Source of the DNA: Methanocella paludicola SANAE
Lineage (GTDB): Archaea; Halobacteriota; Methanocellia; Methanocellales; Methanocellaceae
Direction of reading: 5' to 3'
Assembly (NCBI RefSeq): GCF_000011005.1
Contig: NC_013665.1
Coordinates: 1,116,001-1,180,000 of the forward strand
DNA length: 64,000 bases
Shown here: positions 1 to 64,000 of the stretch, piece by piece
Position numbering within the stretch: position 1 is the stretch's first letter
How the letters are laid out: every line of letters begins with the position of its first letter
The notes under the pieces: model-generated
The model's input: the letters and a program-made list of their open reading frames with translations, nothing else
Database searches by the model: none
What the model was told of the DNA's origin: nothing
Made by a program: the position numbers and the translations under genes

Positions 1-70
1 CTGAAGCTCGAAGGTGCCCTGTGACCGGCAGCCTTCTAATTTAATGTCCTGATACCGTTAAAAATGCCTG

Positions 71-98
71 TCTATATTTTTATATTTGTATATTTATA
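71..98 (+). promoter_or_regulatory. TATA-rich promoter
   Basis: A run of T/A ending in two TATA-like boxes lies directly before the lipoprotein gene. Transcription would begin about 25 bases downstream, near 110-120, which argues for the start codon at 119 rather than the upstream TTG at 86. Confidence 0.45.
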
Positions 99-118
99 CT
101 GGTATTGGGTGTCGTGAT

Positions 119-733
119 TTGAATCGTGCCTGTGCCGCCGTACTTCTGCTAATCGCCTGCGCTGTCGCCGTATCCGGCTGCTCGTCCCAGGCCCAGGACC
201 TGAGGAACACCACGCTAGGCGGCAATTTTTACAACTACGATAAAGTTCATCACTGGATGTATAACGTCACCATGATCGCCGGCGGAGCGACCTCCGCCTG
301 GAACATGACCGTCTACGTCAGGAACGACACCTTCGGAGGCGCCCCCGCGAGGTACATGCAGATACTCACCGAGGGGAATGGCATGAATATCACCTATGAC
401 GTCTGGAGCGACCCGAAGAACTACGGCGTACTGAAAATGCACGCAAAGGGCACCACGGGCGACTTCTTCCAGGACCGGGACGTCTCCAATCTGCAGATCG
501 GCACGCTCCCCGATGTGGGCCTGAGCTACTATTTCGTGCCCTTCTGGGCCATTAAGAACGGTACTGCTACTACGGCGAGCGGCAGTAAGATACCCGTGAC
601 CGTGTACTCCGCATCGGATAACAAAGGGCTGACGGTCACCTACTGGGTATGCCCGTATGTGCCAGTGCCCCTGCAGGTCGAGGTCTCTGACCCGAATGTC
701 CGGATAGTCGAGACGCTCGTGGGATATGAATAA
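119..733 (+). CDS. Putative secreted lipoprotein, function unknown
   Basis: I do not recognise the family. Read from TTG 119, the protein opens with Asn-Arg, a hydrophobic stretch of about 15 residues and a lipobox-like AVSGC with Cys at residue 21, so it is probably exported and lipid-anchored. The mature part (about 185 residues) is polar and beta-rich, with repeated Asn-x-Thr/Ser sites and many Tyr/Trp, as in extracellular archaeal proteins; no catalytic motif is visible. The reading frame also has a TTG at 86, but that lies inside the probable promoter, and GGGTG just before 119 can serve as ribosome site. The next gene converges on it, so it is probably monocistronic. Confidence 0.7.
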   Translation: MNRACAAVLLLIACAVAVSGCSSQAQDLRNTTLGGNFYNYDKVHHWMYNVTMIAGGATSAWNMTVYVRNDTFGGAPARYMQILTEGNGMNITYDVWSDPKNYGVLKMHAKGTTGDFFQDRDVSNLQIGTLPDVGLSYYFVPFWAIKNGTATTASGSKIPVTVYSASDNKGLTVTYWVCPYVPVPLQVEVSDPNVRIVETLVGYE

Positions 734-738
734 AATAT

Positions 739-1737
739 TTATAGGAACTCCCAGCGCTTAATGGACCTATCCCGGCTGCCCGTAAGTACGAAGCGCCCGT
801 CCGGGGACACGGCCACAGTATTGATCGTATCATCGTGGGCCCGTATGGTCTGGAGGCACTGCCCCGACTCGACGTCCCATATTTTCAGGAACTTATCGGC
901 GCCCGCAGAGACGGCGTATTTTCCATCGGGCGTAAAGGCTACGGCTTTCACATGGTCCATGTGGCCCTTTAATGTTTTTAAGCACTGGCCGGTCCCGATG
1001 TCCCAGTACTTTACCGTCATGTCGCCGCTTCCCGACAGCAGGCGGTCTCCATGGACGGCGATCGAATAAACGTAGCCCTCGTGGCCGTCGAAAGAGCGAA
1101 TGTACTTGCCGGTCCTGGCCTCGTTGAGAGCGATCGACTTATCCCAGCTTCCGGATACGGCCAGGTCACCGGCGAAGGCAACGCAGCTCACGACGTTATT
1201 ATGGCCGGTTATCTTCTGAATGGTATCGCCCGTCTCGAGGTCTATATACCTTACCGTCTTATCGCCGCAGCCCGCCAGCGCATAACGCCCGTCGGCCGAC
1301 ACTGCGACCGAGCGCACGTAAAAGTCGAAGCCGCGGATGATGTGCTTCCTGACGCCAGCCTTCAGGTCCCAGATCCGAAGCGTGTTATCCCAGCCGCCCG
1401 AGACCGCCGTTTCGCCTCCGGCAAAAGCCACGGCGCTGACCTCGTTGACGTGGCCCTCGAACGCATGAAGCTGAGCGCCCTTTTCCAGGTCCCAGAGGCG
1501 CACGACCATGTCGGTACCGCCTGACAAGGCCGCCTTACCGTCCGGCGAGACGGCGAGCGATAGTACCGGCCCCTCCTGGCCATGATAAGTCCGATAAAGG
1601 GCGACGACCTCTTTTTCGGGAGAAGTCCCGGCCTCTTTGCCGGTGAGAGGGCAATTCGTATCGTCAGTACAGTCACCAATGAAGCCGCATTCTTCGGGGG
1701 AGCATTTTTCATCCGGGTTGCCGTGCATAAGTATCAA
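739..1737 (-). CDS. WD40-repeat protein with Cys-rich N-terminus
   Basis: Seven WD40 repeats fill residues about 45-332, each with a hydrophobic strand, SPDG- or SGS-type turn and a Trp-Asp ending (RLWDLEKG, RIWDLKAG, YWDIGTG, KIWDVESG), giving one complete seven-bladed propeller. Blade 4 has lost its WD (ALNEARTG). The first 45 residues hold four cysteines (12, 17, 23, 29) in an acidic stretch, a possible metal site. No signal peptide is seen, so it is probably cytoplasmic and a protein-interaction scaffold; partners are unknown. It stands alone, convergent with the lipoprotein gene. An internal repeat makes the function unreadable from sequence, but the fold is certain. Confidence 0.88.
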   Translation of the reverse strand: MILMHGNPDEKCSPEECGFIGDCTDDTNCPLTGKEAGTSPEKEVVALYRTYHGQEGPVLSLAVSPDGKAALSGGTDMVVRLWDLEKGAQLHAFEGHVNEVSAVAFAGGETAVSGGWDNTLRIWDLKAGVRKHIIRGFDFYVRSVAVSADGRYALAGCGDKTVRYIDLETGDTIQKITGHNNVVSCVAFAGDLAVSGSWDKSIALNEARTGKYIRSFDGHEGYVYSIAVHGDRLLSGSGDMTVKYWDIGTGQCLKTLKGHMDHVKAVAFTPDGKYAVSAGADKFLKIWDVESGQCLQTIRAHDDTINTVAVSPDGRFVLTGSRDRSIKRWEFL

Positions 1738-1820
1738 TTCATTTTTATTTTACAACCTTAAATACTTCAGCATGGGTAAGCAGCATAGCCTTTTATAGGG
1801 TAAAGCCGATTTTTCCTATT

Positions 1821-2003
1821 ATGCCAGTGATCGACGTATACATGTGGGCCGGCCGAACGCCGGAGCAGAAGAAAAATATCATAAAGGGCATCACCGACGT
1901 CTTCGTCAAGGACGGCGTGCCCGCCGGCGCTGTCACCGTCATACTCCACGATATTCCGAAGGAGGACTGGGGTACGGCCGGAAAGTCTGCCGACGAGGCT
2001 TAA
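1821..2003 (+). CDS. 4-oxalocrotonate tautomerase-like small protein
   Basis: A 60-residue protein beginning Met-Pro, the mark of the tautomerase superfamily in which Pro becomes the N-terminal catalytic base after Met removal. The pattern PVIDVYMW...[15 protein letters not shown] is the usual beta-strand, then helix, of 4-OT monomers, and the length is typical. Family members act as hexamers on enol/keto substrates; the substrate here cannot be told. It ends one base before the exonuclease III gene starts, so both are likely co-transcribed. Confidence 0.8.
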
Positions 2004-2004
2004 C

Positions 2005-2772
2005 ATGCGGATGCTTTGCTGGAATGTGAACGGCCTGCGGGCCGTGCTTAAGAAGGGATTCGTTGACTGGCTTCGCAGGGAGGATGCGGACATCGTCTGT
2101 ATCCAGGAAACGAAGGCTGCCGCAGAGCAGATGCCGCCTGAGGTCACCGGGATACCCGGTTATCATTTTTACAGCACGTCACCTCTCGAAAAGAAGGGCT
2201 ATAGCGGCGTCGCCCTGTTCACTAAGGAGGAGCCGAAGAGCGTCAGCTACGGCTTCGGCATCGAAAAGTACGACATCGAAGGCCGCACCATCATCGCCGA
2301 CTATGGTAAGTTCGTGCTGCTGAGCATTTATTTCCCGAACGGCAAGATGTCTCAGGAGCGGCTGGACTATAAGATGGGATTCTATGACGCCTTCCTTGAC
2401 TATGTGGATAAGCTGAAAGCAGAGGGAAGGAAAGTCGTCGTTTGCGGCGACGTGAACACGGCCCATACGGAGCTGGACATCGCACGCCCAAAGGAGAACT
2501 CGAAAAAATCCGGGTTCTTACCGATGGAGCGGGAGTGGATGGACAAGTTCGAGGCGCACGGCTTTATCGACACCTTCCGGGTTTTCGAGAAGGCCGGCGG
2601 CCACTACACCTACTGGGACACCTTTACGAAAGCCAGGGAACGGAACGTCGGGTGGCGCATCGACTATTTCTATGTGAGCGATAACCTCAAAAAGAACTTG
2701 AAGGGTGCCTTCATCGAGCCGGACGTCATGGGTTCCGACCACTGCCCGGTGGGCATCGACCTGAAAATATAG
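2005..2772 (+). CDS. xth: Exodeoxyribonuclease III (AP endonuclease family)
   Basis: The 255-residue protein belongs to the exonuclease III/APE1 family of Mg-dependent phosphodiesterases that cut DNA at abasic sites and digest 3' ends in base excision repair. Visible landmarks are the N-terminal [13 protein letters not shown], the metal-ligand Glu in [18 protein letters not shown], the GDVNTAH loop with catalytic Asp/Asn, WRIDYFYVS, and the C-terminal GSDHCPVGI with catalytic Asp-His. Length matches the family. The start ATG follows the tautomerase stop by one base. All catalytic motifs look intact. Confidence 0.95.
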
Positions 2773-2921
2773 GCTTACCAGTAGCGCTTGCCCTGCACGA
2801 ACACTTCAATACCTTTTTGCAGGAGGGGTTATATAACTGGCCATAGTGCGGCCTGATACTTATCTCGGGGCACAGAAAGAGTCATAAATGAGTACAAACT
2901 AATACAAAACAGGTCATCGCT

Positions 2922-3164
2922 ATGGAAATCACTCAAATGCTGGCGTTCGCGGTCATCGCGGCTGAGCTCATACTGATCCTCATCTCGATATACCTTTATA
3001 ACTCTTACAAGCTCCGGATCTTCTATTTCCTGACGTGGGGCTTCGGGGCGCTTCTCCTGGCCTGTATCCTCCAGGCGTTCGTGCTCAACGCGGACATCTA
3101 CTCGAGTATCCTGAACATAGCGGCGGCCTTGTTTTTCATCACCAGCGCGCTTACGGCGGTATAG
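2922..3164 (+). CDS. Small three-span membrane protein
   Basis: An 80-residue protein made almost wholly of three hydrophobic segments (about 5-26, 32-52 and 58-78) with short polar turns. No family is recognised. A TATA-like stretch (ttatataact) lies near 2829. It ends three bases before the next gene, so the two are probably translated together, and it may act with the product of that gene. No signal cleavage site is apparent. Confidence 0.65.
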   Translation: MEITQMLAFAVIAAELILILISIYLYNSYKLRIFYFLTWGFGALLLACILQAFVLNADIYSSILNIAAALFFITSALTAV

Positions 3165-3167
3165 GCC

Positions 3168-4223
3168 ATGCTCCTGCCATCGGATAAGCCTCTCTTCGAG
3201 AACGTAAGCTCAAACGAGTACTATGCTCGGGCCGGGAAGCTTAAGGACGAAGGTGTGGACGGCATTGTCCATTTCGTCTTCCCCGACTTTGAGGAGGCCA
3301 TCGTATTTTCGGGAGGCAGGCCGATCACGGGCATCCATGAGGCGAAACGCTGGCTCACTATCGGCGACGCGATGGTCGAGGCCGTCGAGAACAAGGCCAT
3401 TACTGTGCCGGGAAAGATGTCGGCATACCGGCTGGACCCGGCGCTGGTCCAGGTCTTTGCCCATAAGGATCTTAAGAACATGGTCGAGACGACGCTCGGG
3501 AAATACCTTACCCCCGCGCTGCTCATCGGCTACCTGGAGGGCGAGGGGAGCACCAGTATCCTAAAACTTAACGATGATAAGGCGACGGCCTACGTGTTCA
3601 TTAATAATGGCAAGAGGGCAGGAGCTGCTTACGTGTCGCCGGAAGGCCGCTCTAACGGCGAAAGTGCTGTCAAGGACATGGCCCGGTTCAAGGAGAATAC
3701 GTCCGCCGCGATATACTTCCTCGAGAGTGTCGTAAAGCCGAAGGCTGAAAAGCCCGCAGTAGAGCCTGTTGCGCCTCCTGCGCCAGCGGCTGCCCCGGCG
3801 CCAGTCACAGCCCCGGTGTCGTCCAAAGCGCCCGAAGAAAAGCCAGAACCGGCGAAAGCTGCACCCGGCAAAGTCAAGCCCGTACTGGCAAAGCCACAGC
3901 CCGTCCCGCCAGTCCAGAAGCGCCAGGGCATCAGGCTATCGGTGGCAATGAGCGCGGACGAAACACCAGCGCTCAGGCACCGCTCCCGCCAGCAGGTGCT
4001 GGAAACGCTCGAGGAAGGCGACGTCGCCTGGGTGGACAGGAAGACGCTCGCGTCGCTCCAGACCTTACATGCCAGCCTCGTCCTGCCCGACGGGCGGGAA
4101 TACCACGTCACCCTGAAAGAGGCGCCCATCGAGCCCGTGGAAAACCGCTATATCATCCTGCCCAGGAAACTCAGGTCAAAACTGTCTCTCGACAGGGGCA
4201 TGACCATCGAAGTCAAAGAATAG
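3168..4223 (+). CDS. Hypothetical protein with Ala/Pro-rich linker (DUF2226/DUF4388-like N-domain)
   Basis: A 351-residue soluble protein in three parts. Residues 1-190 form a globular alpha/beta domain that recalls archaeal DUF2226 or DUF4388-type domains found in signalling proteins; this is resemblance, not a firm match. Residues about 190-250 are a low-complexity linker of Pro, Ala, Lys and Glu. Residues 255-351 are a second folded domain, basic and beta-rich. It directly follows a small membrane protein, so it may be the cytoplasmic partner of a membrane complex. No catalytic motif is seen. A short T-run right after the stop may end the transcript. Confidence 0.6.
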   Translation: MLLPSDKPLFENVSSNEYYARAGKLKDEGVDGIVHFVFPDFEEAIVFSGGRPITGIHEAKRWLTIGDAMVEAVENKAITVPGKMSAYRLDPALVQVFAHKDLKNMVETTLGKYLTPALLIGYLEGEGSTSILKLNDDKATAYVFINNGKRAGAAYVSPEGRSNGESAVKDMARFKENTSAAIYFLESVVKPKAEKPAVEPVAPPAPAAAPAPVTAPVSSKAPEEKPEPAKAAPGKVKPVLAKPQPVPPVQKRQGIRLSVAMSADETPALRHRSRQQVLETLEEGDVAWVDRKTLASLQTLHASLVLPDGREYHVTLKEAPIEPVENRYIILPRKLRSKLSLDRGMTIEVKE

Positions 4224-4279
4224 CCTTTTTTTAGCAGGCGCATGGGGAAAAATTAAAAACGTATAGCCGCCATTACACT

Positions 4280-5266
4280 TTGGTGATTATTCTGGCTAAC
4301 AATTATAAGGACATTAGCATCAATGATCGCGCTTATGAGATCGTCGGCGAAATGATCGACTACCCCGAGGACTTCAAGGTAGATATCCACACCCTGGGGA
4401 ACGACTCGATCGTCATCGACTGCGGCGTCAACACGAAGGGCGGCTATGAGGCCGGCCTGGCGTTCACCAACGTCTGCATGGGCGGGCTCGCGGTGCCCGC
4501 TATCACGCACAAGAAGCTCAAGCACGAGATCTTTTACCCGTTCATAGAAGTATACACCGATTACCCGACGCTGGCCTGCCTCGCGGCCCAGAAGGCCGGC
4601 TGGAGGGTCAACCAGGAAGGCTTCTTCGCAATGGGCAGCGGCCCGGCCCGTGCGCTGGCTCTCAAGCCGAAGCACACCTACGAGGTCATCGAGTACGAGG
4701 ACGAAAGCGACTTCGCCGTCATCGCTCTGGAGGCCAGCACGCTCCCCAACGAGAAGGTCATGGACTACGTCGCCAGCGAGTGCGGCGTTGAAGCGTCTAA
4801 CACCGTCGCGATCGTTGCCCCCACCAACAGCCCCGTGGGCTCCGTCCAGATCGCCGGCCGCGTCGTCGAGATGGCCATCTACAAGCTGAATGAGATGGGC
4901 TTCGACACCCGGCACATCGTCAGCGCCTACGGCAGCGCCCCGATCCCGCCGGTCAAGAAGGACTCTGCGGTCGCCATGGGCACCACCAACGACGCCTCGA
5001 TCTACCACGGTACCGTCACCCTTATCGTGGACGGCGGCAACATCAAGGACTTTGTCCCGAAGCTGCCCTCGTCGACGTCAAGTAGCTATGGCAGGCCGTT
5101 CTATACCGTGTTCAAAGAGGCCAAGTTCGACTTCTATAAGATCGATACGTCTATCTTCGCCCCCGCCGAGGTCGTCGTCAATGATATCTCCACGGGCGAG
5201 ACGTACATCGCCGGCAAGGTTGACGCCGACGTTCTCATGGAATCGTTCGGCTTTAAGAAGATATAA
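4280..5266 (+). CDS. mch: Methenyltetrahydromethanopterin cyclohydrolase
   Basis: This enzyme interconverts 5-formyl-H4MPT and 5,10-methenyl-H4MPT in the C1 branch of methanogenesis. The 328-residue length and conserved blocks (INDRAYEIVGEMID, DCGVNTKGGYEAGL, CMGGLAVP, GSGPARAL, APTNSPVGSVQIAGR, YGSAPIPPV, ASIYHGTV) fit Mch along its full length. The open frame starts with TTG at 4280, followed at once by GTG; a TATA-like element near 4250-4266 leaves almost no leader, so translation may be leaderless. A strong hairpin follows the stop. The H4MPT biosynthesis gene mptA comes next on the same strand but has its own promoter. Confidence 0.96.
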   Translation: MVIILANNYKDISINDRAYEIVGEMIDYPEDFKVDIHTLGNDSIVIDCGVNTKGGYEAGLAFTNVCMGGLAVPAITHKKLKHEIFYPFIEVYTDYPTLACLAAQKAGWRVNQEGFFAMGSGPARALALKPKHTYEVIEYEDESDFAVIALEASTLPNEKVMDYVASECGVEASNTVAIVAPTNSPVGSVQIAGRVVEMAIYKLNEMGFDTRHIVSAYGSAPIPPVKKDSAVAMGTTNDASIYHGTVTLIVDGGNIKDFVPKLPSSTSSSYGRPFYTVFKEAKFDFYKIDTSIFAPAEVVVNDISTGETYIAGKVDADVLMESFGFKKI

Positions 5267-5270
5267 GGCA

Positions 5271-5304
5271 TAGAACCCCCACATTTGGGGGCTCTATATA
5301 TTTT
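5271..5304 (+). terminator. Hairpin terminator after mch
   Basis: Arms at 5271-5280 and 5287-5296 (tagaaccccc and gggggctcta) pair with one mismatch around a six-base loop and are followed by a T-rich run. This looks like an intrinsic terminator separating mch from mptA. Confidence 0.7.
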
Positions 5305-5385
5305 ACTTCTCTTTTCCCTATGCCCAAAAAGTATTAAAACGTATAAATTGCATGAATATTCAACATTCACACAAGTGATACTATC

Positions 5386-6318
5386 ATGATATTACCCGAT
5401 GTTCAGGCCTCTAAATCGGAAGTGGCCATAAACCTCTCCCGCGTAGGCGTCACGAACGTGAAAAAGCTTGTCAAGGTCGCGCGGCAGAACAAGCGCCCGG
5501 TCATTCTCATTTCGACGTTCAACATGTACGTCGACCTGCCTTCTGACCGCAGGGGCGCCAACCTCTCCAGGAATTTCGAGGTCATCGACGAAGTCCTCGA
5601 AGAGAGCGTCAAGTCCGCAGTCTTCGACATCGAAGACCTCTGCGGCGAGGTCGCCCGCCGTTTACTCAACAGGCACGAGTACGCTACCCGCTCCGAAGTC
5701 CACATGGACAGCGAGCTCATCGTCAAGCGCAGGACCCCCAAGACCGAGGTCATGTCCCAGAAGGTCGTCAAGGTATTTGCCAGGGCCGTCGCCGAGCGGA
5801 ACGACATCATCAAGGTAAAGAAGGTCATCGGCGCCGAGGTCGTCGGCATCACCGCGTGCCCGTGCGCACAGGAATTAATGAAGACCAGGGCCGAGGCCGA
5901 GCTGCAAAACCTGGGCATCGAGCAGGTGAAGATCAACACGTTCCTTGACCGCATCCCCATGGCCACGCACAACCAGCGCGGCCGCGGCACGATCACGATC
6001 GAGTTCACCGGCGACTATAACGCACCGCTGGACACCATCATCGACATCATCGAGCGGTCCATGAGCACCACGAGCTTCGAGCTCCTCAAGAGGCCCGACG
6101 AAATGGAAGTCGTCACCAACGCCCACGAGAACCCCAAGTTCGTCGAGGATTGCGTGCGCGACATGGCAAAGAACGTGCTTACCTCATTCCCGGAACTGCC
6201 GGAAGATGCCATCATTACGTTAAAGCAGGTCAACGAGGAGAGCATTCACCAGCACAACGCCTTTGCCGAGCTTAAGACCACGATGGCCCGCCTGCGGGAA
6301 GAGATCAAGGCCCACTAA
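5386..6318 (+). CDS. mptA: GTP cyclohydrolase MptA (archaeal, methanopterin pathway)
   Basis: A 310-residue member of the FolE2/MptA family (COG1469). MptA is the Fe(II)-dependent enzyme that opens GTP to 7,8-dihydroneopterin 2',3'-cyclic phosphate, the first step of tetrahydromethanopterin synthesis. Supporting features are the N-terminal LPDVQASKSEVAINLSRVGV, the CPCAQ motif in the middle, and the ATHNQRGRGTI block, with expected length. A TATA-like box (cgtataaatt) lies about 45 bases before the ATG. Adjacency to mch places cofactor synthesis beside cofactor use. A folate-type GTP cyclohydrolase is the alternative, less likely in a methanogen. Confidence 0.93.
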   Translation: MILPDVQASKSEVAINLSRVGVTNVKKLVKVARQNKRPVILISTFNMYVDLPSDRRGANLSRNFEVIDEVLEESVKSAVFDIEDLCGEVARRLLNRHEYATRSEVHMDSELIVKRRTPKTEVMSQKVVKVFARAVAERNDIIKVKKVIGAEVVGITACPCAQELMKTRAEAELQNLGIEQVKINTFLDRIPMATHNQRGRGTITIEFTGDYNAPLDTIIDIIERSMSTTSFELLKRPDEMEVVTNAHENPKFVEDCVRDMAKNVLTSFPELPEDAIITLKQVNEESIHQHNAFAELKTTMARLREEIKAH

Positions 6319-6384
6319 AACCCTATCTCTTCATCGATGATGAGAAAAGGTTTATCTCTATTACCTCAGTACTGAGTATATACC

Positions 6385-6390
6385 GGAGGT
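6385..6390 (+). promoter_or_regulatory. Ribosome binding site pointing to an ATT start
   Basis: A perfect GGAGGT stands seven bases before ATT 6398. No ATG, GTG or TTG in the frame lies at a suitable distance, and the next in-frame ATG (6455) would cut away the basic end and most of the signal peptide. Confidence 0.5.
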
Positions 6391-6397
6391 ACAGGGT

Positions 6398-7066
6398 ATT
6401 ACATCAATATCGATAGGCAAGTCCGTTTTTATCCTGCTCGCAGGCTTTATTGTCATGGCAGGGCTGGCGCAGGCCCAGACCTCGCCCTTCGCGCCCAACG
6501 GCATCGTGTTCGTGGACAACACGAGCACGCTCTCCACGGGCACGGCTCAGAACATCACCGTCCAGATACTTTACGAAGGCGGGCCGCTCAAGTCCGAGGG
6601 CGTCCGCGTGTATATCCTGTCGAACGATACCTCTATCGTCCCCGCCGAGATGGGCACTTATGTCCTTACTGACCCGAACGGTATCGCGACCTATACTGTC
6701 ACTGCCGGTAAGGCCGGTAACGTGAAGCTGACTATATCGGCCGGTAGCGCGACAAGCGGTGTCTCGACCGAACGGGTCTTCCAGGTGACGTCCGGCCCTG
6801 TAGCGACTCCTACCGCGACGGTCACTGCAACTCCATCTCCTTCGGCGACAGCTGAACCCACTGCAACGCCTACAGCAACACCGACTGTGGAGCCCACCGT
6901 GACTCCCACGGTAGAGCCAACTCCTACGCCGACCGCCGTGCCGACGGCTACACCTGAGCCGGGGACTAGCGAAGCGCAGGCCACCGGCATCATCGTAACG
7001 GGCATCGTGCTAGCCATCGTTATCCTGCTGATCGTCGGCGTAGCTCAACAGCTTAGAAAGAAATAG
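6398..7066 (+). CDS. Secreted Ig-like surface protein with Thr/Pro stalk and C-terminal anchor
   Basis: Read from ATT 6398, the protein has a classical signal peptide (Lys, then VFILLAGFIVMAGLAQA). A single beta-sandwich domain of about 95 residues, resembling bacterial Ig-like/invasin domains, follows. Then come about 55 residues made almost entirely of Thr, Pro, Ala, Val and Glu (TPTATPTVEP-type repeats), a transmembrane helix and an Arg-Lys-Lys tail. This is the layout of an archaeal envelope protein raised on a glycosylatable stalk. It lacks the PGF motif of archaeosortase substrates although artA lies nearby. An ATG at 6455 is the conventional alternative start but would remove the positive N-terminus. 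Confidence 0.75.
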   Translation: MTSISIGKSVFILLAGFIVMAGLAQAQTSPFAPNGIVFVDNTSTLSTGTAQNITVQILYEGGPLKSEGVRVYILSNDTSIVPAEMGTYVLTDPNGIATYTVTAGKAGNVKLTISAGSATSGVSTERVFQVTSGPVATPTATVTATPSPSATAEPTATPTATPTVEPTVTPTVEPTPTPTAVPTATPEPGTSEAQATGIIVTGIVLAIVILLIVGVAQQLRKK

Positions 7067-7145
7067 GGGCCGAATAAGCTCCATTTCTTTATAGTAAATT
7101 ATATCTTTTAAGTCGCTATCATCCATTTAATCCGAGGTTTCATTC

Positions 7146-7946
7146 ATGGCCAAAACTACATATGCGTCACTATTGTCCGAAGTCAGGGCAAAAAGGCCGC
7201 TCGTGCATCACATTACCAATTATGTTACCGTCAACGACTGCGCCAACGCAACCATATGCATCGGCGCCTCGCCGGTCATGGCACACGCCGGCGACGAAGT
7301 CGCCGAGATGGTCTCTATGGCGGGCGCCCTTGTACTGAACATCGGCACGCTGGACGACATTCAGGTCGGCGCCATGCTCCGGGCGGGGGTTAAAGCCAAC
7401 GATATCGGCGTCCCCATCATTCTCGACCCGGTGGGTGCCGGGGCGACCAGGCTACGGACTTATAGCGCGCAGCGCCTCCTGCACGACCTGGATATCGCCG
7501 TGCTCAAGGGCAATGTGGCCGAGATCGCCACGCTGGCAGGCGCCGGGGGCGAGATCAAGGGCGTCGACTCTCAAGGCATGAGCGGAGAGCCGCTTGCCGT
7601 GGCGAAGAAGTTCGCAAAAGATATGGGGATCATCGTGGCCGTCAGCGGGCCTACAGATATAGTCACTGATGGAGATAAGGCATTGCTGGTGGATAACGGC
7701 CACCCGCTGATGGGCCGGGTCTCAGGTACTGGCTGCATGGCCGCATCCCTCGCCGGAGCCTTCACGGCCGTCTCTAAAGACTATTTATCCGCTACAGCTG
7801 CGGCGTTCGCCTCGTTCGGGCTGGCCGGCGAGAGAGCGGCTCCGCAATCCCGGGGCCCGGCATCCTTCAAGGTCGCCCTGCTGGACGAGCTTTATCGCCT
7901 GACGCCCGAAGAGCTCGAAAAGGGCGCACGGGTACGGGAAGCATGA
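7146..7946 (+). CDS. thiM: Hydroxyethylthiazole kinase
   Basis: ThiM phosphorylates 4-methyl-5-(2-hydroxyethyl)thiazole in thiamine salvage. The 266-residue protein shows the family blocks: PLVHHITNYVTVNDCAN at the N-terminus, GASPVMAHA, LDPVGAGATRLR, LKGNVAEI, and the C-terminal SGTGCMAASLAGA loop that binds ATP and carries the catalytic Cys. It overlaps thiE by four bases, so the two are translationally coupled; the pair supplies thiamine phosphate from salvaged thiazole. No TPP riboswitch was recognised in the short leader. Confidence 0.96.
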   Translation: MAKTTYASLLSEVRAKRPLVHHITNYVTVNDCANATICIGASPVMAHAGDEVAEMVSMAGALVLNIGTLDDIQVGAMLRAGVKANDIGVPIILDPVGAGATRLRTYSAQRLLHDLDIAVLKGNVAEIATLAGAGGEIKGVDSQGMSGEPLAVAKKFAKDMGIIVAVSGPTDIVTDGDKALLVDNGHPLMGRVSGTGCMAASLAGAFTAVSKDYLSATAAAFASFGLAGERAAPQSRGPASFKVALLDELYRLTPEELEKGARVREA

Positions 7947-8590
7947 CCGCATACGACCTTTACGTCATAACCGATGAGGGCCTGTCGAAGGGCCTGACCC
8001 ACGTTGAGATCGCCAGGAGAGCCATCGCCGGTGGTGCAGATGTCATCCAGCTCAGGGATAAGAGCATGAGCGGCGAGGAGCTAATGGAATGTGCAGTCCA
8101 GATCCGCACTCTGACGAAAGAGGCAGGTGTGCTGTTCATCGTCAATGACAGGCTCGACATCGCTATCGCTTCAAAGGCCGACGGCGTCCACCTGGGCCAG
8201 GAAGATATTCCGGTGAAGCTTGCCCGGCCTCTGGCGCCTCCGGGCTTCATCATCGGAGTATCGGCGGGCACGCTCGAGGAGGCCTTGCAGGCTGAGCGGG
8301 ACGGCGCCGATTATATCGGGCTCGGCCCCATCTGCCACACCGGCTCAAAGAAAGACGCCGGCCCCGTGTGCGGTTTCGGCCTGATCACCGGGGTAAAAAA
8401 ACACGTATCGATCCCTGTAATAGTCATCGGCGGTATCGGCCCGGACAACGCAAAAGAATCCATCTCCGCTGGTGCGGACGGATTAGCCGTCATATCGGCC
8501 GTGGTCAGCCAGGACGACGTGACCGGCGCCGCAAAACACCTCAAAGCCCTCATCAAAGAGGCGAAGCGCCAAAAAGTCTATGAAGGCTAA
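7943..8590 (+). CDS. thiE: Thiamine phosphate synthase
   Basis: ThiE joins hydroxymethylpyrimidine diphosphate to thiazole phosphate to give thiamine phosphate. The 215-residue TIM barrel carries VIQLRDKSM, IVNDRLDIAIASKADGVHLGQEDI (Asp and Lys at the active site), GVSAGTLEEA, DYIGLGPI with the downstream Gly-Thr/Ser phosphate loops, and a final phosphate loop at IGGIGPDNA. It begins inside the end of thiM (ATGA overlap). Length is normal and nothing appears missing. Confidence 0.96.
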   Translation: MTAYDLYVITDEGLSKGLTHVEIARRAIAGGADVIQLRDKSMSGEELMECAVQIRTLTKEAGVLFIVNDRLDIAIASKADGVHLGQEDIPVKLARPLAPPGFIIGVSAGTLEEALQAERDGADYIGLGPICHTGSKKDAGPVCGFGLITGVKKHVSIPVIVIGGIGPDNAKESISAGADGLAVISAVVSQDDVTGAAKHLKALIKEAKRQKVYEG

Positions 8591-8616
8591 AGACCTAATC
8601 AGGGGTGGTCATCTCG

Positions 8617-9483
8617 ATGGAATTCCTTGACATTATGCTCTGGGCATCGCTGTTCATCATCATAGCGGGCGCCGTCCTGCCTAAAAAGTACGGCTACAAA
8701 GTGGCAGCGGCAGGCTGGGTACTGTTCGGGCTACGCTGGGGCCTGTCCACGCCCGAGTTCTACCTGGTCGAGCATAATATCATGTACACCATCGCCTGCG
8801 TCCTCGCCATACCCGTGACGCTCTACCTCGCCTACGTTATGGTCAAGGACGAGCGCGAGTCGCTCATGGTGCTTACCCGGGCTGCCGCCATCAGCTCGAT
8901 ATTCTATTTCCCGTTCGCGTATTTCACCTGGCTGGGAGACTGGCTGATCGGGGTCACTACCTCTATTACGCTGGCCGCGGTGAACGCCCTGGGGAACAAC
9001 GCGACCGCTTCGGGCAACATCGTTACGCTGAACGGCCTCAAAGTGGAGATCATCCTCGCCTGCACCGCCATCCAGAGCATGGCGCTCTTCGTGGGTGTCG
9101 TGGGATGCATCCGCGCCCCCGCAGACCGGCTGTTCAAGGCGTTCATGGTCTCGGTGCCGGTCATCTACGTTTTAAACGTCGTGAGGAACACCTTCGTTAT
9201 CACTTCTTATGGCAACCAGTGGCTCCAGATCGCCCCGGACATGATCGTAGAGTGGACCGGCGAGCTGCCGAGCTATGCCAGCTTTTTCTGGGCTCATAAT
9301 GTACTGGCTGAGGCGGGATCTCTTATTGCATTAGTGGTCATCTCATATGCGGTCATATCGATACTGCCAGAGACGCTGACCTATATTAGGGATATCTTCA
9401 GCCTCATACAGATCGACAACATTAAAAAGAACCTGCGCGGCGAAAAAGTGGTCGAAGCAGCCCCGCTACAGCGCAATAAATGA
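8617..9483 (+). CDS. artA: Archaeosortase A
   Basis: An eight-or-so-span membrane transpeptidase that removes PGF-CTERM tails of surface proteins and attaches the new C-terminus to lipid. The triad expected for exosortase/archaeosortase enzymes is visible: Cys in ILACTAIQSM (about residue 149), Arg in LNVVRNTF (about 188) and His in FFWAHNVLAE (about 227). The 288-residue length fits. I chose ATG 8617 because AGGGGTGGTC precedes it; a GTG at 8605 lies within that ribosome site. It follows thiE by 26 bases. No obvious PGF-CTERM protein is encoded in this window, so its substrates lie elsewhere. Confidence 0.93.
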   Translation: MEFLDIMLWASLFIIIAGAVLPKKYGYKVAAAGWVLFGLRWGLSTPEFYLVEHNIMYTIACVLAIPVTLYLAYVMVKDERESLMVLTRAAAISSIFYFPFAYFTWLGDWLIGVTTSITLAAVNALGNNATASGNIVTLNGLKVEIILACTAIQSMALFVGVVGCIRAPADRLFKAFMVSVPVIYVLNVVRNTFVITSYGNQWLQIAPDMIVEWTGELPSYASFFWAHNVLAEAGSLIALVVISYAVISILPETLTYIRDIFSLIQIDNIKKNLRGEKVVEAAPLQRNK

Positions 9484-9564
9484 TCAATAATTTTTTGGTT
9501 CATCTTGTGCATTTTATGTGATTAATTGGTCTAGCCGATGCGAATTTTCACATTTCCATGTTAT

Positions 9565-9872
9565 GCCTTCGTGGCATGTCCTCAACCACAGAGGCACCGA
9601 GAGCACGGGAGACGCACAGAGATTTTTTAATAATGGAGGTCACAGAGGGCACGGGGACGGGTTTATAGTTATCTAAGGCACGGAGTCTTTAGAGGCACTG
9701 GCGGGGATAAACCGGATAAGTTTTTTATTGGTCAACCGTGCCTCAACAGTCTCTGTGCCCCGGGTAAGCCAATAAAACCTATTCTGTGGCCTCTTTGTCT
9801 CAAATTATAAAAAAGTCTCTGTGAAACTCCGTGGGCTCTGCGTCTCTGTGGTTGAGGACACGCCACGAAGGC
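9565..9872. repeat. Palindromic element, family A, intact copy
   Basis: The whole 413-base stretch between artA and the DUF192 gene is non-coding and mostly one large imperfect inverted repeat: it starts gccttcgtggc and ends with the complement, gccacgaaggc, with long stretches of pairing such as cctcaaccacagaggc against its reverse complement near the other end. Inside is a GC-box (gccccgggtaagccaata). The reverse complement of the full element aligns end to end with the copy at 52272-53983, which has been split by an insertion sequence. It could be a MITE-like element or encode a large hairpin RNA. Confidence 0.75.
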
Positions 9873-9895
9873 CCAAAGTAAAATGGGAAAAATGT

Positions 9896-10369
9896 TTATC
9901 CCACAACAGCCGAGTCGATTTTTATTTTATCGCCTATAGCTATGCCGTGTGCCTCGCAGAAACCGCCGTTGACCTCGACGACGTACTTACACGGCTTTGC
10001 AGACGTGAATATGCTCTCACTATACGGGGTGGCGTTATGATTGATGTCGACAATGGTGAGCCCGCTGTCGACGAATATCATGTCCAGGGGCAGGGGAGTG
10101 TTCTGCATCCAGAACGACCTCGGCATGTCGCCGCTGAAGATGAACAACATGCCGCTGCTCTCGCCTAGCGACGTCCGGCTCATGAGCCCGTGCTGCTGCT
10201 CCTGCGGCGTGTCGGCGATCTCGACGTCGATGGTCGTCGTGCCTTTCATGCCGATCAAGTCAACGCGGCTGATCTCTCCATTGCCGTTCGCGTGCGTGCT
10301 CAAATAATAAGCCGCCCCGATCAAGGCCAGAATAACAATAACGGCCGCTGCGATCCATTTTGTTTTCAC
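9896..10369 (-). CDS. DUF192 family membrane-anchored protein
   Basis: The 157-residue protein has one N-terminal membrane segment (WIAAAVIVILALIGAAYYL) and an extracellular DUF192 domain (COG1430) with DTPQEQQHGLMSR, GMLFIF, RSFWMQNT-PLPLDMIFVD and the closing YVVEVNGGFCEAHGI-like block. The biochemical role of DUF192 is not settled. I chose the GTG at 10369 because it overlaps the upstream stop as GTGA; an ATG eleven codons earlier lies inside the previous gene. It is the second gene of a pair with the GlpA-like dehydrogenase, though a functional tie is not evident. Confidence 0.88.
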   Translation of the reverse strand: MKTKWIAAAVIVILALIGAAYYLSTHANGNGEISRVDLIGMKGTTTIDVEIADTPQEQQHGLMSRTSLGESSGMLFIFSGDMPRSFWMQNTPLPLDMIFVDSGLTIVDINHNATPYSESIFTSAKPCKYVVEVNGGFCEAHGIAIGDKIKIDSAVVG

Positions 10370-11688
10370 TGTATATCCCTCTGCGACATCTGCGCCGCCC
10401 ATGAAAGGTATGACTGCTTCAACTGTATCTCGTCGAGCACGGGCTTAATGCCTTTCCACCGCTCTTCCAGTAATTCTAACTCCCGGCCGGCATTCTTAGC
10501 GCACCGCATGCCCTGACAGGTGCCGAAGCCCACGCGGTTGAACTTCCAGAGGTCCTCCGGCCTCATGAAATCCATCTCCATTATACGGCCTGCGGCCCTC
10601 TCACAATTACAGAGCAGGCTTCCGTCGGGCTGGTCTTTCATTATGTCGGGCAGGGCCGCCTTAGTCCGGCATTCTCCCCTCTCGCCCAGGAGCCTCATGG
10701 CCGCATTCGATACCGTCTCAGCGATGAGCCGGTATGTCGTCAGCTTGCCCCCTGCGACCGTAATAACGCCTTCATCTTCCTCGACCCTGTAGTCCCTTGA
10801 CAGGGACCGGCCGTCACCGCTGCCGATAAGCGGCCGTACGCCCGAAAAGGCACGGATTATCCTGATCTCCTTATTATCGGGCAGCAGGGCCTTAGCCTCT
10901 CGCATGAGCGCCCTGTACTCGTCCCTCGTTGGGACTGTGCTCGTTGAGCAGGAAGACGTCGTGCCTATGAGCGACGTCGTGTGGCTCGGGACGATGATAT
11001 CCCCGTCCGTGGGAGGCCTCATCCTGTTGAGCACCACGTCGCATAATCTCCGCTCCGTTACGAGTATGGTGCCTTTATCTGGCTGAACGCACAGGCGCAA
11101 GTCCCTGTTGATGGCCCCACAGGCATGCCCTGTAGCATTGATCACTATGTCGGCCCTTATCGTACGGCCGTCATCCAGGCGGACGCCGCTGTCCGCGATC
11201 GACTGCACGCCCGTCCTGGTATGAATTGCGGCACCGTTGCAGCGGGCCTCATAGAGGTTGGCAAGTGTGAGCAAGAACGGGTCAATGGCCGCATCGTTGG
11301 TCCTCATGCACCGTACGGCCTTTTTATTAAGGGGATCTTCGGGAGATATCTCCTCCATCGGGATCGAAGCCTTTTCGCAAGCAGCTAACAGCGTATCCCC
11401 ATAAGCCGCCTCATCATCGCTCGTGGCAACGAACAGCCCGCCGGTATCTTCCACATAGTGAGACGCAATATCTTTTAGAATGAGGTTCTCCCTGGCGCAT
11501 TCGGCGGCCGCGGCAGGGTCTTTAACCGCGTAGCGGGCGCCCGAATGCAACAGCCCGTGGCACCGGCCGGTAGCGCCGGCGGCAGGCGCCTCACGCTCTA
11601 AAACCGTGACAGGCAAACCACGCAGGGCGAGGTCTCTGGCGATCCCCGCACCAACGATACCAGCGCCAACGATCACGACCCCGCTCAT
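10366..11688 (-). CDS. glpA: FAD-dependent glycerol-3-phosphate dehydrogenase family protein (GlpA-like)
   Basis: Residues 1-340 form an FAD oxidoreductase of the DAO/GlpA type, starting with the dinucleotide-binding VVIVGAGIVGAGIARDLA and containing TGRCHGLLHSGARYAV and, later, the AGGKLTTYR block typical of glycerol-3-phosphate dehydrogenases. Residues 365-440 form a BFD-like [2Fe-2S] domain with CNC and GTCQGMRCA cysteines, as in anaerobic GlpA. It would oxidise glycerol-3-phosphate or a related 2-hydroxy acid; electron acceptor unknown, and no glpB/glpC is adjacent. The DUF192 gene overlaps its stop. Exact substrate remains open. Confidence 0.85.
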   Translation of the reverse strand: MSGVVIVGAGIVGAGIARDLALRGLPVTVLEREAPAAGATGRCHGLLHSGARYAVKDPAAAAECARENLILKDIASHYVEDTGGLFVATSDDEAAYGDTLLAACEKASIPMEEISPEDPLNKKAVRCMRTNDAAIDPFLLTLANLYEARCNGAAIHTRTGVQSIADSGVRLDDGRTIRADIVINATGHACGAINRDLRLCVQPDKGTILVTERRLCDVVLNRMRPPTDGDIIVPSHTTSLIGTTSSCSTSTVPTRDEYRALMREAKALLPDNKEIRIIRAFSGVRPLIGSGDGRSLSRDYRVEEDEGVITVAGGKLTTYRLIAETVSNAAMRLLGERGECRTKAALPDIMKDQPDGSLLCNCERAAGRIMEMDFMRPEDLWKFNRVGFGTCQGMRCAKNAGRELELLEERWKGIKPVLDEIQLKQSYLSWAAQMSQRDIQ

Positions 11689-11771
11689 AACTACAGAATA
11701 GCCGGATATGTCTGATAAATCTTATGCGAGATAAAAATAAAAGAGGGGGCGATAATCGCCCTCGGTGAAAT

Positions 11772-12095
11772 CTACTTAGCAGGGAACTTAAAAGCGTCCT
11801 TCGGGTTCCTGGCCAGCTCATTATACTGGATATGCTTGATGCCGATCTTCTCGACGCTGGCCTTCCAGATCTTAGCGGGCAGCCATGCCGGAGAGTTCGC
11901 GGGCTTCGGGACCTGCTTGCGCTCACCCTTGAAGAAATGCAGCTTCTTCGTGCCCTTTTCCCTGAGTATGATCTTCGTGATGTTCTTGTTCGCGACCTTT
12001 AATGCGGCATCCCTGGGCTGGGCGCCGGTGAAAGTGCCTATCTCCTCCCCGTTTTCGTTGAGTAAGCCGAAATTCTTTTTCTCTCTTGCTACCAT
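11772..12095 (-). CDS. Chromosomal protein MC1
   Basis: MC1 is a small basic monomeric protein that bends and packs DNA in Methanosarcina, related methanogens and haloarchaea. This 107-residue protein matches it from NFGLLNENGEEIGTFTG through QPRDAALKVANK, ILREKGTKKLHFFKG and PAWLPAKIWKA, and is rich in Lys/Arg. The ATG at 12095 is preceded by AAGGTGATT at ideal spacing; a longer open frame upstream is not needed. It stands alone with an AT-rich upstream region, consistent with strong independent expression. The DNA-contacting arm (RGTKK-like, here KGTKKLHFF) is intact. Confidence 0.95.
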   Translation of the reverse strand: MVAREKKNFGLLNENGEEIGTFTGAQPRDAALKVANKNITKIILREKGTKKLHFFKGERKQVPKPANSPAWLPAKIWKASVEKIGIKHIQYNELARNPKDAFKFPAK

Positions 12096-12298
12096 TGAAT
12101 CACCTTTCCTTGCCGTTGTTTTAACGGCCCTCGATATAAAATAAATTGGAATCCTTCTATTTATAGGTTGTGAAATTAACCCTCCTCGATATATTGAGCG
12201 CATTTAGGGGTTTTTTTGATAGTATAAACTGATTCGGGGAAATATTTAGGCATATCATGCACAAAATAAAAAAGGAATTGTAGTGGAGAAGAACAGAA

Positions 12299-12556
12299 TT
12301 AGCGTATAGCGTGCAGGATAGTCGCTGCTGCTCTGCCATTCTCCGTGAGCTCGTATTTGCCCTTTAGCTTTTTAATGACGCCCTTCTCTGACATGTCCCT
12401 GAGCGCCTTTTCCAGCAAGAGCTTCGGCGCCCTGGTCAGCTTTCCTAAGGCCTCTTCGGTCTCAGCCCCGTTCTTGTCAAGTACGTCGACGATCTGCTTC
12501 CGCTTGACGTTGCCGCTGATGAACCCGGCCAGCTCTTCGATGGTAGCTTCAGCCAT
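12299..12556 (-). CDS. Small winged-helix DNA-binding protein
   Basis: The 85-residue protein reads as a single winged-helix domain: a helical start, KRKQIVDVLDKNGAETEEALGKLTRAPKLLLEKALRDMSEKG as helix-turn-helix, then a wing (VIKKLKGKYELTENGRAA). It is probably a transcription regulator or nucleic-acid-binding protein; target unknown. ATG 12556 is chosen because GGAG lies upstream; a TTG twelve codons earlier is possible. It follows the HEAT-repeat gene by 42 bases on the same strand, so both may form one transcript. Confidence 0.75.
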   Translation of the reverse strand: MAEATIEELAGFISGNVKRKQIVDVLDKNGAETEEALGKLTRAPKLLLEKALRDMSEKGVIKKLKGKYELTENGRAAATILHAIR

Positions 12557-12598
12557 TTTATCACTATACTCCTGTATGTCCTTATTGTGCAAAAAGTT

Positions 12599-13369
12599 TT
12601 AGGCCATCTTCTTTTGTGCGATCTTCATCATTCGCCATACGTAAATGACGAATCTTAGCTGTGCCTCAGGGTAGCGTACGTTTTCGGCCTCGTTCTGGTG
12701 CCCTCGCGCCAGCAGCATCAGTTTTTGTTTCATCGTACCTCCGACGGTGACCGTTATACTGGCGGGCTCTTCGGCGATTTTTTCCGACATCTTCCTGATA
12801 ACGTCGAACGTTCCCATTTCATTCAACATACACTGGGCTTCCACTTCTCCTATGACCGTCGCCAGGTCGATATCGTCCGGGTCGACATTATCCAGGGCCT
12901 CATATGCCGCGTTCCTGAGGGCATAGTTATCGTCCTTTAATGCTTTGATGAGCGATCGTGCCGCCCTTTTTCCGCCTAAAAGGCCAAGCGCTCGTGCCGC
13001 TTCTCTCCGTGCCTGGTTTTCCCTGCCCTCCATGAGGGCTGCGAGGGCCTCTGTTGCCCTCTCGCCGCCAATGGCCATTAGCACGTATGTCAGGCATTTT
13101 TGTGTGTCCCTGGAGAGCGACGGCCAGCATTCGAGCATCGGGCCGACCGTCATGTCGCCCATCTTGATCAATGCGTCCATGGCCGACGATTGTAATCGGC
13201 CGCCGTCGTCATTTAACATAAAGATCAGCGGAGCGACGGCCCTTTCATCCTCGATCTCCTTGATCCGGCTTATGGCGTTCATCCGCTCTACATAGTTCCC
13301 TTTTCGAAGAATTTTGATCAGTTCATTCGTATCTTCACGCTTTCCAGTAACGGACAAACCTTCTAACAT
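12599..13369 (-). CDS. HEAT-repeat protein
   Basis: A 256-residue all-helical protein with at least four or five HEAT/PBS-lyase-type repeats between residues 20 and 160 (NAISRIKEIEDERAVAPLIFML, SSAMDALIKMGD, REAARALGLLGGKRAARSLIKAL, RNAAYEALDNVDPDD). Such repeats usually make a protein-binding solenoid. The C-terminal 85 residues differ and include a predicted strand pair ending in a basic helix. No enzyme motif is seen. The gene is first of a probable two-gene operon with the winged-helix protein and diverges from the SRP RNA gene. Role unknown. Confidence 0.82.
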   Translation of the reverse strand: MLEGLSVTGKREDTNELIKILRKGNYVERMNAISRIKEIEDERAVAPLIFMLNDDGGRLQSSAMDALIKMGDMTVGPMLECWPSLSRDTQKCLTYVLMAIGGERATEALAALMEGRENQARREAARALGLLGGKRAARSLIKALKDDNYALRNAAYEALDNVDPDDIDLATVIGEVEAQCMLNEMGTFDVIRKMSEKIAEEPASITVTVGGTMKQKLMLLARGHQNEAENVRYPEAQLRFVIYVWRMMKIAQKKMA

Positions 13370-13520
13370 AAGCTAATGCTCCCCATATACTTGCCTAATT
13401 ATATATCGAGGATCAAACCAATAACAACCTTTACCTCCAATATCACAATACAATGCTTAAAAAACCGTTATTATCACAATTTTGGAAGGATAAAGTTTAT
13501 TTCATAGACGGGACATTTGT

Positions 13521-13840
13521 TATCGGCGAGCTAGCCCGGGTGGTTCGGCGTCACCTATTACCTTCAATCGTCGGCATGTCGGGGGCGAAGCTTGAGGAAG
13601 GCGTTCCTGTTGTATGAAGGCCTTACTTCTCGACAGTGAAAGCCCGTCCCGCTTGGTTGGCGGTGGCGCTATGTCATGCTGGAGAGCATGACGTACGCCT
13701 TAATTACGGGGACCGGCACAGGCCCGGAAGGGAGCATGCTTACCGTGAACAACTAACGCTTGTGGGGTCGCGGGCTGGAGGGAAGGGGTAAGATAACTTT
13801 CATATTGCTCGGCGTCGACTGATGGCGTGCTCGCTACTTT
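13521..13840 (+). ncRNA. Signal recognition particle (7S) RNA
   Basis: The 5' part carries the archaeal helix 3-4 domain (gctagcccgggtggttcggcgtcacc), followed by gtcggcatgtcgggggcgaagc. The 3' part carries the diagnostic helix 8 sequence caggcccggaagggagca, which binds SRP54. The ends pair (gcgag at 13526-13530 with ctcgc at 13830-13834), closing helix 5. Length of about 320 nt is normal for archaeal 7S RNA. A TATA-like box lies near 13491-13500. Ends are estimated to within about 10 bases. The last 146 bases are repeated at 20535-20680 across an inserted island. Confidence 0.92.
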
Positions 13841-13842
13841 AA
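13697..13842 (+). repeat. Left direct repeat: 3' part of SRP RNA gene
   Basis: These 146 bases recur at 20535-20680 with three substitutions and no gaps. They cover the helix 8 region through the RNA 3' end and stop two bases past it. Sequence similarity ends abruptly on both sides, as expected of a duplicated attachment site or a target duplication. Confidence 0.9.
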
Positions 13843-13977
13843 CATAAAATCTTTTTCCTCATGTTACATTACTATGATACTCTAAAGGCTGCATTTTGAT
13901 TTGATGTTTAAACACACGAGTTTAGAGTGTTGCAAAAGTCTTAGAAAGTATTTGGGTTATCTGGACAAGCTGTGTTT

Positions 13978-14223
13978 ATGACGAGTAAAAACGGCTTGCT
14001 GATAACCCATAGTTGTCTTGATTGTCAGATACGAATACTTTCTGATGTGCATATTGAGGTTTTGGATTCGTTTGACTGGCAATGCCTCGTTTTTCTGGAA
14101 CGTTACCGGGGTGTTGGAAGGCCTCTCGAGTATAGCGTGATCGCCTTTCTGCGGGCCTTCGTTTACATGGAGCTAAGCGGTATGACTTCGGTAAGAAAGC
14201 TGGTGAGGATGTTAGCTAGGGAT
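13978..14223 (+). pseudogene. N-terminal fragment of IS5-like transposase
   Basis: The frame encodes an N-terminal transposase domain (DUF772 type: GRPLEYSVIAFLRAFVYMELSGMTSVRKLVRML) and is then cut by the nested element after LARD. The rest of the protein resumes at about 15603, where GAT-AAA follows in frame, so the original read LARD-KYKMKILGF. Non-functional. Confidence 0.8.
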
Positions 14224-15596
14224 GAGAGTGTAAATTTTTTTGTTGAAACTTCTTTTTTCTCTTTTGTTACTTTTCTCTTTTATACCAACCGTTCTATATA
14301 CATGCTTCCACGCGGTCTTTGAAGTATACCATGAGTTGGTTCATGATCGTGCCCCATTCCCTGACTGCCATCTTCCATTTCTCCGACTTGTCCATAACGA
14401 TAAGGTAGAGTATTTTGAAAAGGCTGTCGTCCGTGGGGAAACTACTCTTGTTCTTAGTGATCTTTCTGATCTTCCGGTTGAAACTCTCGATGGGATTCGT
14501 CGTGTAGATGAGCCTTCTTATCTCCGGAGGGTACTTGTAGAACGTGGACAGGCAAGGCCAGTTAGTCCGCCAGCTCTTTATGGCGTACGCGTACTTAGCG
14601 CCCCATTTCTCCTCCAATCGGTCCAGGGCATCGAGCCCCGCCTCTTCAGTTGGTGCCGTGTACACTTCTTTCATGTCCTTGCAGAACGGCCTCCTGTCCT
14701 TGTAATTAACGAACCTGGTACTCGTCCTGATCTGGTGGACGATACACCGCTGGACCTCAGTCCTGGGGTACGCGGCATGGATTGCGTCCTCGAACCCATT
14801 TAGCCCATCCACGCTTACGATTAGAATGTCCTTCACCCCACGGTTCTTCAGGTCGGTTAGTATGCTCATCCAGAACTTGCTGGATTCTGCCTCCCCAATC
14901 CATATCCCAAGGACCTCCTTGCACCCCTCCACCGTGATGGCATACACCAGGTAAGCAGTCTTCTTGACAACGTGGCCGTCCTGCCTCACGTTAAACATCA
15001 CCCCATCCAGGAATATGATCGGGTACAAGGGTTGCAATGCACGGTTCTGCCACTCCCTGGCCACGGGGAGGATCTTGTCAGTAACCCTGCTGACCATCTC
15101 GGCCGACACTTCCACACCGTACACCCTCCTCATCTGCGCTTCGATGTCCCGGTTACTCAACCCGCTGGCAAACAACGAGACGATGGTATCCTCCAGCTCA
15201 GTACTGATCGAGCGCTCATACTTTTTAACGATCACAGGCTCGAACTCCCCCTTCGAGTCCCGGGGAACGTCCAGGCTTATCTCGCCAAACTGGCTCTTCA
15301 CCGTCTTCGATGAATGACCATTCCTCGAGTTATCAGTATCCTTGTTCTTCCAATCGTACTTCGAATACCCCAGGGCACAGGTCATCTCTTCTTCTAAAGC
15401 TTCCTGCAGGACTTCTTTGATTTCCCCGACGAAAGCCTTCTCAACATCCCCGCCCCGTTTCAAATTATTATCCTTGCTCGAATGCGAAGCAAAGCCAAGC
15501 CCTAATTTGCTCCTTAGTAAACAACTTAGACATGCTAAACCATCCTTTACACAGTACTAGGTAAAAGAAGTATCAGCAAAATTCCTTACACACCCC
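14224..15596 (-). mobile_element. IS256-family element nested in the IS5-like element
   Basis: The ends form related inverted repeats about 30 bases long: gtgtaa, then ttttg-tga-acttctttt at 14228-14256 and, on the other strand, ending at 15591. The exact outer edge is uncertain by a few bases; a target duplication (ctagggat against taggataa) is imperfect. The single transposase gene on the minus strand is intact. It entered the outer transposase gene, so it is the younger insertion. Confidence 0.8.
14294..15463 (-). CDS. IS256/Mutator-family transposase
   Basis: The 389-residue protein matches IS256-type DDE transposases: RNGHSSKTVKSQFGEISLDVPRDSKGEFEP at the N-terminus, then IIFLDGVMFNVRQDG (first Asp), VSVDGLNGFEDAI (second Asp), CIVHQIR, and near the end IYTTNPIESFNRKIRK (Glu). 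All three catalytic acids are present. TTG 15463 is the first usable start in the frame; the upstream bases remain open but lack a better start. It is unrelated at close level to the IS256-type enzyme at 23592-24752. Confidence 0.92.
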   Translation of the reverse strand: MKRGGDVEKAFVGEIKEVLQEALEEEMTCALGYSKYDWKNKDTDNSRNGHSSKTVKSQFGEISLDVPRDSKGEFEPVIVKKYERSISTELEDTIVSLFASGLSNRDIEAQMRRVYGVEVSAEMVSRVTDKILPVAREWQNRALQPLYPIIFLDGVMFNVRQDGHVVKKTAYLVYAITVEGCKEVLGIWIGEAESSKFWMSILTDLKNRGVKDILIVSVDGLNGFEDAIHAAYPRTEVQRCIVHQIRTSTRFVNYKDRRPFCKDMKEVYTAPTEEAGLDALDRLEEKWGAKYAYAIKSWRTNWPCLSTFYKYPPEIRRLIYTTNPIESFNRKIRKITKNKSSFPTDDSLFKILYLIVMDKSEKWKMAVREWGTIMNQLMVYFKDRVEACI

Positions 15597-15599
15597 TAG

Positions 15600-16340
15600 G
15601 ATAAATATAAAATGAAAATTCTCGGCTTTCACCGTTTGCCAGATCATAGCCTGTTCAGCAGGTATAAAGAACGGTTCGGAGACCACATACCGAGGATCAT
15701 GACGATCATTAATACAAGCATAATGCTTGAGGAACCCATGCATATGTCCATGCTTGGTATCGACAGCACCAAGCTGGAGGCCTTCAGCCGGAAAGATGAT
15801 GACGCCGACTGGGGATTCGATCATGTAAGATGAAAGTTCTACTACGGCTACAAGGTTCACCTGATGTACGATCTACAGTCCATGACACCGGTATGTTACA
15901 CGGTCACCGGGGCTAACCGTCATGACAACACTCAGACCATCCGGCTAGTAAAAAGGCTCGGAGCACGCCTATTAAAGGTAAACACGATACTCGCCGACAA
16001 AGCCTACGACACCAGGGAGAACATAGAAAAACACCTAACTGTAGGCGTCCTTTTCATAGCAGCAAGGAACAAAAGGAACACCAAAAAACCGGTAAACAAA
16101 TACAGGATACAGGACCACCTCGAACTTGGAGATGAGGAGCTAGACCATATTTATAAAAACAGGATGGACTGCGAACACGCCAATTTCCTACTCAAAGAAC
16201 ACCTAGGCCTAACAAACTTAAAAACTACTGGGCGAGAAAAAGTCCGAGTGAAAGTAGGCATAACACTAATCGCAAGACAAATCCAAGTACTACGCCAGCT
16301 AATTAACCAGAAAAACCCACGAACAACAATCACAAACTAA
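15600..16340 (+). pseudogene. C-terminal fragment of IS5-like transposase with in-frame stop
   Basis: The fragment resumes the transposase catalytic domain: GIDSTKLEAFSRK (Asp), ILADKAYDTRENIEKH (Asp), RMDCEHANFLLKEHLGL (Glu). A TGA at 15831-15833 interrupts it after GFDHVR; the frame continues directly as KFYYGYKVHL. Together with the upstream insertion this makes the gene inactive. Confidence 0.85.
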
Positions 16341-16532
16341 TTATGCAACACCCTAACACGAGTTGAATAAATAGGCTTATAATGAGTAGAGAAAGTCGAA
16401 GCGGAACAACGCAACATTATCAAGCAGGCCTAATTCGATATGACGAGTGGTGGCGAAATGTTCCTGAATAAGCGATTATGAAAAGGCAATCTCCGTAAAT
16501 TATTCTACAAGTTCGAAATGTCAGAGAGAAAT

Positions 16533-16542
16533 TACTTATAAA
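16533..16542 (+). promoter_or_regulatory. TATA box for the secreted island protein
   Basis: Acttataaat lies about 25-30 bases before the most upstream possible start (TTG 16567). This puts the transcript start close to that TTG and favours a start further down, near the AGGAGGA at 16608-16614. Confidence 0.4.
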
Positions 16543-16566
16543 TGTCAAATTTACTAATTACTTGAA

Positions 16567-18024
16567 TTGGGAGCTCTTATAATTAGAGTTCAATCCAAAT
16601 CCACTATAGGAGGATCTTGTACGAAAATAAGCTTTGTGAAATTTTCTGCGATGTTAATTGTATTATTAACTTCCACAGCATCAATTTTGTGTACTGTAAA
16701 TGCACAAACTTTGGATGTCAAAACTAATAATTTAAATACTGATTTACAGTATTCCGAAAATTTCGAGAATATACAATATGGTGAATGCATAGATATGTCT
16801 GGGATCGATCCAGTTGTAAGAGATTTAACAGGTACCTATAAAATATCAGACAATAAAGATGGTACTGTTGATATAATCGTCAGCTTTAAAACTGATGACG
16901 GTAAAATTTTAAAAGAAACTTATAAAAATATACCGGTTATCTGGAAATACCATATGTCTTCGGATGGTCGAAAGATCATTGATACAATTGATATTATGGA
17001 TTGGACACACGCAGTATACGCATGTATAGACATTGCTAATAGTAGCTATGGTCTATTCCATATTGCTATAAATACTGAACACGGCCAATATTCCGCAAGT
17101 GGTTATATTAAAAACCCGCTTTCAATAAAATATAAAACTGCTGAAAATTACGGTACAATAGTGCCCATTTCCCAAGATGGAACGATTGAAGTTACAAAAG
17201 GGAATCCTGTAAAATTTACGACAATTGATGTTGGCAGTGAAAAAGTTTATGCTGTTCCGATAGGAGATTTAAAAGCGCATAATAAAACAATTATTATAAA
17301 AAATAAGACTTACAGCGAATCAACAGGTACAATAAGTCCAATGTCTGTGCCACATCCAACAACATATGGTATTGTTGAAGAGGCTATGCAGGCATATGAA
17401 CTTACGAATCATCATGTACCAACTCAGATTCCAACGTGGTTGATGAATGCTGGTGTTGATTATGCGTTTTATAGAAATCAACCCGATAGAGCTACTGTCA
17501 TATCTGATATTGATTATTATACTAGGCTTAATAGATATGATGACTCTAAATCCAGGATTCTATCTGTCTTCGAAATTTGCTGTCATGGAGCAGACGGTGT
17601 AGGATATACGGAGCCTGACAGGATACTTTGTTATTGGGGAAGCGGGCTATCTGTATTATATCCAAGCGACGTAACCAATATTTTCCAGACACAGCATACC
17701 GATTACATTAACAGTGCGGGCGGATGTATTGCATTTTTCCATGTCTGCGAAGGCCTTTGGGATAATAAAGATGCCAATGGGAACTATTTGAATCCTGATT
17801 CACCCGAGATGGGACATGCATGGGTTGACTATGGAGCATCTGCTTACATGAGTTTTACTGGAGACGTTAATATAGCAATCGATACTTTTGAAAATACACT
17901 CTGGAACTCAATTTGCTCGTCAAATACTGTCGGTACTGCATGGAATGCAGCTTATGCAGCTCAGAACCCCGGATGTTCCGGTGGGATATGGGGTAATTCA
18001 GGAGCGACACTATTTACAATCTAA
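16567..18024 (+). CDS. Secreted protein with caspase/gingipain-like (clan CD) C-terminal domain
   Basis: The protein has a signal peptide (KISFVKFSAMLIVLLTSTAS... ending near Ala-Gln), a beta-rich N-terminal region of about 200 residues, and a C-terminal domain from about residue 270. The latter has clan CD features: a hydrophobic strand then CCHGADG (His340-Gly341), and AFFHVCEG (Cys394), spaced 54 residues, followed by a GASAYMSFTGDV...TLWNS...GTAWNAAYAA tail as in C25/CHAT-type peptidases. Peptidase activity is inferred. Residue numbers count from TTG 16567; a perfect AGGAGGA at 16608 suggests the true start is nearer 16621 (an in-frame ACG) or 16636 (GTG). Very AT-rich relative to neighbours. 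It precedes the membrane sensor gene. Confidence 0.6.
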   Translation: MGALIIRVQSKSTIGGSCTKISFVKFSAMLIVLLTSTASILCTVNAQTLDVKTNNLNTDLQYSENFENIQYGECIDMSGIDPVVRDLTGTYKISDNKDGTVDIIVSFKTDDGKILKETYKNIPVIWKYHMSSDGRKIIDTIDIMDWTHAVYACIDIANSSYGLFHIAINTEHGQYSASGYIKNPLSIKYKTAENYGTIVPISQDGTIEVTKGNPVKFTTIDVGSEKVYAVPIGDLKAHNKTIIIKNKTYSESTGTISPMSVPHPTTYGIVEEAMQAYELTNHHVPTQIPTWLMNAGVDYAFYRNQPDRATVISDIDYYTRLNRYDDSKSRILSVFEICCHGADGVGYTEPDRILCYWGSGLSVLYPSDVTNIFQTQHTDYINSAGGCIAFFHVCEGLWDNKDANGNYLNPDSPEMGHAWVDYGASAYMSFTGDVNIAIDTFENTLWNSICSSNTVGTAWNAAYAAQNPGCSGGIWGNSGATLFTI

Positions 18025-18038
18025 TTATAAAATTAAGT

Positions 18039-18075
18039 GATAAGTTAATTTACTGAAGAAGCGAATTAACTTATC
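18039..18075 (+). terminator. Perfect 12-bp hairpin after the secreted-protein gene
   Basis: Gataagttaatt at 18039-18050 pairs perfectly with aattaacttatc at 18064-18075 across a 13-base loop, 15 bases after the stop codon. It is a likely terminator or mRNA-end stabiliser, making the two island genes separate transcripts. Confidence 0.6.
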
Positions 18076-18128
18076 CTATTATTTAAAATTAGTTAGCCTA
18101 GACAAATAAATCAATATATTTGAATCAT

Positions 18129-18140
18129 ATTACATGTAAT
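18129..18140 (+). promoter_or_regulatory. Palindrome upstream of the sensor-regulator gene
   Basis: Attacatgtaat is a perfect 12-base palindrome lying a few bases before a TATA-like box (aaatataatct, 18146-18156) and about 50 bases before the ATG. It is well placed to be an operator, possibly for the winged-helix protein that the gene encodes. Confidence 0.4.
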
Positions 18141-18190
18141 AGACGAAATATAATCTATATTATTCCTTGATTCTATCCTTAGTGATCTGA

Positions 18191-20422
18191 ATGAAGAAGC
18201 CGATGATATTCGAAGGTATCCTAATAATACTCTTGATATTCCTCGTTTTCATTATGTACTGTATGTTAACGAATGATGATCCAAGTAAGATGAACGGGTG
18301 GGAAATCAATGGTATAGCTCCTGTATCATACATACATCCAGGAGTTAATAAGACGTTATATGCGTTTATGGGATATACCGGAAATTCGATTTACTCTATA
18401 GATGATAATGGAAATATTAATTGGAAAAATACTATTTCAGATAAATGGTGTGTATATAATACGTTTTATCGCCCTTCTACGATGTACCTAAATTATATGG
18501 GCGATTACACCATGCATGGCAAGAAAGTTGTTTGTTGTTCAGAGAATGGAATATTATATCTTTATATCAGGGAAAATAAGACGACTTACTTGAATCATGA
18601 TTATTTAAGTAACGAATATACACCGTTAAAATATAATTGTTCAGAATTAGGGGAAAGGATCGTAGCTATCTCTTCACATGGTAAAATTTTATGGAATGTA
18701 TCTATTAGTGAAAAATACAATCCATTCGATAACGTCAATATTGAAGCAAAAAATGGCAGAATATATGTTTTCAACGATTATAATGAAACAATACTTAATA
18801 ATAAAGGCGATATTTTATTTAAGATATGCAATATTTCAGATCCTGCATCTATTGATGAAAATGGGAATATATATGTCGTAATGAATAAGGATCCCGAAAT
18901 ATTGCCTGTTTTAAATGGAAGTTTGTATAATTATAAGGAGCCATCAAATATCATCAATGCATATGACAGTAATGGTATTTTGATCTGGCAAACAAAAATT
19001 TCAACGCTTATTTATAGAGAGGAATCTTTACATTCGTTGCCATTACAAACAAATTTGCCTTTGTACCAAAATAATACCTTATATTTACCGGTAAAAGACG
19101 GAGTTGTAGCTTTAGATCGTGATGGTAGCATAAAATGGTCAAAAAATTTTTCCGAAGGATATTTCCGTCTTTTTGACCTCCTGCCTATCGACTCTCAGGA
19201 CAATGTTTATATTAGATATTATGATTTTGACCCAAATCTAAATGATTCTTATATTATGGCTTTGGCGTCTGATGGGTCTATTATTAGTGAGACTATTATT
19301 AACTCCGATGATTACTATCAAGGACGTGCATGTGCTAATAATGGTACCCTATATTCAATAAAATCCATGTCTGCCGGTGACGCTCTAAATATTGAAGACT
19401 TGCCTATTTATTGTGTCACAGCCTATGATATGATAAATGGTGCCTCTCTATGGGAGTACTATATTCATCCCGATGGTCAATTTATTACTACAATTAATAA
19501 AAGTAACATACACGAATTCATGAGCCCGATGCCAGCCGATTTTATATTAAATACTATGGTGGACCCACATAATCGAAATTATACTTATTATCCTCAGAGC
19601 GATGGCTATTCTTATATTTTACACAATAATAATGTAACGTACTTTGGGTATTACATAACGAGATTTGAATGGCCAGCCCTTCTGGATAAAACAAATTGCA
19701 CTTATTCAGGGGGGATTTATGCTTTTGATAATAATGGTAATCTTTTATGGAAAAAGCCTGCCGCGTACTTCGTTACATCCATGATCGGAGATGACAAAAT
19801 CTTATATTACGGTAGCAATAATGGAATGTTATATAAGGAACAGATAGATCAAACAATTGGTGGCATCGCCGCAGCCGCCACAATCTATATATTATTCCGT
19901 TTTTTCCTTATAGGAATTTTTTCCAGAGCTAAGGATCGTCTTGATAATAACGAGAACAGGAATACAATATTGAGATACATTACAACTCATCCGGGTTTGA
20001 CGTTATATGAATTAGCACGTAATCTCGATATGAACGTAGGTACAGCGAGATACCATTTGTTTATATTAAGCGTTAATCACCGTATTCTTTCATTTATAGC
20101 TACCGGAAAATATTCACGGTATTTCATTAATTCCAGCCAATATAGCAAAGAAGAACAATATATAATATCTTTAATGAGGCGTGATACTGCCAGAGAATTA
20201 TCAAACTTACTCCTTAAAAAACCCGGGCTATCCAATATCGAATTATCAAAAGAACTTGATATGCAAAAAAGCACAATAAGTGCGTGTGTGAATGAACTTT
20301 TAGATCGAGGTATTGTAATAAAAAGTCCTTCACTACATGGAAAGGTGACTTATTTAATAAACCAAGACTATAAGGATTATATCGTTTCTGCCATTGAGCT
20401 CATAAAAAGTGAGCCAAAATAA
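18191..20422 (+). CDS. Membrane one-component regulator: extracellular PQQ-like propeller plus two winged helices
   Basis: A 743-residue protein. Residues 6-28 are a signal-anchor helix. Residues 35-550 contain at least six PQQ/YWTD-like blade motifs of the form DxNGxxxW (SIDDNGNINWK, SHGKILWN, DSNGILIWQ, DRDGSIKWS, INGASLWE, DNNGNLLWKK), predicted outside the cell. Residues 555-577 are a second membrane helix. Residues 590-650 and 655-735 are two winged-helix domains inside the cell, with the first showing TLYELARNLDMNVGTARYHL and the second NIELSKELDMQKSTISACVNELLDRG. It would sense an external ligand and bind DNA directly. AGTGATC precedes the ATG. Ligand and targets are unknown; the adjacent secreted protein is the obvious candidate partner. 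Confidence 0.8.
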   Translation: MKKPMIFEGILIILLIFLVFIMYCMLTNDDPSKMNGWEINGIAPVSYIHPGVNKTLYAFMGYTGNSIYSIDDNGNINWKNTISDKWCVYNTFYRPSTMYLNYMGDYTMHGKKVVCCSENGILYLYIRENKTTYLNHDYLSNEYTPLKYNCSELGERIVAISSHGKILWNVSISEKYNPFDNVNIEAKNGRIYVFNDYNETILNNKGDILFKICNISDPASIDENGNIYVVMNKDPEILPVLNGSLYNYKEPSNIINAYDSNGILIWQTKISTLIYREESLHSLPLQTNLPLYQNNTLYLPVKDGVVALDRDGSIKWSKNFSEGYFRLFDLLPIDSQDNVYIRYYDFDPNLNDSYIMALASDGSIISETIINSDDYYQGRACANNGTLYSIKSMSAGDALNIEDLPIYCVTAYDMINGASLWEYYIHPDGQFITTINKSNIHEFMSPMPADFILNTMVDPHNRNYTYYPQSDGYSYILHNNNVTYFGYYITRFEWPALLDKTNCTYSGGIYAFDNNGNLLWKKPAAYFVTSMIGDDKILYYGSNNGMLYKEQIDQTIGGIAAAATIYILFRFFLIGIFSRAKDRLDNNENRNTILRYITTHPGLTLYELARNLDMNVGTARYHLFILSVNHRILSFIATGKYSRYFINSSQYSKEEQYIISLMRRDTARELSNLLLKKPGLSNIELSKELDMQKSTISACVNELLDRGIVIKSPSLHGKVTYLINQDYKDYIVSAIELIKSEPK

Positions 20423-20534
20423 TTGGATTCTAATTTTGATATATTATTAATCTCATGATTTGGTATGTGCTAATTATACAGTCAAATTCATATATGGACT
20501 TGGCACCATATATTTGGTATAAATTACAACATTA

Positions 20535-20680
20535 GCCTTAATTGCGAGGACCGGCACAGGCCCGGAAGGGAGCATGCTTACCGTGAACAACTAACGCTTG
20601 TGGGGTCGCAGGCTGGAGGGAAGGGGTAAGATAACTTTCATATTGCTCGGCGTCGACTGATGGCGTGCTCGCTACTTTAA
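20535..20680 (+). pseudogene. Truncated 3' copy of SRP RNA gene (right direct repeat)
   Basis: It repeats 13697-13842 at 143 of 146 positions, including the helix 8 core, but lacks the 5' domain and therefore cannot fold as SRP RNA. It marks the right edge of the island. The T-rich sequence that follows may be the original SRP RNA terminator. Confidence 0.88.
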
Positions 20681-20763
20681 TTATAAGTAATGGTACTTTT
20701 CTGTAATTTTCGTCAATGCGCATTATGGCGGTATAGTCCGATAGTGACCTTAAGTGGTATTAT

Positions 20764-21156
20764 ATGGGTCTTGGGGATGTGATAAAATCGGCGCTGGGCG
20801 GCGCTAATGTGCCCCCGGAGCTCCTGGAGATGGCGAAGAGCGGGAACATCAACCTGCCGCTATCGGGCGAATCGGAGAACATGTTAAGTGACCTGCTCAG
20901 TAAGGGGGTCTTCAGCAGCAAATCCGACTTCCTGACGTTCATCGTAAAACAGTATGTCCTGAACGACGTGGGAAGCATGATGGGCGGGGACAAAACGCCC
21001 CCGGAATCGGCCATTCTCGACATTATCCATAAGACGGGGCTGGACAAGGGGTATCCGGATGGCGATATCAAGAATATGATGGTGCCGCTGCTGATACAGG
21101 CGTTCTTTGCGGTCTATAAGCTGATGAGCAGGATGCCGGCCATGAAGCCCGCCTGA
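20764..21156 (+). CDS. Conserved-looking hypothetical protein
   Basis: A 130-residue protein of unknown family. The N-terminal 50 residues are flexible and Gly/Pro-containing; a helical block (SGESENMLSDLLSKGVFSSKSDFLTFIVKQYVLNDV) resembles a small ribbon-helix-helix or oligomerisation segment. The C-terminal part has a hydrophobic helix (MVPLLIQAFFAVYKLMS) that could be amphipathic or membrane-associated. Base composition returns to the GC-rich host type, so it is the first gene outside the island. It converges on the glyoxalase-like gene four bases away. Confidence 0.6.
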   Translation: MGLGDVIKSALGGANVPPELLEMAKSGNINLPLSGESENMLSDLLSKGVFSSKSDFLTFIVKQYVLNDVGSMMGGDKTPPESAILDIIHKTGLDKGYPDGDIKNMMVPLLIQAFFAVYKLMSRMPAMKPA

Positions 21157-21159
21157 CGC

Positions 21160-21561
21160 CTAATCGCAGTCGCCGGGCTCCAGCTGTATCACGTATCCGT
21201 CGGGGTCCTCTATGTATATGAAATGGCCGGCGCCTCTGGCCGGATTATGGTGGACCCTGATGTTGTTCCTTTTTATATATTCAAGGGCTTTCTCGAAGTT
21301 CTTATCGTCGATGCGGAAGCCGAAGTGCATGTGCGTCAGCCCGCAATCTCCCGGGCTTACCGGCCCGTCGGCCTTGAAGAGGAATATGCTGTCCCGGGCG
21401 CCCGCAGTCCGGACGTGTACGTAACGGTCGGTGCGCTCTACGATGTTCATGTCGAACATATCGGTGTAGAATTTGAGGGACCTGTTCAGGTCGGATACGT
21501 CGATGGCTATATGGCAGAGCCCGCCGGTCTTTACTTTTTCCTGCGTCGTGGTCGCATACAT
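21160..21561 (-). CDS. VOC/glyoxalase-family protein
   Basis: A 133-residue vicinal-oxygen-chelate protein made of two beta-alpha-beta-beta-beta units. Probable metal ligands are visible: His in GGLCHIAIDVSD, His in THMHFGFRID, and Glu in YVIQLEPGD. Relatives include lactoylglutathione lyases, epimerases and dioxygenases; the substrate cannot be assigned. The ending FIYIEDPDGYVIQLEPGD is typical of the family. It converges with the previous gene and lies downstream of the HAD phosphatase on the same strand, 64 bases apart. Confidence 0.9.
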   Translation of the reverse strand: MYATTTQEKVKTGGLCHIAIDVSDLNRSLKFYTDMFDMNIVERTDRYVHVRTAGARDSIFLFKADGPVSPGDCGLTHMHFGFRIDDKNFEKALEYIKRNNIRVHHNPARGAGHFIYIEDPDGYVIQLEPGDCD

Positions 21562-21625
21562 GAAAACTACCCTGTAAATAGTCGCAGCAGCGAGAAAATA
21601 GCCGTTCGTAATAAACCGGGCGGGT

Positions 21626-22255
21626 TTAATTGCTCACGATATCGAGAAGCTTTTCCAGGCTATCGATCTCGTAGTCGGGCGTGGTCCGAATGGGACGCTT
21701 GAAGCGGTTGATATAAATGCTCCGGACGCCGGCGTTCTGCGCGGCCATGATGTCGGAGAGCGTATCGCCCACGTAGGCGACTTCTTCGGGCTTGAGCTTC
21801 ATGTCGACGACACAATAGATTATGGGCAGCGGAGAAGGCTTGTATCCCGTGTCCTCGGTACAGGCGATTATGGGATTAAAGTACTGCCGCATGCCGACCA
21901 TTTTCAGGAGCATGTCGGTATGGTCGTACGACGTGTGGGTTACGATGCCCTTCGGCACGTCCAGCCCCTTGAGTATGGCCGCATCCTCGTGGAGGTACGT
22001 GCTACGCAGCTTCTCGTCGATGTTCTCATACCTGTTAAAGACGGTCCAGAACTTATCGGGATCGCAGCCCCAGCGCTTGATCACGTTATCCCGGGACTCC
22101 GAGTCAATGGCGTACCAGAGCTCTCTAGCATGGCATAAATTAAAATCATAGCCCAGGTCACGGCCGACGCGATGGAGCATAAGCTCCATGTAATCGTCGT
22201 CGTTGTCAATGATCGTGCCGTCCAGGTCGAAAATGAGCCCTTTGATGCGTTCCAT
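21626..22255 (-). CDS. HAD-superfamily hydrolase
   Basis: The protein (209 residues from ATG 22255) carries motif I GLIFDLDGTIIDND (nucleophile Asp and general acid Asp), motif II in KGIVTHTSYD (Thr), a Lys in TGYKPSPLP and motif IV VAYVGDTLSDIMAAQNAG. The cap lies between motifs I and II, so it is a phosphoglycolate-phosphatase-type enzyme; substrate unknown. An upstream in-frame start would add 19 residues that look unrelated to the fold, so ATG 22255 is preferred. It diverges from the CPBP protease gene. Confidence 0.9.
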   Translation of the reverse strand: MERIKGLIFDLDGTIIDNDDDYMELMLHRVGRDLGYDFNLCHARELWYAIDSESRDNVIKRWGCDPDKFWTVFNRYENIDEKLRSTYLHEDAAILKGLDVPKGIVTHTSYDHTDMLLKMVGMRQYFNPIIACTEDTGYKPSPLPIIYCVVDMKLKPEEVAYVGDTLSDIMAAQNAGVRSIYINRFKRPIRTTPDYEIDSLEKLLDIVSN

Positions 22256-22354
22256 AGGCTTTAACGATAGAATAAGCACGACCCGCTTCAAAATACTTTG
22301 CGGTTCGTACAATATAGTAAAGCTTTTACCGGTTCATAGCGATGATATGGGCAT

Positions 22355-23272
22355 ATGAGCGGCTACAGGAAGGGCACGCGTAAAGAGAAGGTGCCGAGGA
22401 TACGGGAGTTCGAGGTCGGCGGTTTTAAAGTGCCTCCTGCTTTGCTTATCTCGTCTCTGCTTGCGGCTTTGTACGTGCTGTTCCTGCTGGGCGGCCAGCT
22501 AGAAAAGGGCCAGGACGCCATTATCCTTTCTGCCTTTTCGGTGCTCTCGTTTGCCGTTTTTGCCTACCTCTCCCGCTCGGGTAGCGTTGTGGGCCTGCGG
22601 AACTTTATCCATCTGATCGACGCTTTCCTGGCGTTGTCGTTGCTTACGTTTATCGTGGATGCGGCGTCTTATTTCGGCGTCCTTCCCGCCATGAGCGGCC
22701 TCATGCAGCCGTTAACGATGAGCTTTATATTTGCCGTTTTAAGCGCGCTGCTGATATGGCTGGTACTGTACTTTGAAAAGGGCGACCTTGATGACGACTT
22801 TATCCGGGATAGCAGCCGCTCAAGCATGCTCTACGGTGCCGCCGCCTTTGTTCTTTGTATCGTGCTGGGCCTCGGCGTCCTGTACTTCGCCTTCGGCGGT
22901 TCAGCCATGAGCTTTAACAGTCTCGGGTATCTGGCCTGGATGACGATCATTTTTAGCCTTCTCCTCGGCATTAGCGAGGAGGCGTGGTTCCGAGGCCTTA
23001 TATTATCGAGGATGGAGCCGCTGGCGGGCGAGAAGCGGGCCAACATCCTGCAGGCGCTTATCTTTGGCGTGTTCGAGGCTTTCGCGGTCTATGCCATCAG
23101 CCCGCAGCTCATCTATTTGCCCGTCATATTCGTCGCGGGTTCCCTCCTGGGCTATTATTTCGGGCGGCTGACGCTTAAAGAAGAAAGTATCGTCCCGGCG
23201 GCGCTTTATCATGCCGGATTCTACGTGCTCATCGGGCTGCCGCTGTTCGCCGGCATCGCTAAATATCTATAA
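22355..23272 (+). CDS. CPBP-family intramembrane glutamic protease
   Basis: A 305-residue protein with about eight membrane segments. The Abi/CPBP motif 1 EEAWFRG (about residues 208-214, Glu-Glu-x-x-x-Arg) lies in the fifth or sixth helix, motif 2 is present as FGVFEAFA and motif 3 contains His in LYHAGFY (about 284). Family members are CAAX-prenyl or other intramembrane proteases. A basic N-terminus of about 25 residues precedes the first helix. Substrate unknown; it is monocistronic, and a family B palindrome follows. Confidence 0.9.
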   Translation: MSGYRKGTRKEKVPRIREFEVGGFKVPPALLISSLLAALYVLFLLGGQLEKGQDAIILSAFSVLSFAVFAYLSRSGSVVGLRNFIHLIDAFLALSLLTFIVDAASYFGVLPAMSGLMQPLTMSFIFAVLSALLIWLVLYFEKGDLDDDFIRDSSRSSMLYGAAAFVLCIVLGLGVLYFAFGGSAMSFNSLGYLAWMTIIFSLLLGISEEAWFRGLILSRMEPLAGEKRANILQALIFGVFEAFAVYAISPQLIYLPVIFVAGSLLGYYFGRLTLKEESIVPAALYHAGFYVLIGLPLFAGIAKYL

Positions 23273-23538
23273 TATTCCCTGTGGTGTTGATTAGTTCGGT
23301 CGGTATCACGAACCTCTCCAAAGGAATTAAAACACTAATTTTTCTTTTTAGATTTTTCTCACTAAGCCTCTAAGCCTCGAACTCACCGTCAACGCACGAG
23401 CTCTCAAATACACAGGGCAGTGCTCGAATTCTCGAAGGCTCTAACCCGAAACGAAGGCTCTAAATCTCTAATTCACGTTTGAAACGCTAAACAGTGGAGC
23501 ACGAACACTCTAAAAGCCCGGTCGATCCCCCGCATTTT

Positions 23539-24822
23539 GGCAGTGTCCCGTATTTTCTGTAATTTTGGTTTTAGCCCTTGTATTCGTTATTCTAGTCATT
23601 GCGTTCCAGGTCTATATGTTTTTTGTCTACTGCATATTCCTCGTTCACGTCCATCAGGATGTTTACGATGACTCGTAACGCGGATTGGTTGCTTGGAAAT
23701 GCTCCGATGGGCCTGGTTCTTCGTTTTATGAGACTGTTCACGTTCTCCAGGGTGTTGGTCGTTCGTAGTTTTATCCATTGGTGTGGGGGAAATGCCAGGT
23801 AGTTATAGAGGCAAGGCAGGTTTTTATCGATCAGGCTGCTGGCCTTGTCAAAACCACGGGCTTCGAGATCTTCGGCCAGGTTGGCCAAAAGGTTAGGAGA
23901 TTCCATGTGATCTTTCAGTAATTGGTTGATCTCGCCTCTCTGTTTCGCTGGTACGGTCTTTATCACGCTTCTTCTGAAGTGTACGTGACACAACTGCCAG
24001 CTGGCACCCAGAAAACACTGCTCAACAGCCTTTTTAATCCCCTTATGCCCGTCGCTGATAACCATTTTTATGCCTGTGAGCCCCCGTTTCTTGAGATCAT
24101 CAAAGAACACGGTCCACCAGTCCTCATCCTCCCGGTCCATGATCCTCGAGTCAAGTATCTCCTTGTACCCATCCTGATTGACGCCCATGGCGATGAACAC
24201 GGGCTTCGAGACGTACATCCCATTATCTCTCACCTTGATGTAGGTGGCATCAACGAACAAGTACGGAGTACCTCCAAGAGGCCTCGCGAGGAAATGTCTC
24301 ACATCATCATCCAATTCCTCACTTATTCTGCTTACACTGCTTTTACTCACCTCAACACCAAGAGTCTGTAATACCTTCCTCATTTTCCGCGTGCTGACGC
24401 CCTGAAGATAGGATTCGCTAATGACATTCACCACCGCCTTTTCAGCCCTGCTGTACCGGTCGAACAGACAGGTCTCAAAAGGCACCTCACGAAGCTGAGG
24501 CTTCTCCAACTCCACCTTACCATAACGAGTCACCAATCCACGAGACTTATACCCATTACGACGAGCCCTCCTTCCCTCCGCCCGCTCATAATGCATAGCC
24601 CCGGCCTGCTCACACGCCTCTTCCTCAAGAATACTATTAAGAAGATCCCTGATAAGATTCTTCATAGCATCCGAGTCTGCCCTAATATATTTCAACGCGT
24701 ACTTCGTATCACTGTATGGCCTTGTATTCCTCATATTTTGTTCTCCAAACAATAAATTGAGAATACAGGGCTAAAAATATTAACCAAATAAAAACAAATT
24801 ACAGCAAAATAGGGACAGAGCC
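23539..24822 (-). mobile_element. IS256-family insertion sequence
   Basis: The ends are inverted repeats (ggcagtgtcccgtatttt, and ggctctgtccctatttt read inward from the right), each followed by a ctgtaattt block. An exact 8-base target duplication, cgcatttt, is at 23531-23538 and 24823-24830. The 1284-base length is typical. It lies near the tip of a long palindrome. The transposase looks intact, so it may still be mobile. Confidence 0.9.
23592..24752 (-). CDS. IS256-family transposase
   Basis: The 386-residue DDE transposase shows RRNGYKSRGLVTRYGKVELEKPQLRE, LFVDATYIKVRDNG (Asp 1), VISDGHKGIKKAVE (Asp 2), WQLCHVHFRR (the family C-x2-H) and RTTNTLENVNSLIKRR (Glu). Length and motif spacing are complete. 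It fills the insertion sequence on the minus strand with only short margins. Confidence 0.95.
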   Translation of the reverse strand: MFGEQNMRNTRPYSDTKYALKYIRADSDAMKNLIRDLLNSILEEEACEQAGAMHYERAEGRRARRNGYKSRGLVTRYGKVELEKPQLREVPFETCLFDRYSRAEKAVVNVISESYLQGVSTRKMRKVLQTLGVEVSKSSVSRISEELDDDVRHFLARPLGGTPYLFVDATYIKVRDNGMYVSKPVFIAMGVNQDGYKEILDSRIMDREDEDWWTVFFDDLKKRGLTGIKMVISDGHKGIKKAVEQCFLGASWQLCHVHFRRSVIKTVPAKQRGEINQLLKDHMESPNLLANLAEDLEARGFDKASSLIDKNLPCLYNYLAFPPHQWIKLRTTNTLENVNSLIKRRTRPIGAFPSNQSALRVIVNILMDVNEEYAVDKKHIDLERND

Positions 24823-25109
24823 CGCATTTTTGGGTGTTTAGGGTCGTTGGCGTTTTAGCCGAGCCTTAGAGAGTTAGTGCAGGCTTGTTTAGCGTTTCGA
24901 ACGTGTATTCGCGTTTTAGAGCCTTCTTTTCGGGTTTGAGGCTTCGGGCGTTCGTGCAATGCCCAGAGTATTAGGGAGTTCGGGCATTGACGGTGAGTTC
25001 GAGGCTTAGAGGCTTCGTGAGTAAAATTATAAAAGAAAAATTAGTGGTTTAATTCCTTTGGAGAGGTTCGTGATACCAACCGAACTAATTTGCTTAAAAT
25101 TACGGATTC

Positions 25110-25364
25110 TTATGTTTTATCTTCCTCGATTTCATCCTGCACGTTATCCAGGGGCATCTCGTACTGCGCATACCGGATAAAGTTGTACAGGAACATCACG
25201 AACACGATAAAAGAGATCGCAGCCAGTAAGAAGAATGCCGCGCCGATAAAAACATTACCCTGGACCGTCGCGCCGCCGAATACCAGCCCGACGATGGTGC
25301 CGATCAGCGACAACAATCCCACGAGCTTACTATATACGAACTGCATGCGTACCATCTTGAGCAT
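25110..25364 (-). CDS. Small two-span membrane protein
   Basis: An 84-residue protein with two hydrophobic segments (about 14-34 and 38-62) and an acidic C-terminal tail. No family is recognised. It lies 15 bases downstream of the YkgJ-like gene on the same strand and may share its transcript. The stop is just outside the end of the family B palindrome. Confidence 0.65.
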   Translation of the reverse strand: MLKMVRMQFVYSKLVGLLSLIGTIVGLVFGGATVQGNVFIGAAFFLLAAISFIVFVMFLYNFIRYAQYEMPLDNVQDEIEEDKT

Positions 25365-25379
25365 TGTATCATATTAAAA

Positions 25380-26399
25380 CTATGTCGTGGCTGATGATAA
25401 CCATCCGTCAGCGTCCCTGCCCTTAAAGATGAAGCTTCCGCCCTTCGCGCTCTTGAACATGATCATTATCTCGCCCGGCTCATGGATAAGTCCCTTCTTT
25501 TCGCCGGGTTCGATGTGGTAGTAGAACATGACCTTTTTGCCGCCGTTCGGCTCTATGGAGACGATGACGTACTCCCTGTCCTCAAAGTTCGTGACCTTCG
25601 TGTGGATGTCTGCGCCGTTCTGCTTCCCGAGCGCCTTCTTTACGTCCTTAAAGTCCTTTTCAAAGAGCACCAGGGCCATGATATTATCGATCATGCCCAG
25701 CGCCGAAGGCTCGAATGAATAAACGCCGTTAGAGCCTTTCACGGCTTTCTTGAACTCGTTATAGAAGCCGCTCAGGTACATGTTCATGGCGCCCTGGTAA
25801 TACTCGTCGGTGCGGCACATCGCTTCCCGCTGTACGGACTGGTTGAGTAATGTCACGTATATTTCGGCACGGAGGTCCAGGTCTTTTAAGTCCTCCAGCG
25901 ACTTTTCATAATACGGCGCGGCCGTCTTCTCGTCGAACCGGCCGTGTTTCTGGATATACTCATCCGTGGCATTCACGAGTATGTCCATGTCGATCAGTCT
26001 ATCATTATCGCCTTTGACCATGGTATCGTAAGGATATTCGTTGATGCGGCACTCGTCCTCGATGATGCCGAAGACCTTGTAGGCCGCAAGTGATGCTTCC
26101 ATATAGTAGAACGGGTTTCGGGCACAGACCACCGGCTTCATGTCCTGCACCGAGCACTGGCTATCCCTCAGGAACGGGCATCCGCCGTCCGCCTTTAGAT
26201 AGAAGCGCCGCAGGCCGTTGCTGTTGAACTTGTGGGATATCGTGCAGTATTTTCTGAAAAACTCGCCTGGCTTCATTTTGAGCTTTTCAGATAGGCGATA
26301 AATATCATAAATAGTCAGCAGCACGACTTTTTGCTTTTTGCAGCAGGTGCCGCACTTTATACATTGAAAATCATCATAGGTAAGGACGCCGGAGGCCAT
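25380..26399 (-). CDS. YkgJ-family CxxCxxCC metal-binding protein
   Basis: The N-terminal 110 residues match the YkgJ/UPF0153 zinc-or-iron-chelating domain: C13-x2-C16-x2-CC (CIKCGTCC), then CPFL, CSVQ and KPVVCARNPFYY, giving eight conserved cysteines. The remaining 230 residues are a separate domain without a recognised family, Lys-rich, with KVMFYYHIEPG near the end. The family's activity is not firmly known; related domains are found in tRNA and flagellin methylating proteins. It heads a likely two-gene unit with the small membrane protein. Confidence 0.85.
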   Translation of the reverse strand: MASGVLTYDDFQCIKCGTCCKKQKVVLLTIYDIYRLSEKLKMKPGEFFRKYCTISHKFNSNGLRRFYLKADGGCPFLRDSQCSVQDMKPVVCARNPFYYMEASLAAYKVFGIIEDECRINEYPYDTMVKGDNDRLIDMDILVNATDEYIQKHGRFDEKTAAPYYEKSLEDLKDLDLRAEIYVTLLNQSVQREAMCRTDEYYQGAMNMYLSGFYNEFKKAVKGSNGVYSFEPSALGMIDNIMALVLFEKDFKDVKKALGKQNGADIHTKVTNFEDREYVIVSIEPNGGKKVMFYYHIEPGEKKGLIHEPGEIMIMFKSAKGGSFIFKGRDADGWLSSATT

Positions 26400-26608
26400 G
26401 ATTTTTTATTATTGGCCATCCTTTATCAACTATTTCCTCTTGCCAGTTTTTCACGGCTATTTCAAGAGAATTTACTATTGGTTGCTCGTATTGGTATCGG
26501 TTGTTGAGGGCATATCACCTTTAAACTTGCTCCACGCATATACTAAACGTTTAAAACGCCGTGGCAGTCAAAGATATGAATTTTAGATATAGAGTATAAA
26601 TTTGATGT

Positions 26609-26986
26609 TCAGCATGCGCTTTTTATCGCTTTGATTATATCGTATATGCTTGCGGGCTTTTTAAGGAATATGAACGCCCCGGCATCCAGGGCATCGTTCT
26701 CAACTTTTATATCGGCGCTCAAGAAAATTACCCTGGTCTTAGGCTCTATTTTAAGAATTTTCCTCGTAGCTTCGACGCCATGCATTGACGGGAGGCGGTT
26801 GTCCATTATCACGACGGACGGTTTGGGGTTACATTCAGCGAATTTATTGATGGCTTCATGGCCATCGTGAGCAACAAAACAAACGGTTAAGCCCCTTTTC
26901 TTTAAAATTTTTCCATACATATCGACGAGGTCTTTATCGTCATCTACGATGGCAATGCCCCTCCCCATGCACGCATCAGCAGTCAT
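26609..26986 (-). CDS. Stand-alone response regulator receiver protein
   Basis: A CheY-like receiver of 125 residues: acidic pocket Asp15-Asp17 (IVDDDKD), phospho-acceptor Asp62 (VIMDNRLPS), Ser90 in the Thr switch position (VIFLSA) and Lys109/110 (FLKKPAS). It has no output domain, so it signals by protein contact, perhaps to a kinase elsewhere such as the PAS/GAF kinase at 46-48 kb. CCGGAGG stands at good spacing before the ATG at 26986. It lies 17 bases after a coiled-coil protein gene with which it is probably co-transcribed. Confidence 0.93.
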   Translation of the reverse strand: MTADACMGRGIAIVDDDKDLVDMYGKILKKRGLTVCFVAHDGHEAINKFAECNPKPSVVIMDNRLPSMHGVEATRKILKIEPKTRVIFLSADIKVENDALDAGAFIFLKKPASIYDIIKAIKSAC

Positions 26987-27003
26987 TCATGGCCTCCGGA
27001 TGT

Positions 27004-27285
27004 TTAAAGCGGCTTTTGTTGTGTTTCCTTATTCTCTCGCTTAAGCCGTCGGTCACGGATGTACTCCATCAGTTCGTTTGAGCTTTTTTCGACCTTAACA
27101 GATTCCTCAACCATTTTCTCCATGACATCGAGGTATCTCTGGAAATCCTCGGGGGTCTTGTTCTCCTTGTTCATGATTCTCTTAACATCATCGCGCAAGC
27201 CCTCCATTAGTTCTGCGTGTAAGCCAATCACGTGCGTTAACTTGCGAATATTATAATCGAACTCCGCATCATCATTACGTGGCAT
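27004..27285 (-). CDS. Small coiled-coil protein upstream of the receiver
   Basis: A 93-residue, highly charged, wholly helical protein with heptad-like spacing (RKLTHVIGLHAELMEGLRDDVKRIM... YLDVMEKMVEESVKVEKSSNELMEYI). No family is recognised. ATG 27285 follows GGGGGGCG; the TTG five codons upstream overlaps that ribosome site. Tight linkage to the receiver gene suggests a role in the same signalling path, for example as a binding partner, but this is inference. Confidence 0.65.
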   Translation of the reverse strand: MPRNDDAEFDYNIRKLTHVIGLHAELMEGLRDDVKRIMNKENKTPEDFQRYLDVMEKMVEESVKVEKSSNELMEYIRDRRLKRENKETQQKPL

Positions 27286-27594
27286 CTGAACGCCCCCCAA
27301 TATTGTTAATCCGTTCGATTATAAGATATTATGGGATTACACAATTAACATAGGGTTTGATCAAGGCTGCCGCAAGTCCCCGGCGATACGTTTTTACTTG
27401 CGATGACCCGCAAAACACAACAGACTTTTTCGCACAAGCGCCAAATAACGGCCTGATGTAACCGTGTTTACGCATTTTATTTGCCCCCGTCGCCCTTGCT
27501 TCCCTGAAGGTATCGTTAATAACGGCTTTAGTTAATGTAATAATCAATAATCCATATATCCTCTGAAAAAGAATTTTTTTTTCGGGTGATTGGA
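27286..27594. other. Intergenic stretch without recognised gene
   Basis: About 310 bases between divergent genes. A minus-strand frame through most of it lacks a start context and family resemblance and is probably chance. An AT-rich zone with T8 lies near 27573-27582, next to the ribosome site of the following gene. I see no repeat or RNA gene. Confidence 0.4.
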
Positions 27595-27969
27595 TTGTCA
27601 AGAGAAAATATGGCAATTAGATATGCAGCGCTAGTCATGGCCATCGTCTTGATCGGGTCCGTTCTAGTCGTTGGCCTCGCCACGGCTAAGGCTCCCGTTA
27701 GTGGAACAGATAAAGTAATGCAAAAAGCAAAAAATACTCCCGCCGTGACAAAGAATCCTAATCCGTCCATTAAAGCGATCATGTCGGACCTTACCACCAG
27801 GGCAAAGGCGGCCATAAAATCTACGCCAAAGCCAACGATAAAGCCTACCATGCCTAAAAAAATGGTGGCGATAAAGCCTACGGTATATCCTACTGTTAAG
27901 ACAAAGGCAGCCGTAAAGCCGACGGTAAAACCAACGATAAAGCCTACCACGGTTAAAAGTAAACCCTAG
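27595..27969 (+). CDS. Secreted Lys/Thr/Pro-rich low-complexity protein
   Basis: The protein has an N-terminal signal peptide (AIRYAALVMAIVLIGSVLVVGLATA) and a mature part of about 90 residues dominated by Lys, Pro, Thr, Ala and Val, with repeats of the type KPTIKPT and VKPTVKP near the C-terminus. It is strongly basic and probably unfolded or wall-associated. GGGTGAT at 27584-27590 supports the TTG at 27595; the ATG at 27610 is an alternative. No anchor or enzyme motif. Function unknown. Confidence 0.6.
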   Translation: MSRENMAIRYAALVMAIVLIGSVLVVGLATAKAPVSGTDKVMQKAKNTPAVTKNPNPSIKAIMSDLTTRAKAAIKSTPKPTIKPTMPKKMVAIKPTVYPTVKTKAAVKPTVKPTIKPTTVKSKP

Positions 27970-28416
27970 GAAATAGACTTAAAATTTTTTTTAATTATGT
28001 CAGTTAAAGCCTCACGGTGAAATACTGGGTTAATTAGCAAGCCTTCTACTTACCGGATCATTACCAGTTAAGCCTTTTTACATTAACAACGCCCGCTATA
28101 ACAATAGTTATTCTATTTGTCTTATTTTTGTGGCACTTCGTGATTTACGTCGTTCGTTGGTGTCTTCTAAACCGTGAGCCTGGTGTTTTAATTCGCTTAA
28201 TGGGGGCTTTGAGTTTTCATGGCTTGATCGTGTTTACAGTGTCTTCATGGCTTAGTGTTCGTAAAATCTGAAAAAATTTTGTGTCTTCGTGTCTGAAACC
28301 GAAGGGCTGTACGTGAGTCGCATCGAGGGAAATCGATAAAAGAGCGAATACGAAACTACTGACCTCTATGGTGAAACCGATACCAGCCTAAAGTTACAAA
28401 AAAATGTATAGCGATA
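27970..28416. other. Non-coding stretch between genes
   Basis: About 450 bases without a convincing gene. The middle (28130-28300) has TTCG- and TTCATGGCTT-like short repeats reminiscent of a decayed arm of the palindromic elements elsewhere in the window, but I cannot find a matching opposite arm. Confidence 0.4.
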
Positions 28417-29517
28417 TTAATCGAAGTAGTCCTTGTTCTCGATCTTGGCGGGCAAATAGTTGTTCGCCGTGAACTCGATGGACTTAGAGACCAGCGCGTC
28501 CTGCTCGATCTTATACCCGAACTTCTTGAGGTCGGCCAGCTCTTTCTGCCACTTGTCCTTTTTAAACCAATCGTAGCTGGCGATCTCCTCCATACGCTTG
28601 AAATCCTCATCGTTCAGCTTGACCCATGAGCTCCTGGGAATGTCGAATTCCCGGACGTCCTTTACGGACAGGCCGATGTACTTCGCCCGCGGGCATGCCG
28701 CTTTTTCCGAGAAGAAGGCCAGGTTGATGGACCCTGATTTATACACGGAATAAATGTAGTATCCCCACGGGTCCATATCGGTGAACACGTAGATGGGTAT
28801 CTTGTATTCTTCGCCAAAACGGGCAAGAAGGCGCCGTTCGGCACGGGCCGGCTGACCTTTACCGGTAAGCAGCAGGCAATTATTCTTCTTCCAGTACTTC
28901 TCCTGGTTCAGCAGGTTCCAGACGGCATATTTTTCGACGACAAGAATATAGTCGGCGCTCATTTCCTTGATGTGGAAGAAATCGTCCTCGACGATGGGAG
29001 GCACCGCGCCGCCGGCCGAGCCCATTTTAGTGAAATCAAGCACGTCGCCGGTCTTATCCTCGACGACCATCGGCCCTGAAAGCACGCCGTTAGGCGTGGC
29101 GATGAGGTTCAGCTCTTCACGCAGGCTGTTTGTCACGAGCTCCATGTCCTCGATGATGGGGTCGGACTCTTCCTGAAGGTCGAAGGTATTCTCGCCCGCG
29201 CCGGGTATCTCGTGCTTCAGCGTGTAGAACAGCTGACGGATGGACAGGGCGGGCTTATCCTGCTCTAACAGGATCTTGATCTGCTTCGCGATGAGCATGG
29301 TCTGGAGGAACTTCTTCGCCTGGCCCAGGTTAAAGTAATACCGCTTTTGCTTATCGTCGCCCAGCTTGATCAAGCCCGACTTCTCGTCATAATACACGTT
29401 ACTCAGCGAGCGCATGGTGATGTCGATGGACGGGTTCTTGCCTGCTTTGATGTCGCCCAGCACGTCCTCGCCGACCTGCGTCAGCTTTTCCACGATCTCC
29501 TTACTGCGGGCTGTCAT
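28417..29517 (-). CDS. top6A: DNA topoisomerase VI subunit A
   Basis: Top6A is the Spo11-like catalytic subunit that cleaves both DNA strands to relieve supercoils and decatenate. The 366-residue protein has the winged-helix catalytic Tyr in [11 protein letters not shown] (about residue 108) and the Toprim acidic motif [13 protein letters not shown] (about 240-252), preceded by the conserved Glu in VVEKYAVWN. Length is standard. It overlaps the end of top6B by 17 bases, giving a top6B-top6A operon as in many archaea. Confidence 0.97.
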
Positions 29518-31168
29518 TTGCCGCCTCCTGCTTCACCGGCTCATCGGTATCGATGAACTTCGTAAACTTCTTTGCCAGGACGTCCCGTAGCTGGGCCTCG
29601 ATGACGGCGTGGTCCTTGCCCGTCAGGTCCTGCAGCGCGATGGCGAGCTCCTTCGTATAGGCTTCGAACATCTTGATCTTCTTGCGAGCGTCCAGGGCCT
29701 TCTTCTGCTCTGCCAGATACCGGCCCAGGTCCCTCGCCGCTTCCCTCACGGCCAGCTCGATCTCGTCCTCTAGCTCGGGGATATCCGCTATGGCATCTTT
29801 TGATTCTGAGGTGAACGGGACGTTCGTTGAGGCAACGTGGACCATTATCATGATCGGCCCCTGGGGCATCTTCGCCCCTTTAGGCTGCTCCATATTATAG
29901 TTCTTCCAGTTGATGCGCTCGATGGCGTGCGTTATGGCGCATGCGCCCTGCTGGTACATGAGCGGCACGCGGTTCGCAATACGGTATATTTCAGCCCTGC
30001 CTTCCGTGTCGATGTCGCCGCCGTAGGCGATGGCCGCCTCGACCAGGAACGGGTTGCCGCGGGACACGTTCACCGGGCGGGACACAGTAGAAATGAAGTC
30101 AACTCGATGATTCTGGGTCAGGCCCTTCTTTAATAGATCGCCAGTAATAGGCGAAAGACAATCCTTAGGCGGTGCCTGTATCTTGATCTTCTGGAAAGCT
30201 GCCATAAGGCGCTTCACGCCGTCGATATCCTGGGCCAGGTCCTGCGGGGCCATGGCGGGGTCTAGATTGGCCTCCTTACAGATAGAATCCATCGTGTGGC
30301 CGCCGATCTTCGCAAAAGACAGAGAAAGGAAAGAGCTCAATTTCAGATTATCCGTCGACTGGAGCATCTTAATGAGCGTGCCCAGCTCGATGCCGTGCGG
30401 GTGGGGCTTGATCTCGATGGGCTGCTTCGGGAGCACGTCGCAGGCCCGCTCGAAGATGACTCTCTCGTCGTACGGGTCGACGAACGTGATGCGGGCGTGC
30501 GGGTTCACTATTGCCGTATTCTTTAAGTATTCCATTACTGATTGCCGGCCCCTGACATACGTGGCCTCCATGTTCAGCTCGATCCGTGTACCCCTTGAGG
30601 TGAAGAAATCATCGTAATTTTCAGAGAGCAGCTTCGGCTCGTTCGTCTGGGTATCGATCTTCAGCTCATAAACATAGGCGGGCAACTTGGGGTCGATGCG
30701 GGACGTGATGCGCACGGGCTTACCGCTCGTAAGCTGAGCATAAAGCACGGCAGCGGATATACCGATACCCTGCTGCCCCCTGCTCTGGCGTATCGCGTGG
30801 AAACGGCTGCCGTACAGCAATTTACCGAAGACCCGGGGCAGCACGTCCTTCTGGACGCCGGGGCCGTTATCCTCGATGACGACGTTCAATATGCGCTCAT
30901 CGACCTTCCGGACTCTGATGTAAATGTCGGGCAGTATCTGGGATTCTTCACAGGCGTCGAGGGCGTTATCGACGGCCTCCTTGACGCACGTTATCAGGCA
31001 CCGCGGGAGCGAATCGAAGCCCAGCATGTGCCGGTTCTTCTCGAAGAACTCGGCGACGCTGATCGCCTTCTGTTTTTTTGCCAGCTCGACGGCGATGGGC
31101 GAATCCGCTTTTGGGAGCTTAGCTTCCACCTTCGCCTCCGCCTTGGTACCGGCCTTAGCAGGAGTCAT
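29501..31168 (-). CDS. top6B: DNA topoisomerase VI subunit B
   Basis: The GHKL ATPase subunit that gates the type IIB topoisomerase. Visible motifs are the N-box [13 protein letters not shown], the G1 box [10 protein letters not shown], the G2 region [21 protein letters not shown] and the switch Lys in the transducer region. A helix-two-turn-helix segment and the transducer follow. At 555 residues it is nearer the 530-residue Sulfolobus type than longer forms with an extra C-terminal Ig-like domain, so that domain may be absent. The N-terminus (about 25 residues, Lys/Ala-rich) is unstructured. First gene of the top6BA operon. Confidence 0.97.
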
Positions 31169-31274
31169 CGTGCATTAAGGTATAACGCGCGTTTATAAAA
31201 GCTTTCCATCGTCGCGCTTTTCCGATATTATATTTATCCTTCCACAAGTTCATGGACTTTGTAGGGATCTGTCG

Positions 31275-32009
31275 ATGATATTCGAAGTCACCGGTGAAGA
31301 GGCGATCAAGCCCCGCGTCTGGGAGACGGCTGTGGCCGAGGTCATCCCGCGCACGAAAGACGTCAAGAGTTTCCGCTTCCCAAAGCCGGAAGGCTTCCAG
31401 CACAAGGCGGGCCAGTGGATGTATATTAACATTAAGATCGAGGGCACGCAGAAGCTGCATCACTTTACCATCTCCAGCAGCCCCACTGAGAACTACCTTG
31501 AATTTACGAAAAAGATCACGGATAGCCAGTATTCTCAGGCGCTTGATAAGATGAAGCCCGGCGACTGGGCGAAGATCAATGCTCCTTTCGGCGAGTTCAC
31601 CTATAGCGGGGAGAAAATAAAGATCGGCGCCCTCACGGGCGGCATCGGCATCACGCCGCTACATAGTATATGCCGGTATTGCGTGGACGAGAAGCTCCCG
31701 ACGAGCATTGTCATGCTCTACTCGAACAAAACTGAGGACGAGATCGTCTTTAAGGATGAGCTCGAGGAGATGCATAAGGCTGATCCGAATATTGTCGTGA
31801 AGAATGTACTGACCCGGCAACCGGACTGGAAAGGGTTGAAAGGGCACGTCAACACAGATATGATCAAAGAGCAGATACCCGACTACCGGGAGCGTGTGTT
31901 TTATATCTGCGGCCCGCCCAGCCTGAACGAGGCCATGAAAAAGGCGCTGGAAGGGTTGAACTTAAGGGAAGACCAGATCAAGCTCGAGGACTTTACTGGA
32001 TATCAATAA
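31275..32009 (+). CDS. FAD/NAD(P)-binding oxidoreductase (ferredoxin reductase type)
   Basis: A 244-residue flavoprotein with the ferredoxin-NADP reductase fold: FAD motif HHFTISSSP (Arg-x-Tyr-Ser replaced by HFTIS), phosphate-binding LTGGIGITPLHSI, and the nicotinamide motif VFYICGPPSLNEAM. No iron-sulfur domain is attached, so it must transfer electrons to or from a separate carrier. An N-terminal extension of about 20 residues precedes the beta-barrel. Diverges from top6B; a TATA-like stretch (atattatatttatc) lies near 31228-31241. Confidence 0.9.
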   Translation: MIFEVTGEEAIKPRVWETAVAEVIPRTKDVKSFRFPKPEGFQHKAGQWMYINIKIEGTQKLHHFTISSSPTENYLEFTKKITDSQYSQALDKMKPGDWAKINAPFGEFTYSGEKIKIGALTGGIGITPLHSICRYCVDEKLPTSIVMLYSNKTEDEIVFKDELEEMHKADPNIVVKNVLTRQPDWKGLKGHVNTDMIKEQIPDYRERVFYICGPPSLNEAMKKALEGLNLREDQIKLEDFTGYQ

Positions 32010-32050
32010 ACTGCCAGATTTATTATATCCCGGGCCAATATTTACGTTAT

Positions 32051-32854
32051 ATGGCCACTAGCCCTAAACCAACTAAAGCCCGGGAAAAAATCTATTTTCA
32101 GGTCTGGGAACGGACCGGCGTGACCGAGCACATGGGCGGTATCGAGGCAACTGAAGCCCTCGCCCGGATGGCACGGATCGCTTCGGGACAGCTGATCCTG
32201 GACATCGGTTGTGGTACGGGCTATACGGCCGCATATATCGCCGGGGATCATAAGGCAAGGGTGATCTGCATTGACCTCATGCCCGGACTTTTGACCATAT
32301 CCCGGGAACGTATCACCCGGGAAGGCCTCGACGACCGCGTATCGTTCATCAGGGCGGATGCGCACCATATGCCGTTCCGTAACGCCGTTTTCGACCGGGC
32401 CCTGGCCGAGTCGGTTCTGGTCTTTTGCGATAAGGGCCGTGTAGCGAATGAGGTATCCCGGCTCCTCAAGCCTGGTGGGCTTTTCGGCGATAATGAGCTG
32501 ACCTTCCTGGAACCGCCGCCGGCGGAGTTGCATGAAATGTTATCGATGGACAGGGGCCTGGGCATGGAGCCGATGACGGAAAATGGCTGGGAGGAAATAT
32601 ATAAGAATTCGGGCTTATGTCCCGTCAGTCGTCGCGTACGCCCGGTCAATTTCCTGTCCCAGCTGATCGATCATATACGGATCGACGGCCCGATAAGATA
32701 TTTTTCTTCGACGGTCAAGGGCATAACCGATGTCCGCTTAAGGAAAGGGTTTTTTAATAAGTATACGGGCAAGGCTGCCCGTAAGTTTTCGTCATACGTC
32801 GGATACGGGCTCTACATTAGTGAAAAATCCATGACAGATGACGGGCCCAATTAG
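32051..32854 (+). CDS. Class I SAM-dependent methyltransferase
   Basis: A 267-residue methyltransferase with motif I LILDIGCGTGYTAAYIAG, the acidic end of strand 2 (VICIDLMPG), motif around FIRADAHHMPF and motif RALAESVLVFCDK, as in UbiE-like small-molecule methyltransferases. The C-terminal 90 residues are longer than the core fold and may form a substrate lid. Substrate unknown. It follows the flavoreductase by 41 bases and may share its transcript. Confidence 0.9.
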   Translation: MATSPKPTKAREKIYFQVWERTGVTEHMGGIEATEALARMARIASGQLILDIGCGTGYTAAYIAGDHKARVICIDLMPGLLTISRERITREGLDDRVSFIRADAHHMPFRNAVFDRALAESVLVFCDKGRVANEVSRLLKPGGLFGDNELTFLEPPPAELHEMLSMDRGLGMEPMTENGWEEIYKNSGLCPVSRRVRPVNFLSQLIDHIRIDGPIRYFSSTVKGITDVRLRKGFFNKYTGKAARKFSSYVGYGLYISEKSMTDDGPN

Positions 32855-32896
32855 CTTTATATCGATGAGAGCACAACTCGAAGTAGTGGTCGGCCC

Positions 32897-33328
32897 ATGT
32901 CAAGGAAACGATGTGACGAATTTTCAATAAAATACAACATGGCGGCCCCCTGCGGCATGTATTGCGGCTACTGCCGGCAATATCTACAGCGCGAGATGGG
33001 CATAAAGAAGGGCTGCGAAGGGTGCCGGGTGCGAAATAAGAACTGCGTGTTCATCCGGAAGGATTGCCCCTACCTGAATAAAGGCGTCTACCAGTTCTGC
33101 TATGAGTGCAAAGAGTTCCCGTGCGTCGACCTCAAGGCCATCGACAGCCTGTATCAAAAGAGATATCATACGAGCTTTATCGAGGACCTGAAAAGGATGA
33201 AGGAGGTAGGTGTCGATGCCTGGCTCGAAGAAAAATACGTAGCATCAAAGTGCCCGGCCTGCGGCGGGCGCCTGTGCATCCACGATGCAAAGTGCTACGA
33301 CTGCGGTGCGCCGCTTATCAAGGAATGA
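32897..33328 (+). CDS. DUF3795-family cysteine-rich protein
   Basis: A 143-residue protein with 16 or so cysteines. The N-terminal half has the DUF3795 pattern (APCGMYCGYCRQY, KGCEGCR, CVFIRKDCPYLNKG, FCYECKEFPC). The last 25 residues form a separate treble-clef-like zinc ribbon (CPACGGRLCIHDAKCYDCGAP). It probably binds zinc or iron-sulfur. Function is not established for the family. Its stop codon overlaps the end of the convergent radical SAM gene by 11 bases. Confidence 0.88.
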   Translation: MSRKRCDEFSIKYNMAAPCGMYCGYCRQYLQREMGIKKGCEGCRVRNKNCVFIRKDCPYLNKGVYQFCYECKEFPCVDLKAIDSLYQKRYHTSFIEDLKRMKEVGVDAWLEEKYVASKCPACGGRLCIHDAKCYDCGAPLIKE

Positions 33329-34439
33329 TCTCACAGCTGTTAAACTTCGTGTGTTCGAAGTCCTGCAAGCTTATCTTTCCTTCTTTTATGAGTTGCCTGA
33401 TCTCTGGTAGGGCACTCTGGAGTCCGCTTACAAGGTTCCTGATGGTGCCGCAAACTTCAGCAAATCCCTCGTCGCCCCACTTCACGGTCACGTTAGCATA
33501 GAGGCACCGGCCTCCGCAGATATCGAGGATATCGCAGCCCTTGCAGGGGCCGGCGATGAGCGTCTGCTTGAGCTTTAACGGGTCGCCAGTAAGGATGTCG
33601 CCGGCATAATACGATTTCATTCCGGACATTACGGGGCAGGGGGATATTTTTCCGTCCGTCTGGATGTTGAATTCCGCCCACCCGGCGCCGCAGCGGAGGA
33701 GCGTCTTTTCGTCAAGCAGCATCGAGCGCATGACGGACATGAACGGGTACATCCTTAGGACTTTGCCCTCTTCCCTCATTACCCGGACCCATTCTTTTAT
33801 GAGCCGGTTGATGCCAGGATTGTAACTGTCCCTGGCCCACTCCCTGAAGTGGCGGCGCTGGTAGTCGTTCTTCCAGAAAAGGGCGTTGAGCTGCCAGTGG
33901 ACGCTGTCGAAGCAAAAGTCGGGATTATTTAATAAGAATAAGGCCTGGCTATAGATATCGCAATCCTCGGTGACGGTCATCCGGGCGATGGTCTCGCCTT
34001 TGAAGCCATTCTGCCGGATGAGCCGGGCGTTCGCCATTATTTTATTGTAGACGCCTTCGCCCCGGTCATAGTCGGTAAGCTTCTCGTCGCCATCAAGCGA
34101 TATCGATATAGTGTGAAGGCGGTTCAGGTACTCGGGCTTTACCTTATGGAGCATCGTCCCGTTCGTGTGGAGCATGAAGCGCCGGGCAGGCAGCGAGTCC
34201 ATGAGCTCGTACATCTTCTTAATATTGAGCAGCGGCTCGCCGCCATAGAAAATAAGGGCGGCTTCAGGGTCTTTTTCAATAAAGGCTCTCAAGGCCGACG
34301 ACTCGCAGCTCAGGTCACGAGGCAGGAAATAATCGATATCCTCGTGGTCCCCCGACTCATCGAAGTCGTCGCAGCACTCGCCATAGCAGTAGCGGCACTG
34401 CAGGTCGCAGGCCGTGGTCAGCGTGATGAAAAAGTTCAT
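33318..34439 (-). CDS. Radical SAM/SPASM protein, probable peptide-modifying (AF_0577-type)
   Basis: A 373-residue radical SAM enzyme with the cluster motif C11-x3-C15-x2-C18 (TTACDLQCRYCYGECC), FYGGEPLLN, HTNGTML and SISLDG, and a C-terminal SPASM domain with CGAGWAEFNIQTDGKISPCP and CKGCDILDICGGRCLYAN cysteines that hold auxiliary clusters. It resembles the archaeal AF_0577 family thought to modify small peptides; this is by recollection of the family and should be tested. No obvious Cys-rich precursor peptide was found in the flanks. First gene on its transcript. Confidence 0.87.
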   Translation of the reverse strand: MNFFITLTTACDLQCRYCYGECCDDFDESGDHEDIDYFLPRDLSCESSALRAFIEKDPEAALIFYGGEPLLNIKKMYELMDSLPARRFMLHTNGTMLHKVKPEYLNRLHTISISLDGDEKLTDYDRGEGVYNKIMANARLIRQNGFKGETIARMTVTEDCDIYSQALFLLNNPDFCFDSVHWQLNALFWKNDYQRRHFREWARDSYNPGINRLIKEWVRVMREEGKVLRMYPFMSVMRSMLLDEKTLLRCGAGWAEFNIQTDGKISPCPVMSGMKSYYAGDILTGDPLKLKQTLIAGPCKGCDILDICGGRCLYANVTVKWGDEGFAEVCGTIRNLVSGLQSALPEIRQLIKEGKISLQDFEHTKFNSCEIIP

Positions 34440-34509
34440 GCCTGGTCCGCTCTCTCGAATAACGGTCTCCCTAATTGACGATATAATATTTAGGATTATC
34501 TATCGGGGC

Positions 34510-34908
34510 TCAGGAAATATCTTTGATGATCATACGAAGGTTGACCAGTATCATTAGCAACAGAACGAGGACCATTAGTATGACTGCCCACGTGAATTGC
34601 TCTCTCAAGAAAAGCCAGCAGAGAATGCCGATCACCAGCACGACCATCAGGCCCGCGTAATTAAATATTTTAAGCCGCTGCTCGCCTTTCGGGTCCGGCG
34701 GCGTGTTCTTCATTCTCTTGCGGGCCTCGATACGATCGATAAGAGGCTGCCGGACATTAGCGTAGGTCACCACGATCAGTAAAAGTAATATTAAATAGAC
34801 GCCCCAGAGGAACTGTTCCCTCGGCACGTAGACCCAGAAAAGCACGACTATTAAAATGGCGGCCACTGCAGCAACTATGTTAATGATAGTAAGCCTTTTA
34901 TCGGCCAT
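34510..34908 (-). CDS. Four-span membrane protein
   Basis: A 132-residue protein with four hydrophobic helices in two pairs (about 8-27, 33-52, 82-100, 107-126) separated by a basic loop (RQPLIDRIEARKRM). No family is recognised. The pattern loop-EQRLKIFNYAGL-helix-helix-VNLRMIIKDIS recurs in the 273-residue neighbour upstream, so both share an ancestral unit. The two genes are on the same strand, 80 bases apart. Confidence 0.7.
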   Translation of the reverse strand: MADKRLTIINIVAAVAAILIVVLFWVYVPREQFLWGVYLILLLLIVVTYANVRQPLIDRIEARKRMKNTPPDPKGEQRLKIFNYAGLMVVLVIGILCWLFLREQFTWAVILMVLVLLLMILVNLRMIIKDIS

Positions 34909-34988
34909 ATCATGCTCTCCTATCCCATATTTGTCTATGCCTTGAATAAATAAGTTGGCATTTTTCGGGCGTGCGGCATCACGATCAA

Positions 34989-35810
34989 TTAAGAAATATC
35001 CATGATGGCCTTTGCAAGGTTCACGACGATAGCGGTCTGTAATACAACCGTGAAAATACCTATTTTTATGATCGTGCTCCCAATGTTCAGGGTTAAATAC
35101 GGGTAAAAGAAATAGGCAACGATCAGGGCTAAAAACGCCAGAGAATTAAATATTCTAAGGCTCTGTTCGATGTTCGTGTTTAAAGGCTTATTATTAATAT
35201 ACTTCAGGAAATTGATCGTTTTCCTGGCACGATCATAGGCTATCACGCCCAGGAACAACAGAGTAATACCGATAAAATACCAGGCGAGCTGATACCGTAG
35301 GTATATAAATACGGCAATGCCTAATGCAACAAATAACACGGCAGCTATCGTGATATTACTATAATTGATACGGATACTTTTTGATGAATAATATTCGGCA
35401 GTATAGGATAGATCGATAAGCCTGGCCAGATATAGGCACGTTAATAAAAACAGGGCCATGATTAACAATAACCCATAAATATGCTGCTCAGGCTCCATAT
35501 ACCATAAGAGCGCGCCGCTCAGGATAGTGATCGCGAGCACGCCAACGTATAGCGAGTTTCTGATAATGCTCAATGGTTTTTTTCCAGTTTCATCGAGTGT
35601 TCCATCGGCTTTTTTATAGACTCCTACTTGATCTAAGACCGATTTTCGAATATTCACGAAGAATAAGATAAACATATATGGTATCGGTAAGGCCTCGATC
35701 AATACCAGCGGCCAGCTTAGGGCCGGGAGCGAAAAGACGATAATGGCCACGAGTACCAGGGCGATGGAAATAATATTTATTCGCTTAAGCAAAACACGGT
35801 CCATCTTCAT
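34989..35810 (-). CDS. Eight-span membrane protein with internal duplication
   Basis: The 273 residues consist of two copies of a unit like the downstream 132-residue protein: each has two helices, a basic loop (NIRKSVLDQVG in the first), an LSIIRN or LRIFNS turn and two further helices, ending LARLIDLS and LAKAIMDIS. The C-terminal MDIS matches the KDIS end of the neighbour. No charged residue within the helices suggests a transporter. Function unknown. AT-rich relative to flanking genes. Confidence 0.7.
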   Translation of the reverse strand: MKMDRVLLKRINIISIALVLVAIIVFSLPALSWPLVLIEALPIPYMFILFFVNIRKSVLDQVGVYKKADGTLDETGKKPLSIIRNSLYVGVLAITILSGALLWYMEPEQHIYGLLLIMALFLLTCLYLARLIDLSYTAEYYSSKSIRINYSNITIAAVLFVALGIAVFIYLRYQLAWYFIGITLLFLGVIAYDRARKTINFLKYINNKPLNTNIEQSLRIFNSLAFLALIVAYFFYPYLTLNIGSTIIKIGIFTVVLQTAIVVNLAKAIMDIS

Positions 35811-35842
35811 CGCCTTCTCCCTTATATTGGGATAGCGGTTAT

Positions 35843-36376
35843 TTATAATCCCCTGTCTTTTAGCCGTCCGGCGATATTCTCGTTGATGCGCTTCTCCGCC
35901 CAGCTAACATAATGGCAGGGCCCCCTGTTATACCTGGCCACCGCCTCGCGGCATACCTCGAATATCATCGCCTGCCCCTCTTCCCGTGAATACACACTCC
36001 TTAATCCGCCGATATCGAGCGCCCACCCGATATAGGAGTTGTCCCCCGCCTTCCAGAAGTCGGCCACTAGCGCCGGGCTGCGGGCGAATAAAAACAGATC
36101 GCACTGGCGTTCGCCTTTTGGCAGCGTCTTCCCGTTAAAATGCGCCTCGTCCTGCAGGAAGTGGGTGATCTCGTGGCCGATGACGTAGTTGCTGCTGATT
36201 TTTGTAAGGCGTACCGTGCCCGTGCCCCCGTCGTAGTAGGCACTACGGGACGCCCGGCCGAACTTGATATTTATAACTTCAGGGAAAAACCACAGCGTAT
36301 ACTCGATACGATCCTTAAGCGCCGGAGCCTTTACGAACAGCTCCTGCAGGTCCTTCGTATAATGAGCGTTTACCAT
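35843..36376 (-). CDS. HExxH zinc-peptidase-like protein
   Basis: A 177-residue protein with the zincin motif in VIGHEITHFLQDEAHF (His-Glu-x-x-His at about residues 72-76) and an acidic third-ligand candidate in KGERQCDLF about 15 residues on. It lacks a signal peptide or membrane helix. The family is not recognised; it may be an intracellular metallopeptidase or a minigluzincin-type protein. ATG 36376 follows AGTAGGTGA at proper spacing; an in-frame GTG three codons earlier lies inside that site. It directly follows a 43-codon membrane peptide gene. Confidence 0.7.
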   Translation of the reverse strand: MVNAHYTKDLQELFVKAPALKDRIEYTLWFFPEVINIKFGRASRSAYYDGGTGTVRLTKISSNYVIGHEITHFLQDEAHFNGKTLPKGERQCDLFLFARSPALVADFWKAGDNSYIGWALDIGGLRSVYSREEGQAMIFEVCREAVARYNRGPCHYVSWAEKRINENIAGRLKDRGL

Positions 36377-36385
36377 GGCCGTCAC

Positions 36386-36517
36386 CTACTTCTTTTGTAT
36401 CCTCCGCAAATTCACGGCCATCTTCAGGAACAAGTACGTAAAGAATGTAAAAATAGCAAGCAATACTACGATCAGGAAGATAACGAGAAAAACAATGAAC
36501 AGAGGGTCATAGGCCAT
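36386..36517 (-). CDS. 43-residue single-span membrane peptide
   Basis: A short gene tucked between two longer ones on the same strand: ATG at 36517, TAG at 36386. It encodes a helix of about 28 hydrophobic residues (PLFIVFLVIFLIVVLLAIF...) and a basic tail ending NLRRIQKK, so it would sit in the membrane with its tail inside. GGTGTT near the end of the upstream gene can serve as ribosome site, and the stop is nine bases before the peptidase start. The tight packing supports it being real and co-translated. Confidence 0.6.
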   Translation of the reverse strand: MAYDPLFIVFLVIFLIVVLLAIFTFFTYLFLKMAVNLRRIQKK

Positions 36518-36519
36518 AA

Positions 36520-37704
36520 CTAGAAGAACACCCTGGAGAAAAGCTTCACGAAACGCCACACGCGCTCCTTGGTCGACAGCTTAAAGAACTGTCTGGCCAG
36601 CAAGGACGGGCGGTCGATATCGCCATACTGCGTTATCATGTCCAGGATCTCGGGGTCGTCCAGCGCCGTCACGGCCTCGTTAAAGTCCTCGTCCGTCATG
36701 CGGCCGAAAATTTTCCTGAACTCCAGCCCGAACGCCAGCTCCCGGCCGAACTCGCCGCGCCAGCGGCGCTCATACTCTTTAAGCCTCGCCGAGCAAACAT
36801 TATCCTCGATGGCTGCTTTAGCGGCCACCTCGCCGGCGATCTTGGCGCACCTCGTGCCCATGTAGATGCCGCCGTACGATACCGGCTTTACCTGGCCGGC
36901 AGCGTCGCCGACGATAAGCACTCCATCGGTCACCGTGCTCTTCAGCGTGCCTACGGGTATGCCCCCCATAATTAGATCAACAGTCCCCCGGGCCTTCTTT
37001 GAGACGATCTCGTGCTCCTTCAGCAGCCGGTCAAGATACATGTGCGCGTCACTGTCGGCGTTCAGGCCGATCCGGCAGCAATCGCCGGATGTGGGCACCG
37101 CCCAGGCGAAAAATTTTGGCACGTACCTCTGGCCCAGAAATACCTCCACGAACTCGTCGTCCCGGGGCTCGTAGCTCGCCTCCACCTGGATGCCCGCACA
37201 AACGTGCGGTATGCGGCCAAGGCCGGCGCTCTTTGCGACCATGCTCTTCACGCCATCGGCCCCGATGACGACCTTCGCCGGTATCTCCGTTCTCTTACCT
37301 TCGCTTACCGCTTCGAGCACGACCCCGCCATTGACCTTTTTAACAGAGCGCACGGCCGTATCCACCCATATCTCGGCGCCCGCGGATGCAGCAGCCTTGG
37401 CCATCTCCCGGTCCATGATCTTGCGCTCCACGACATAGGTCATGGTGCGCTTACCGTCAATAGGAATAGAATGATAATTGGGCGCATAGACGAAAGCGCC
37501 TCGAATACGCTTGTTAATAAAATTGCCCTCGGGCAGCTCGCACTCGTTGAGCGCCTTCACGCTGATGTGGCCTGTGCAGGAGACCGGGGACCCTATCATG
37601 GCGTGCTCCTCGATGAGCAGCGTCCTGGCACCGTTCTTCGCCGCATACTTCGCCGCCATCGAGCCCGCAGGGCCCGCGCCAACCACAACAACGTCGAATT
37701 CCAT
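36520..37704 (-). CDS. Geranylgeranyl reductase family protein (archaeal lipid saturation)
   Basis: A 394-residue FAD enzyme of the digeranylgeranylglycerophospholipid reductase family, which hydrogenates isoprenoid chains of archaeal membrane lipids. It starts with the Rossmann motif FDVVVVGAGPAGSMAAKYAA, followed by MIGSPVSCTGHIS near residue 40 (conserved Cys), ADGVKSMVAK, and GDAAGQVKPVSYGGIYMGTRCA for the pyrophosphate. Length is as expected. It opens a run of closely spaced minus-strand genes with the 43-residue peptide and the HExxH protein. Confidence 0.93.
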   Translation of the reverse strand: MEFDVVVVGAGPAGSMAAKYAAKNGARTLLIEEHAMIGSPVSCTGHISVKALNECELPEGNFINKRIRGAFVYAPNYHSIPIDGKRTMTYVVERKIMDREMAKAAASAGAEIWVDTAVRSVKKVNGGVVLEAVSEGKRTEIPAKVVIGADGVKSMVAKSAGLGRIPHVCAGIQVEASYEPRDDEFVEVFLGQRYVPKFFAWAVPTSGDCCRIGLNADSDAHMYLDRLLKEHEIVSKKARGTVDLIMGGIPVGTLKSTVTDGVLIVGDAAGQVKPVSYGGIYMGTRCAKIAGEVAAKAAIEDNVCSARLKEYERRWRGEFGRELAFGLEFRKIFGRMTDEDFNEAVTALDDPEILDMITQYGDIDRPSLLARQFFKLSTKERVWRFVKLFSRVFF

Positions 37705-37787
37705 ATTCGTTCAACCTTAAAGCGTGATACGTTTAGCATTCTCTATAACATTTAAAGTTTATCATTCTTTGGCTGCGCCCTTGTTAT

Positions 37788-38143
37788 AAGCCCGCGAAGA
37801 GGAATAAGCCCGCGAAGACTGTTTCGAGCCCAAAGACCGCGAAGCTTGCGCAAAGACCGCGAAGATACATAATAAGATTAAGCTTTTCTCCATATTTTGG
37901 ATATGCTGGCACAGCCCTTTGGTTTCTCACCACGGAGACACCATGGCACTAAGGTTCACGGAGATTTTTTTTAAATGCAAGGACACCAGGGACACGGAGG
38001 GAACAATGACACGGTGACAAAAAGTGCCGTATAAATGAAAGTTAATATTTTATTCTTTACGATCGCCTTCGCGGTCTTCGCGCAAGCTTCGCGGTCTTTG
38101 GGCTCGAAACAGTCTTCGCGGACTTGCACCTCTTCGCGGGCTT
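37788..38143. repeat. Palindromic element, family C
   Basis: The gap between the reductase gene and pth2 is non-coding. Arms of about 85 bases at 37788-37872 and 38062-38143 are inverted copies, each with tandem cccgcgaaga-type units (for example agactgtttcgagcccaaag on the left and its reverse complement on the right). The 190-base centre contains accacggagacaccatgg, recalling family A. The repeated CGCGAAG unit makes it distinct from families A and B. Confidence 0.75.
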
Positions 38144-38258
38144 CGATAGCTACAGCGAACAATTAGAAATATTCAACTCAACAGCTTTTTAGCATGCCGG
38201 GACAAAATGGATATAGGAAGCCATAAATTAATAGCTCTCATATAATACGGTAATCAGA

Positions 38259-38606
38259 ATGACCGAATACAAGCAGTGCATACTCGTCAGGGACGACTTG
38301 AAGCTCCCGAAAGGCAAAATGGCAGTACAGGTGGCCCACGCGTCACTCGCGGCGTACGAGTGGGCGAAGCCATCGGTACAGGAAGCATGGAAAAGGGAAG
38401 GCATGAAAAAGATCGTCCTCAAGGTCGATAAGGTAGAAGACCTCTTCAGGTACAAGGAGGAGGCCAGGAAAATGGACATACCGACGGCGCTCATCCAGGA
38501 CGCCGGGCTCACGACCGTGCCTCCCGGCACGATAACGGCGCTGGGAATGGGGCCGGCCGATGCCATCATACTGAACAAGATCGTCGGCCATTTAAAATTA
38601 ATGTAA
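38259..38606 (+). CDS. pth2: Peptidyl-tRNA hydrolase 2
   Basis: Pth2 releases peptides from prematurely dropped peptidyl-tRNA. The 115-residue archaeal/eukaryotic-type enzyme is complete: YKQCILVRDDLKLPKGKMAVQVAHASLAAYEW at the N-terminus, KKIVLKVDKVEDL, AGLTTVPPGTITALGMGP and a C-terminal KIVGHLKLM. It starts a three-gene run with a hypothetical protein (nine bases on) and truD, a linkage seen in other methanogens to my knowledge. Confidence 0.96.
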   Translation: MTEYKQCILVRDDLKLPKGKMAVQVAHASLAAYEWAKPSVQEAWKREGMKKIVLKVDKVEDLFRYKEEARKMDIPTALIQDAGLTTVPPGTITALGMGPADAIILNKIVGHLKLM

Positions 38607-38615
38607 GGGATCGAA

Positions 38616-39080
38616 ATGATCGTAGGATTTGCCATCAACAAGGTCGAGTCTGCCAGGCACGTTCCCCTGGAAGAGCTCTCGAAATACCGGAACATCAACG
38701 TAAATTACGACATCAACCTCCGGAACCTGTCAGCGGTCAAGGTCCCTATGGCGCCCGAGAAGGTGCTGCGCATCGAGTACGGCGTCACCATCAACTACAT
38801 CAACCCGTCCATCGGCTTCATCCGGTTCGAAGGCTACAGCGACTATGCGGGCGCTAACGCGGAAATAACGCTGAAGGAATGGGAGCAGGGAAAGCCGGAC
38901 ATCGCCATCCAGAACGAGGTATCGAACAACATGATGGCCCGCATCATACCCCTGGCCATGCTGCTTGCCCAGAACCTCTGTTTGCCCCCGGCCGCCCCGA
39001 TGCCCGTGATCAATTTCCAGAAGCCGGGCGCAGCGGGACAAACGGGCGAAAAGGATAAGTTCGACGCATATCACGCTTAA
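38616..39080 (+). CDS. Hypothetical protein between pth2 and truD
   Basis: A 154-residue protein of unknown function. It reads as a beta-rich domain (INVNYDINLRNLSAVKVP, LRIEYGVTINYINPSIGFIRFEGYSDY), a helix with ITLKEWEQGKPDIAIQNEV, a hydrophobic helix (MMARIIPLAMLLAQNLCLP) and a disordered tail. The layout of strands then a hydrophobic binding helix recalls SecB-like chaperones, but I cannot support that further. It is flanked within ten bases by tRNA-related genes and is surely in their operon. Confidence 0.75.
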   Translation: MIVGFAINKVESARHVPLEELSKYRNINVNYDINLRNLSAVKVPMAPEKVLRIEYGVTINYINPSIGFIRFEGYSDYAGANAEITLKEWEQGKPDIAIQNEVSNNMMARIIPLAMLLAQNLCLPPAAPMPVINFQKPGAAGQTGEKDKFDAYHA

Positions 39081-39082
39081 TT

Positions 39083-40387
39083 ATGGTCCGCCCTACGCAT
39101 TTTGAGCTTGAGCGGCTGATGGGCATCGATGCCTACCTTACGGATGAGGACGGCGTAGGCGGCGACCTGCGCGTCGAGCCCGGCGACTTTCGCGTTAAGG
39201 AAGTCTCTGACTTCAAGTACGGCACGTCCGGCGATTTTTTGATCGTGAGGCTCACCAAGGAGAACTGGGAGACTCACCACCTTATCCGGGACCTTTCCCG
39301 GCAGCTTGGCATCAGCGAGGAGCGCATCGGCATCGCCGGCACCAAGGATAAGCGTGCCGTTACTACGCAGCTTATGAGCATCCGGGGCGCCTCCGAAGAG
39401 CAGCTTTCCCGTATCGATCTGCCTCGAGTGAGGCTGGAGCCCCTCGGGCGCGCTAACAAGGATATCGGGCTTGGAGACCTCCGCGGCAACGACTTCGACA
39501 TCACGGTCCGGAACATCTCTCTGCCGCTAGCCGAATGCGAGGCCCGCCTCAGGGCCATCGACGCAAACATGGCAAAGGCAGGCGGCATACCCAACTTCTT
39601 CGGGTATCAGCGCTTCGGCATCGTCCGTCCCATCACGCATCTCGTAGGTAAGAAGCTGCTCACAGGAGATGTCGAAGGGGCCGCCATGGACTATATCGCC
39701 CGGTCGTTCCCGGGCGAGTCCGAAGAAAATAAAAAAGTACGGAACATGGTCATGGGCACGCGAGACTTCAAGGAGGGCATACGCCTCTATCCTCTGAACC
39801 TGCGCTACGAGCGCACCATGATGCACCATCTTATCGAGCGTCCCGGCGACTATGCAGGCGCATTCCGCTCATTGTCCCCCAAACTCCTGAAGCTCTTCAT
39901 CCACGCGTACCAGTCATATCTCTTCAATAAATTACTGAGCCGGCGCCTTCTGGACGGGCTACCGCTCAACGAGCCGCTCGAAGGCGATGTCGTGTGTTTC
40001 ACGGATGCGCAGGGCCAGCCCGATACGTCGAAACTCGAGACGGTAACGAAGAGGAACCTGCCCGACATCAAATTTTTAATAAAGCGGGACCGGGCCTACG
40101 TGACGCTACCGCTCATCGGCAGCGACTCAGGGCTTGATGCCGGCAGGGCAGGAGAGGAGGAGCGCAGGGTACTCGACGAGGAAGGCATTAAGGCCGGGGA
40201 TTTCACGGTCGCCGCCATGCCGGACCTGGCGTCGGCGGGACTACGAAGGCAAATACTGCTGAACGCCAGGCCTTCGATAAATACCGGCGATGGTAACGCC
40301 ACCTTCAAATTTTTCCTGCCGCGGGGATGCTATGCCACGACCGTCCTGCGGGAGTACATGAAAGCAAGCCCCGAACAGATGGATTAA
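39083..40387 (+). CDS. truD: tRNA pseudouridine synthase TruD
   Basis: TruD isomerises U13 of tRNA. The 434-residue archaeal-length enzyme has GGDLRVEPGDFRVKEV, the catalytic-Asp region IGIAGTKDKRAVTTQ, GNDFDITVRN, PNFFGYQRFG and HAYQSYLFNKLLS, then the C-terminal YMKASPEQMD. The inserted TRUD domain is present in the middle. It starts two bases after the preceding stop and is the last gene of the pth2 operon. Confidence 0.96.
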   Translation: MVRPTHFELERLMGIDAYLTDEDGVGGDLRVEPGDFRVKEVSDFKYGTSGDFLIVRLTKENWETHHLIRDLSRQLGISEERIGIAGTKDKRAVTTQLMSIRGASEEQLSRIDLPRVRLEPLGRANKDIGLGDLRGNDFDITVRNISLPLAECEARLRAIDANMAKAGGIPNFFGYQRFGIVRPITHLVGKKLLTGDVEGAAMDYIARSFPGESEENKKVRNMVMGTRDFKEGIRLYPLNLRYERTMMHHLIERPGDYAGAFRSLSPKLLKLFIHAYQSYLFNKLLSRRLLDGLPLNEPLEGDVVCFTDAQGQPDTSKLETVTKRNLPDIKFLIKRDRAYVTLPLIGSDSGLDAGRAGEEERRVLDEEGIKAGDFTVAAMPDLASAGLRRQILLNARPSINTGDGNATFKFFLPRGCYATTVLREYMKASPEQMD

Positions 40388-40504
40388 ATCAGCGGCTCAT
40401 GCCATATATCCCCGAAACACACTTTTTATAATCGCTCGGGCCATAGAAAACGGCAAAATATTATAATTTTGCATAAATACAATAATTTATAACGTGGTGA
40501 TGAT

Positions 40505-40813
40505 ATGACCGAGAAGAGTACAACGATGCTGGGCGAGGAGCCGTCGCCCCAGGATATCGAGGCGCTGGATAAGCTTAAGGTGGATATCGTCGAGCAGCTT
40601 CGAGCGGCCGACGTGAAGTTCCCGATCAAGACCAAGGCGGACCTGGCGAACATATACCCGAAGGGGACGCGAAAGTCCTGTATGTATAAGGGCCAGGAAG
40701 TTTCGCTCCACGACATGATCAATAATATCGATGACCGCGCGTTCCCGCTTGAGAACGCCGGCGATACGGCCATTGCGCTGGTATCCAGTTGTCAGATGAA
40801 CGTAGTGAAATAA
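40505..40813 (+). CDS. MTH865-like protein
   Basis: A 102-residue protein resembling the MTH865 family, an EF-hand-like helical fold of unknown role found in methanogens: IVEQLRAADVKFPIKTKADLANIYPKGT and the C-terminal DMINNIDDRAFPLENAGDTAIALV block match the family's phrasing. Charged N-terminus of about 20 residues. It sits alone, between truD and an inverted repeat that may end its transcript. Confidence 0.75.
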   Translation: MTEKSTTMLGEEPSPQDIEALDKLKVDIVEQLRAADVKFPIKTKADLANIYPKGTRKSCMYKGQEVSLHDMINNIDDRAFPLENAGDTAIALVSSCQMNVVK

Positions 40814-41005
40814 GCTTGTTTTCCGTGATCGGCCCCCTCCCGACGGCAGGGGGCTAATCTATCTAATATAGCTTCGCTTAGAATATTAAACGGTCCTTTT
40901 AAATTATCTTAGAGACACTTCAGGCATGCTTCGAGTCACTTCGTAGCTGAAAAAGTCTTTGAGCATTCTTATTATGCTTAGCGTAGCTTAATTGGTCGTT
41001 TTTCG

Positions 41006-41058
41006 GTGCGGCCCGCCCGGGCAGTCAAGGTGTAGTTATCGATACGGGCGGGCCGCAC
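41006..41058. terminator. Perfect 14-bp inverted repeat in an intergenic gap
   Basis: Gtgcggcccgcccg at 41006-41019 pairs perfectly with cgggcgggccgcac at 41045-41058 around a 25-base loop, between two genes that converge. No T-run follows it on either strand at once, so it may be a bidirectional transcript-end stabiliser rather than a classical terminator. Confidence 0.45.
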
Positions 41059-41075
41059 GCCATTTATCGGATCGT

Positions 41076-41654
41076 TTAAATGCCTTTACCCATTCCTGCA
41101 CCCATGCCCTTGCCCAGGCCTGTATTCATGGGCATGTTCGGCGCTGCCTTTGCCAGGCCGCCCGGGGCGTTAGCGCCCATCGGCAGGGAGCTTAAGGGCA
41201 TCGAGTAGACCTGCGGCACCATGCTGGTCACCGGCTGATATGCCGTGCCCGGCACCTGGACGGGCACCTGCTCGGTCACACATGTGGTCGTAAATGTCGT
41301 TATGGGCACCTGCTCGGGCACCGTAACAGCACGGGGAACGGTGACCGACGACGGGACCATGACTACCTGTGGCACCTGTATCGGGACCTGCTCGGGCACG
41401 CACACCTGCCTGGGGACCGTGATGCTCGACTGGACCGGGACCTGGACCGGGACCTGGACCGGCTGCATGACGGTGTTACACGTCGGGACCGGCACCATCT
41501 GGGTTACCGGGACATTACAGCTGACAGTCGCGACGCAGTCCTGCGGTGCGCCATACACTGCCCCGCCGCAGGCCCCGAACTGGGCCATTGCGGGAGTGGC
41601 GGCCGCGAGGATCATGATCGCTGCCAGAGCCGCTAACAAGATTTTTCCATTCAT
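41076..41654 (-). CDS. Secreted Val-Pro repeat protein
   Basis: The protein starts with a clean signal peptide (KILLAALAAIMILAAATPAMAQ). The mature part of about 165 residues is built from repeats of the type VPxQVPIxVP and VTVPRxVxVPEQVP, with scattered Cys (about seven) in CGGAVYGAPQDC, SCNVP, CNTV, VCVP and TTCVT. It has a Gly/Met-rich tail (GKGMGAGMGKG). The repeats should form an extended beta or polyproline structure, perhaps disulfide-linked at the cell surface. No anchor is seen. GGAGG lies upstream of ATG 41654. I know of no named family. Confidence 0.7.
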   Translation of the reverse strand: MNGKILLAALAAIMILAAATPAMAQFGACGGAVYGAPQDCVATVSCNVPVTQMVPVPTCNTVMQPVQVPVQVPVQSSITVPRQVCVPEQVPIQVPQVVMVPSSVTVPRAVTVPEQVPITTFTTTCVTEQVPVQVPGTAYQPVTSMVPQVYSMPLSSLPMGANAPGGLAKAAPNMPMNTGLGKGMGAGMGKGI

Positions 41655-41887
41655 ACTATAAACCACGCCTCCTTAACACGGAACTGTTGATGGACTAAAA
41701 ATAAAACCATTAGGCCCAAAAAACGCCAAAAATCAGCAGTTCAGGTGCTATTTAAGAAAATAGGGGCTAAATACGTATTATTAATTGTTTTTGGGCTCAT
41801 AATGGTCTTTAAATATGCAGTGAATTCGATACCTGTCCCTGTTATCACTCATAGCCGTATTATGGCTAGCCGCGAGGTAAAGTTAAT

Positions 41888-42913
41888 ATGCGACGCTCGC
41901 CAATCATTAAGCTTGTGAAGTCGATATTCGTAAGCTCCATAACGTCCCGGAGCGGCAAGACCGTCATTACTCTCGGGCTGGCACTCAACTCTAAAGTATT
42001 CACCGGGTTCTTCAAGCCGTTCCAGGAAAAGATGATCACGGTCAACGGCCACCTGGTGGAGGAAGACGCTTACCTGATGCAGTCGGTCATCGATTTCGAG
42101 GCGAGCCCGGCCGAGCTCTGCCCGTTCCCCCGGGAGTCCATACCATCGCTCACCATGGACCAGGTCATGGAGGCTTACGATCGCGTGAGCAAGAACAAGG
42201 AGCTTATGATCGTCGAAGGTGTCGAGCTTATCACCGCCGGGTTCTTGTACGGCCTGTCGGGCTTCGACATCGTCGAGCGCCTGAAATCCGATATCATCCT
42301 GTTATCCAACGCGGACCCCGAGTCCCTGGACCGGCTGGCGATGATGAAACATTATATGGATTATCGCGGCATCCCTCTCAAAGGCGTGATATTGAATTTT
42401 TGTGATGACGTGGGGATCGAGAACTTCCTGAAGAGCAAAGGCATCCCCGTGCTGGGCTCCATGCCGTATACGCCTTCGCTGAGGACTCTCCATGTATACG
42501 AGATCGTGGAGGAGCTCAACGGCCTCGTGCTGGCGGGCAACGAGAACCTGAATGGCCTGGTGGAGAAGACCATTATCGGCGCTATGAGCCGGGACTCGGC
42601 GCTTCGGTACTTCGAGCGTGTCCCCAATAAGGCCGTGATCACGGGCGGCGACCGCAACGACGTGTCGCTCGCTGCCCTGGACACCTCTATGGCCTGCCTG
42701 ATCCTGACGGGCGGCCTGCTGCCGTCGCAGGAGGTCGTCGACCGGGCGCGGTCGCTTGGCGTGCCGCTCATCTCCGTAAGGGAAGACACTCTCGCCGCAT
42801 CCGAGGCCATCGATAAGCTGATCGCCCGCATCGATCCCAACGACGAGAAAAAGATCAAGCTCATCAAGGATGAGGTCGCCAGGAACATTGACGTCGGGCG
42901 TATTTTACATTGA
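41888..42913 (+). CDS. BioD/DRTGG-type P-loop protein
   Basis: Residues 1-210 form a dethiobiotin-synthetase-like P-loop domain (COG0857 type) with a modified Walker A, SITSRSGKTVITLGLAL, and IVEGVELITAG as the next conserved block. Residues 215-320 are a DRTGG-like domain (AVITGGDRNDVSLAALDTSMACLILTGG), as found fused to phosphotransacetylases. Such proteins are thought to sense nucleotides or regulate acetyl metabolism. The ATG at 41888 is preceded by GAGGT. A GTG nine codons in (before KSIFVSS) is an alternative. A palindromic TTCACAA site follows its stop. Confidence 0.8.
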   Translation: MRRSPIIKLVKSIFVSSITSRSGKTVITLGLALNSKVFTGFFKPFQEKMITVNGHLVEEDAYLMQSVIDFEASPAELCPFPRESIPSLTMDQVMEAYDRVSKNKELMIVEGVELITAGFLYGLSGFDIVERLKSDIILLSNADPESLDRLAMMKHYMDYRGIPLKGVILNFCDDVGIENFLKSKGIPVLGSMPYTPSLRTLHVYEIVEELNGLVLAGNENLNGLVEKTIIGAMSRDSALRYFERVPNKAVITGGDRNDVSLAALDTSMACLILTGGLLPSQEVVDRARSLGVPLISVREDTLAASEAIDKLIARIDPNDEKKIKLIKDEVARNIDVGRILH

Positions 42914-42920
42914 GGGGCTC

Positions 42921-42940
42921 GTTCACAACTTTTTGTGAAC
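42921..42940. promoter_or_regulatory. Perfect TTCACAA palindrome
   Basis: Gttcacaa and ttgtgaac mirror each other around four bases, and ttgtgaa recurs ten bases on. Similar half-sites cluster at 43911-43960 on the other side of the winged-helix gene. These flank the structured leader and look like binding sites of a dimeric regulator. Confidence 0.5.
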
Positions 42941-43149
42941 GCGTATTTGTGAATTCATTTGAAAAATAACTATAAATTTGTCTGTTATTGGATTTTCCGG
43001 CCTTTCAGCAACTCAGACACAAACCATTAAATACCAAAAAATATGTACATATTAGGTGTATAACTGTCGTAACGTGTATTCAAGTCATATAGAACCGTAA
43101 AAAACCTCTGATTTTCCAAAAGTCTTATATACTAAGAAGTCCTAGTAGA

Positions 43150-43398
43150 TTATGTCGTTAGGCGGCAAAGGCTCGCAGCCCAAATCCGGGCTGCAATGCT
43201 ACGATTTCACCTATACATGGGGATGGATAGGATTCGTGCAGCGGACGACTAAAGATCATCTCAAAACGGCAATGTAGGGATTGGATTGGGTTAAATAAAA
43301 ACGCAAAACGTAAAAACGCATTAACAATAAGGCAGTCGGGCGGCGTGCAGTAAACGGCATTGGGGTGGATTGGACCGCTTGACTGCCTTTTTGTTTTT
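43150..43398 (+). ncRNA. Structured leader or small RNA ending in a terminator hairpin
   Basis: A TATA box (cttatatact, about 43124-43133) puts the start near 43150-43156. The first 100 bases can form a three-way junction: outer stem gtcgt/acgac (43154-43158 with 43245-43249), hairpin gcagccc/gggctgc (43175-43181 with 43188-43194) and a second arm with cctat/atagg. The segment ends with a 14-bp stem (43330-43343 with 43375-43388) and a T-rich run, as in an intrinsic terminator. A further small hairpin (43399-43414) covers the bases before the next gene. It may be an attenuating leader of the winged-helix gene or a free RNA. Confidence 0.5.
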
Positions 43399-43425
43399 CC
43401 GGGCACCTGCCCGGAAGAAATGGGG

Positions 43426-43899
43426 ATGAAGCCGATGGAAATAAAAGTGAACGTGGACGAGAAAAGCGGCAAGATCACCCAGTTGACCGTTTCTGCGGAC
43501 GGCGTCGACATGGCCGCCATCCAGAAGGCCCTGAGCTCGATCTCGAAGAATCTTTCACAGCCCGAGGCGCCTGTGAGCGAGCCCCAGGCTATGGAGAGTA
43601 AATTAGCGGAACTGATGGCCGATAAGCATAAGTATACGCTCAAAGAGCGGCTCAGGATGTTCCTCAAGTACGAGTTCCAGAGCGAGTGGTTCACGACCGT
43701 GCATGTGAAGGAGAAGTACGATGCCATGTACGGCGAGGAGATCAAGATCAGTACCGTGTCGACTTACCTGACGAGGCTCTTTAACGAGGGCTATCTCGAG
43801 CGGCGCGGTAACCGTGTCGAGCGTGAATACCACGTCATCGCTGTGAACATAGAAGAAAAAGCCGTGGAAAGGGCTGTGCAGCGGCCTGCCCGGACTTAA
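43426..43899 (+). CDS. Winged-helix protein with N-terminal dimer-like domain
   Basis: The protein (about 157 residues) opens with a small beta domain (KVNVDEKSGKITQLTVSADGV), has a charged helix and linker, then a winged helix (TLKERLRMFLKYEFQSEWFTTVHVKEKYDAMYGEEIKISTVSTYLTRLFNEGYLERRGNRVEREYHV). It is probably a transcription regulator. ATG 43426 or 43435 both have GGGG or GGAAG upstream; the longer frame to 43360 runs through the terminator-like hairpin and is unlikely. Flanked on both sides by TTCACAA-type sites, which may be its own operators. Confidence 0.75.
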   Translation: MKPMEIKVNVDEKSGKITQLTVSADGVDMAAIQKALSSISKNLSQPEAPVSEPQAMESKLAELMADKHKYTLKERLRMFLKYEFQSEWFTTVHVKEKYDAMYGEEIKISTVSTYLTRLFNEGYLERRGNRVEREYHVIAVNIEEKAVERAVQRPART

Positions 43900-43960
43900 T
43901 TCACTTTTTGTTCACTGTTCACATTGTTTTGTGAATCACTGTTTTGTGAATTCGAGTAGT
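43900..43960. promoter_or_regulatory. Cluster of TTCAC/GTGAA half-sites
   Basis: Within 60 bases after the winged-helix gene lie several ttcac and ttttgtgaa units (for example ttcacattgttttgtgaa), echoing the palindrome at 42921-42940. The downstream DUF2797 gene ends here on the other strand. The repetition on both sides of one regulator gene suggests an autoregulated locus. Confidence 0.4.
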
Positions 43961-44694
43961 GATGTTTGTAAATTTACCGGGCCTTTTCCTTGTTCTACGT
44001 CATACCCGATCAGGCCATCCATGTTTATAACGTATAGCGTGCTGCCCTTCTCGATGACCAGTGCCTGCCCTTTCACGCCCAGTACCCGCCCCGATATAGC
44101 CCCATTTTCGTGCGGCTCCAGCACGATGGGCTTCATCCAGGGCTTCTCCCTGAAGTAGTCGAATCGCATGACCCGCCCGGCGTCGTATCGCGAGTAGACC
44201 ATCTGTAGCGTTTCACTGTTCACGGGCTGTGAAAGCCCATCGATCTTATTCTCGAACGTCACGCGGTCCGGGTACGTTGCGGCGAGCTCTTGCTCCCGCT
44301 TCCGGGCCAGCTCGCCATCGGGGAAGCGTGCTATCTCTAATCCCACGTCCGCGCCTTGCTCCATTAGCCGCGTTTCGAGGCGCCGCGTCTTCGAGACGCC
44401 CACCTTCACGAGGTCTGGCGAAAAGATGGCAAGGTATACGGAATGCTCCATGGTACAGGTCTTCTCCCGCTTCGTGCACTCGCCCCGGCACATGATGCAT
44501 GGGTCGGGCAGGATGCCGCTGCAGCGCTCGCAGAACGGGGCAGTATCGCTGTCGCAGGGTATGTACCTGTCATCCTCCCAGCGTCCCGCGCAGCCGCGCT
44601 TTCGAAGGATCAGGCCGATATCGTCTGCAAGGCTGATGTTGCCCGTGTCCGTTAAAAGAGTCCTGTCTATTGAAGAGTAGCCGATGATCCTCAT
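43936..44694 (-). CDS. DUF2797-family protein
   Basis: A 252-residue protein that fits DUF2797: a Cys-rich block (RGCAGRW, FCERCSGILPDPCIMCRGECTKREKTC) likely binding zinc, then HSVYLAIFSPDLVKVGVSKTRRLETRLMEQGA, which resembles a GIY-YIG nuclease core, and a C-terminal region of strands. Whether it is an active nuclease is not known. It converges with the winged-helix gene and diverges from the pyruvate-kinase-C-like gene. Confidence 0.85.
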   Translation of the reverse strand: MRIIGYSSIDRTLLTDTGNISLADDIGLILRKRGCAGRWEDDRYIPCDSDTAPFCERCSGILPDPCIMCRGECTKREKTCTMEHSVYLAIFSPDLVKVGVSKTRRLETRLMEQGADVGLEIARFPDGELARKREQELAATYPDRVTFENKIDGLSQPVNSETLQMVYSRYDAGRVMRFDYFREKPWMKPIVLEPHENGAISGRVLGVKGQALVIEKGSTLYVINMDGLIGYDVEQGKGPVNLQTSLLEFTKQ

Positions 44695-44781
44695 ACGATA
44701 GTTGATAATTAGGCCGCCATCATTTAAAATGTTCTTCCATGCCGGTTAATTTTAATTGATCCACAGTCTAATGTTCACATT

Positions 44782-45381
44782 ATGATAACTCGTGAAATTA
44801 CTTATTTTGATAACGCGGGGCCACAAAACACAGATGACACGATACGGCTGGCAGTGAAGAGGGCGAAGGAGCTGGGCATCAAGTACATCGTCGTGGCCAG
44901 CGTCAGCGGCGAAACTGGGGTTAAGACCGCCAGGGCCTTCAAGGGCACGGGTGCGAAGGTAGTAGTCGTAGGGCATCACGTCGGCTTCTCGAAACCCGGC
45001 GCCCGGGAACTTGAAGAACGGCATATCAAAGAACTTCAGGAGCTTGGCGCTGTCATCATCGAGCAGACGCACGCCCTGTCGGGCGTAGAGCGGTCTATAA
45101 GCCGGCGCCTCGGGGGAGCGTCACGAGTAGAGGCGATCGCCGAAGCGCTGAGGACCGTGGTCAGTGTGGGCACAAAGGTAGCCGTCGAGTGCAGCATCAT
45201 GGCGGCCGACGGAGGCCAGGTGCCGGTAGACGGCATGACGGAAATTATCGCCATGGGCGGCACATGGCCCGGCGTCGATACGGCCTGTGTCATACTACCG
45301 GCGCACGCCAACAACTTCTTCGACCTCCACGTCCTGGAGATCGTCTGCATGCCCCGCAATAAGGCAAAGCCCGCTCACTGA
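44782..45381 (+). CDS. Pyruvate-kinase C-domain-like protein
   Basis: A 199-residue stand-alone protein resembling the C-terminal alpha/beta domain of pyruvate kinase (COG1751-type): TIRLAVKRAKELGIKYIVVASVSGETGVKTARAF, then KVVVVGHHVGFSKPG, and the ending IAMGGTWPGVDTACVILPA. In pyruvate kinase this domain binds allosteric effectors; the free-standing proteins have no assigned role. A paralogue lies at 59027-59548. The start is close to its promoter, so it may be leaderless. Its end overlaps the ASCH gene by seven bases. Confidence 0.8.
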   Translation: MITREITYFDNAGPQNTDDTIRLAVKRAKELGIKYIVVASVSGETGVKTARAFKGTGAKVVVVGHHVGFSKPGARELEERHIKELQELGAVIIEQTHALSGVERSISRRLGGASRVEAIAEALRTVVSVGTKVAVECSIMAADGGQVPVDGMTEIIAMGGTWPGVDTACVILPAHANNFFDLHVLEIVCMPRNKAKPAH

Positions 45382-45860
45382 AAAACGACTTCGAACTCTT
45401 CGCAGACGACCTGCATGTCGGGGCCGAATTTTCTTCCGATGGACTCGCAATCCAGGGTAAAGACCCGCTCATGGACCTCTCTCCAGCTCCTCAGGCTGCG
45501 GTCGTCCTCGCCCTCTTTCCAGGCGAACTCTTCCGGCACATCCCCGAAGGGCATGATCCGGACCGACGTGGTGCGGATAATGCATCTCGCTCTGCCGTCG
45601 CCGCCGAGGACAATGCTGAGGTCGCCTTTCTTCGGCAGGGGCTCGCCCTCGAGCTCATACTCGAAGGCCAATCCCGTGGTCGCTCGTTTTCTGCCTTCGA
45701 TCACCAGGGCCGCCAGCTCGTCGGCGACTTCGGGAGTCCTGCCGAATTGCCAGGCCGTATACGTGGCTGATGATACTCCTGCTGACTTCAAATAATCCTT
45801 CCACATCTTTTCTACCGATTCGTCCACCATGCCTATCGCCCGTAGCATTACGCCCTGCAT
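45375..45860 (-). CDS. ASCH-domain protein
   Basis: Residues from VDESVEKMWKDYLKSAG onward match the YhfF/COG4405 type of ASCH domain: YTAWQFGRTPEVADELAALVIEGRKRATTGL, the GDLSIVLGGDGRARCIIRTTSVRIMPFGDV core and EFAWKEGEDDRSLRSWREVHERVF. ASCH domains are thought to bind RNA or modified nucleosides. A TATA-like box (agtatata) just upstream suggests leaderless translation from ATG 45860; ATG 45830 is the other option. The frame extends to 45986 but that part overlaps the promoter of the kinase gene. Confidence 0.82.
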   Translation of the reverse strand: MQGVMLRAIGMVDESVEKMWKDYLKSAGVSSATYTAWQFGRTPEVADELAALVIEGRKRATTGLAFEYELEGEPLPKKGDLSIVLGGDGRARCIIRTTSVRIMPFGDVPEEFAWKEGEDDRSLRSWREVHERVFTLDCESIGRKFGPDMQVVCEEFEVVFQ

Positions 45861-45984
45861 TTTTATAATCCAGGCGGCATATATACTATTATTAAATATT
45901 GGGCCCGCAGGGCCGTAATCGCTATACGGAAACGCTATAAGGATAGATATATTTATGGCGGCCATGGCCAGCGCGGCCGGGAGC

Positions 45985-48018
45985 ATGGAAGTGACGGCAC
46001 AAAAGCATACCGATAGCCCGTTCGCAAAATATCATCTCATCTTCGACAGCGTACGGGACATCATCCTTCTCATGGACGAGGACGGCACTATCCTTGATGC
46101 TAACCAGGCCGCAGTCCAGGCATACGGCTACTCGAAAAATGAGCTGCGGGCCATGAACGCCAGCAAGCTGCGCAGCCCAGAAGAGCGGCAAAAGATGCGC
46201 GACCAGTGGGAACAATGCGGCGAGGGCGGCCTGTTCGAGTCCCTGCATATGCGCAAGAATGGGGCCACGTTCCCCGCCGAGATCAACCTTCGGTGGCTGC
46301 AGCTTGACGGCCGGCAGGTCATCGTGGCCGTCGTGAGGGATATCACCGAGCGTAAGCGTGCAGAGGACGAGCTTCAACGGGCGAACCGGTCGCTTCATGC
46401 CCTCTCGAAATGTGATGACGCGGTGATACATGCCGGCGAAGAAAAGAGCCTTTTAGAAAATGTTTGCCAGATCATCGTCGAGACGGGCGGGTACAGGATG
46501 GCATGGATCGGCTACGTGGAGCACGATGAAGCGAAGACCGTGAGGCCGGTGGCCCAGAAGGGCTACGAGTCCGGGTACCTGGAGAGCGTCCGCATTACCT
46601 GGGCCGACCGCGAGCGAGGACGCGGCCCGACCGGGGCGTCCATTCGCACGAAGTCCCCACACGTCATAAGAAATGTGCTTACCGACCCGAGTTTCGCCCC
46701 GTGGAGGGAGGAAGCGGTAAAGCGGGGCTATGCGTCGGTACTCGGCCTGCCTTTGATCTCCGAAGGTAACGTCTTCGGCGCCCTCACCATCTATTCCGGG
46801 CGCCCGGACGCCTTTGACGAGGTCGAAGTGGCGCTATTAAAAGAGATGGCCGACGACATCGCGTACGGCATCGTGTCACTTCGGTACCGGCTTCGGCAGA
46901 CAGAGATCGAAAAGGCCCTGCGTAAGAGCCAGTATATTCTTGCGAAGGCCCAGGAGATCGCTCACGTCGGTAACTGGGCATGGAATCCGAGGATCGACGA
47001 GATGAGCTGGTCCGACGAGGGGTTCCGGATATTCGGCTATGAGCCCGGCTCAGTCCGGCTTACCCTCGAATGGTTCATTTCGCGCATATTTGAGGGCGAT
47101 CGGGACAATGTCAGGGAGTTCGCGTACGCGGCAAGGGACGATAATAAGCTGGGCAGCATCGATTATCGTATCATGATGCCGGACGGCACGATCCGGTATG
47201 TCACCAGCGTGGCCGACAAGGTAGTGCGGGATCACGACGGCACGGCAAAATGGGTCTATGGCATCAGCCAGGACATCACGGAGCGCAAGCAGGCCGAGGT
47301 CGAGCTGCAGGAGGCAAAGGAACAGGCCGAACTATATGTCGACCTCATGGGACACGACATCAATAACATGAACCAGATCGGCATGGGCTACCTGGAGCTC
47401 GCGCTGCGGGCGCTCGAGCTCGAGGGAAGCCTGGGGCCGCAATACCGGACTTTTATCGAGAAGCCCTACGAGGCGTTCGAGAGCAGTTCCCGGCTCATTG
47501 ATACCGTTATCAAGCTCCGGCGGGCGAAGGCCCTCGACATCCGAATGGAAGTCGTTGACCTTGGGCGGATCCTGGATGAAGCGAAAGCCCGATATTCTCT
47601 TGTCCCCGGGAGGAGCATTACCATTAACACGCATTACAGCCACGTCCGGCGATACCCCGTCATGGCCAACGTGCTGCTCGCCGACGTTTTCTCTAATCTG
47701 CTCGGGAACTCGATCAAGCATTCGGAAGGCCCCCTCGCCATCGACATCCGCCTGTCGCCCCGGGCTGAGCCGGATGGCAAGTACTATGTGGTGACGATCG
47801 AGGATAACGGGCCCGGCATACCCGACGACTTGAAGGCCGGCCTGTTCGCCCGCTTCCACCGTGGCAGGACCAAAGCAAAGGGCACGGGGCTCGGGCTGTT
47901 CCTGGTAAAGATGCTGGTGGAAAGCTTCAGCGGTAAGATATGGGTAGAAGACCGGGTGCCCGGGGACTTCAGGAAGGGCAGTAAGTTCGTGGTGGTGCTC
48001 CGCGCAGCCGATGAATAA
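45985..48018 (+). CDS. PAS-GAF-PAS sensor histidine kinase
   Basis: About 677 residues with no membrane helix, so a cytoplasmic kinase. Order: PAS (FDSVRDIILLMDEDGTILDANQAA... VVRDITERKRAE), GAF (residues about 140-300, ending ALTIYSGRPDAFDEVEV), a second PAS with PAC (VGNWAWNP... GISQDITERKQ), a His box DLMGHDINNMNQIGMGYLEL (His about 456) and an HATPase with N box SNLLGNSIKHSE, G1 DNGPGIPD and G2 KGTGLGLFLVKML. The ATG at 45985 follows GGGAGC; upstream ATGs at 45955 and 45964 fall within a TATA region. No adjacent response regulator; a lone receiver sits at 26.6 kb. Confidence 0.92.
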   Translation: MEVTAQKHTDSPFAKYHLIFDSVRDIILLMDEDGTILDANQAAVQAYGYSKNELRAMNASKLRSPEERQKMRDQWEQCGEGGLFESLHMRKNGATFPAEINLRWLQLDGRQVIVAVVRDITERKRAEDELQRANRSLHALSKCDDAVIHAGEEKSLLENVCQIIVETGGYRMAWIGYVEHDEAKTVRPVAQKGYESGYLESVRITWADRERGRGPTGASIRTKSPHVIRNVLTDPSFAPWREEAVKRGYASVLGLPLISEGNVFGALTIYSGRPDAFDEVEVALLKEMADDIAYGIVSLRYRLRQTEIEKALRKSQYILAKAQEIAHVGNWAWNPRIDEMSWSDEGFRIFGYEPGSVRLTLEWFISRIFEGDRDNVREFAYAARDDNKLGSIDYRIMMPDGTIRYVTSVADKVVRDHDGTAKWVYGISQDITERKQAEVELQEAKEQAELYVDLMGHDINNMNQIGMGYLELALRALELEGSLGPQYRTFIEKPYEAFESSSRLIDTVIKLRRAKALDIRMEVVDLGRILDEAKARYSLVPGRSITINTHYSHVRRYPVMANVLLADVFSNLLGNSIKHSEGPLAIDIRLSPRAEPDGKYYVVTIEDNGPGIPDDLKAGLFARFHRGRTKAKGTGLGLFLVKMLVESFSGKIWVEDRVPGDFRKGSKFVVVLRAADE

Positions 48019-48065
48019 ATGATTTATAGTGCCTGTATGATTGTCATATTCGTCGTGGTAACCGG

Positions 48066-49529
48066 ATGACCGACGTTTTCGAGATCACCAATAAGGACCT
48101 TTTAGGCCGTACGGGGAAGCTATATACGCCTCACGGCGTCGTGGACACGCCTACCGTCATGCCCGTCATCAACCCTAACCTGCGCCTCATCGAGCCCAAA
48201 GAGCTGAAACGCTATGGGGCACAGATGCTCATTACGAACTCATATATTATTTATAAAAGCGAGAAATGGCATGACAGGGCCCTTAAAGACGGTCTCCATG
48301 CCATGCTGGGCTTTGACGGCCCTATAATGACCGACTCCGGAGCCTTTCAGCTATCTGTATATGGCTCCGTGGAGGTCACGAACGAGTCGATCATCTCTTT
48401 CGAGCGGGATATAGGGACCGATATTGGCGTGCCTCTGGACATTCCCACGCCGCCTGATGTGCCTTATGAAAGGGCAAGGCAGGAGCTGGATATCACGCTG
48501 GAGCGGCTCGCTGCAGCCCGTGGATACTCTGGCAGGATGATGCTCGCCGGGCCCGTCCAGGGCTCGACGTACCCGGACCTCCGGGAAGAGGCGGCCCGCC
48601 GTACATACGCAATGGATTTCGACATATATCCACTGGGGGCGGTCGTGCCCCTGATGGAGGCTTACCGGTACAGGGACCTTGTAGACGTTGTCGTACGGAG
48701 CAAGATGGGCCTGGGCCCCGCGGCGCCCGTTCACCTTTTCGGCGCCGGCCATCCAATGATGCTGGCGCTCGCGGTCGCGCTGGGCTGCGACCTCTTCGAT
48801 TCGGCAGCCTATGCACTATATGCAAAAGACGGCCGCTACATGACCGTTGATGGCACATATCATCTTGACCAGCTCCAGCATTTACCATGCAGCTGCCCCA
48901 TATGCTCTAATTATTCGGTAAAAGAGCTGGCTGAGCTGGACGAAAAGACCCGGACCAGGCTGCTGGCAGAGCACAACCTGTATGCGACGTTCGCCGAGCT
49001 AAAGCTCATTAAACAGAGTATCGTGGACGGCGACCTGATGGAGTTAGTCGAGCGCCGCTGCCGTAGCCACCCGAAGATGCTGTCCGGCCTCAAGCGCATG
49101 ATGGACTACTCGCCGTACATCGAGCAATTCGACCCGGCCACTAAGTCGACTTTCTTCTACCTGGGCCCCGAGTCATGCCGCAGGCCCGAAGTCATCCGGC
49201 ATAATAGTCTTCTCAATAATATTCAGATATCCGGCAAAGCGCTGATCACGACCAGCAGGAGCGTAGACAGGGCCGGCTTCGACCAGGTATTTTATGTCAA
49301 GGTGCCCTTTGGCGTATACCCGGATGCACTTGGCGAAACCTATCCCATCGGGCAGTCCGAGAACATCGATGAGCTCGAGTGCGAAGCGAGGGACACCACG
49401 CTGGAGAACGTGCTGCAATTCATCATCGAGCATAACGAGGCCGAATTCACCTTCGCCTATGCGCCCTCCTGGGAAAGCCCGGTCATATCGCGCATCGGTG
49501 AAGTGGCCAATATTGCCCTGCTCGAATGA
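48066..49529 (+). CDS. tgtA: Archaeosine tRNA-guanine transglycosylase
   Basis: TgtA swaps guanine 15 of archaeal tRNA for preQ0, the first step to archaeosine. The 487-residue protein has FEITNKDLLGRTGKLYTPHGVVDTP, IMTDSGAFQLSVYG with the nucleophile Asp (about residue 88), LAGPVQGSTYPDLRE, LGAVVPLMEAY, HLFGAGHP, and a zinc site in HLPCSCPICSNYSV. Length covers the catalytic domain plus one C-terminal subdomain; the PUA domain found in longer forms seems absent or separate. Confidence 0.95.
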   Translation: MTDVFEITNKDLLGRTGKLYTPHGVVDTPTVMPVINPNLRLIEPKELKRYGAQMLITNSYIIYKSEKWHDRALKDGLHAMLGFDGPIMTDSGAFQLSVYGSVEVTNESIISFERDIGTDIGVPLDIPTPPDVPYERARQELDITLERLAAARGYSGRMMLAGPVQGSTYPDLREEAARRTYAMDFDIYPLGAVVPLMEAYRYRDLVDVVVRSKMGLGPAAPVHLFGAGHPMMLALAVALGCDLFDSAAYALYAKDGRYMTVDGTYHLDQLQHLPCSCPICSNYSVKELAELDEKTRTRLLAEHNLYATFAELKLIKQSIVDGDLMELVERRCRSHPKMLSGLKRMMDYSPYIEQFDPATKSTFFYLGPESCRRPEVIRHNSLLNNIQISGKALITTSRSVDRAGFDQVFYVKVPFGVYPDALGETYPIGQSENIDELECEARDTTLENVLQFIIEHNEAEFTFAYAPSWESPVISRIGEVANIALLE

Positions 49530-49608
49530 GCCGGCGGCCCTTCGACCAAAAACTACTTTTTTAACTTTGAACATTAATCTAGACATATCTGGTATACCTG
49601 GTGTTCCG

Positions 49609-50739
49609 ATGTCCGATCTCTTTGACCTGAAAGCGGGTTACATAACCTTCAAAAATCCGGTAGCCGTCGCCTCGATGGCCGGCACGACCGATAGCGAGTT
49701 CTTTAAAAACTTCCCGGAAGCCGGCCTTTACATCCTGGGCGGCTACAGCATTGACGAGGCCACGATGAACGCGTCCCGGGAAATGGTGAAGCGGGGTAGG
49801 AAGGAATTTATCTCCGACGATATTTTTGCGTTTATAGAGTCTGAGCTCCGGAAAGTCACGGGCAAAGGCGTGGTTATCGGCATTAACGTGAGGGCCACGA
49901 CACCGGAGCCGTTCCTCAGGGCGGCCGAGCTCGCGAAGAAATACGGCGCCATACTCGAGATAAACGCCCACTGCAGGCAGGAAGAGATGGCCGCCCTGAA
50001 CGTGGGCGAGGCCATGCTCAAGGACCGCATCGCCCTCGCTCGCCTGGTATCGGACATCAAGAAGACGGGAGTCGTCCTTTCATTAAAAATGCGCTCCGGC
50101 GCCGTGGACGACGTCAAGCTCGCACGCATTCTCGAAAAGGCGGGCCTTGACATTCTCCACGTGGACGCCATGGGCATGAGGGGCACAAACTTGAACGCAA
50201 TTAAAAAGCTCCGCGATTCTACAACTCTCTTTATAATAGGTAACAACTCAGTCAACAACTATGAGACCGCTCAGGCCATGTACTCGGCCGGCTCCGACAT
50301 GGTCTCGGTGGCCAGGGCCGCCATGGCCAACCCGAAGCTCATCAAAGGCATCGTATCGTACATCGAGGACCAGCAAAAACAGACTGGCTGGTACAACGCC
50401 CCGTCTCACATATGCCGCGGCGGCGACCTGAGGGGGCTAACGTGGTGCTGTCCCCCCATCAAGGAGTGCCCGGTGCATGGGGCGCTCGCCCGGGCAAACC
50501 TGAGCCCCGAGAAGTTCGCCCGCATCAAGCTCAAATTCGGCGAGGGCACGAAGCTCGAGCGGGGAAGCACGACGTGCTTCGGAAGCATGGTCTGGTGCTG
50601 CAAGTTCAACAAGTCCTGTTATCTGCGGGAGGATTCCATGGCCGAGAACAAGCTCGACTATAAAGAATATACGGCCCTAAAAAAGAAGCTCTCGGAAGAG
50701 ATCATGAGGAACATTGATAAGGAAAAAGTCGTGACTTAA
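49609..50739 (+). CDS. Methanogenesis marker protein 9
   Basis: Residues 1-270 form a TIM barrel like dihydroorotate dehydrogenase or Dus enzymes (FKNPVAVASMAGTTDSEFF, GVVIGINVRATTP, ILEINAHCRQEE, LSLKMRSGAVDD, GNNSVNNYETA). The rest is the Cys-rich domain of methanogenesis marker 9: SHICRGGDLRGLTWCCPPIKECP and TTCFGSMVWCCKFNKSC. It is found only in methanogens; role unknown, possibly metal or flavin related. I chose ATG 49609 (GGTG upstream); an open frame reaching into tgtA is spurious. First of three closely packed genes. Confidence 0.9.
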   Translation: MSDLFDLKAGYITFKNPVAVASMAGTTDSEFFKNFPEAGLYILGGYSIDEATMNASREMVKRGRKEFISDDIFAFIESELRKVTGKGVVIGINVRATTPEPFLRAAELAKKYGAILEINAHCRQEEMAALNVGEAMLKDRIALARLVSDIKKTGVVLSLKMRSGAVDDVKLARILEKAGLDILHVDAMGMRGTNLNAIKKLRDSTTLFIIGNNSVNNYETAQAMYSAGSDMVSVARAAMANPKLIKGIVSYIEDQQKQTGWYNAPSHICRGGDLRGLTWCCPPIKECPVHGALARANLSPEKFARIKLKFGEGTKLERGSTTCFGSMVWCCKFNKSCYLREDSMAENKLDYKEYTALKKKLSEEIMRNIDKEKVVT

Positions 50740-50747
50740 TATCTGTT

Positions 50748-51641
50748 ATGGCTGGCCGTCTTACCCCTTCTTTCATCGCACGGTGTGCCGTGCTCTCCAT
50801 GGCCCTGGAGGTTTCGGGCACCCCCAAGCCGGGCAACATCGATAGAGAACACGACTACGTGGGCACGAAGTACGAGGATTTTCTCGCTTCGGCCATCGGC
50901 GTGTATCCCGTCATGGAGAAGGCCTGCCGCGAAGGCGTAGGAGAGAGCGCTCCGCGCGGCATCGGATCCTTAATTCTTGAGGCTTCTGGCGAGAGCGTGC
51001 GCTGGCAGGGCGGCGGCAACACGCACTTTGGCGCCTACATACTGTTATTCCCTCTTATTAAGTCGGCCATGCGCGGGCCTCTCGACGAGCTAAGAGATAA
51101 TGCCATCCAGGTCGTAAAAGAGACTACCATCCAGGATGCAGTCGACTTTTACCGTGCTTTCTCCATGGTCGATGTCCGTATGAAAGAGTCAAAGGATCTT
51201 AACTCAAATGAACGATCGCTGGATGTCAGCGACAGCAGCGCCCTGGACGAGCTTGGTAGGCGGGGGACCACCATGTACGACATCATGGAGATCTCTGCGA
51301 AGAACGACATGGTCGCCCGTGAGTGGGTAGAGGGTTTCCGCCTTAGCTTCCGCGCGGCGGAAAAGATACAGGGCAAGCGACGGACCGGCACGATGAACGA
51401 CGCCACTGTCCTTACATTTCTTGAGCTCCTCGCCGAGGAGCCTGACACGCTGGTAGCTAAAAAATACGACATGAACAAGGCTATTTACGTGCAGGGCCTG
51501 GCAAACGACGTACTGGAGCGGCGCATGACACTTAAAGAGCTATCGAACAGGCTCTATGTCGAGAAGATCAACCCCGGCTCTACGGCGGACATAATCATAG
51601 CAGGGCTATTTATCTCCCTGCTCAACGGCATGAGGGTATGA
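50748..51641 (+). CDS. Triphosphoribosyl-dephospho-CoA synthase family protein (COG1767)
   Basis: A 297-residue, all-helical member of the CitG/MdcB family, which moves ribosyl phosphates from ATP. Family landmarks are ARCAVLSMALEVSGTPKPGNIDREHDY, GGGNTHFGAYILLFPL and NDATVLTFLELLAEEPDTLVAKK. In methanogens, which lack citrate lyase, homologues have been linked by co-occurrence to tetrahydromethanopterin synthesis; I treat this as likely but unproven. It begins eight bases after the marker 9 stop and ends three bases before the DUF447 gene, forming one operon. Confidence 0.85.
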   Translation: MAGRLTPSFIARCAVLSMALEVSGTPKPGNIDREHDYVGTKYEDFLASAIGVYPVMEKACREGVGESAPRGIGSLILEASGESVRWQGGGNTHFGAYILLFPLIKSAMRGPLDELRDNAIQVVKETTIQDAVDFYRAFSMVDVRMKESKDLNSNERSLDVSDSSALDELGRRGTTMYDIMEISAKNDMVAREWVEGFRLSFRAAEKIQGKRRTGTMNDATVLTFLELLAEEPDTLVAKKYDMNKAIYVQGLANDVLERRMTLKELSNRLYVEKINPGSTADIIIAGLFISLLNGMRV

Positions 51642-51644
51642 GCC

Positions 51645-52211
51645 ATGCCCGCTGCCATCGAGGACATACTCAGGGAAGGCATCAGCGAGGTCGTGGTCAC
51701 CACTGTTTCGAAGAGCGGCATCCCGAATGCTGCTCCCATGGGCATTATCCGAAAAGACAATACGTACATTATCCGGATGTTTTCCGATACGACGACGTTC
51801 CGCAATGTCTCGGACACGGGCTTTCTGGTAGCCAATTTCATCACGGACCCTCGCATTTACGTCATTTCTGCTTTTCAGGATCTCTCGCCGGAATATTTCC
51901 GGTTCGAGGACGGCATGGTGCCCCCGAGGCTGAAGGACGCCGCAGGATGGGCATACTTTAAATGCCAGGTCGGGGAAGTCGTAAACCTGGAGCCCGTAAC
52001 GGCAAAGACCGCAAAATGCACGCTGCCCGTATTCAGCAGGGCATTCGCTGCTGTCATCGAGGCCACGATAGTCGGTACCCGCCTCCGGTTCTACAAGAAC
52101 AACGAGGGCGTTAAAAAGATCAAGGAGCACGAGGCCATCGTGAAAAAATGCGGCAGCCCGGCCGATATTGAGGCTATGAAAAAACTAAAAGAGATACTGA
52201 ATATTTTTTAG
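51645..52211 (+). CDS. DUF447-family flavoprotein-like protein
   Basis: A 188-residue archaeal DUF447 protein with a split-barrel, FMN-binding-like N-terminal part (EVVVTTVSKSGIPNAAPMGIIRKDNTYIIRMFSDTTTFRNV) and a helical C-terminus. DUF447 genes co-occur with C1-carrier (H4MPT) genes in methanogens and methylotrophs, consistent with the COG1767 gene before it; a precise reaction is unknown. The genes are three bases apart. Family A palindrome begins soon after. Confidence 0.83.
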   Translation: MPAAIEDILREGISEVVVTTVSKSGIPNAAPMGIIRKDNTYIIRMFSDTTTFRNVSDTGFLVANFITDPRIYVISAFQDLSPEYFRFEDGMVPPRLKDAAGWAYFKCQVGEVVNLEPVTAKTAKCTLPVFSRAFAAVIEATIVGTRLRFYKNNEGVKKIKEHEAIVKKCGSPADIEAMKKLKEILNIF

Positions 52212-52327
52212 GCAATTGTACGTTTATATGATGATAATTTTCTTCTGATTTCTATACTTGTTTTCCTTTATGCCGTCGTGGAGTGTCCTTAACCACAGGG
52301 GCGCAGAGCGCACGGGAGTTTCACAGA

Positions 52328-53696
52328 CCGTACTTCCGATGTGGTCTTTTTTGGGCTGTTATCTAAGTGGTTGTTTTGTTGTGGGGTTTGTTGGTTGTTA
52401 TTGTTAGAATTGGCTGAATAGCGGGGGTTTTTCAATGTTTTTTGATAGCTTGGGCTATCGGGTTGTCGCTAAGCAATCACTATCAGGGTTCTTGAGAGCC
52501 TGTGCTCTCCTATCAGCGATCCTTCAAGTCTCAGTAATTGTTTTACGAGTTTTTTCATCTCGTCGTTCCTGAAAAAGGTGTTGTTAACCATTCTTACGAC
52601 CTGTACGAGGTTCATCAGGTAAAGGCTGATGCAATAGATAAGGTATCGGTAGGCTTTGTCGGTGCTGCATGTTCGTATCTTGTACTGGTTCTTCTCTTTA
52701 AAACCTGTTTCCACGTTGTTCCTTACGAAGTACCAGTCCATGAAATTCTGGACCAGTTCCGGGCACACGTCCATATTGCTGATCACTCCCACGTACTCCC
52801 TTTCTCGCTTCTTCTTGCTCTTGTTCCGTCCCTTTCTTTTGCCCTTTTCTTTTCTACCATCCTCTTTTTTCTCTTTCTTTTTCTCTTCGAGGTATAGCCA
52901 TGCCCGTACCTGGTCTGTTTCGCCCTTTACTGTATACCGTAATTTGTATTCTCCCCGTTTTTTCGATTCCTCCCAGACATTGTCCGATGTCATGCTTTTC
53001 CTGAGGGGGATCACGAATTGCATGCCCAAGTCATCCACGGTTTTGAGGATGGTGGCATTGTAGAATCCCCGGTCGAACAGGACGACGTCAACCAGGACAT
53101 GGCTCATTGTCTTTTCAAGGAGGACTCGTACAATGTCCGAGAGTTTATCGTTCGTAGTGACGGGCATACATGCCAGAGCGAGCTTGCGGCTCTCGTCTAC
53201 AAGGGAGGCCACGGCGTACCGGAGGACGTACGTGTTCTTGTTAAGGCCCTTTTTAGGGTGCACGTACTCGTCCTCCACTCCCCAGTGCTCCACATCGTTC
53301 AAGTCGATGGCAATAGCACAGCCATGCAGGTCCACCAATTTGGCCTGACACTCGAAGAACCAGTCAGCTCCCCGTATCACATCGTCCATGGAGTACTTGA
53401 AAAACTGGAAGAAACTGTCCGGAGGGAGCCCCCCGTAATTGTTATACACAGATTCCAGGCTCTTCATTCTCACGGACGCGTTAACAAGACACCTTGCATA
53501 ACCCATGCTTCGGGGAAAATCAAACAGGCTTGCGAACCGGCGCGCGAAAAGATTTATATCAACATGCCTAACGCTACAAACGCGGGGACTGTGAGGAGTT
53601 TTCATTCTTACCAACAAGCCCCTTACACCCCCGCCCTTAAATACTAAAACTTATTCTACCACCACAACCCCTAACAAAACAACCTCGGAACTACGG
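52328..53696 (-). mobile_element. ISH3-like insertion sequence
   Basis: Terminal repeats ccgtacttccga and ccgtagttccga (read inward from the right end) differ at one position. A further matching block (ggttgttttgtt) lies inside both ends. The 5-base target duplication acaga is at 52323-52327 and 53697-53701. At 1369 bases it fits the family. The transposase gene is complete, so it may be active. Confidence 0.88.
52469..53617 (-). CDS. ISH3-family (IS4-like) transposase
   Basis: The 382-residue DDE transposase has LHGCAIAIDLNDVEHWG (Asp 1), VDVVLFDRGFYN (Asp 2) and YFVRNNVETGFKEKNQYKIRTCSTDKAYRYLIY (YREK-type, Glu), then the hydrophobic C-terminal helix. A strongly basic insert of about 30 residues (EKKKEKKEDGRKEKGKR) sits between the second Asp and the Glu. 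Intact by reading frame. MKTPHS at 53605 may be the true start, preceding the conserved region. Confidence 0.9.
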   Translation of the reverse strand: MLVRMKTPHSPRVCSVRHVDINLFARRFASLFDFPRSMGYARCLVNASVRMKSLESVYNNYGGLPPDSFFQFFKYSMDDVIRGADWFFECQAKLVDLHGCAIAIDLNDVEHWGVEDEYVHPKKGLNKNTYVLRYAVASLVDESRKLALACMPVTTNDKLSDIVRVLLEKTMSHVLVDVVLFDRGFYNATILKTVDDLGMQFVIPLRKSMTSDNVWEESKKRGEYKLRYTVKGETDQVRAWLYLEEKKKEKKEDGRKEKGKRKGRNKSKKKREREYVGVISNMDVCPELVQNFMDWYFVRNNVETGFKEKNQYKIRTCSTDKAYRYLIYCISLYLMNLVQVVRMVNNTFFRNDEMKKLVKQLLRLEGSLIGEHRLSRTLIVIA

Positions 53697-54045
53697 ACAG
53701 AGTTTTTCTTTTATTATTTGAGGCTCAGAGGCCACAGAGCCCGGTTTATTGGCTTACCCGGGGCACAGAGTTATTAGAGGCAGGGTTGACCAATAAACAA
53801 TTTAAGAGTAATAGAATAATGCAAGTATGGAGTGGTTTATCTTCAGCTATGCCTCATTAAACTCTGTGCCCCAGGCATATTATAAACCCGTCCTCTGCGG
53901 CCTCTGAGTCTCCATCTATAAAAAAATCTCCGTGAACTCCCGTGCGCTCTGCGCCTCTGTGGTTAAGGACACTCCACGACGGCATAACATGAAAAGGATT
54001 AAAATGTATTATCCCCGGAACAGCGGATGAATCAAATTTAGGGGC

Positions 54046-54273
54046 TCAATGCTTTCTCGCGAGCATACTGATGATGCCGCCCAGCAATCCAAGGATAAAT
54101 CCCACCGCCGCCAGGAACGGCGCAAGCCCTCCCATTGCGCCTATGGGTATGCCGAACGCCTGCAGGCCGCTGACGAGCGCATTACTAAAGTTCGGGAAGA
54201 ACCCAAGAAGCCAGCCTATGATATAGCCGAAGACCGCGCCGAAGACGGCGCCCAGTATGACTCCTAAGACCAT
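54046..54273 (-). CDS. Small Gly-rich membrane protein
   Basis: A 75-residue protein with two long hydrophobic segments rich in glycine (GAVFGAVFGYIIGWLLGFF and FLAAVGFILGLLGGIISML). The first resembles glycine-zipper helices that pack closely in membranes. A short basic end (ARKH) follows. No family is recognised. It lies 39 bases downstream of the DUF116 gene on the same strand. Confidence 0.65.
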   Translation of the reverse strand: MVLGVILGAVFGAVFGYIIGWLLGFFPNFSNALVSGLQAFGIPIGAMGGLAPFLAAVGFILGLLGGIISMLARKH

Positions 54274-54312
54274 CGTGACACCTTTTAATAATTGAATATT
54301 ATTGTGTGAATA

Positions 54313-55038
54313 TTAAAAGGTTTGGTCCTTTGAGGCCGGCTGTTCCGCTGGCTGTACGGGCTGGACCGAAGGGTCGGACACGTTCATGACCTCGAAAAGC
54401 TTATCCCAGTCGAGCACCGTGCTCACGCAGCCGGACTTATCGAGCACCACGCCCACGGCGGGTATCTTATTCTTATGCATGAGGTCCAGGCCTTCCTTGA
54501 CCTCGCACAGGCAGCCCACGCCGATGATGCCCTCCGGGCGGTATTTCCGGATCATGCGGACGATGAAGCTGGAGCCGGGCACCACGAATAACATGTAGCC
54601 GAGCCTCTCGGCCTCTTTCTTCGCCCTTGTGATGTCGCACAGCCCGCAGTCCTTGCACTTGATGCCTTCCGGGGACAGCCTGGCGGGGCAGTCGACCGAG
54701 CGCAGGCACTGGGGGATGAAGACCGCCCTCTTTTCGAAGGGTATCTTGCTGAACGTGGCCCACATGGCCCTGTTCTTCATGTCGATGCTGATGCGGTCGA
54801 TGTTAGAGTCGTCGAACCCGAACAGCCGGGTAACCGCCTTTATGGGTCCCTCGAAGAACATGATGCCCAGGACCAGCAGGTTAGGGAATAGTACTTTGCC
54901 CGTCTTGATCGTATAGATAAGCAGTAGCGTGGCGATGACCACGATCATGATCGACAGGATGAGCAATAAAAGTAATATGGAGCCTAGTATTATCGCTAGA
55001 AAGTTGAACACCGATATTATGTCGTCCAGGAGGGCCAT
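54313..55038 (-). CDS. DUF116-family membrane protein
   Basis: A 241-residue protein with two N-terminal membrane segments (about 10-38 and 45-65) and a cytoplasmic Cys-rich domain fitting DUF116 (COG1852): VFIPQCLRSVDCPARLSPEGIKCKDCGLCDI, FVVPGSSFIVRMI, GIIGVGCLCEVKEGLDL and VVLDKSGCVSTVLDWD. The cysteines may bind an iron-sulfur cluster. Its role is unknown. It diverges from iorA across a short gap that carries an inverted repeat, so both may share one regulator. Confidence 0.88.
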   Translation of the reverse strand: MALLDDIISVFNFLAIILGSILLLLLILSIMIVVIATLLLIYTIKTGKVLFPNLLVLGIMFFEGPIKAVTRLFGFDDSNIDRISIDMKNRAMWATFSKIPFEKRAVFIPQCLRSVDCPARLSPEGIKCKDCGLCDITRAKKEAERLGYMLFVVPGSSFIVRMIRKYRPEGIIGVGCLCEVKEGLDLMHKNKIPAVGVVLDKSGCVSTVLDWDKLFEVMNVSDPSVQPVQPAEQPASKDQTF

Positions 55039-55091
55039 TAGATTAAAACAAATTACGGGTAGATATAAATATATTGTGGGTAAAGGGTTGC

Positions 55092-55121
55092 AGTGACGGC
55101 GATATTCAGCCTGCCGTCACT
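55092..55121. promoter_or_regulatory. Inverted repeat upstream of iorA TATA box
   Basis: Agtgacggc (55092-55100) and gccgtcact (55113-55121) form a perfect 9-base inverted repeat. It ends seven bases before a TATA-like box (tttatatag, about 55128-55136), 47 bases before iorA. The position just upstream of TATA is typical of an activator site and differs from a terminator, as no T-run follows on the other strand at once. Confidence 0.5.
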
Positions 55122-55167
55122 TTAAAGTTTATATAGTTACGTTCTAAGTTATCTAAGAAGGTGCCAT

Positions 55168-56946
55168 ATGAGTAAAGAGTATATGCTGGGTAATGATGCC
55201 ATTGCCCGAGGATTGCTGGAGAGCGGCGTCGACGTCGCCACGGGATACCCGGGCACGCCTTCCTCCGAGATCCTCACGACACTGGCCCCGTCGGCCAGAG
55301 ACCGCTTTCATATCGAATGGTCCGTTAACGAGAAGGTGGCGCTCGAGGTGGCTGCCGGCGCGTCCTGGGCCGGCGCCCGGTCCGTCTGCACGATGAAGCA
55401 CGTCGGCCTCAACGTCGCTGCCGACCCCTTCATGACCCTGTCGCACACGGGCGTCGTGGGCGGCTTAATTCTTATTTCGGCGGATGACCCTGCCTGCCAT
55501 TCGTCGCAGAACGAGCAGGACAGCCGCATTTACTCGAAGTTCGCCAAAATTCCCTGCTTTGACCCGCAGTCTCCCCAAGAGGCCAAGGACATGGTGGCTT
55601 ACGCCTATGCCTTCTCCGAGAAGCACGGCATACCTGTCATGCTACGGCCCACGACCCGTATCTCCCACGCCAAGTCGGACATTGAGGTCCATGATATCAC
55701 GGAGCGCCAGAAAAACATCGAGTTCAAGAAGGACGCCGAGCGGTTCGTGGTGCTGCCGAAGCACACGCGTGTCCTGCTTAAGAAACTGAACGCAAAGCAG
55801 GACTCGATGCGAAAAGAGCTCGCCGAATCGCCCTGGAACAAGCTTGATCTAAAGAAGGGCGCAAAGCTGGGCATCATCGCGTCGGGAGTGGCCAGCACCT
55901 ACGTGGAAGAGGCGCTGGAGACCTTAGGCACCCCCGTCTCCTACCTCAAGATCGGCGCATATCCCATAGACCCCGAGCTAATAAAGAAATTAGCCGGCAG
56001 TGTCGAGCGCATCCTCGTCATAGAGGAGCTTATGCCATTCGTGGAGGAGCAGGCCCGGATGTATGCCGATAACGTGCTCGGCAAGATGACCGGCGATGTG
56101 CCCCATGAGGGCGAGTTCGACACGCTACTCGTATCGAATATCATCCGCAGGGTCGCCGGAAAGCCGCTGCTGCAGAACCATGACGTTAAGCTCGACTTCG
56201 AGCTCCCCGCCAGGCCTCCGGCAATGTGCGCCGCATGCCCGCACAGGGCTACCTTCTACGTCCTGAAGAGCGTCTTCAAGGAGGACTCCATTTTCGCCAG
56301 CGATATCGGCTGCTACACCCTGGGAACGCAGCTATCCGCCGTCGATACGTGCATCTGCATGGGCGCGAGCATCACCGTCGCCTCGGGCCTGAGCTTTGCC
56401 GGCGTGAAGAATAAGATCGCCTGCACCATCGGTGACTCGACGTTCCTGCACACGGGCATTCCCGGCTTGATAAATGCGGTATACAACAAGGCCGACATCA
56501 CCGTCGTCATCCTCGACAACCGGACCACCGGCATGACGGGCCACCAGCCCAACCCGGCGACCGGCGAAACCATACTCGGCGAGCCGGCGGCCGAGATATC
56601 CCTCGAGTCCATCGTGAAGGCGTGCGGCGTCCAGTCCATGCAGGTCATCGACCCGTTCGACCTGGAGACCTCGAAGGCCGCCTTCAAGAAGGCCTACAAC
56701 ACGGAGGGTGTCAAGGTCATCATCGCCCGCCAGCCCTGCGTCATAACGGCAAAGAGAATGGGCATCCGCAGGCAGCAGTACGAGGTCCTCGAGGACTTGT
56801 GCGAGGGTTGCAAGCGCTGCGTGAAGTTCGGCTGCCCGGCCATGGAAGTGCGGAATGGCAAGGCGTTCATTAACGATACCTGCGCCGGATGCGCCATGTG
56901 CACGAAGATATGCCAGTTTGGCGCCATTAAGGCGAAGGGGGTGTGA
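55168..56946 (+). CDS. iorA: Indolepyruvate:ferredoxin oxidoreductase, alpha subunit
   Basis: IorA with IorB oxidises arylpyruvates (indole-, phenyl-, hydroxyphenylpyruvate) to aryl-acetyl-CoA, reducing ferredoxin; it also works in reverse to assimilate aryl acids. The 592-residue protein has GYPGTPSSEIL at the N-terminus, the TPP-binding GDSTFLHTGIPGLINAVYNKADITVVILDNRTTGMTGHQ block, and two 4Fe-4S motifs at the end (CEGCKRCVKFGCP, CAGCAMCTKICQ). AAGGTG precedes the ATG. IorB follows two bases later. Confidence 0.96.
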   Translation: MSKEYMLGNDAIARGLLESGVDVATGYPGTPSSEILTTLAPSARDRFHIEWSVNEKVALEVAAGASWAGARSVCTMKHVGLNVAADPFMTLSHTGVVGGLILISADDPACHSSQNEQDSRIYSKFAKIPCFDPQSPQEAKDMVAYAYAFSEKHGIPVMLRPTTRISHAKSDIEVHDITERQKNIEFKKDAERFVVLPKHTRVLLKKLNAKQDSMRKELAESPWNKLDLKKGAKLGIIASGVASTYVEEALETLGTPVSYLKIGAYPIDPELIKKLAGSVERILVIEELMPFVEEQARMYADNVLGKMTGDVPHEGEFDTLLVSNIIRRVAGKPLLQNHDVKLDFELPARPPAMCAACPHRATFYVLKSVFKEDSIFASDIGCYTLGTQLSAVDTCICMGASITVASGLSFAGVKNKIACTIGDSTFLHTGIPGLINAVYNKADITVVILDNRTTGMTGHQPNPATGETILGEPAAEISLESIVKACGVQSMQVIDPFDLETSKAAFKKAYNTEGVKVIIARQPCVITAKRMGIRRQQYEVLEDLCEGCKRCVKFGCPAMEVRNGKAFINDTCAGCAMCTKICQFGAIKAKGV

Positions 56947-56948
56947 GC

Positions 56949-57524
56949 ATGGATAAGTTCGACTTACTCATCGTCGGCGTCGGCGGCCAGGGCGTCATAT
57001 TAGCCTCGGACATCATCGGAAAAGCGGCAGTACAGGAAGGCCTGCCCGTCCGCTCAGCGGAGACTCACGGGATGGCCCAGCGCGGCGGCGCCGTGGAGAA
57101 CCACGTCCGGATCGGCTGCAAGTACGGGAGCCTCATACCCGCGGGCGGCGCTGATTGTTTAATGAGCATGGAGCCCCTGGAGGCGCTCCGGTTCGCGAAA
57201 TACCTTAACACGAAGGGCCTCGCCGTCATCAACACCGAAAAGATCGTGCCGGTGACCGTGAACCTGGGCAAGGTGCCTTACCCGGAGCTTGATACCATCC
57301 GGGATACGATGAAGGGCCTGTGTGCCGAGGTCAAGATGGAGGACTATACGGCGCTGGCGAAAAAGGCGGGCGCCGTGCAGGCGCTCAACGTCGTCATGAT
57401 CGGGGCCGTGTCGAAGTACCTGCCCATCAGCCAGGAAACCCTTAAGGAAGTCATCGCTAAGTCCGTGCCGCCTAAGACGGTGGCCGTGAACCTCAAAGCG
57501 TTCGACCTCGGGCGTGAGGCATAA
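56949..57524 (+). CDS. iorB: Indolepyruvate:ferredoxin oxidoreductase, beta subunit
   Basis: The 191-residue gamma-type subunit completes the heterodimeric enzyme: FDLLIVGVGGQGVILASDIIGKAAV, ETHGMAQRGGAVENHVRIG and LMSMEPLEALRF are the family's standard blocks. I chose ATG 56949 behind GGGGGTG; a GTG two codons earlier overlaps the iorA stop. T-rich sequence follows its stop, then a separate promoter for the CoA ligase gene. Confidence 0.96.
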   Translation: MDKFDLLIVGVGGQGVILASDIIGKAAVQEGLPVRSAETHGMAQRGGAVENHVRIGCKYGSLIPAGGADCLMSMEPLEALRFAKYLNTKGLAVINTEKIVPVTVNLGKVPYPELDTIRDTMKGLCAEVKMEDYTALAKKAGAVQALNVVMIGAVSKYLPISQETLKEVIAKSVPPKTVAVNLKAFDLGREA

Positions 57525-57529
57525 CTCGC

Positions 57530-57546
57530 CCCTTTTTCCTTTTTTA
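57530..57546 (+). terminator. T-rich terminator after iorB
   Basis: Two T-tracts (ttttt, then tttttt after cc) follow iorB within 25 bases of the stop. Archaeal transcription commonly ends at such U-tracts without a hairpin. Confidence 0.45.
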
Positions 57547-57589
57547 TCAATATTGCCAATCACGAAAGATATTAATATAGTCAAATACA

Positions 57590-57613
57590 CCTACGTATAT
57601 AGTTGTACGTAGG
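57590..57613. promoter_or_regulatory. Inverted repeat at the paaK promoter
   Basis: Cctacgta (57590-57597) and tacgtagg (57606-57613) form a perfect 8-base inverted repeat. A TATA-like box (attaatatag) lies at 57571-57580, so the repeat covers the expected transcription start and would act as a repressor operator. The ATG follows at 57623. Confidence 0.5.
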
Positions 57614-57622
57614 CGACCAAAA

Positions 57623-58945
57623 ATGAACGCACAAGCTTCATTTCATGACGACGCTAATAGTCCCAGCACTATGAGCGACATCCTTTATATGCCCAGGAAA
57701 GAGCTGGAGGAACTACAGAGCAAGCGGCTCCGGGCTGTCGTGAAGAAGGTTTACGAGAATAACGCTTTTTACAGGAAAAAGCTCGACGATATGGGGCTCA
57801 AGCCCGGCGATATCAAGGGCATCGAGGACATTCGCAAATTACCGTTCACCGAGAAGACCGACTTCAAGGATAACTATCCATATGGCCTCCTGTCGGTCCC
57901 GAGAAATGAGATCGTGCGGATGCACGCATCGTCAGGGACGACGGGCAAGCCCACCGTGGTCTTTTACACGAAAAATGATATTAAGACGTGGGCAAAGATG
58001 TTCGCCCGCTGCCTGGAGATGGCCGGCGTCAGGAAGGACGACGTGTTCCAGGTAACGCCAGGCTATGGGCTGTTCACCGGCGGCCTGGGTTTCCATTATG
58101 GCGGCGAAGAATTAGGTTGCATGGTCATCCCGATGGGGCCCGGCGACACTAAAAAGCAAATTGACATGATGCGGGACTTTGGTACGACCGTGCTCGGCGG
58201 GACGGTCACGTACTCTCTCCGCCTGGCGGAAGTCTGCAAGGAGATCGGCATCGACCCGAAGAGCCTGGGTCTCAGGGTCGGCATCTTCGGCGCCGAGCAC
58301 TGGTCAAACGGCATGAAGGACAAGATCGAGGGCATCTTCGGCTTCGAGGCCTTCGACATCTACGGCATGACCGAGATGTTCGGCCCGGGCATCGGCCTGG
58401 ACTGCCCCAGGCACGAGGGCATCCACATCTGGGAAGACCATTTCATCATTGAGATCCTGGACCCGAAAGGCGAGCCATGTGCCGAAGGGGAGAGGGGCGA
58501 AGTCGTGCTCACGACGCTGACGAAGGAAGGCATACCCTTACTGCGCTATAAGACGCATGACCTGAGCCGGATGCTGGGCTATTGCTCCTGCGGCAGGACG
58601 CACCGCATCATCGACCGCGTCAGCGGCCGTACTGACGACATGGTCATCGTCCGGGGCGTCAACGTGTTCCCCGGCCAGATCGAGTCCGTGCTCATGAAGT
58701 ACCCGCAGGTCGGCCCCGAGTGGTACGCCTATGCCTACCGCAATGAATTCGGCTCCATGGACCACCTGCAGGTCAAGGTCGAGGCCACCGGCACCACCAA
58801 GGAACTGCTCCAGATCCGGGAGCCCATGATCAAAGAGCTTACCTCGACGCTGATGGGCCTCAAGCCCGAGCTGGTCTTCGTGCCGACAGGCACGCTTCCG
58901 AGACAGGAAAAGAAGACGAAGCGGCTTATTGACCAGAGGAAATGA
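57623..58945 (+). CDS. paaK: Phenylacetate-CoA ligase family protein (PaaK-like 1)
   Basis: A 440-residue AMP-forming aryl-CoA ligase. The phosphate loop HASSGTTGKPTVVFYT, adenylate-binding YGMTEMFGPG, and the C-terminal RTDDMVIVRGVNVFPGQIE with GTLPRQEKKTKRLIDQRK (catalytic Lys region) are intact. Together with IorAB it would activate aryl acetates made or used by that enzyme. It has its own promoter and inverted repeat. A second possible start (MSDIL at 57671) exists. Two paralogues lie downstream on the other strand. Confidence 0.92.
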   Translation: MNAQASFHDDANSPSTMSDILYMPRKELEELQSKRLRAVVKKVYENNAFYRKKLDDMGLKPGDIKGIEDIRKLPFTEKTDFKDNYPYGLLSVPRNEIVRMHASSGTTGKPTVVFYTKNDIKTWAKMFARCLEMAGVRKDDVFQVTPGYGLFTGGLGFHYGGEELGCMVIPMGPGDTKKQIDMMRDFGTTVLGGTVTYSLRLAEVCKEIGIDPKSLGLRVGIFGAEHWSNGMKDKIEGIFGFEAFDIYGMTEMFGPGIGLDCPRHEGIHIWEDHFIIEILDPKGEPCAEGERGEVVLTTLTKEGIPLLRYKTHDLSRMLGYCSCGRTHRIIDRVSGRTDDMVIVRGVNVFPGQIESVLMKYPQVGPEWYAYAYRNEFGSMDHLQVKVEATGTTKELLQIREPMIKELTSTLMGLKPELVFVPTGTLPRQEKKTKRLIDQRK

Positions 58946-59026
58946 ACCATTCGCCTTAATTTCATCGCAGAGGAACCAATAGCTTAATGATATATCGCTA
59001 CTATTATAATTTTAAGGGGGTAGAGT

Positions 59027-59548
59027 ATGAAAAAAGAGATGATATATTATTACATGGCGCCGGGTGACCGGAATACGAACACGACCCTTAAAACGGTCCG
59101 TGAGTGGGCCCTGAAGTATAATATCAAGAGAGTCCTTGTGCCTTCGAAAAGCGGCCAGACCGCCCAGAAGGCTTACAACTTATTCAAGAACACCGGAATT
59201 ATCCTGACGATCGTGGGCACTGATCCCAATATCTTTTCGAGCGAGATACTGGCACAGTTACGGAGTAATGGCACAAAAGTCGTCTTCTATAAGGACGTGC
59301 CGTACACCTATACTCAGGACATGAAGACCGCCTACCGGCGCATGGGCGAAGGCTTCAAGGTCGCCGTTGAGCTGGGCATCATCGCCGCCTACCTGGAAGA
59401 GGGCGATATTAACGACGTTATAACGCTCGGCGGCACGAAAAAGGGCGTCGATACGGCGCTCGTCATCCGGCCTGCAAAGTCAGATACGTTCGACCAGCTA
59501 GAAGTCAGAGAAATCATAGCCAAGCCGCGATCTATTAAAATGGCATAA
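59027..59548 (+). CDS. Pyruvate-kinase C-domain-like protein, paralogue
   Basis: A 173-residue relative of the protein at 44782: EWALKYNIKRVLVPSKSGQTAQKAYNLFKN, ILTIVGTDPNIFSSEIL, TLGGTKKGVDTALVIRPAKSD. It is preceded by GGGGGT at ideal spacing and has a TATA-like box upstream. Placed inside the aryl-acid gene group, it may bind a regulatory small molecule, but no reaction can be named. It converges on the ACT-domain gene. Confidence 0.78.
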   Translation: MKKEMIYYYMAPGDRNTNTTLKTVREWALKYNIKRVLVPSKSGQTAQKAYNLFKNTGIILTIVGTDPNIFSSEILAQLRSNGTKVVFYKDVPYTYTQDMKTAYRRMGEGFKVAVELGIIAAYLEEGDINDVITLGGTKKGVDTALVIRPAKSDTFDQLEVREIIAKPRSIKMA

Positions 59549-59565
59549 AAACATTAATAAAAAAA

Positions 59566-60000
59566 TTAGATCTGGCTAATTTCTTTATCGTCGACAATAC
59601 GGATCTTAGCCTCTTTAAGGACCTTGAGCGCCTCTTTGACGTTATCCACACGGATAATGAGCAATGCCAGGTTAGAGGTCGTAACGAACGCGTAAGCATA
59701 GTCGATGTTCACGTTATTCTTGCCCAGCACATTGGCGATCGCATGCAGCCCGCCGGGCACATCCTTCATCTCGACCCCTACGACATCCGTCTCCGAGACG
59801 GCAAAACCCTGCCCCTGCAGCGTCTTATAGGCCTTATCCGGGTCGTCGACCACCATGCGTATAACGCCAAAATCGCCGGCCTCAGCTATCGTAAAAGCAC
59901 GGATATTGACCTTAGCCTTCGACAACGTCTCGGCGATCTTCGAAAGCCTCCCCGGCTTATTCTCAGCGAACAGCGAAATCTGCTTGATCGTGCCACTCAT
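59566..60000 (-). CDS. Tandem ACT-domain protein
   Basis: A 144-residue protein made of two ACT domains (SLFAENKPGRLSKIAETLSKAKVNIRAFTIAEAG and GVEMKDVPGGLHAIANVLGKNNVNIDYAYAF), COG4747-type. ACT domains bind amino acids, so it is a likely sensor of aromatic amino acids for the pathway whose ligases surround it. ATG 60000 is chosen behind GGAGAG. It follows the second CoA ligase by 25 bases on the same strand and is likely co-transcribed. Confidence 0.9.
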   Translation of the reverse strand: MSGTIKQISLFAENKPGRLSKIAETLSKAKVNIRAFTIAEAGDFGVIRMVVDDPDKAYKTLQGQGFAVSETDVVGVEMKDVPGGLHAIANVLGKNNVNIDYAYAFVTTSNLALLIIRVDNVKEALKVLKEAKIRIVDDKEISQI

Positions 60001-60025
60001 AAACAACTCTCCGAAATGTAATCCC

Positions 60026-61333
60026 TTAAACCTTTCTCCTGTCGATGACCTTCTGCGACTTGCCCTGGGATCTGGGCAGCGTTCCCGTCTCGACCAGCTC
60101 CACTTTCGTCGCGAGCTGCAGGACCTTCTTGAGCTCGTACTCGATCTTCTTCTCGAGCTTCATGAGGTCGGCCAGCTTATCGCTGAATGCGGCCCGGGTG
60201 ACCTCGACCCGCACCGTCAGGTCGTCCAGCTCTCCTTTGCGGTCGGCTATGATCTGGAAGTGCTCCCCGACTTCGGGGATGGTCATCAGGACCGACTCGA
60301 TCTGGCTCGGGAACACGTTGATGCCGCGGATGATGAGCATGTCGTCGGCCCGGCCCAGGATGCGCATGATCCTCGGGTGGGTCCTGCCGCATTCGCACTC
60401 CTCGTTATTCAGTATCGTGATGTCGCCGATCTTATACCGTATCAGCGGCAGCGCTTCCTTGGACAGCGTCGTGACGACCAGCTCGCCTTTTTGTCCGTCC
60501 TTGACAGGGTCGCCGTTCTTATCGATGACTTCCAGCAGGAAGTGGTCGGCCCAGACGTGGATGCCGTTCTGCGCTTCGCATTCCGTGAACAGGGGCCCGG
60601 ACAGCTCGGATGTGCCGTAGATATCATAGGCCTTGATGCCCATGCTCGTCTCGATGCGCTTACGGGTTTCAAGCGACCATGGCTCAGCGCCTAATATCGC
60701 TGTCTTGAGGCTGGTATCGTCCTTCACGCTGATGCCCATCTTCTTCGCCACCTCGTTCATGTGCAGCAGGTACGAAGGCGTGCACGCGATGGCCGTTGCC
60801 TTGAGGTCGACCATGAGCTCGATCTGGCGCTCGGTATTGCCTACGCCCATGGGGATGACGCTCGCCCCTATCTCCTCGGCTCCATAGTGCAGCCCGAGGC
60901 CGCCGGTGAACAGGCCGTAGCCATAGCTCACCTGAATGATGTCTTTCCGGCCGAGGCCGCAGGCCGTCAGCGCACGGGCCAGCGACGTGGTCCAGCAGTC
61001 CACGTCCCCCCGCGTATAGCCGACTACCGTGGGCTTGCCGGTGGTGCCCGACGAGACGTGGAAACGCACGACCTGGTCTAGCGGGACGCAGAACATGTTG
61101 GTCGGGTAATTATCCCGCAGGTCCTTCTTATAAGTAAAAGGAAGCTTCGTGATGTCGTCAAGTGTCTTGATCTGCTCGGGCTTCACGCCCGCCTCTTTAA
61201 AGCGATTGCGATAGAAAACGGATGACCTGTATACGGTATCGACGAGCTGGCGGAGCTTCCTTTCCTGGATCTCCTGCAGCTCTTCCAGGGGCGCTCTCTC
61301 GATCCGAGAGTTCCAGTAATCAAGCATAGGCAT
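60026..61333 (-). CDS. paaK: Phenylacetate-CoA ligase family protein (PaaK-like 2)
   Basis: A 435-residue aryl-CoA ligase with the phosphate loop HVSSGTTGKPTVVGYT, YGTSELSGPLF for the adenylate, RADDMLIIRGINVFPSQIE and GTLPRSQGKSQKVIDRRK at the C-terminus. GAGGT stands before the ATG at 61333. Close to PaaK-like 3 but not identical, suggesting different aryl substrates. It heads a two-gene transcript with the ACT protein. Confidence 0.93.
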   Translation of the reverse strand: MPMLDYWNSRIERAPLEELQEIQERKLRQLVDTVYRSSVFYRNRFKEAGVKPEQIKTLDDITKLPFTYKKDLRDNYPTNMFCVPLDQVVRFHVSSGTTGKPTVVGYTRGDVDCWTTSLARALTACGLGRKDIIQVSYGYGLFTGGLGLHYGAEEIGASVIPMGVGNTERQIELMVDLKATAIACTPSYLLHMNEVAKKMGISVKDDTSLKTAILGAEPWSLETRKRIETSMGIKAYDIYGTSELSGPLFTECEAQNGIHVWADHFLLEVIDKNGDPVKDGQKGELVVTTLSKEALPLIRYKIGDITILNNEECECGRTHPRIMRILGRADDMLIIRGINVFPSQIESVLMTIPEVGEHFQIIADRKGELDDLTVRVEVTRAAFSDKLADLMKLEKKIEYELKKVLQLATKVELVETGTLPRSQGKSQKVIDRRKV

Positions 61334-61390
61334 ATTTTTACCTCACTATCTTATGCACGCTGAGCGATATTTATAGTCTGTAACGTCGCT

Positions 61391-61408
61391 GTCCGTACTT
61401 CAACGGAC
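61391..61408. promoter_or_regulatory. Palindrome upstream of the second CoA-ligase gene
   Basis: Gtccgt and acggac, six bases each, mirror around six bases. On the minus strand it lies upstream of a TATA-like box (actataaata) that serves the gene starting at 61333. A regulator site is plausible. Confidence 0.35.
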
Positions 61409-61467
61409 TAATATATTATCCACATTCGATTTATCGGACGATATACAATTATCTGCTGCAATATATA

Positions 61468-62769
61468 TTAAATGCTCGTCCTCATGTCGATGACTTTCTT
61501 GCTCTTGCCCTCGAACCGGGGGAGGCTGCCCTTTTCGACGAGCATGACGTTCGTACGCAGGTTTAGCTGCTCCTTTAGCTTCTTCGTGACGGTGCCGGTG
61601 ACCTTCTTCAGGTCGCCCAGCTCGCCCGAGAACGCCCGGTCGCTCATCTCGACCTTTACCGTCATCTCGTCCATGTGATTGACCCGCTCAAGCACGACCT
61701 GGAAGTACTCGCCCACTTCGGGCATGTCCATGAGTACGTGTTCGATCTGGCTGGGGAACACGTTGAGCCCTCTAATAATAAGCATGTCGTCGGCGCGGCC
61801 AAAGAACTTTGTTATTTTCCGGGCCGTACGGCCGCATTCGCACTCACCGTCCATGAGTTTCGTGATGTCGCCCGTACGATAGCGTATCAGGGGCATCGCT
61901 TCCTTGCACAACGTAGTGAGCGTTAGCTCGCCTTTTTCTTCGGGGTCACATGGCTCGCCCCGCTTATCGAGCACTTCCAGGATAAAAGCATCCTCCCAGA
62001 TATGGAGGCCATCCTGCTCCTTGCATTCGAAGCCGACGCCCGGCCCCATCATTTCCGACAGGCCGTATGAGTCGTATGCCTTGATCCCGAAGGACTTTTC
62101 CAGCTCTTTCCTGGTATTCACGGACCACGGCTCGGCGCCGAACAGCCCGATCTTTATAGGCAACGAGCCCGGCTCGATGCCCAGCTTCTTCGCCGTCTCC
62201 GCGATGTAGAGCGCATAGGAGGGCGTAGCGTGAAATGCCGTAACTCCGAAGTCCCGGATCATCTCGATCTGTTTCTGGGTACTGCCGGTGCCACTCGGGA
62301 CGACAGCGCATCCCAGCCTTTCGGCGCCGGCATGAATGCCCAGGCCCCCTGTGAATAATCCATAATTGGCCGCGTTCTGGAACACGTCGCCCGGCCTGAC
62401 CCCGGCCATATAGAAGCATCTTGCCATTAACTCGGCCCAGACCTTGAGGTCGTTCTTCGTGTACCCGACGACCGTCGACTTGCCGCTGGTGCCCGACGAC
62501 GCATGTAACCGGTTGATCTTGCTCCGGGGCACCGCGAAAAGCCCGAACGGGTAGTTATCCCTCAGGTCCGTCTTCTTCGTGAATGGCAGCTTTCGGACGT
62601 CGTCAACGGATTTGATGTCTGAAGGCCTGACTCCCGCCTCATCGAACTTTTTCTTATAGAACGGCACATTTTTATAAACGCTGTTGGCTGACTTCTTGAG
62701 CCTCTTGAGCTGCAGCTCTTCCAGCTGCTTTCTCTTCATTGTCTCGAACCTGGGCTGCCAGTATTCCAT
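61468..62769 (-). CDS. paaK: Phenylacetate-CoA ligase family protein (PaaK-like 3)
   Basis: A 433-residue aryl-CoA ligase of the same family: HASSGTSGKSTVVGYT (phosphate loop with Ser for the second Thr), YGLSEMMGPGVGFEC, RADDMLIIRGLNVFPSQIE and GSLPRFEGKSKKVIDMR. Complete in length. Read in the same direction as paralogue 2, with 134 bases between, which carry another TATA region. Tandem duplication of 2 and 3 is likely. Substrate unknown. Confidence 0.93.
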   Translation of the reverse strand: MEYWQPRFETMKRKQLEELQLKRLKKSANSVYKNVPFYKKKFDEAGVRPSDIKSVDDVRKLPFTKKTDLRDNYPFGLFAVPRSKINRLHASSGTSGKSTVVGYTKNDLKVWAELMARCFYMAGVRPGDVFQNAANYGLFTGGLGIHAGAERLGCAVVPSGTGSTQKQIEMIRDFGVTAFHATPSYALYIAETAKKLGIEPGSLPIKIGLFGAEPWSVNTRKELEKSFGIKAYDSYGLSEMMGPGVGFECKEQDGLHIWEDAFILEVLDKRGEPCDPEEKGELTLTTLCKEAMPLIRYRTGDITKLMDGECECGRTARKITKFFGRADDMLIIRGLNVFPSQIEHVLMDMPEVGEYFQVVLERVNHMDEMTVKVEMSDRAFSGELGDLKKVTGTVTKKLKEQLNLRTNVMLVEKGSLPRFEGKSKKVIDMRTSI

Positions 62770-62931
62770 GTAGCTTCCTCAATTGAGATATATGCTACCA
62801 TATAACATGGTTTGGGCATATAAAGGTGTCGATTGTCGTTACATGGGGCTTAAAATTATTTATTCTGGATTGTGTTGAGTAAATGGTTCAAAATATCTCA
62901 TATTCTCGTTTTTCGGCATACTTCCCGCAAA

Positions 62932-63535
62932 TTAGTTCGGTCGGTATCACTCACATTTCTTCGATCTTGTGGGCGCTGGATTGTCCGGTCGGTATCACGA
63001 ACTTCACTAAAGGAATTAAAACACGAACTGTTTTTAAGATTTTACTCACAAAAGCCCTGAGCCCCGAACTCACTGTCAATGCCCTAATGGACTAATCCAC
63101 AGGGCAGTGCTCGAAATCACTAATGCTCTAACCCGAAACGAAGGCTCTAAAACACGAACGCACGTTTGAAACGCTAAACGATAGAGCACGAACACTCAAA
63201 GGCACGGCTAAAACTCCAACGACACCAAGCTTAAGCGCTTAAACCTTATGGTTCCTACCGGGCTTTTAGAGTGTTTGTGCATGACTGTTTCGGGTTTCAA
63301 ACGTGTCTTCGAGCTTTAGAGCCTTCCTTTCGGGTTAGAGCCTTCGAGAATTCGAGCACTGCCCCGAGTATTGGAGAGTTCGAGCGTTGACGGTGTTTTA
63401 GTACCTTAGAGCTTTCGTGAGTAAAATCTTAAAGAAAAATTCGTGGCTTATTTCCTTTGGTGAGGTTCGAGATACCGACCGAACTAATCAGCACACACGG
63501 GGCATAAGAAATGTGAGTGATATCGACAGAACAGT
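62932..63535. repeat. Long palindromic element, family B, intact copy
   Basis: The gap between the ligase gene and the last gene is one great imperfect palindrome of about 600 bases centred near 63236 (ttaagcgcttaa). Outer arms share ggtcggtatcactcacattt; inner arms share ttagttcggtcgg, aggaattaaaac and gaaacgaaggctctaaa with their complements. Short frames in it are chance. The copy at 23291-25088 aligns in both arms, though it lacks the outermost arm and is split by an IS. Confidence 0.8.
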
Positions 63536-63568
63536 TCAGCTCTATATGAAATAACGCATAAAATAAAA

Positions 63569-64000
63569 CTATGATGTCGGCTTCTCATCGGAAATATCGT
63601 AATGGCCCTGCTCTGGCGGCACATCGCTCGAACCGTCGATCTCCTGGGGCGGAAGCTCCTCGATGGGATATTCCTCGACTTCCCGGTGCTTTTCGGGCAG
63701 GTCGATGATATTGAAGATACCGTGGCCCTCGGCCAGGTCGAAGTAGGCCGCATAGTCGAGCACGGTCTGCCTCAGCTCTTTGGTCGCCGAGATCTCCTGA
63801 AGCTGCACGACAGCAGTATTCAGGTTATTGATGTCGGCGTCCTCGCGGTAGACGAGTATGAGCTCTTTAAGGGGAGCATAAACGATCACGCGGTCGCCCA
63901 AATTAACATTCACCGCGTCCAGCAGCCCTTTCACGAAGGCCGGGTGCACCATGATGTCGCAGGCGTTGTTGCTCAGGGCGCCAACGATGACGTCCTTGCC
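63569..64000 (-). CDS. Hypothetical protein, 5' end outside window
   Basis: The frame stays open to the window edge, giving GKDVIVGALSNNACDI before the first Met in view (63952), so the start lies beyond 64000. The visible 143 residues include MVHPAFVKGLLDAVNVNLGDRVIVYAPLKELILVYRED and FDLAEGHGIFNIIDLPEKH, then an acidic Pro/Glu-rich tail. The first block recalls DUF1444/YtpQ-like proteins, but this is weak. Function unknown. Confidence 0.65.
   Translation of the reverse strand, partial: GKDVIVGALSNNACDIMVHPAFVKGLLDAVNVNLGDRVIVYAPLKELILVYREDADINNLNTAVVQLQEISATKELRQTVLDYAAYFDLAEGHGIFNIIDLPEKHREVEEYPIEELPPQEIDGSSDVPPEQGHYDISDEKPTS

Follow-up and report, generated by a model that had tools for sequence, protein, structure and literature searches.

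An AT-rich island beside a duplicated part of the SRP RNA gene of Methanocella paludicola carries genes for a predicted exported protein and a predicted membrane winged-helix regulator

Mobile DNA that integrates into RNA genes leaves a characteristic geometry, in which the target gene is complete at one side of the insert and a displaced 3' fragment of it lies at the other end (compare PMC4383910). Archaeal att sites usually measure 40-50 bp, and a review of archaeal tyrosine recombinases nowhere mentions SRP or 7S RNA (PMC8371274). For the Methanocella paludicola chromosome, regions of very low GC content have been described and presumed to stem from horizontal transfer (PMC3146512). In clan CD peptidases, strands end just before the catalytic His and Cys, which are positioned at the C-terminal ends of beta3 and beta4, with a His-Cys spacing of 42-49 in caspase-7, PmC11 and MARTX-CPD (PMC4357240).

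The window analysed here is a stretch of 64,000 nucleotides, bases 1116001-1180000 of the closed 2,957,635-bp chromosome of M. paludicola SANAE. The host is a methane-making archaeon of rice fields. Over two neighbouring genes of the window, p1 and p2, the GC content falls to 0.29-0.39, as compared to ~0.55 in the surroundings, and GC3 (0.27 for p1 and 0.30 for p2) lies below the 0.47-0.87 found among relatives of p2. The two genes share one strand and this unusual composition, and all other genes of the island are transposases, in agreement with a first-pass annotation that had located both open reading frames correctly and placed them on a mobile-type island. We propose that segment 13843-20534 represents imported AT-rich cargo that became established next to the Methanocella SRP RNA gene. 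The segment and its borders comprise the following features.

13524-13836, plus strand: intact SRP (7S) RNA gene at the island's left border (complete match to Rfam RF01857 over model positions 1-317, 195.7 bits)
13697-13842, plus strand: 146-nt direct repeat, left copy, corresponding to the SRP RNA gene's 3' half and possibly attL (98% identical to 20535-20680)
13972-14322, plus strand: IS5-type transposase, N-terminal part, broken by another insertion sequence (Pfam DUF772)
14294-15463, minus strand: Mutator/IS256-type transposase nested inside the IS5-type element (Pfam Transposase_mut, E 1e-107)
15864-16340, plus strand: IS5-type transposase, C-terminal part (Pfam DDE_Tnp_1, E 1e-18)
16567-18024, plus strand: p1, predicted exported orphan protein with a beta-rich N-terminal part and a C-terminal part with H340-G341 and C394 (open reading frame, hydrophobic segment 28-46, no family match)
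18191-20422, plus strand: p2, membrane PQQ-type propeller with two predicted cytoplasmic winged helices (Pfam PQQ_2 and two HTH_24; hydrophobic segments 9-27 and 559-577)
20535-20680, plus strand: right copy of the repeat, a truncated SRP RNA 3' half, possible attR or displaced original 3' end (repeat search, alignment, partial RF01857 match at 20540-20586)

The island borders resemble those of integrative elements in tRNA genes, where foreign DNA lies between direct repeats of the 3' part of an RNA gene and the gene is restored at one end. Here, the 3' part of the SRP gene is repeated at both island ends, with the complete target gene on the left. Different from such elements, the target is the SRP RNA, the repeat of 146 nt is longer than usual archaeal att sites, and no integrase gene is present between the repeats, where the list of open reading frames combined with Pfam identifies transposases, p1 and p2. 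Each of three family relatives (G009, G019 and G029) has a single SRP copy. In G019, the SRP gene is flanked by homologues of the window genes at 12302-12592 and 11775-12203 on the left and at 21629-22312 and 22355-23272 on the right, with no island, and the HAD-type homologue of 21629-22312 follows the SRP gene, i.e. the empty arrangement. The geometry of the island corresponds to integration at an RNA gene, and an integrase is its probable origin. In such a scenario, the cargo would have entered the 3' half of the SRP gene by site-specific integration, insertion sequences would have invaded later, and any integrase would have been lost. The SRP RNA gene may accordingly serve as integration site for the island, a role for which literature searches yielded no paper. 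Neither repeat copy is simply the original, because the mismatches favour different copies: at one position the base shared by all three relatives is found in the right copy, and at another the left copy agrees better.

Some additional observations concern the same sequences. The insertion sequences at 13972-16340 are nested, the IS5-type halves (DUF772 and DDE_Tnp_1) being split by the Mutator/IS256-type transposase. Second SRP matches in other genomes were considered as truncated repeats and ruled out, as they are full-length copies on other contigs or low-scoring. Many weak, low-scoring matches to the SRP model are scattered over the genomes G252 and G172, probably representing noise.

The p2 protein combines a propeller (PQQ_2, E 4e-8), located between the two hydrophobic segments, with two HTH_24 stretches (E 6e-13) at the C-terminal end. 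The presence of two such segments indicates a two-pass membrane protein, as the first-pass annotation had described. p2 is a full-length member of the PQQ-propeller/winged-helix membrane regulators of Methanocellaceae, with signal anchor, propeller, second transmembrane segment and both winged helices all matched, an identity of 32-36% to family members over the whole length, and a best paralogue aligned at E 2e-141 over residues 1-739. Fourteen further full-length homologues were detected in four Methanocellaceae genomes, three of them in the same genome and the others in all three relatives. The family is expanded in Methanocellaceae (4 propeller-winged-helix genes in this genome and at least 7 in G009), so the combination that had seemed unfamiliar at first reading is usual in the lineage as far as p2 itself is concerned, although no second locus with both p1 and p2 genes was found in the genomes searched. 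Among the matches listed from 394 genomes, full-length ones are confined to Methanocellaceae, and outside this family only the C-terminal membrane/tandem-winged-helix module is matched. The same module, a transmembrane part followed by two winged helices, constitutes the small tandem-winged-helix membrane proteins of methanogens and other Halobacteriota, which differ from p2 in measuring ~250 aa and having no propeller. Within its own family p2 is distinguished by its AT-richness and by having no private orthologue in the tree, where its placement is not firm and the nearest relative is a same-genome paralogue with 35% identity. Judged by these domains, p2 could be a membrane one-component regulator, predicted to bind DNA via its winged helices.

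Relatives of p2 often lie beside, or are fused to, exported surface proteins, namely CarboxypepD_reg proteins, a Peptidase_MA protein, and NHL and RCC1 propellers. Long extra N-terminal parts are present in the relatives at L010:5891-9337, L063:5431-8736 and L057:6808-9843, with a Pfam RCC1-type propeller in the case of L010. At L009:6412-15495, in the same genome, two p2 paralogues are surrounded by exported CarboxypepD_reg proteins and a Peptidase_MA protein that is likewise exported.

The p1 protein spans 485 aa if counted from the TTG at 16567. Its hydrophobic segment peaks at residues 28-46, and by eye the stretch V24...VNA46/Q47, VKFSAMLIVLLTSTASILCTVNA/QT (cut before Q47), reads as a signal peptide, supporting the export predicted in the first pass. 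Since this signal begins at V24, the true start may be the GTG at 16636. A candidate TATA box, TTATAAAT, was noted by eye upstream of the gene at 16536-16543. The His-Gly pair (H340-G341) and C394 are present as previously reported, and p1 shares with clan CD peptidases (caspases, gingipains, clostripain, legumain) a His-Gly followed by a Cys at near-expected spacing (54), each after a hydrophobic stretch; the clan differs in that p1 has no sequence or fold match to it. The proposal of a caspase-like fold was not confirmed, as p1 matches nothing in Pfam, NCBIfam, PADLOC or the PDB and neither of two structure models was usable. The only beta strands suggested by the single-sequence AlphaFold model (pLDDT 34) are located in the N-terminal part. 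No relatives of p1 were retrieved from 394 phylum genomes, queried both with full-length p1 and with its C-terminal domain, from two scans of genome collections, one with a deliberately degenerate artificial alignment, or from viral contigs (scanned twice), phages and plasmids. Those weak matches in the phylum genomes that were inspected are chance matches.

The closest candidate kin of p1 is the Pfam family of unknown function DUF6345 (PF19872), members of which occur in 47 of the 394 phylum genomes and in none of the 4 Methanocellaceae genomes. These are likewise exported archaeal proteins, and their genes are often close to membrane winged-helix genes. When p1 is aligned with 28 archaeal DUF6345 proteins, the three invariant columns (H, C, H) are all occupied, by H340, C394 and H417, a register that the same alignment method reproduced in 2 of 150 shuffles of p1 and in none of the 106 other proteins that served as decoys. 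In contrast, p1 lies below the Pfam cut-off, the family model giving no match, and scores against the DUF6345 profile are at chance level whichever of three methods is used (hhalign, a purpose-built glocal profile alignment, or HMMER with the closest sub-family). As all score-based tests are at chance, the kinship is a lead only, suggesting without statistical significance that p1 may be a very divergent cousin of the archaeal DUF6345 proteins. An alignment-assisted model of the last 200 residues, which is weak and partly circular (pLDDT 53, pTM 0.51), places strands 46-54 and 102-108 just before H55 (H340) and C109 (C394), respectively. The residues themselves and the strand ends of this weak model are compatible with the clan CD geometry anticipated for His340/Cys394, but p1 has no sequence match to a peptidase family. 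Foldseek comparison of the assisted model to the PDB gave no match with E <0.9, the DUF6345 profile retrieved no solved relative from the PDB, and of the 29 rows in the DUF6345 alignment Peptidase_C14 reaches no more than 2, at E 0.05. We regard p1 as a predicted exported protein that is possibly protease-like.

The surroundings of DUF6345 genes were inspected at 35 loci (flanks of ~5 kb, or shorter at contig ends), using a model of the C-terminal part of the p2 family for detection of winged-helix genes. A membrane winged-helix gene is nearby at 15 of the 35 loci as compared to 0 of 40 control windows (Fisher p 1.4e-6, with related loci counted separately), the controls being of the same size and chosen by position from the same genome set, not every genome of which they cover. 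The combination of an exported HG/C protein and a membrane winged helix thus recurs in archaea. The regulators at these loci mostly have one winged helix and two transmembrane segments, unlike p2. A frequent order is DUF6345, an exported ~300-aa protein without Pfam match, and the regulator; at other loci the regulator is divergent. Membrane winged-helix genes near DUF6345, often with the ~300-aa exported protein in-between, are seen at L149, L153, L156, L157, L161, L169, L170-L172 and L178. These loci lend indirect support to the general pairing of exported protein and membrane winged helix put forward in the first pass, but the association bears on p1 only if p1 is DUF6345-like, which the alignment suggests and the scores do not render significant.

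Other explanations have to be weighed for each part of the locus. The SRP repeat may have arisen by local duplication or homologous recombination with no integrase involved, in which case the SRP gene would not serve as att site; we give this somewhat less than an even chance. It is favoured by the 98% identity of the copies over 146 nt, which includes parts that differ by ~20% from the sister species so that species-specific SRP sequence is present in both, by the missing integrase, and by the finding that no other of the 295 genomes scanned has an insert with an unambiguous truncated SRP copy next to it. Conversely, the agreement with RNA-gene integration geometry (compare PMC4383910) and the empty arrangement of G019 argue for integration. 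As for p1, not far short of half of our expectation lies with p1 being no peptidase but a member of a private family, exported for a surface or binding role, with His-Gly and Cys there by chance or for structural reasons. Family, structure and profile searches lend no support to any peptidase, the 11 cysteines of p1 could form disulphides, and the predicted strands of the single-sequence model are restricted to the N-terminal part, whereas the coherent register of three residues with invariant DUF6345 columns speaks against such a protein. A strand-HG/strand-C layout, found in 0 of 267 background proteins, would point in the same direction as the register, but it had been derived from p1 itself and no more than 2 of 30 DUF6345 proteins conform to it, and it was dropped as evidence.

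Overlapping with this explanation, p1 and p2 may be functionally unlinked, their neighbourhood being a coincidence of joint capture in AT-rich DNA, a view with an appreciable likelihood that stays clearly below even. Homologues of both genes were not seen together elsewhere: none of the 14 further full-length p2 homologues in the four Methanocellaceae genomes adjoins a p1 relative, p1 itself having no known homologue, and these genomes thus lend no support to conservation of the pair. Moreover, the genes are separated by a spacer of 167 nt with a possible terminator hairpin at 18030-18084, and may therefore be separate transcripts. Against a chance neighbourhood stand their position as sole non-transposase genes of the island, on one strand and with one unusual composition, and the recurrence of comparable pairs at DUF6345 loci. 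Functional coupling is conceivable, the direct evidence for it being only adjacency, common strand and common foreign composition. An anti-virus defence or cell-death switch, raised at first reading from the idea of a caspase-like effector with a sensor on a mobile-type island, appears very improbable, as p1 has a putative signal peptide and is predicted to act outside the cell, PADLOC returns nothing for p1 and only generic winged-helix matches for p2, and phage, plasmid and viral collections contain no relatives.

Our preferred reading, held tentatively and with somewhat less than even confidence, is that of imported cargo at the SRP RNA gene encoding a surface module, with p1 as exported His/Cys hydrolase-like protein and p2 as membrane one-component regulator. 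In this module, p1 would most likely act as a His/Cys hydrolase outside the cell, the propeller of p2 outside the membrane would sense a ligand or the state of the surface, and the winged helices in the cytoplasm would bind DNA, most simply at the p1 and p2 promoters, with p1 being the exported target or partner of p2 in a one-component surface switch. A broader view is unlikely, namely that an undescribed form of archaeal surface signalling, pairing an exported His/Cys (clan CD-like) protein with a membrane winged-helix regulator, exists in Halobacteriota DUF6345 operons and, far-diverged and equipped with a propeller as sensor, on a mobile island that integrates at the SRP RNA gene. If true, archaea would possess a recurrent one-component pathway leading from a hydrolase outside the cell to DNA without an intervening kinase, and the SRP RNA gene would be added to tRNA genes as a target of mobile DNA. 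Better supported are the island at the duplicated SRP RNA gene and the association of DUF6345 with membrane winged-helix genes, which provides a first functional context for this Pfam family; the SRP RNA repeat flanking the island and the DUF6345 co-location are new here. Outside the island, a 224-nt inverted repeat (23290-23513 and 24866-25089, 85% complementary) with unusually long arms brackets a Mutator-type transposase at 23592-24752.
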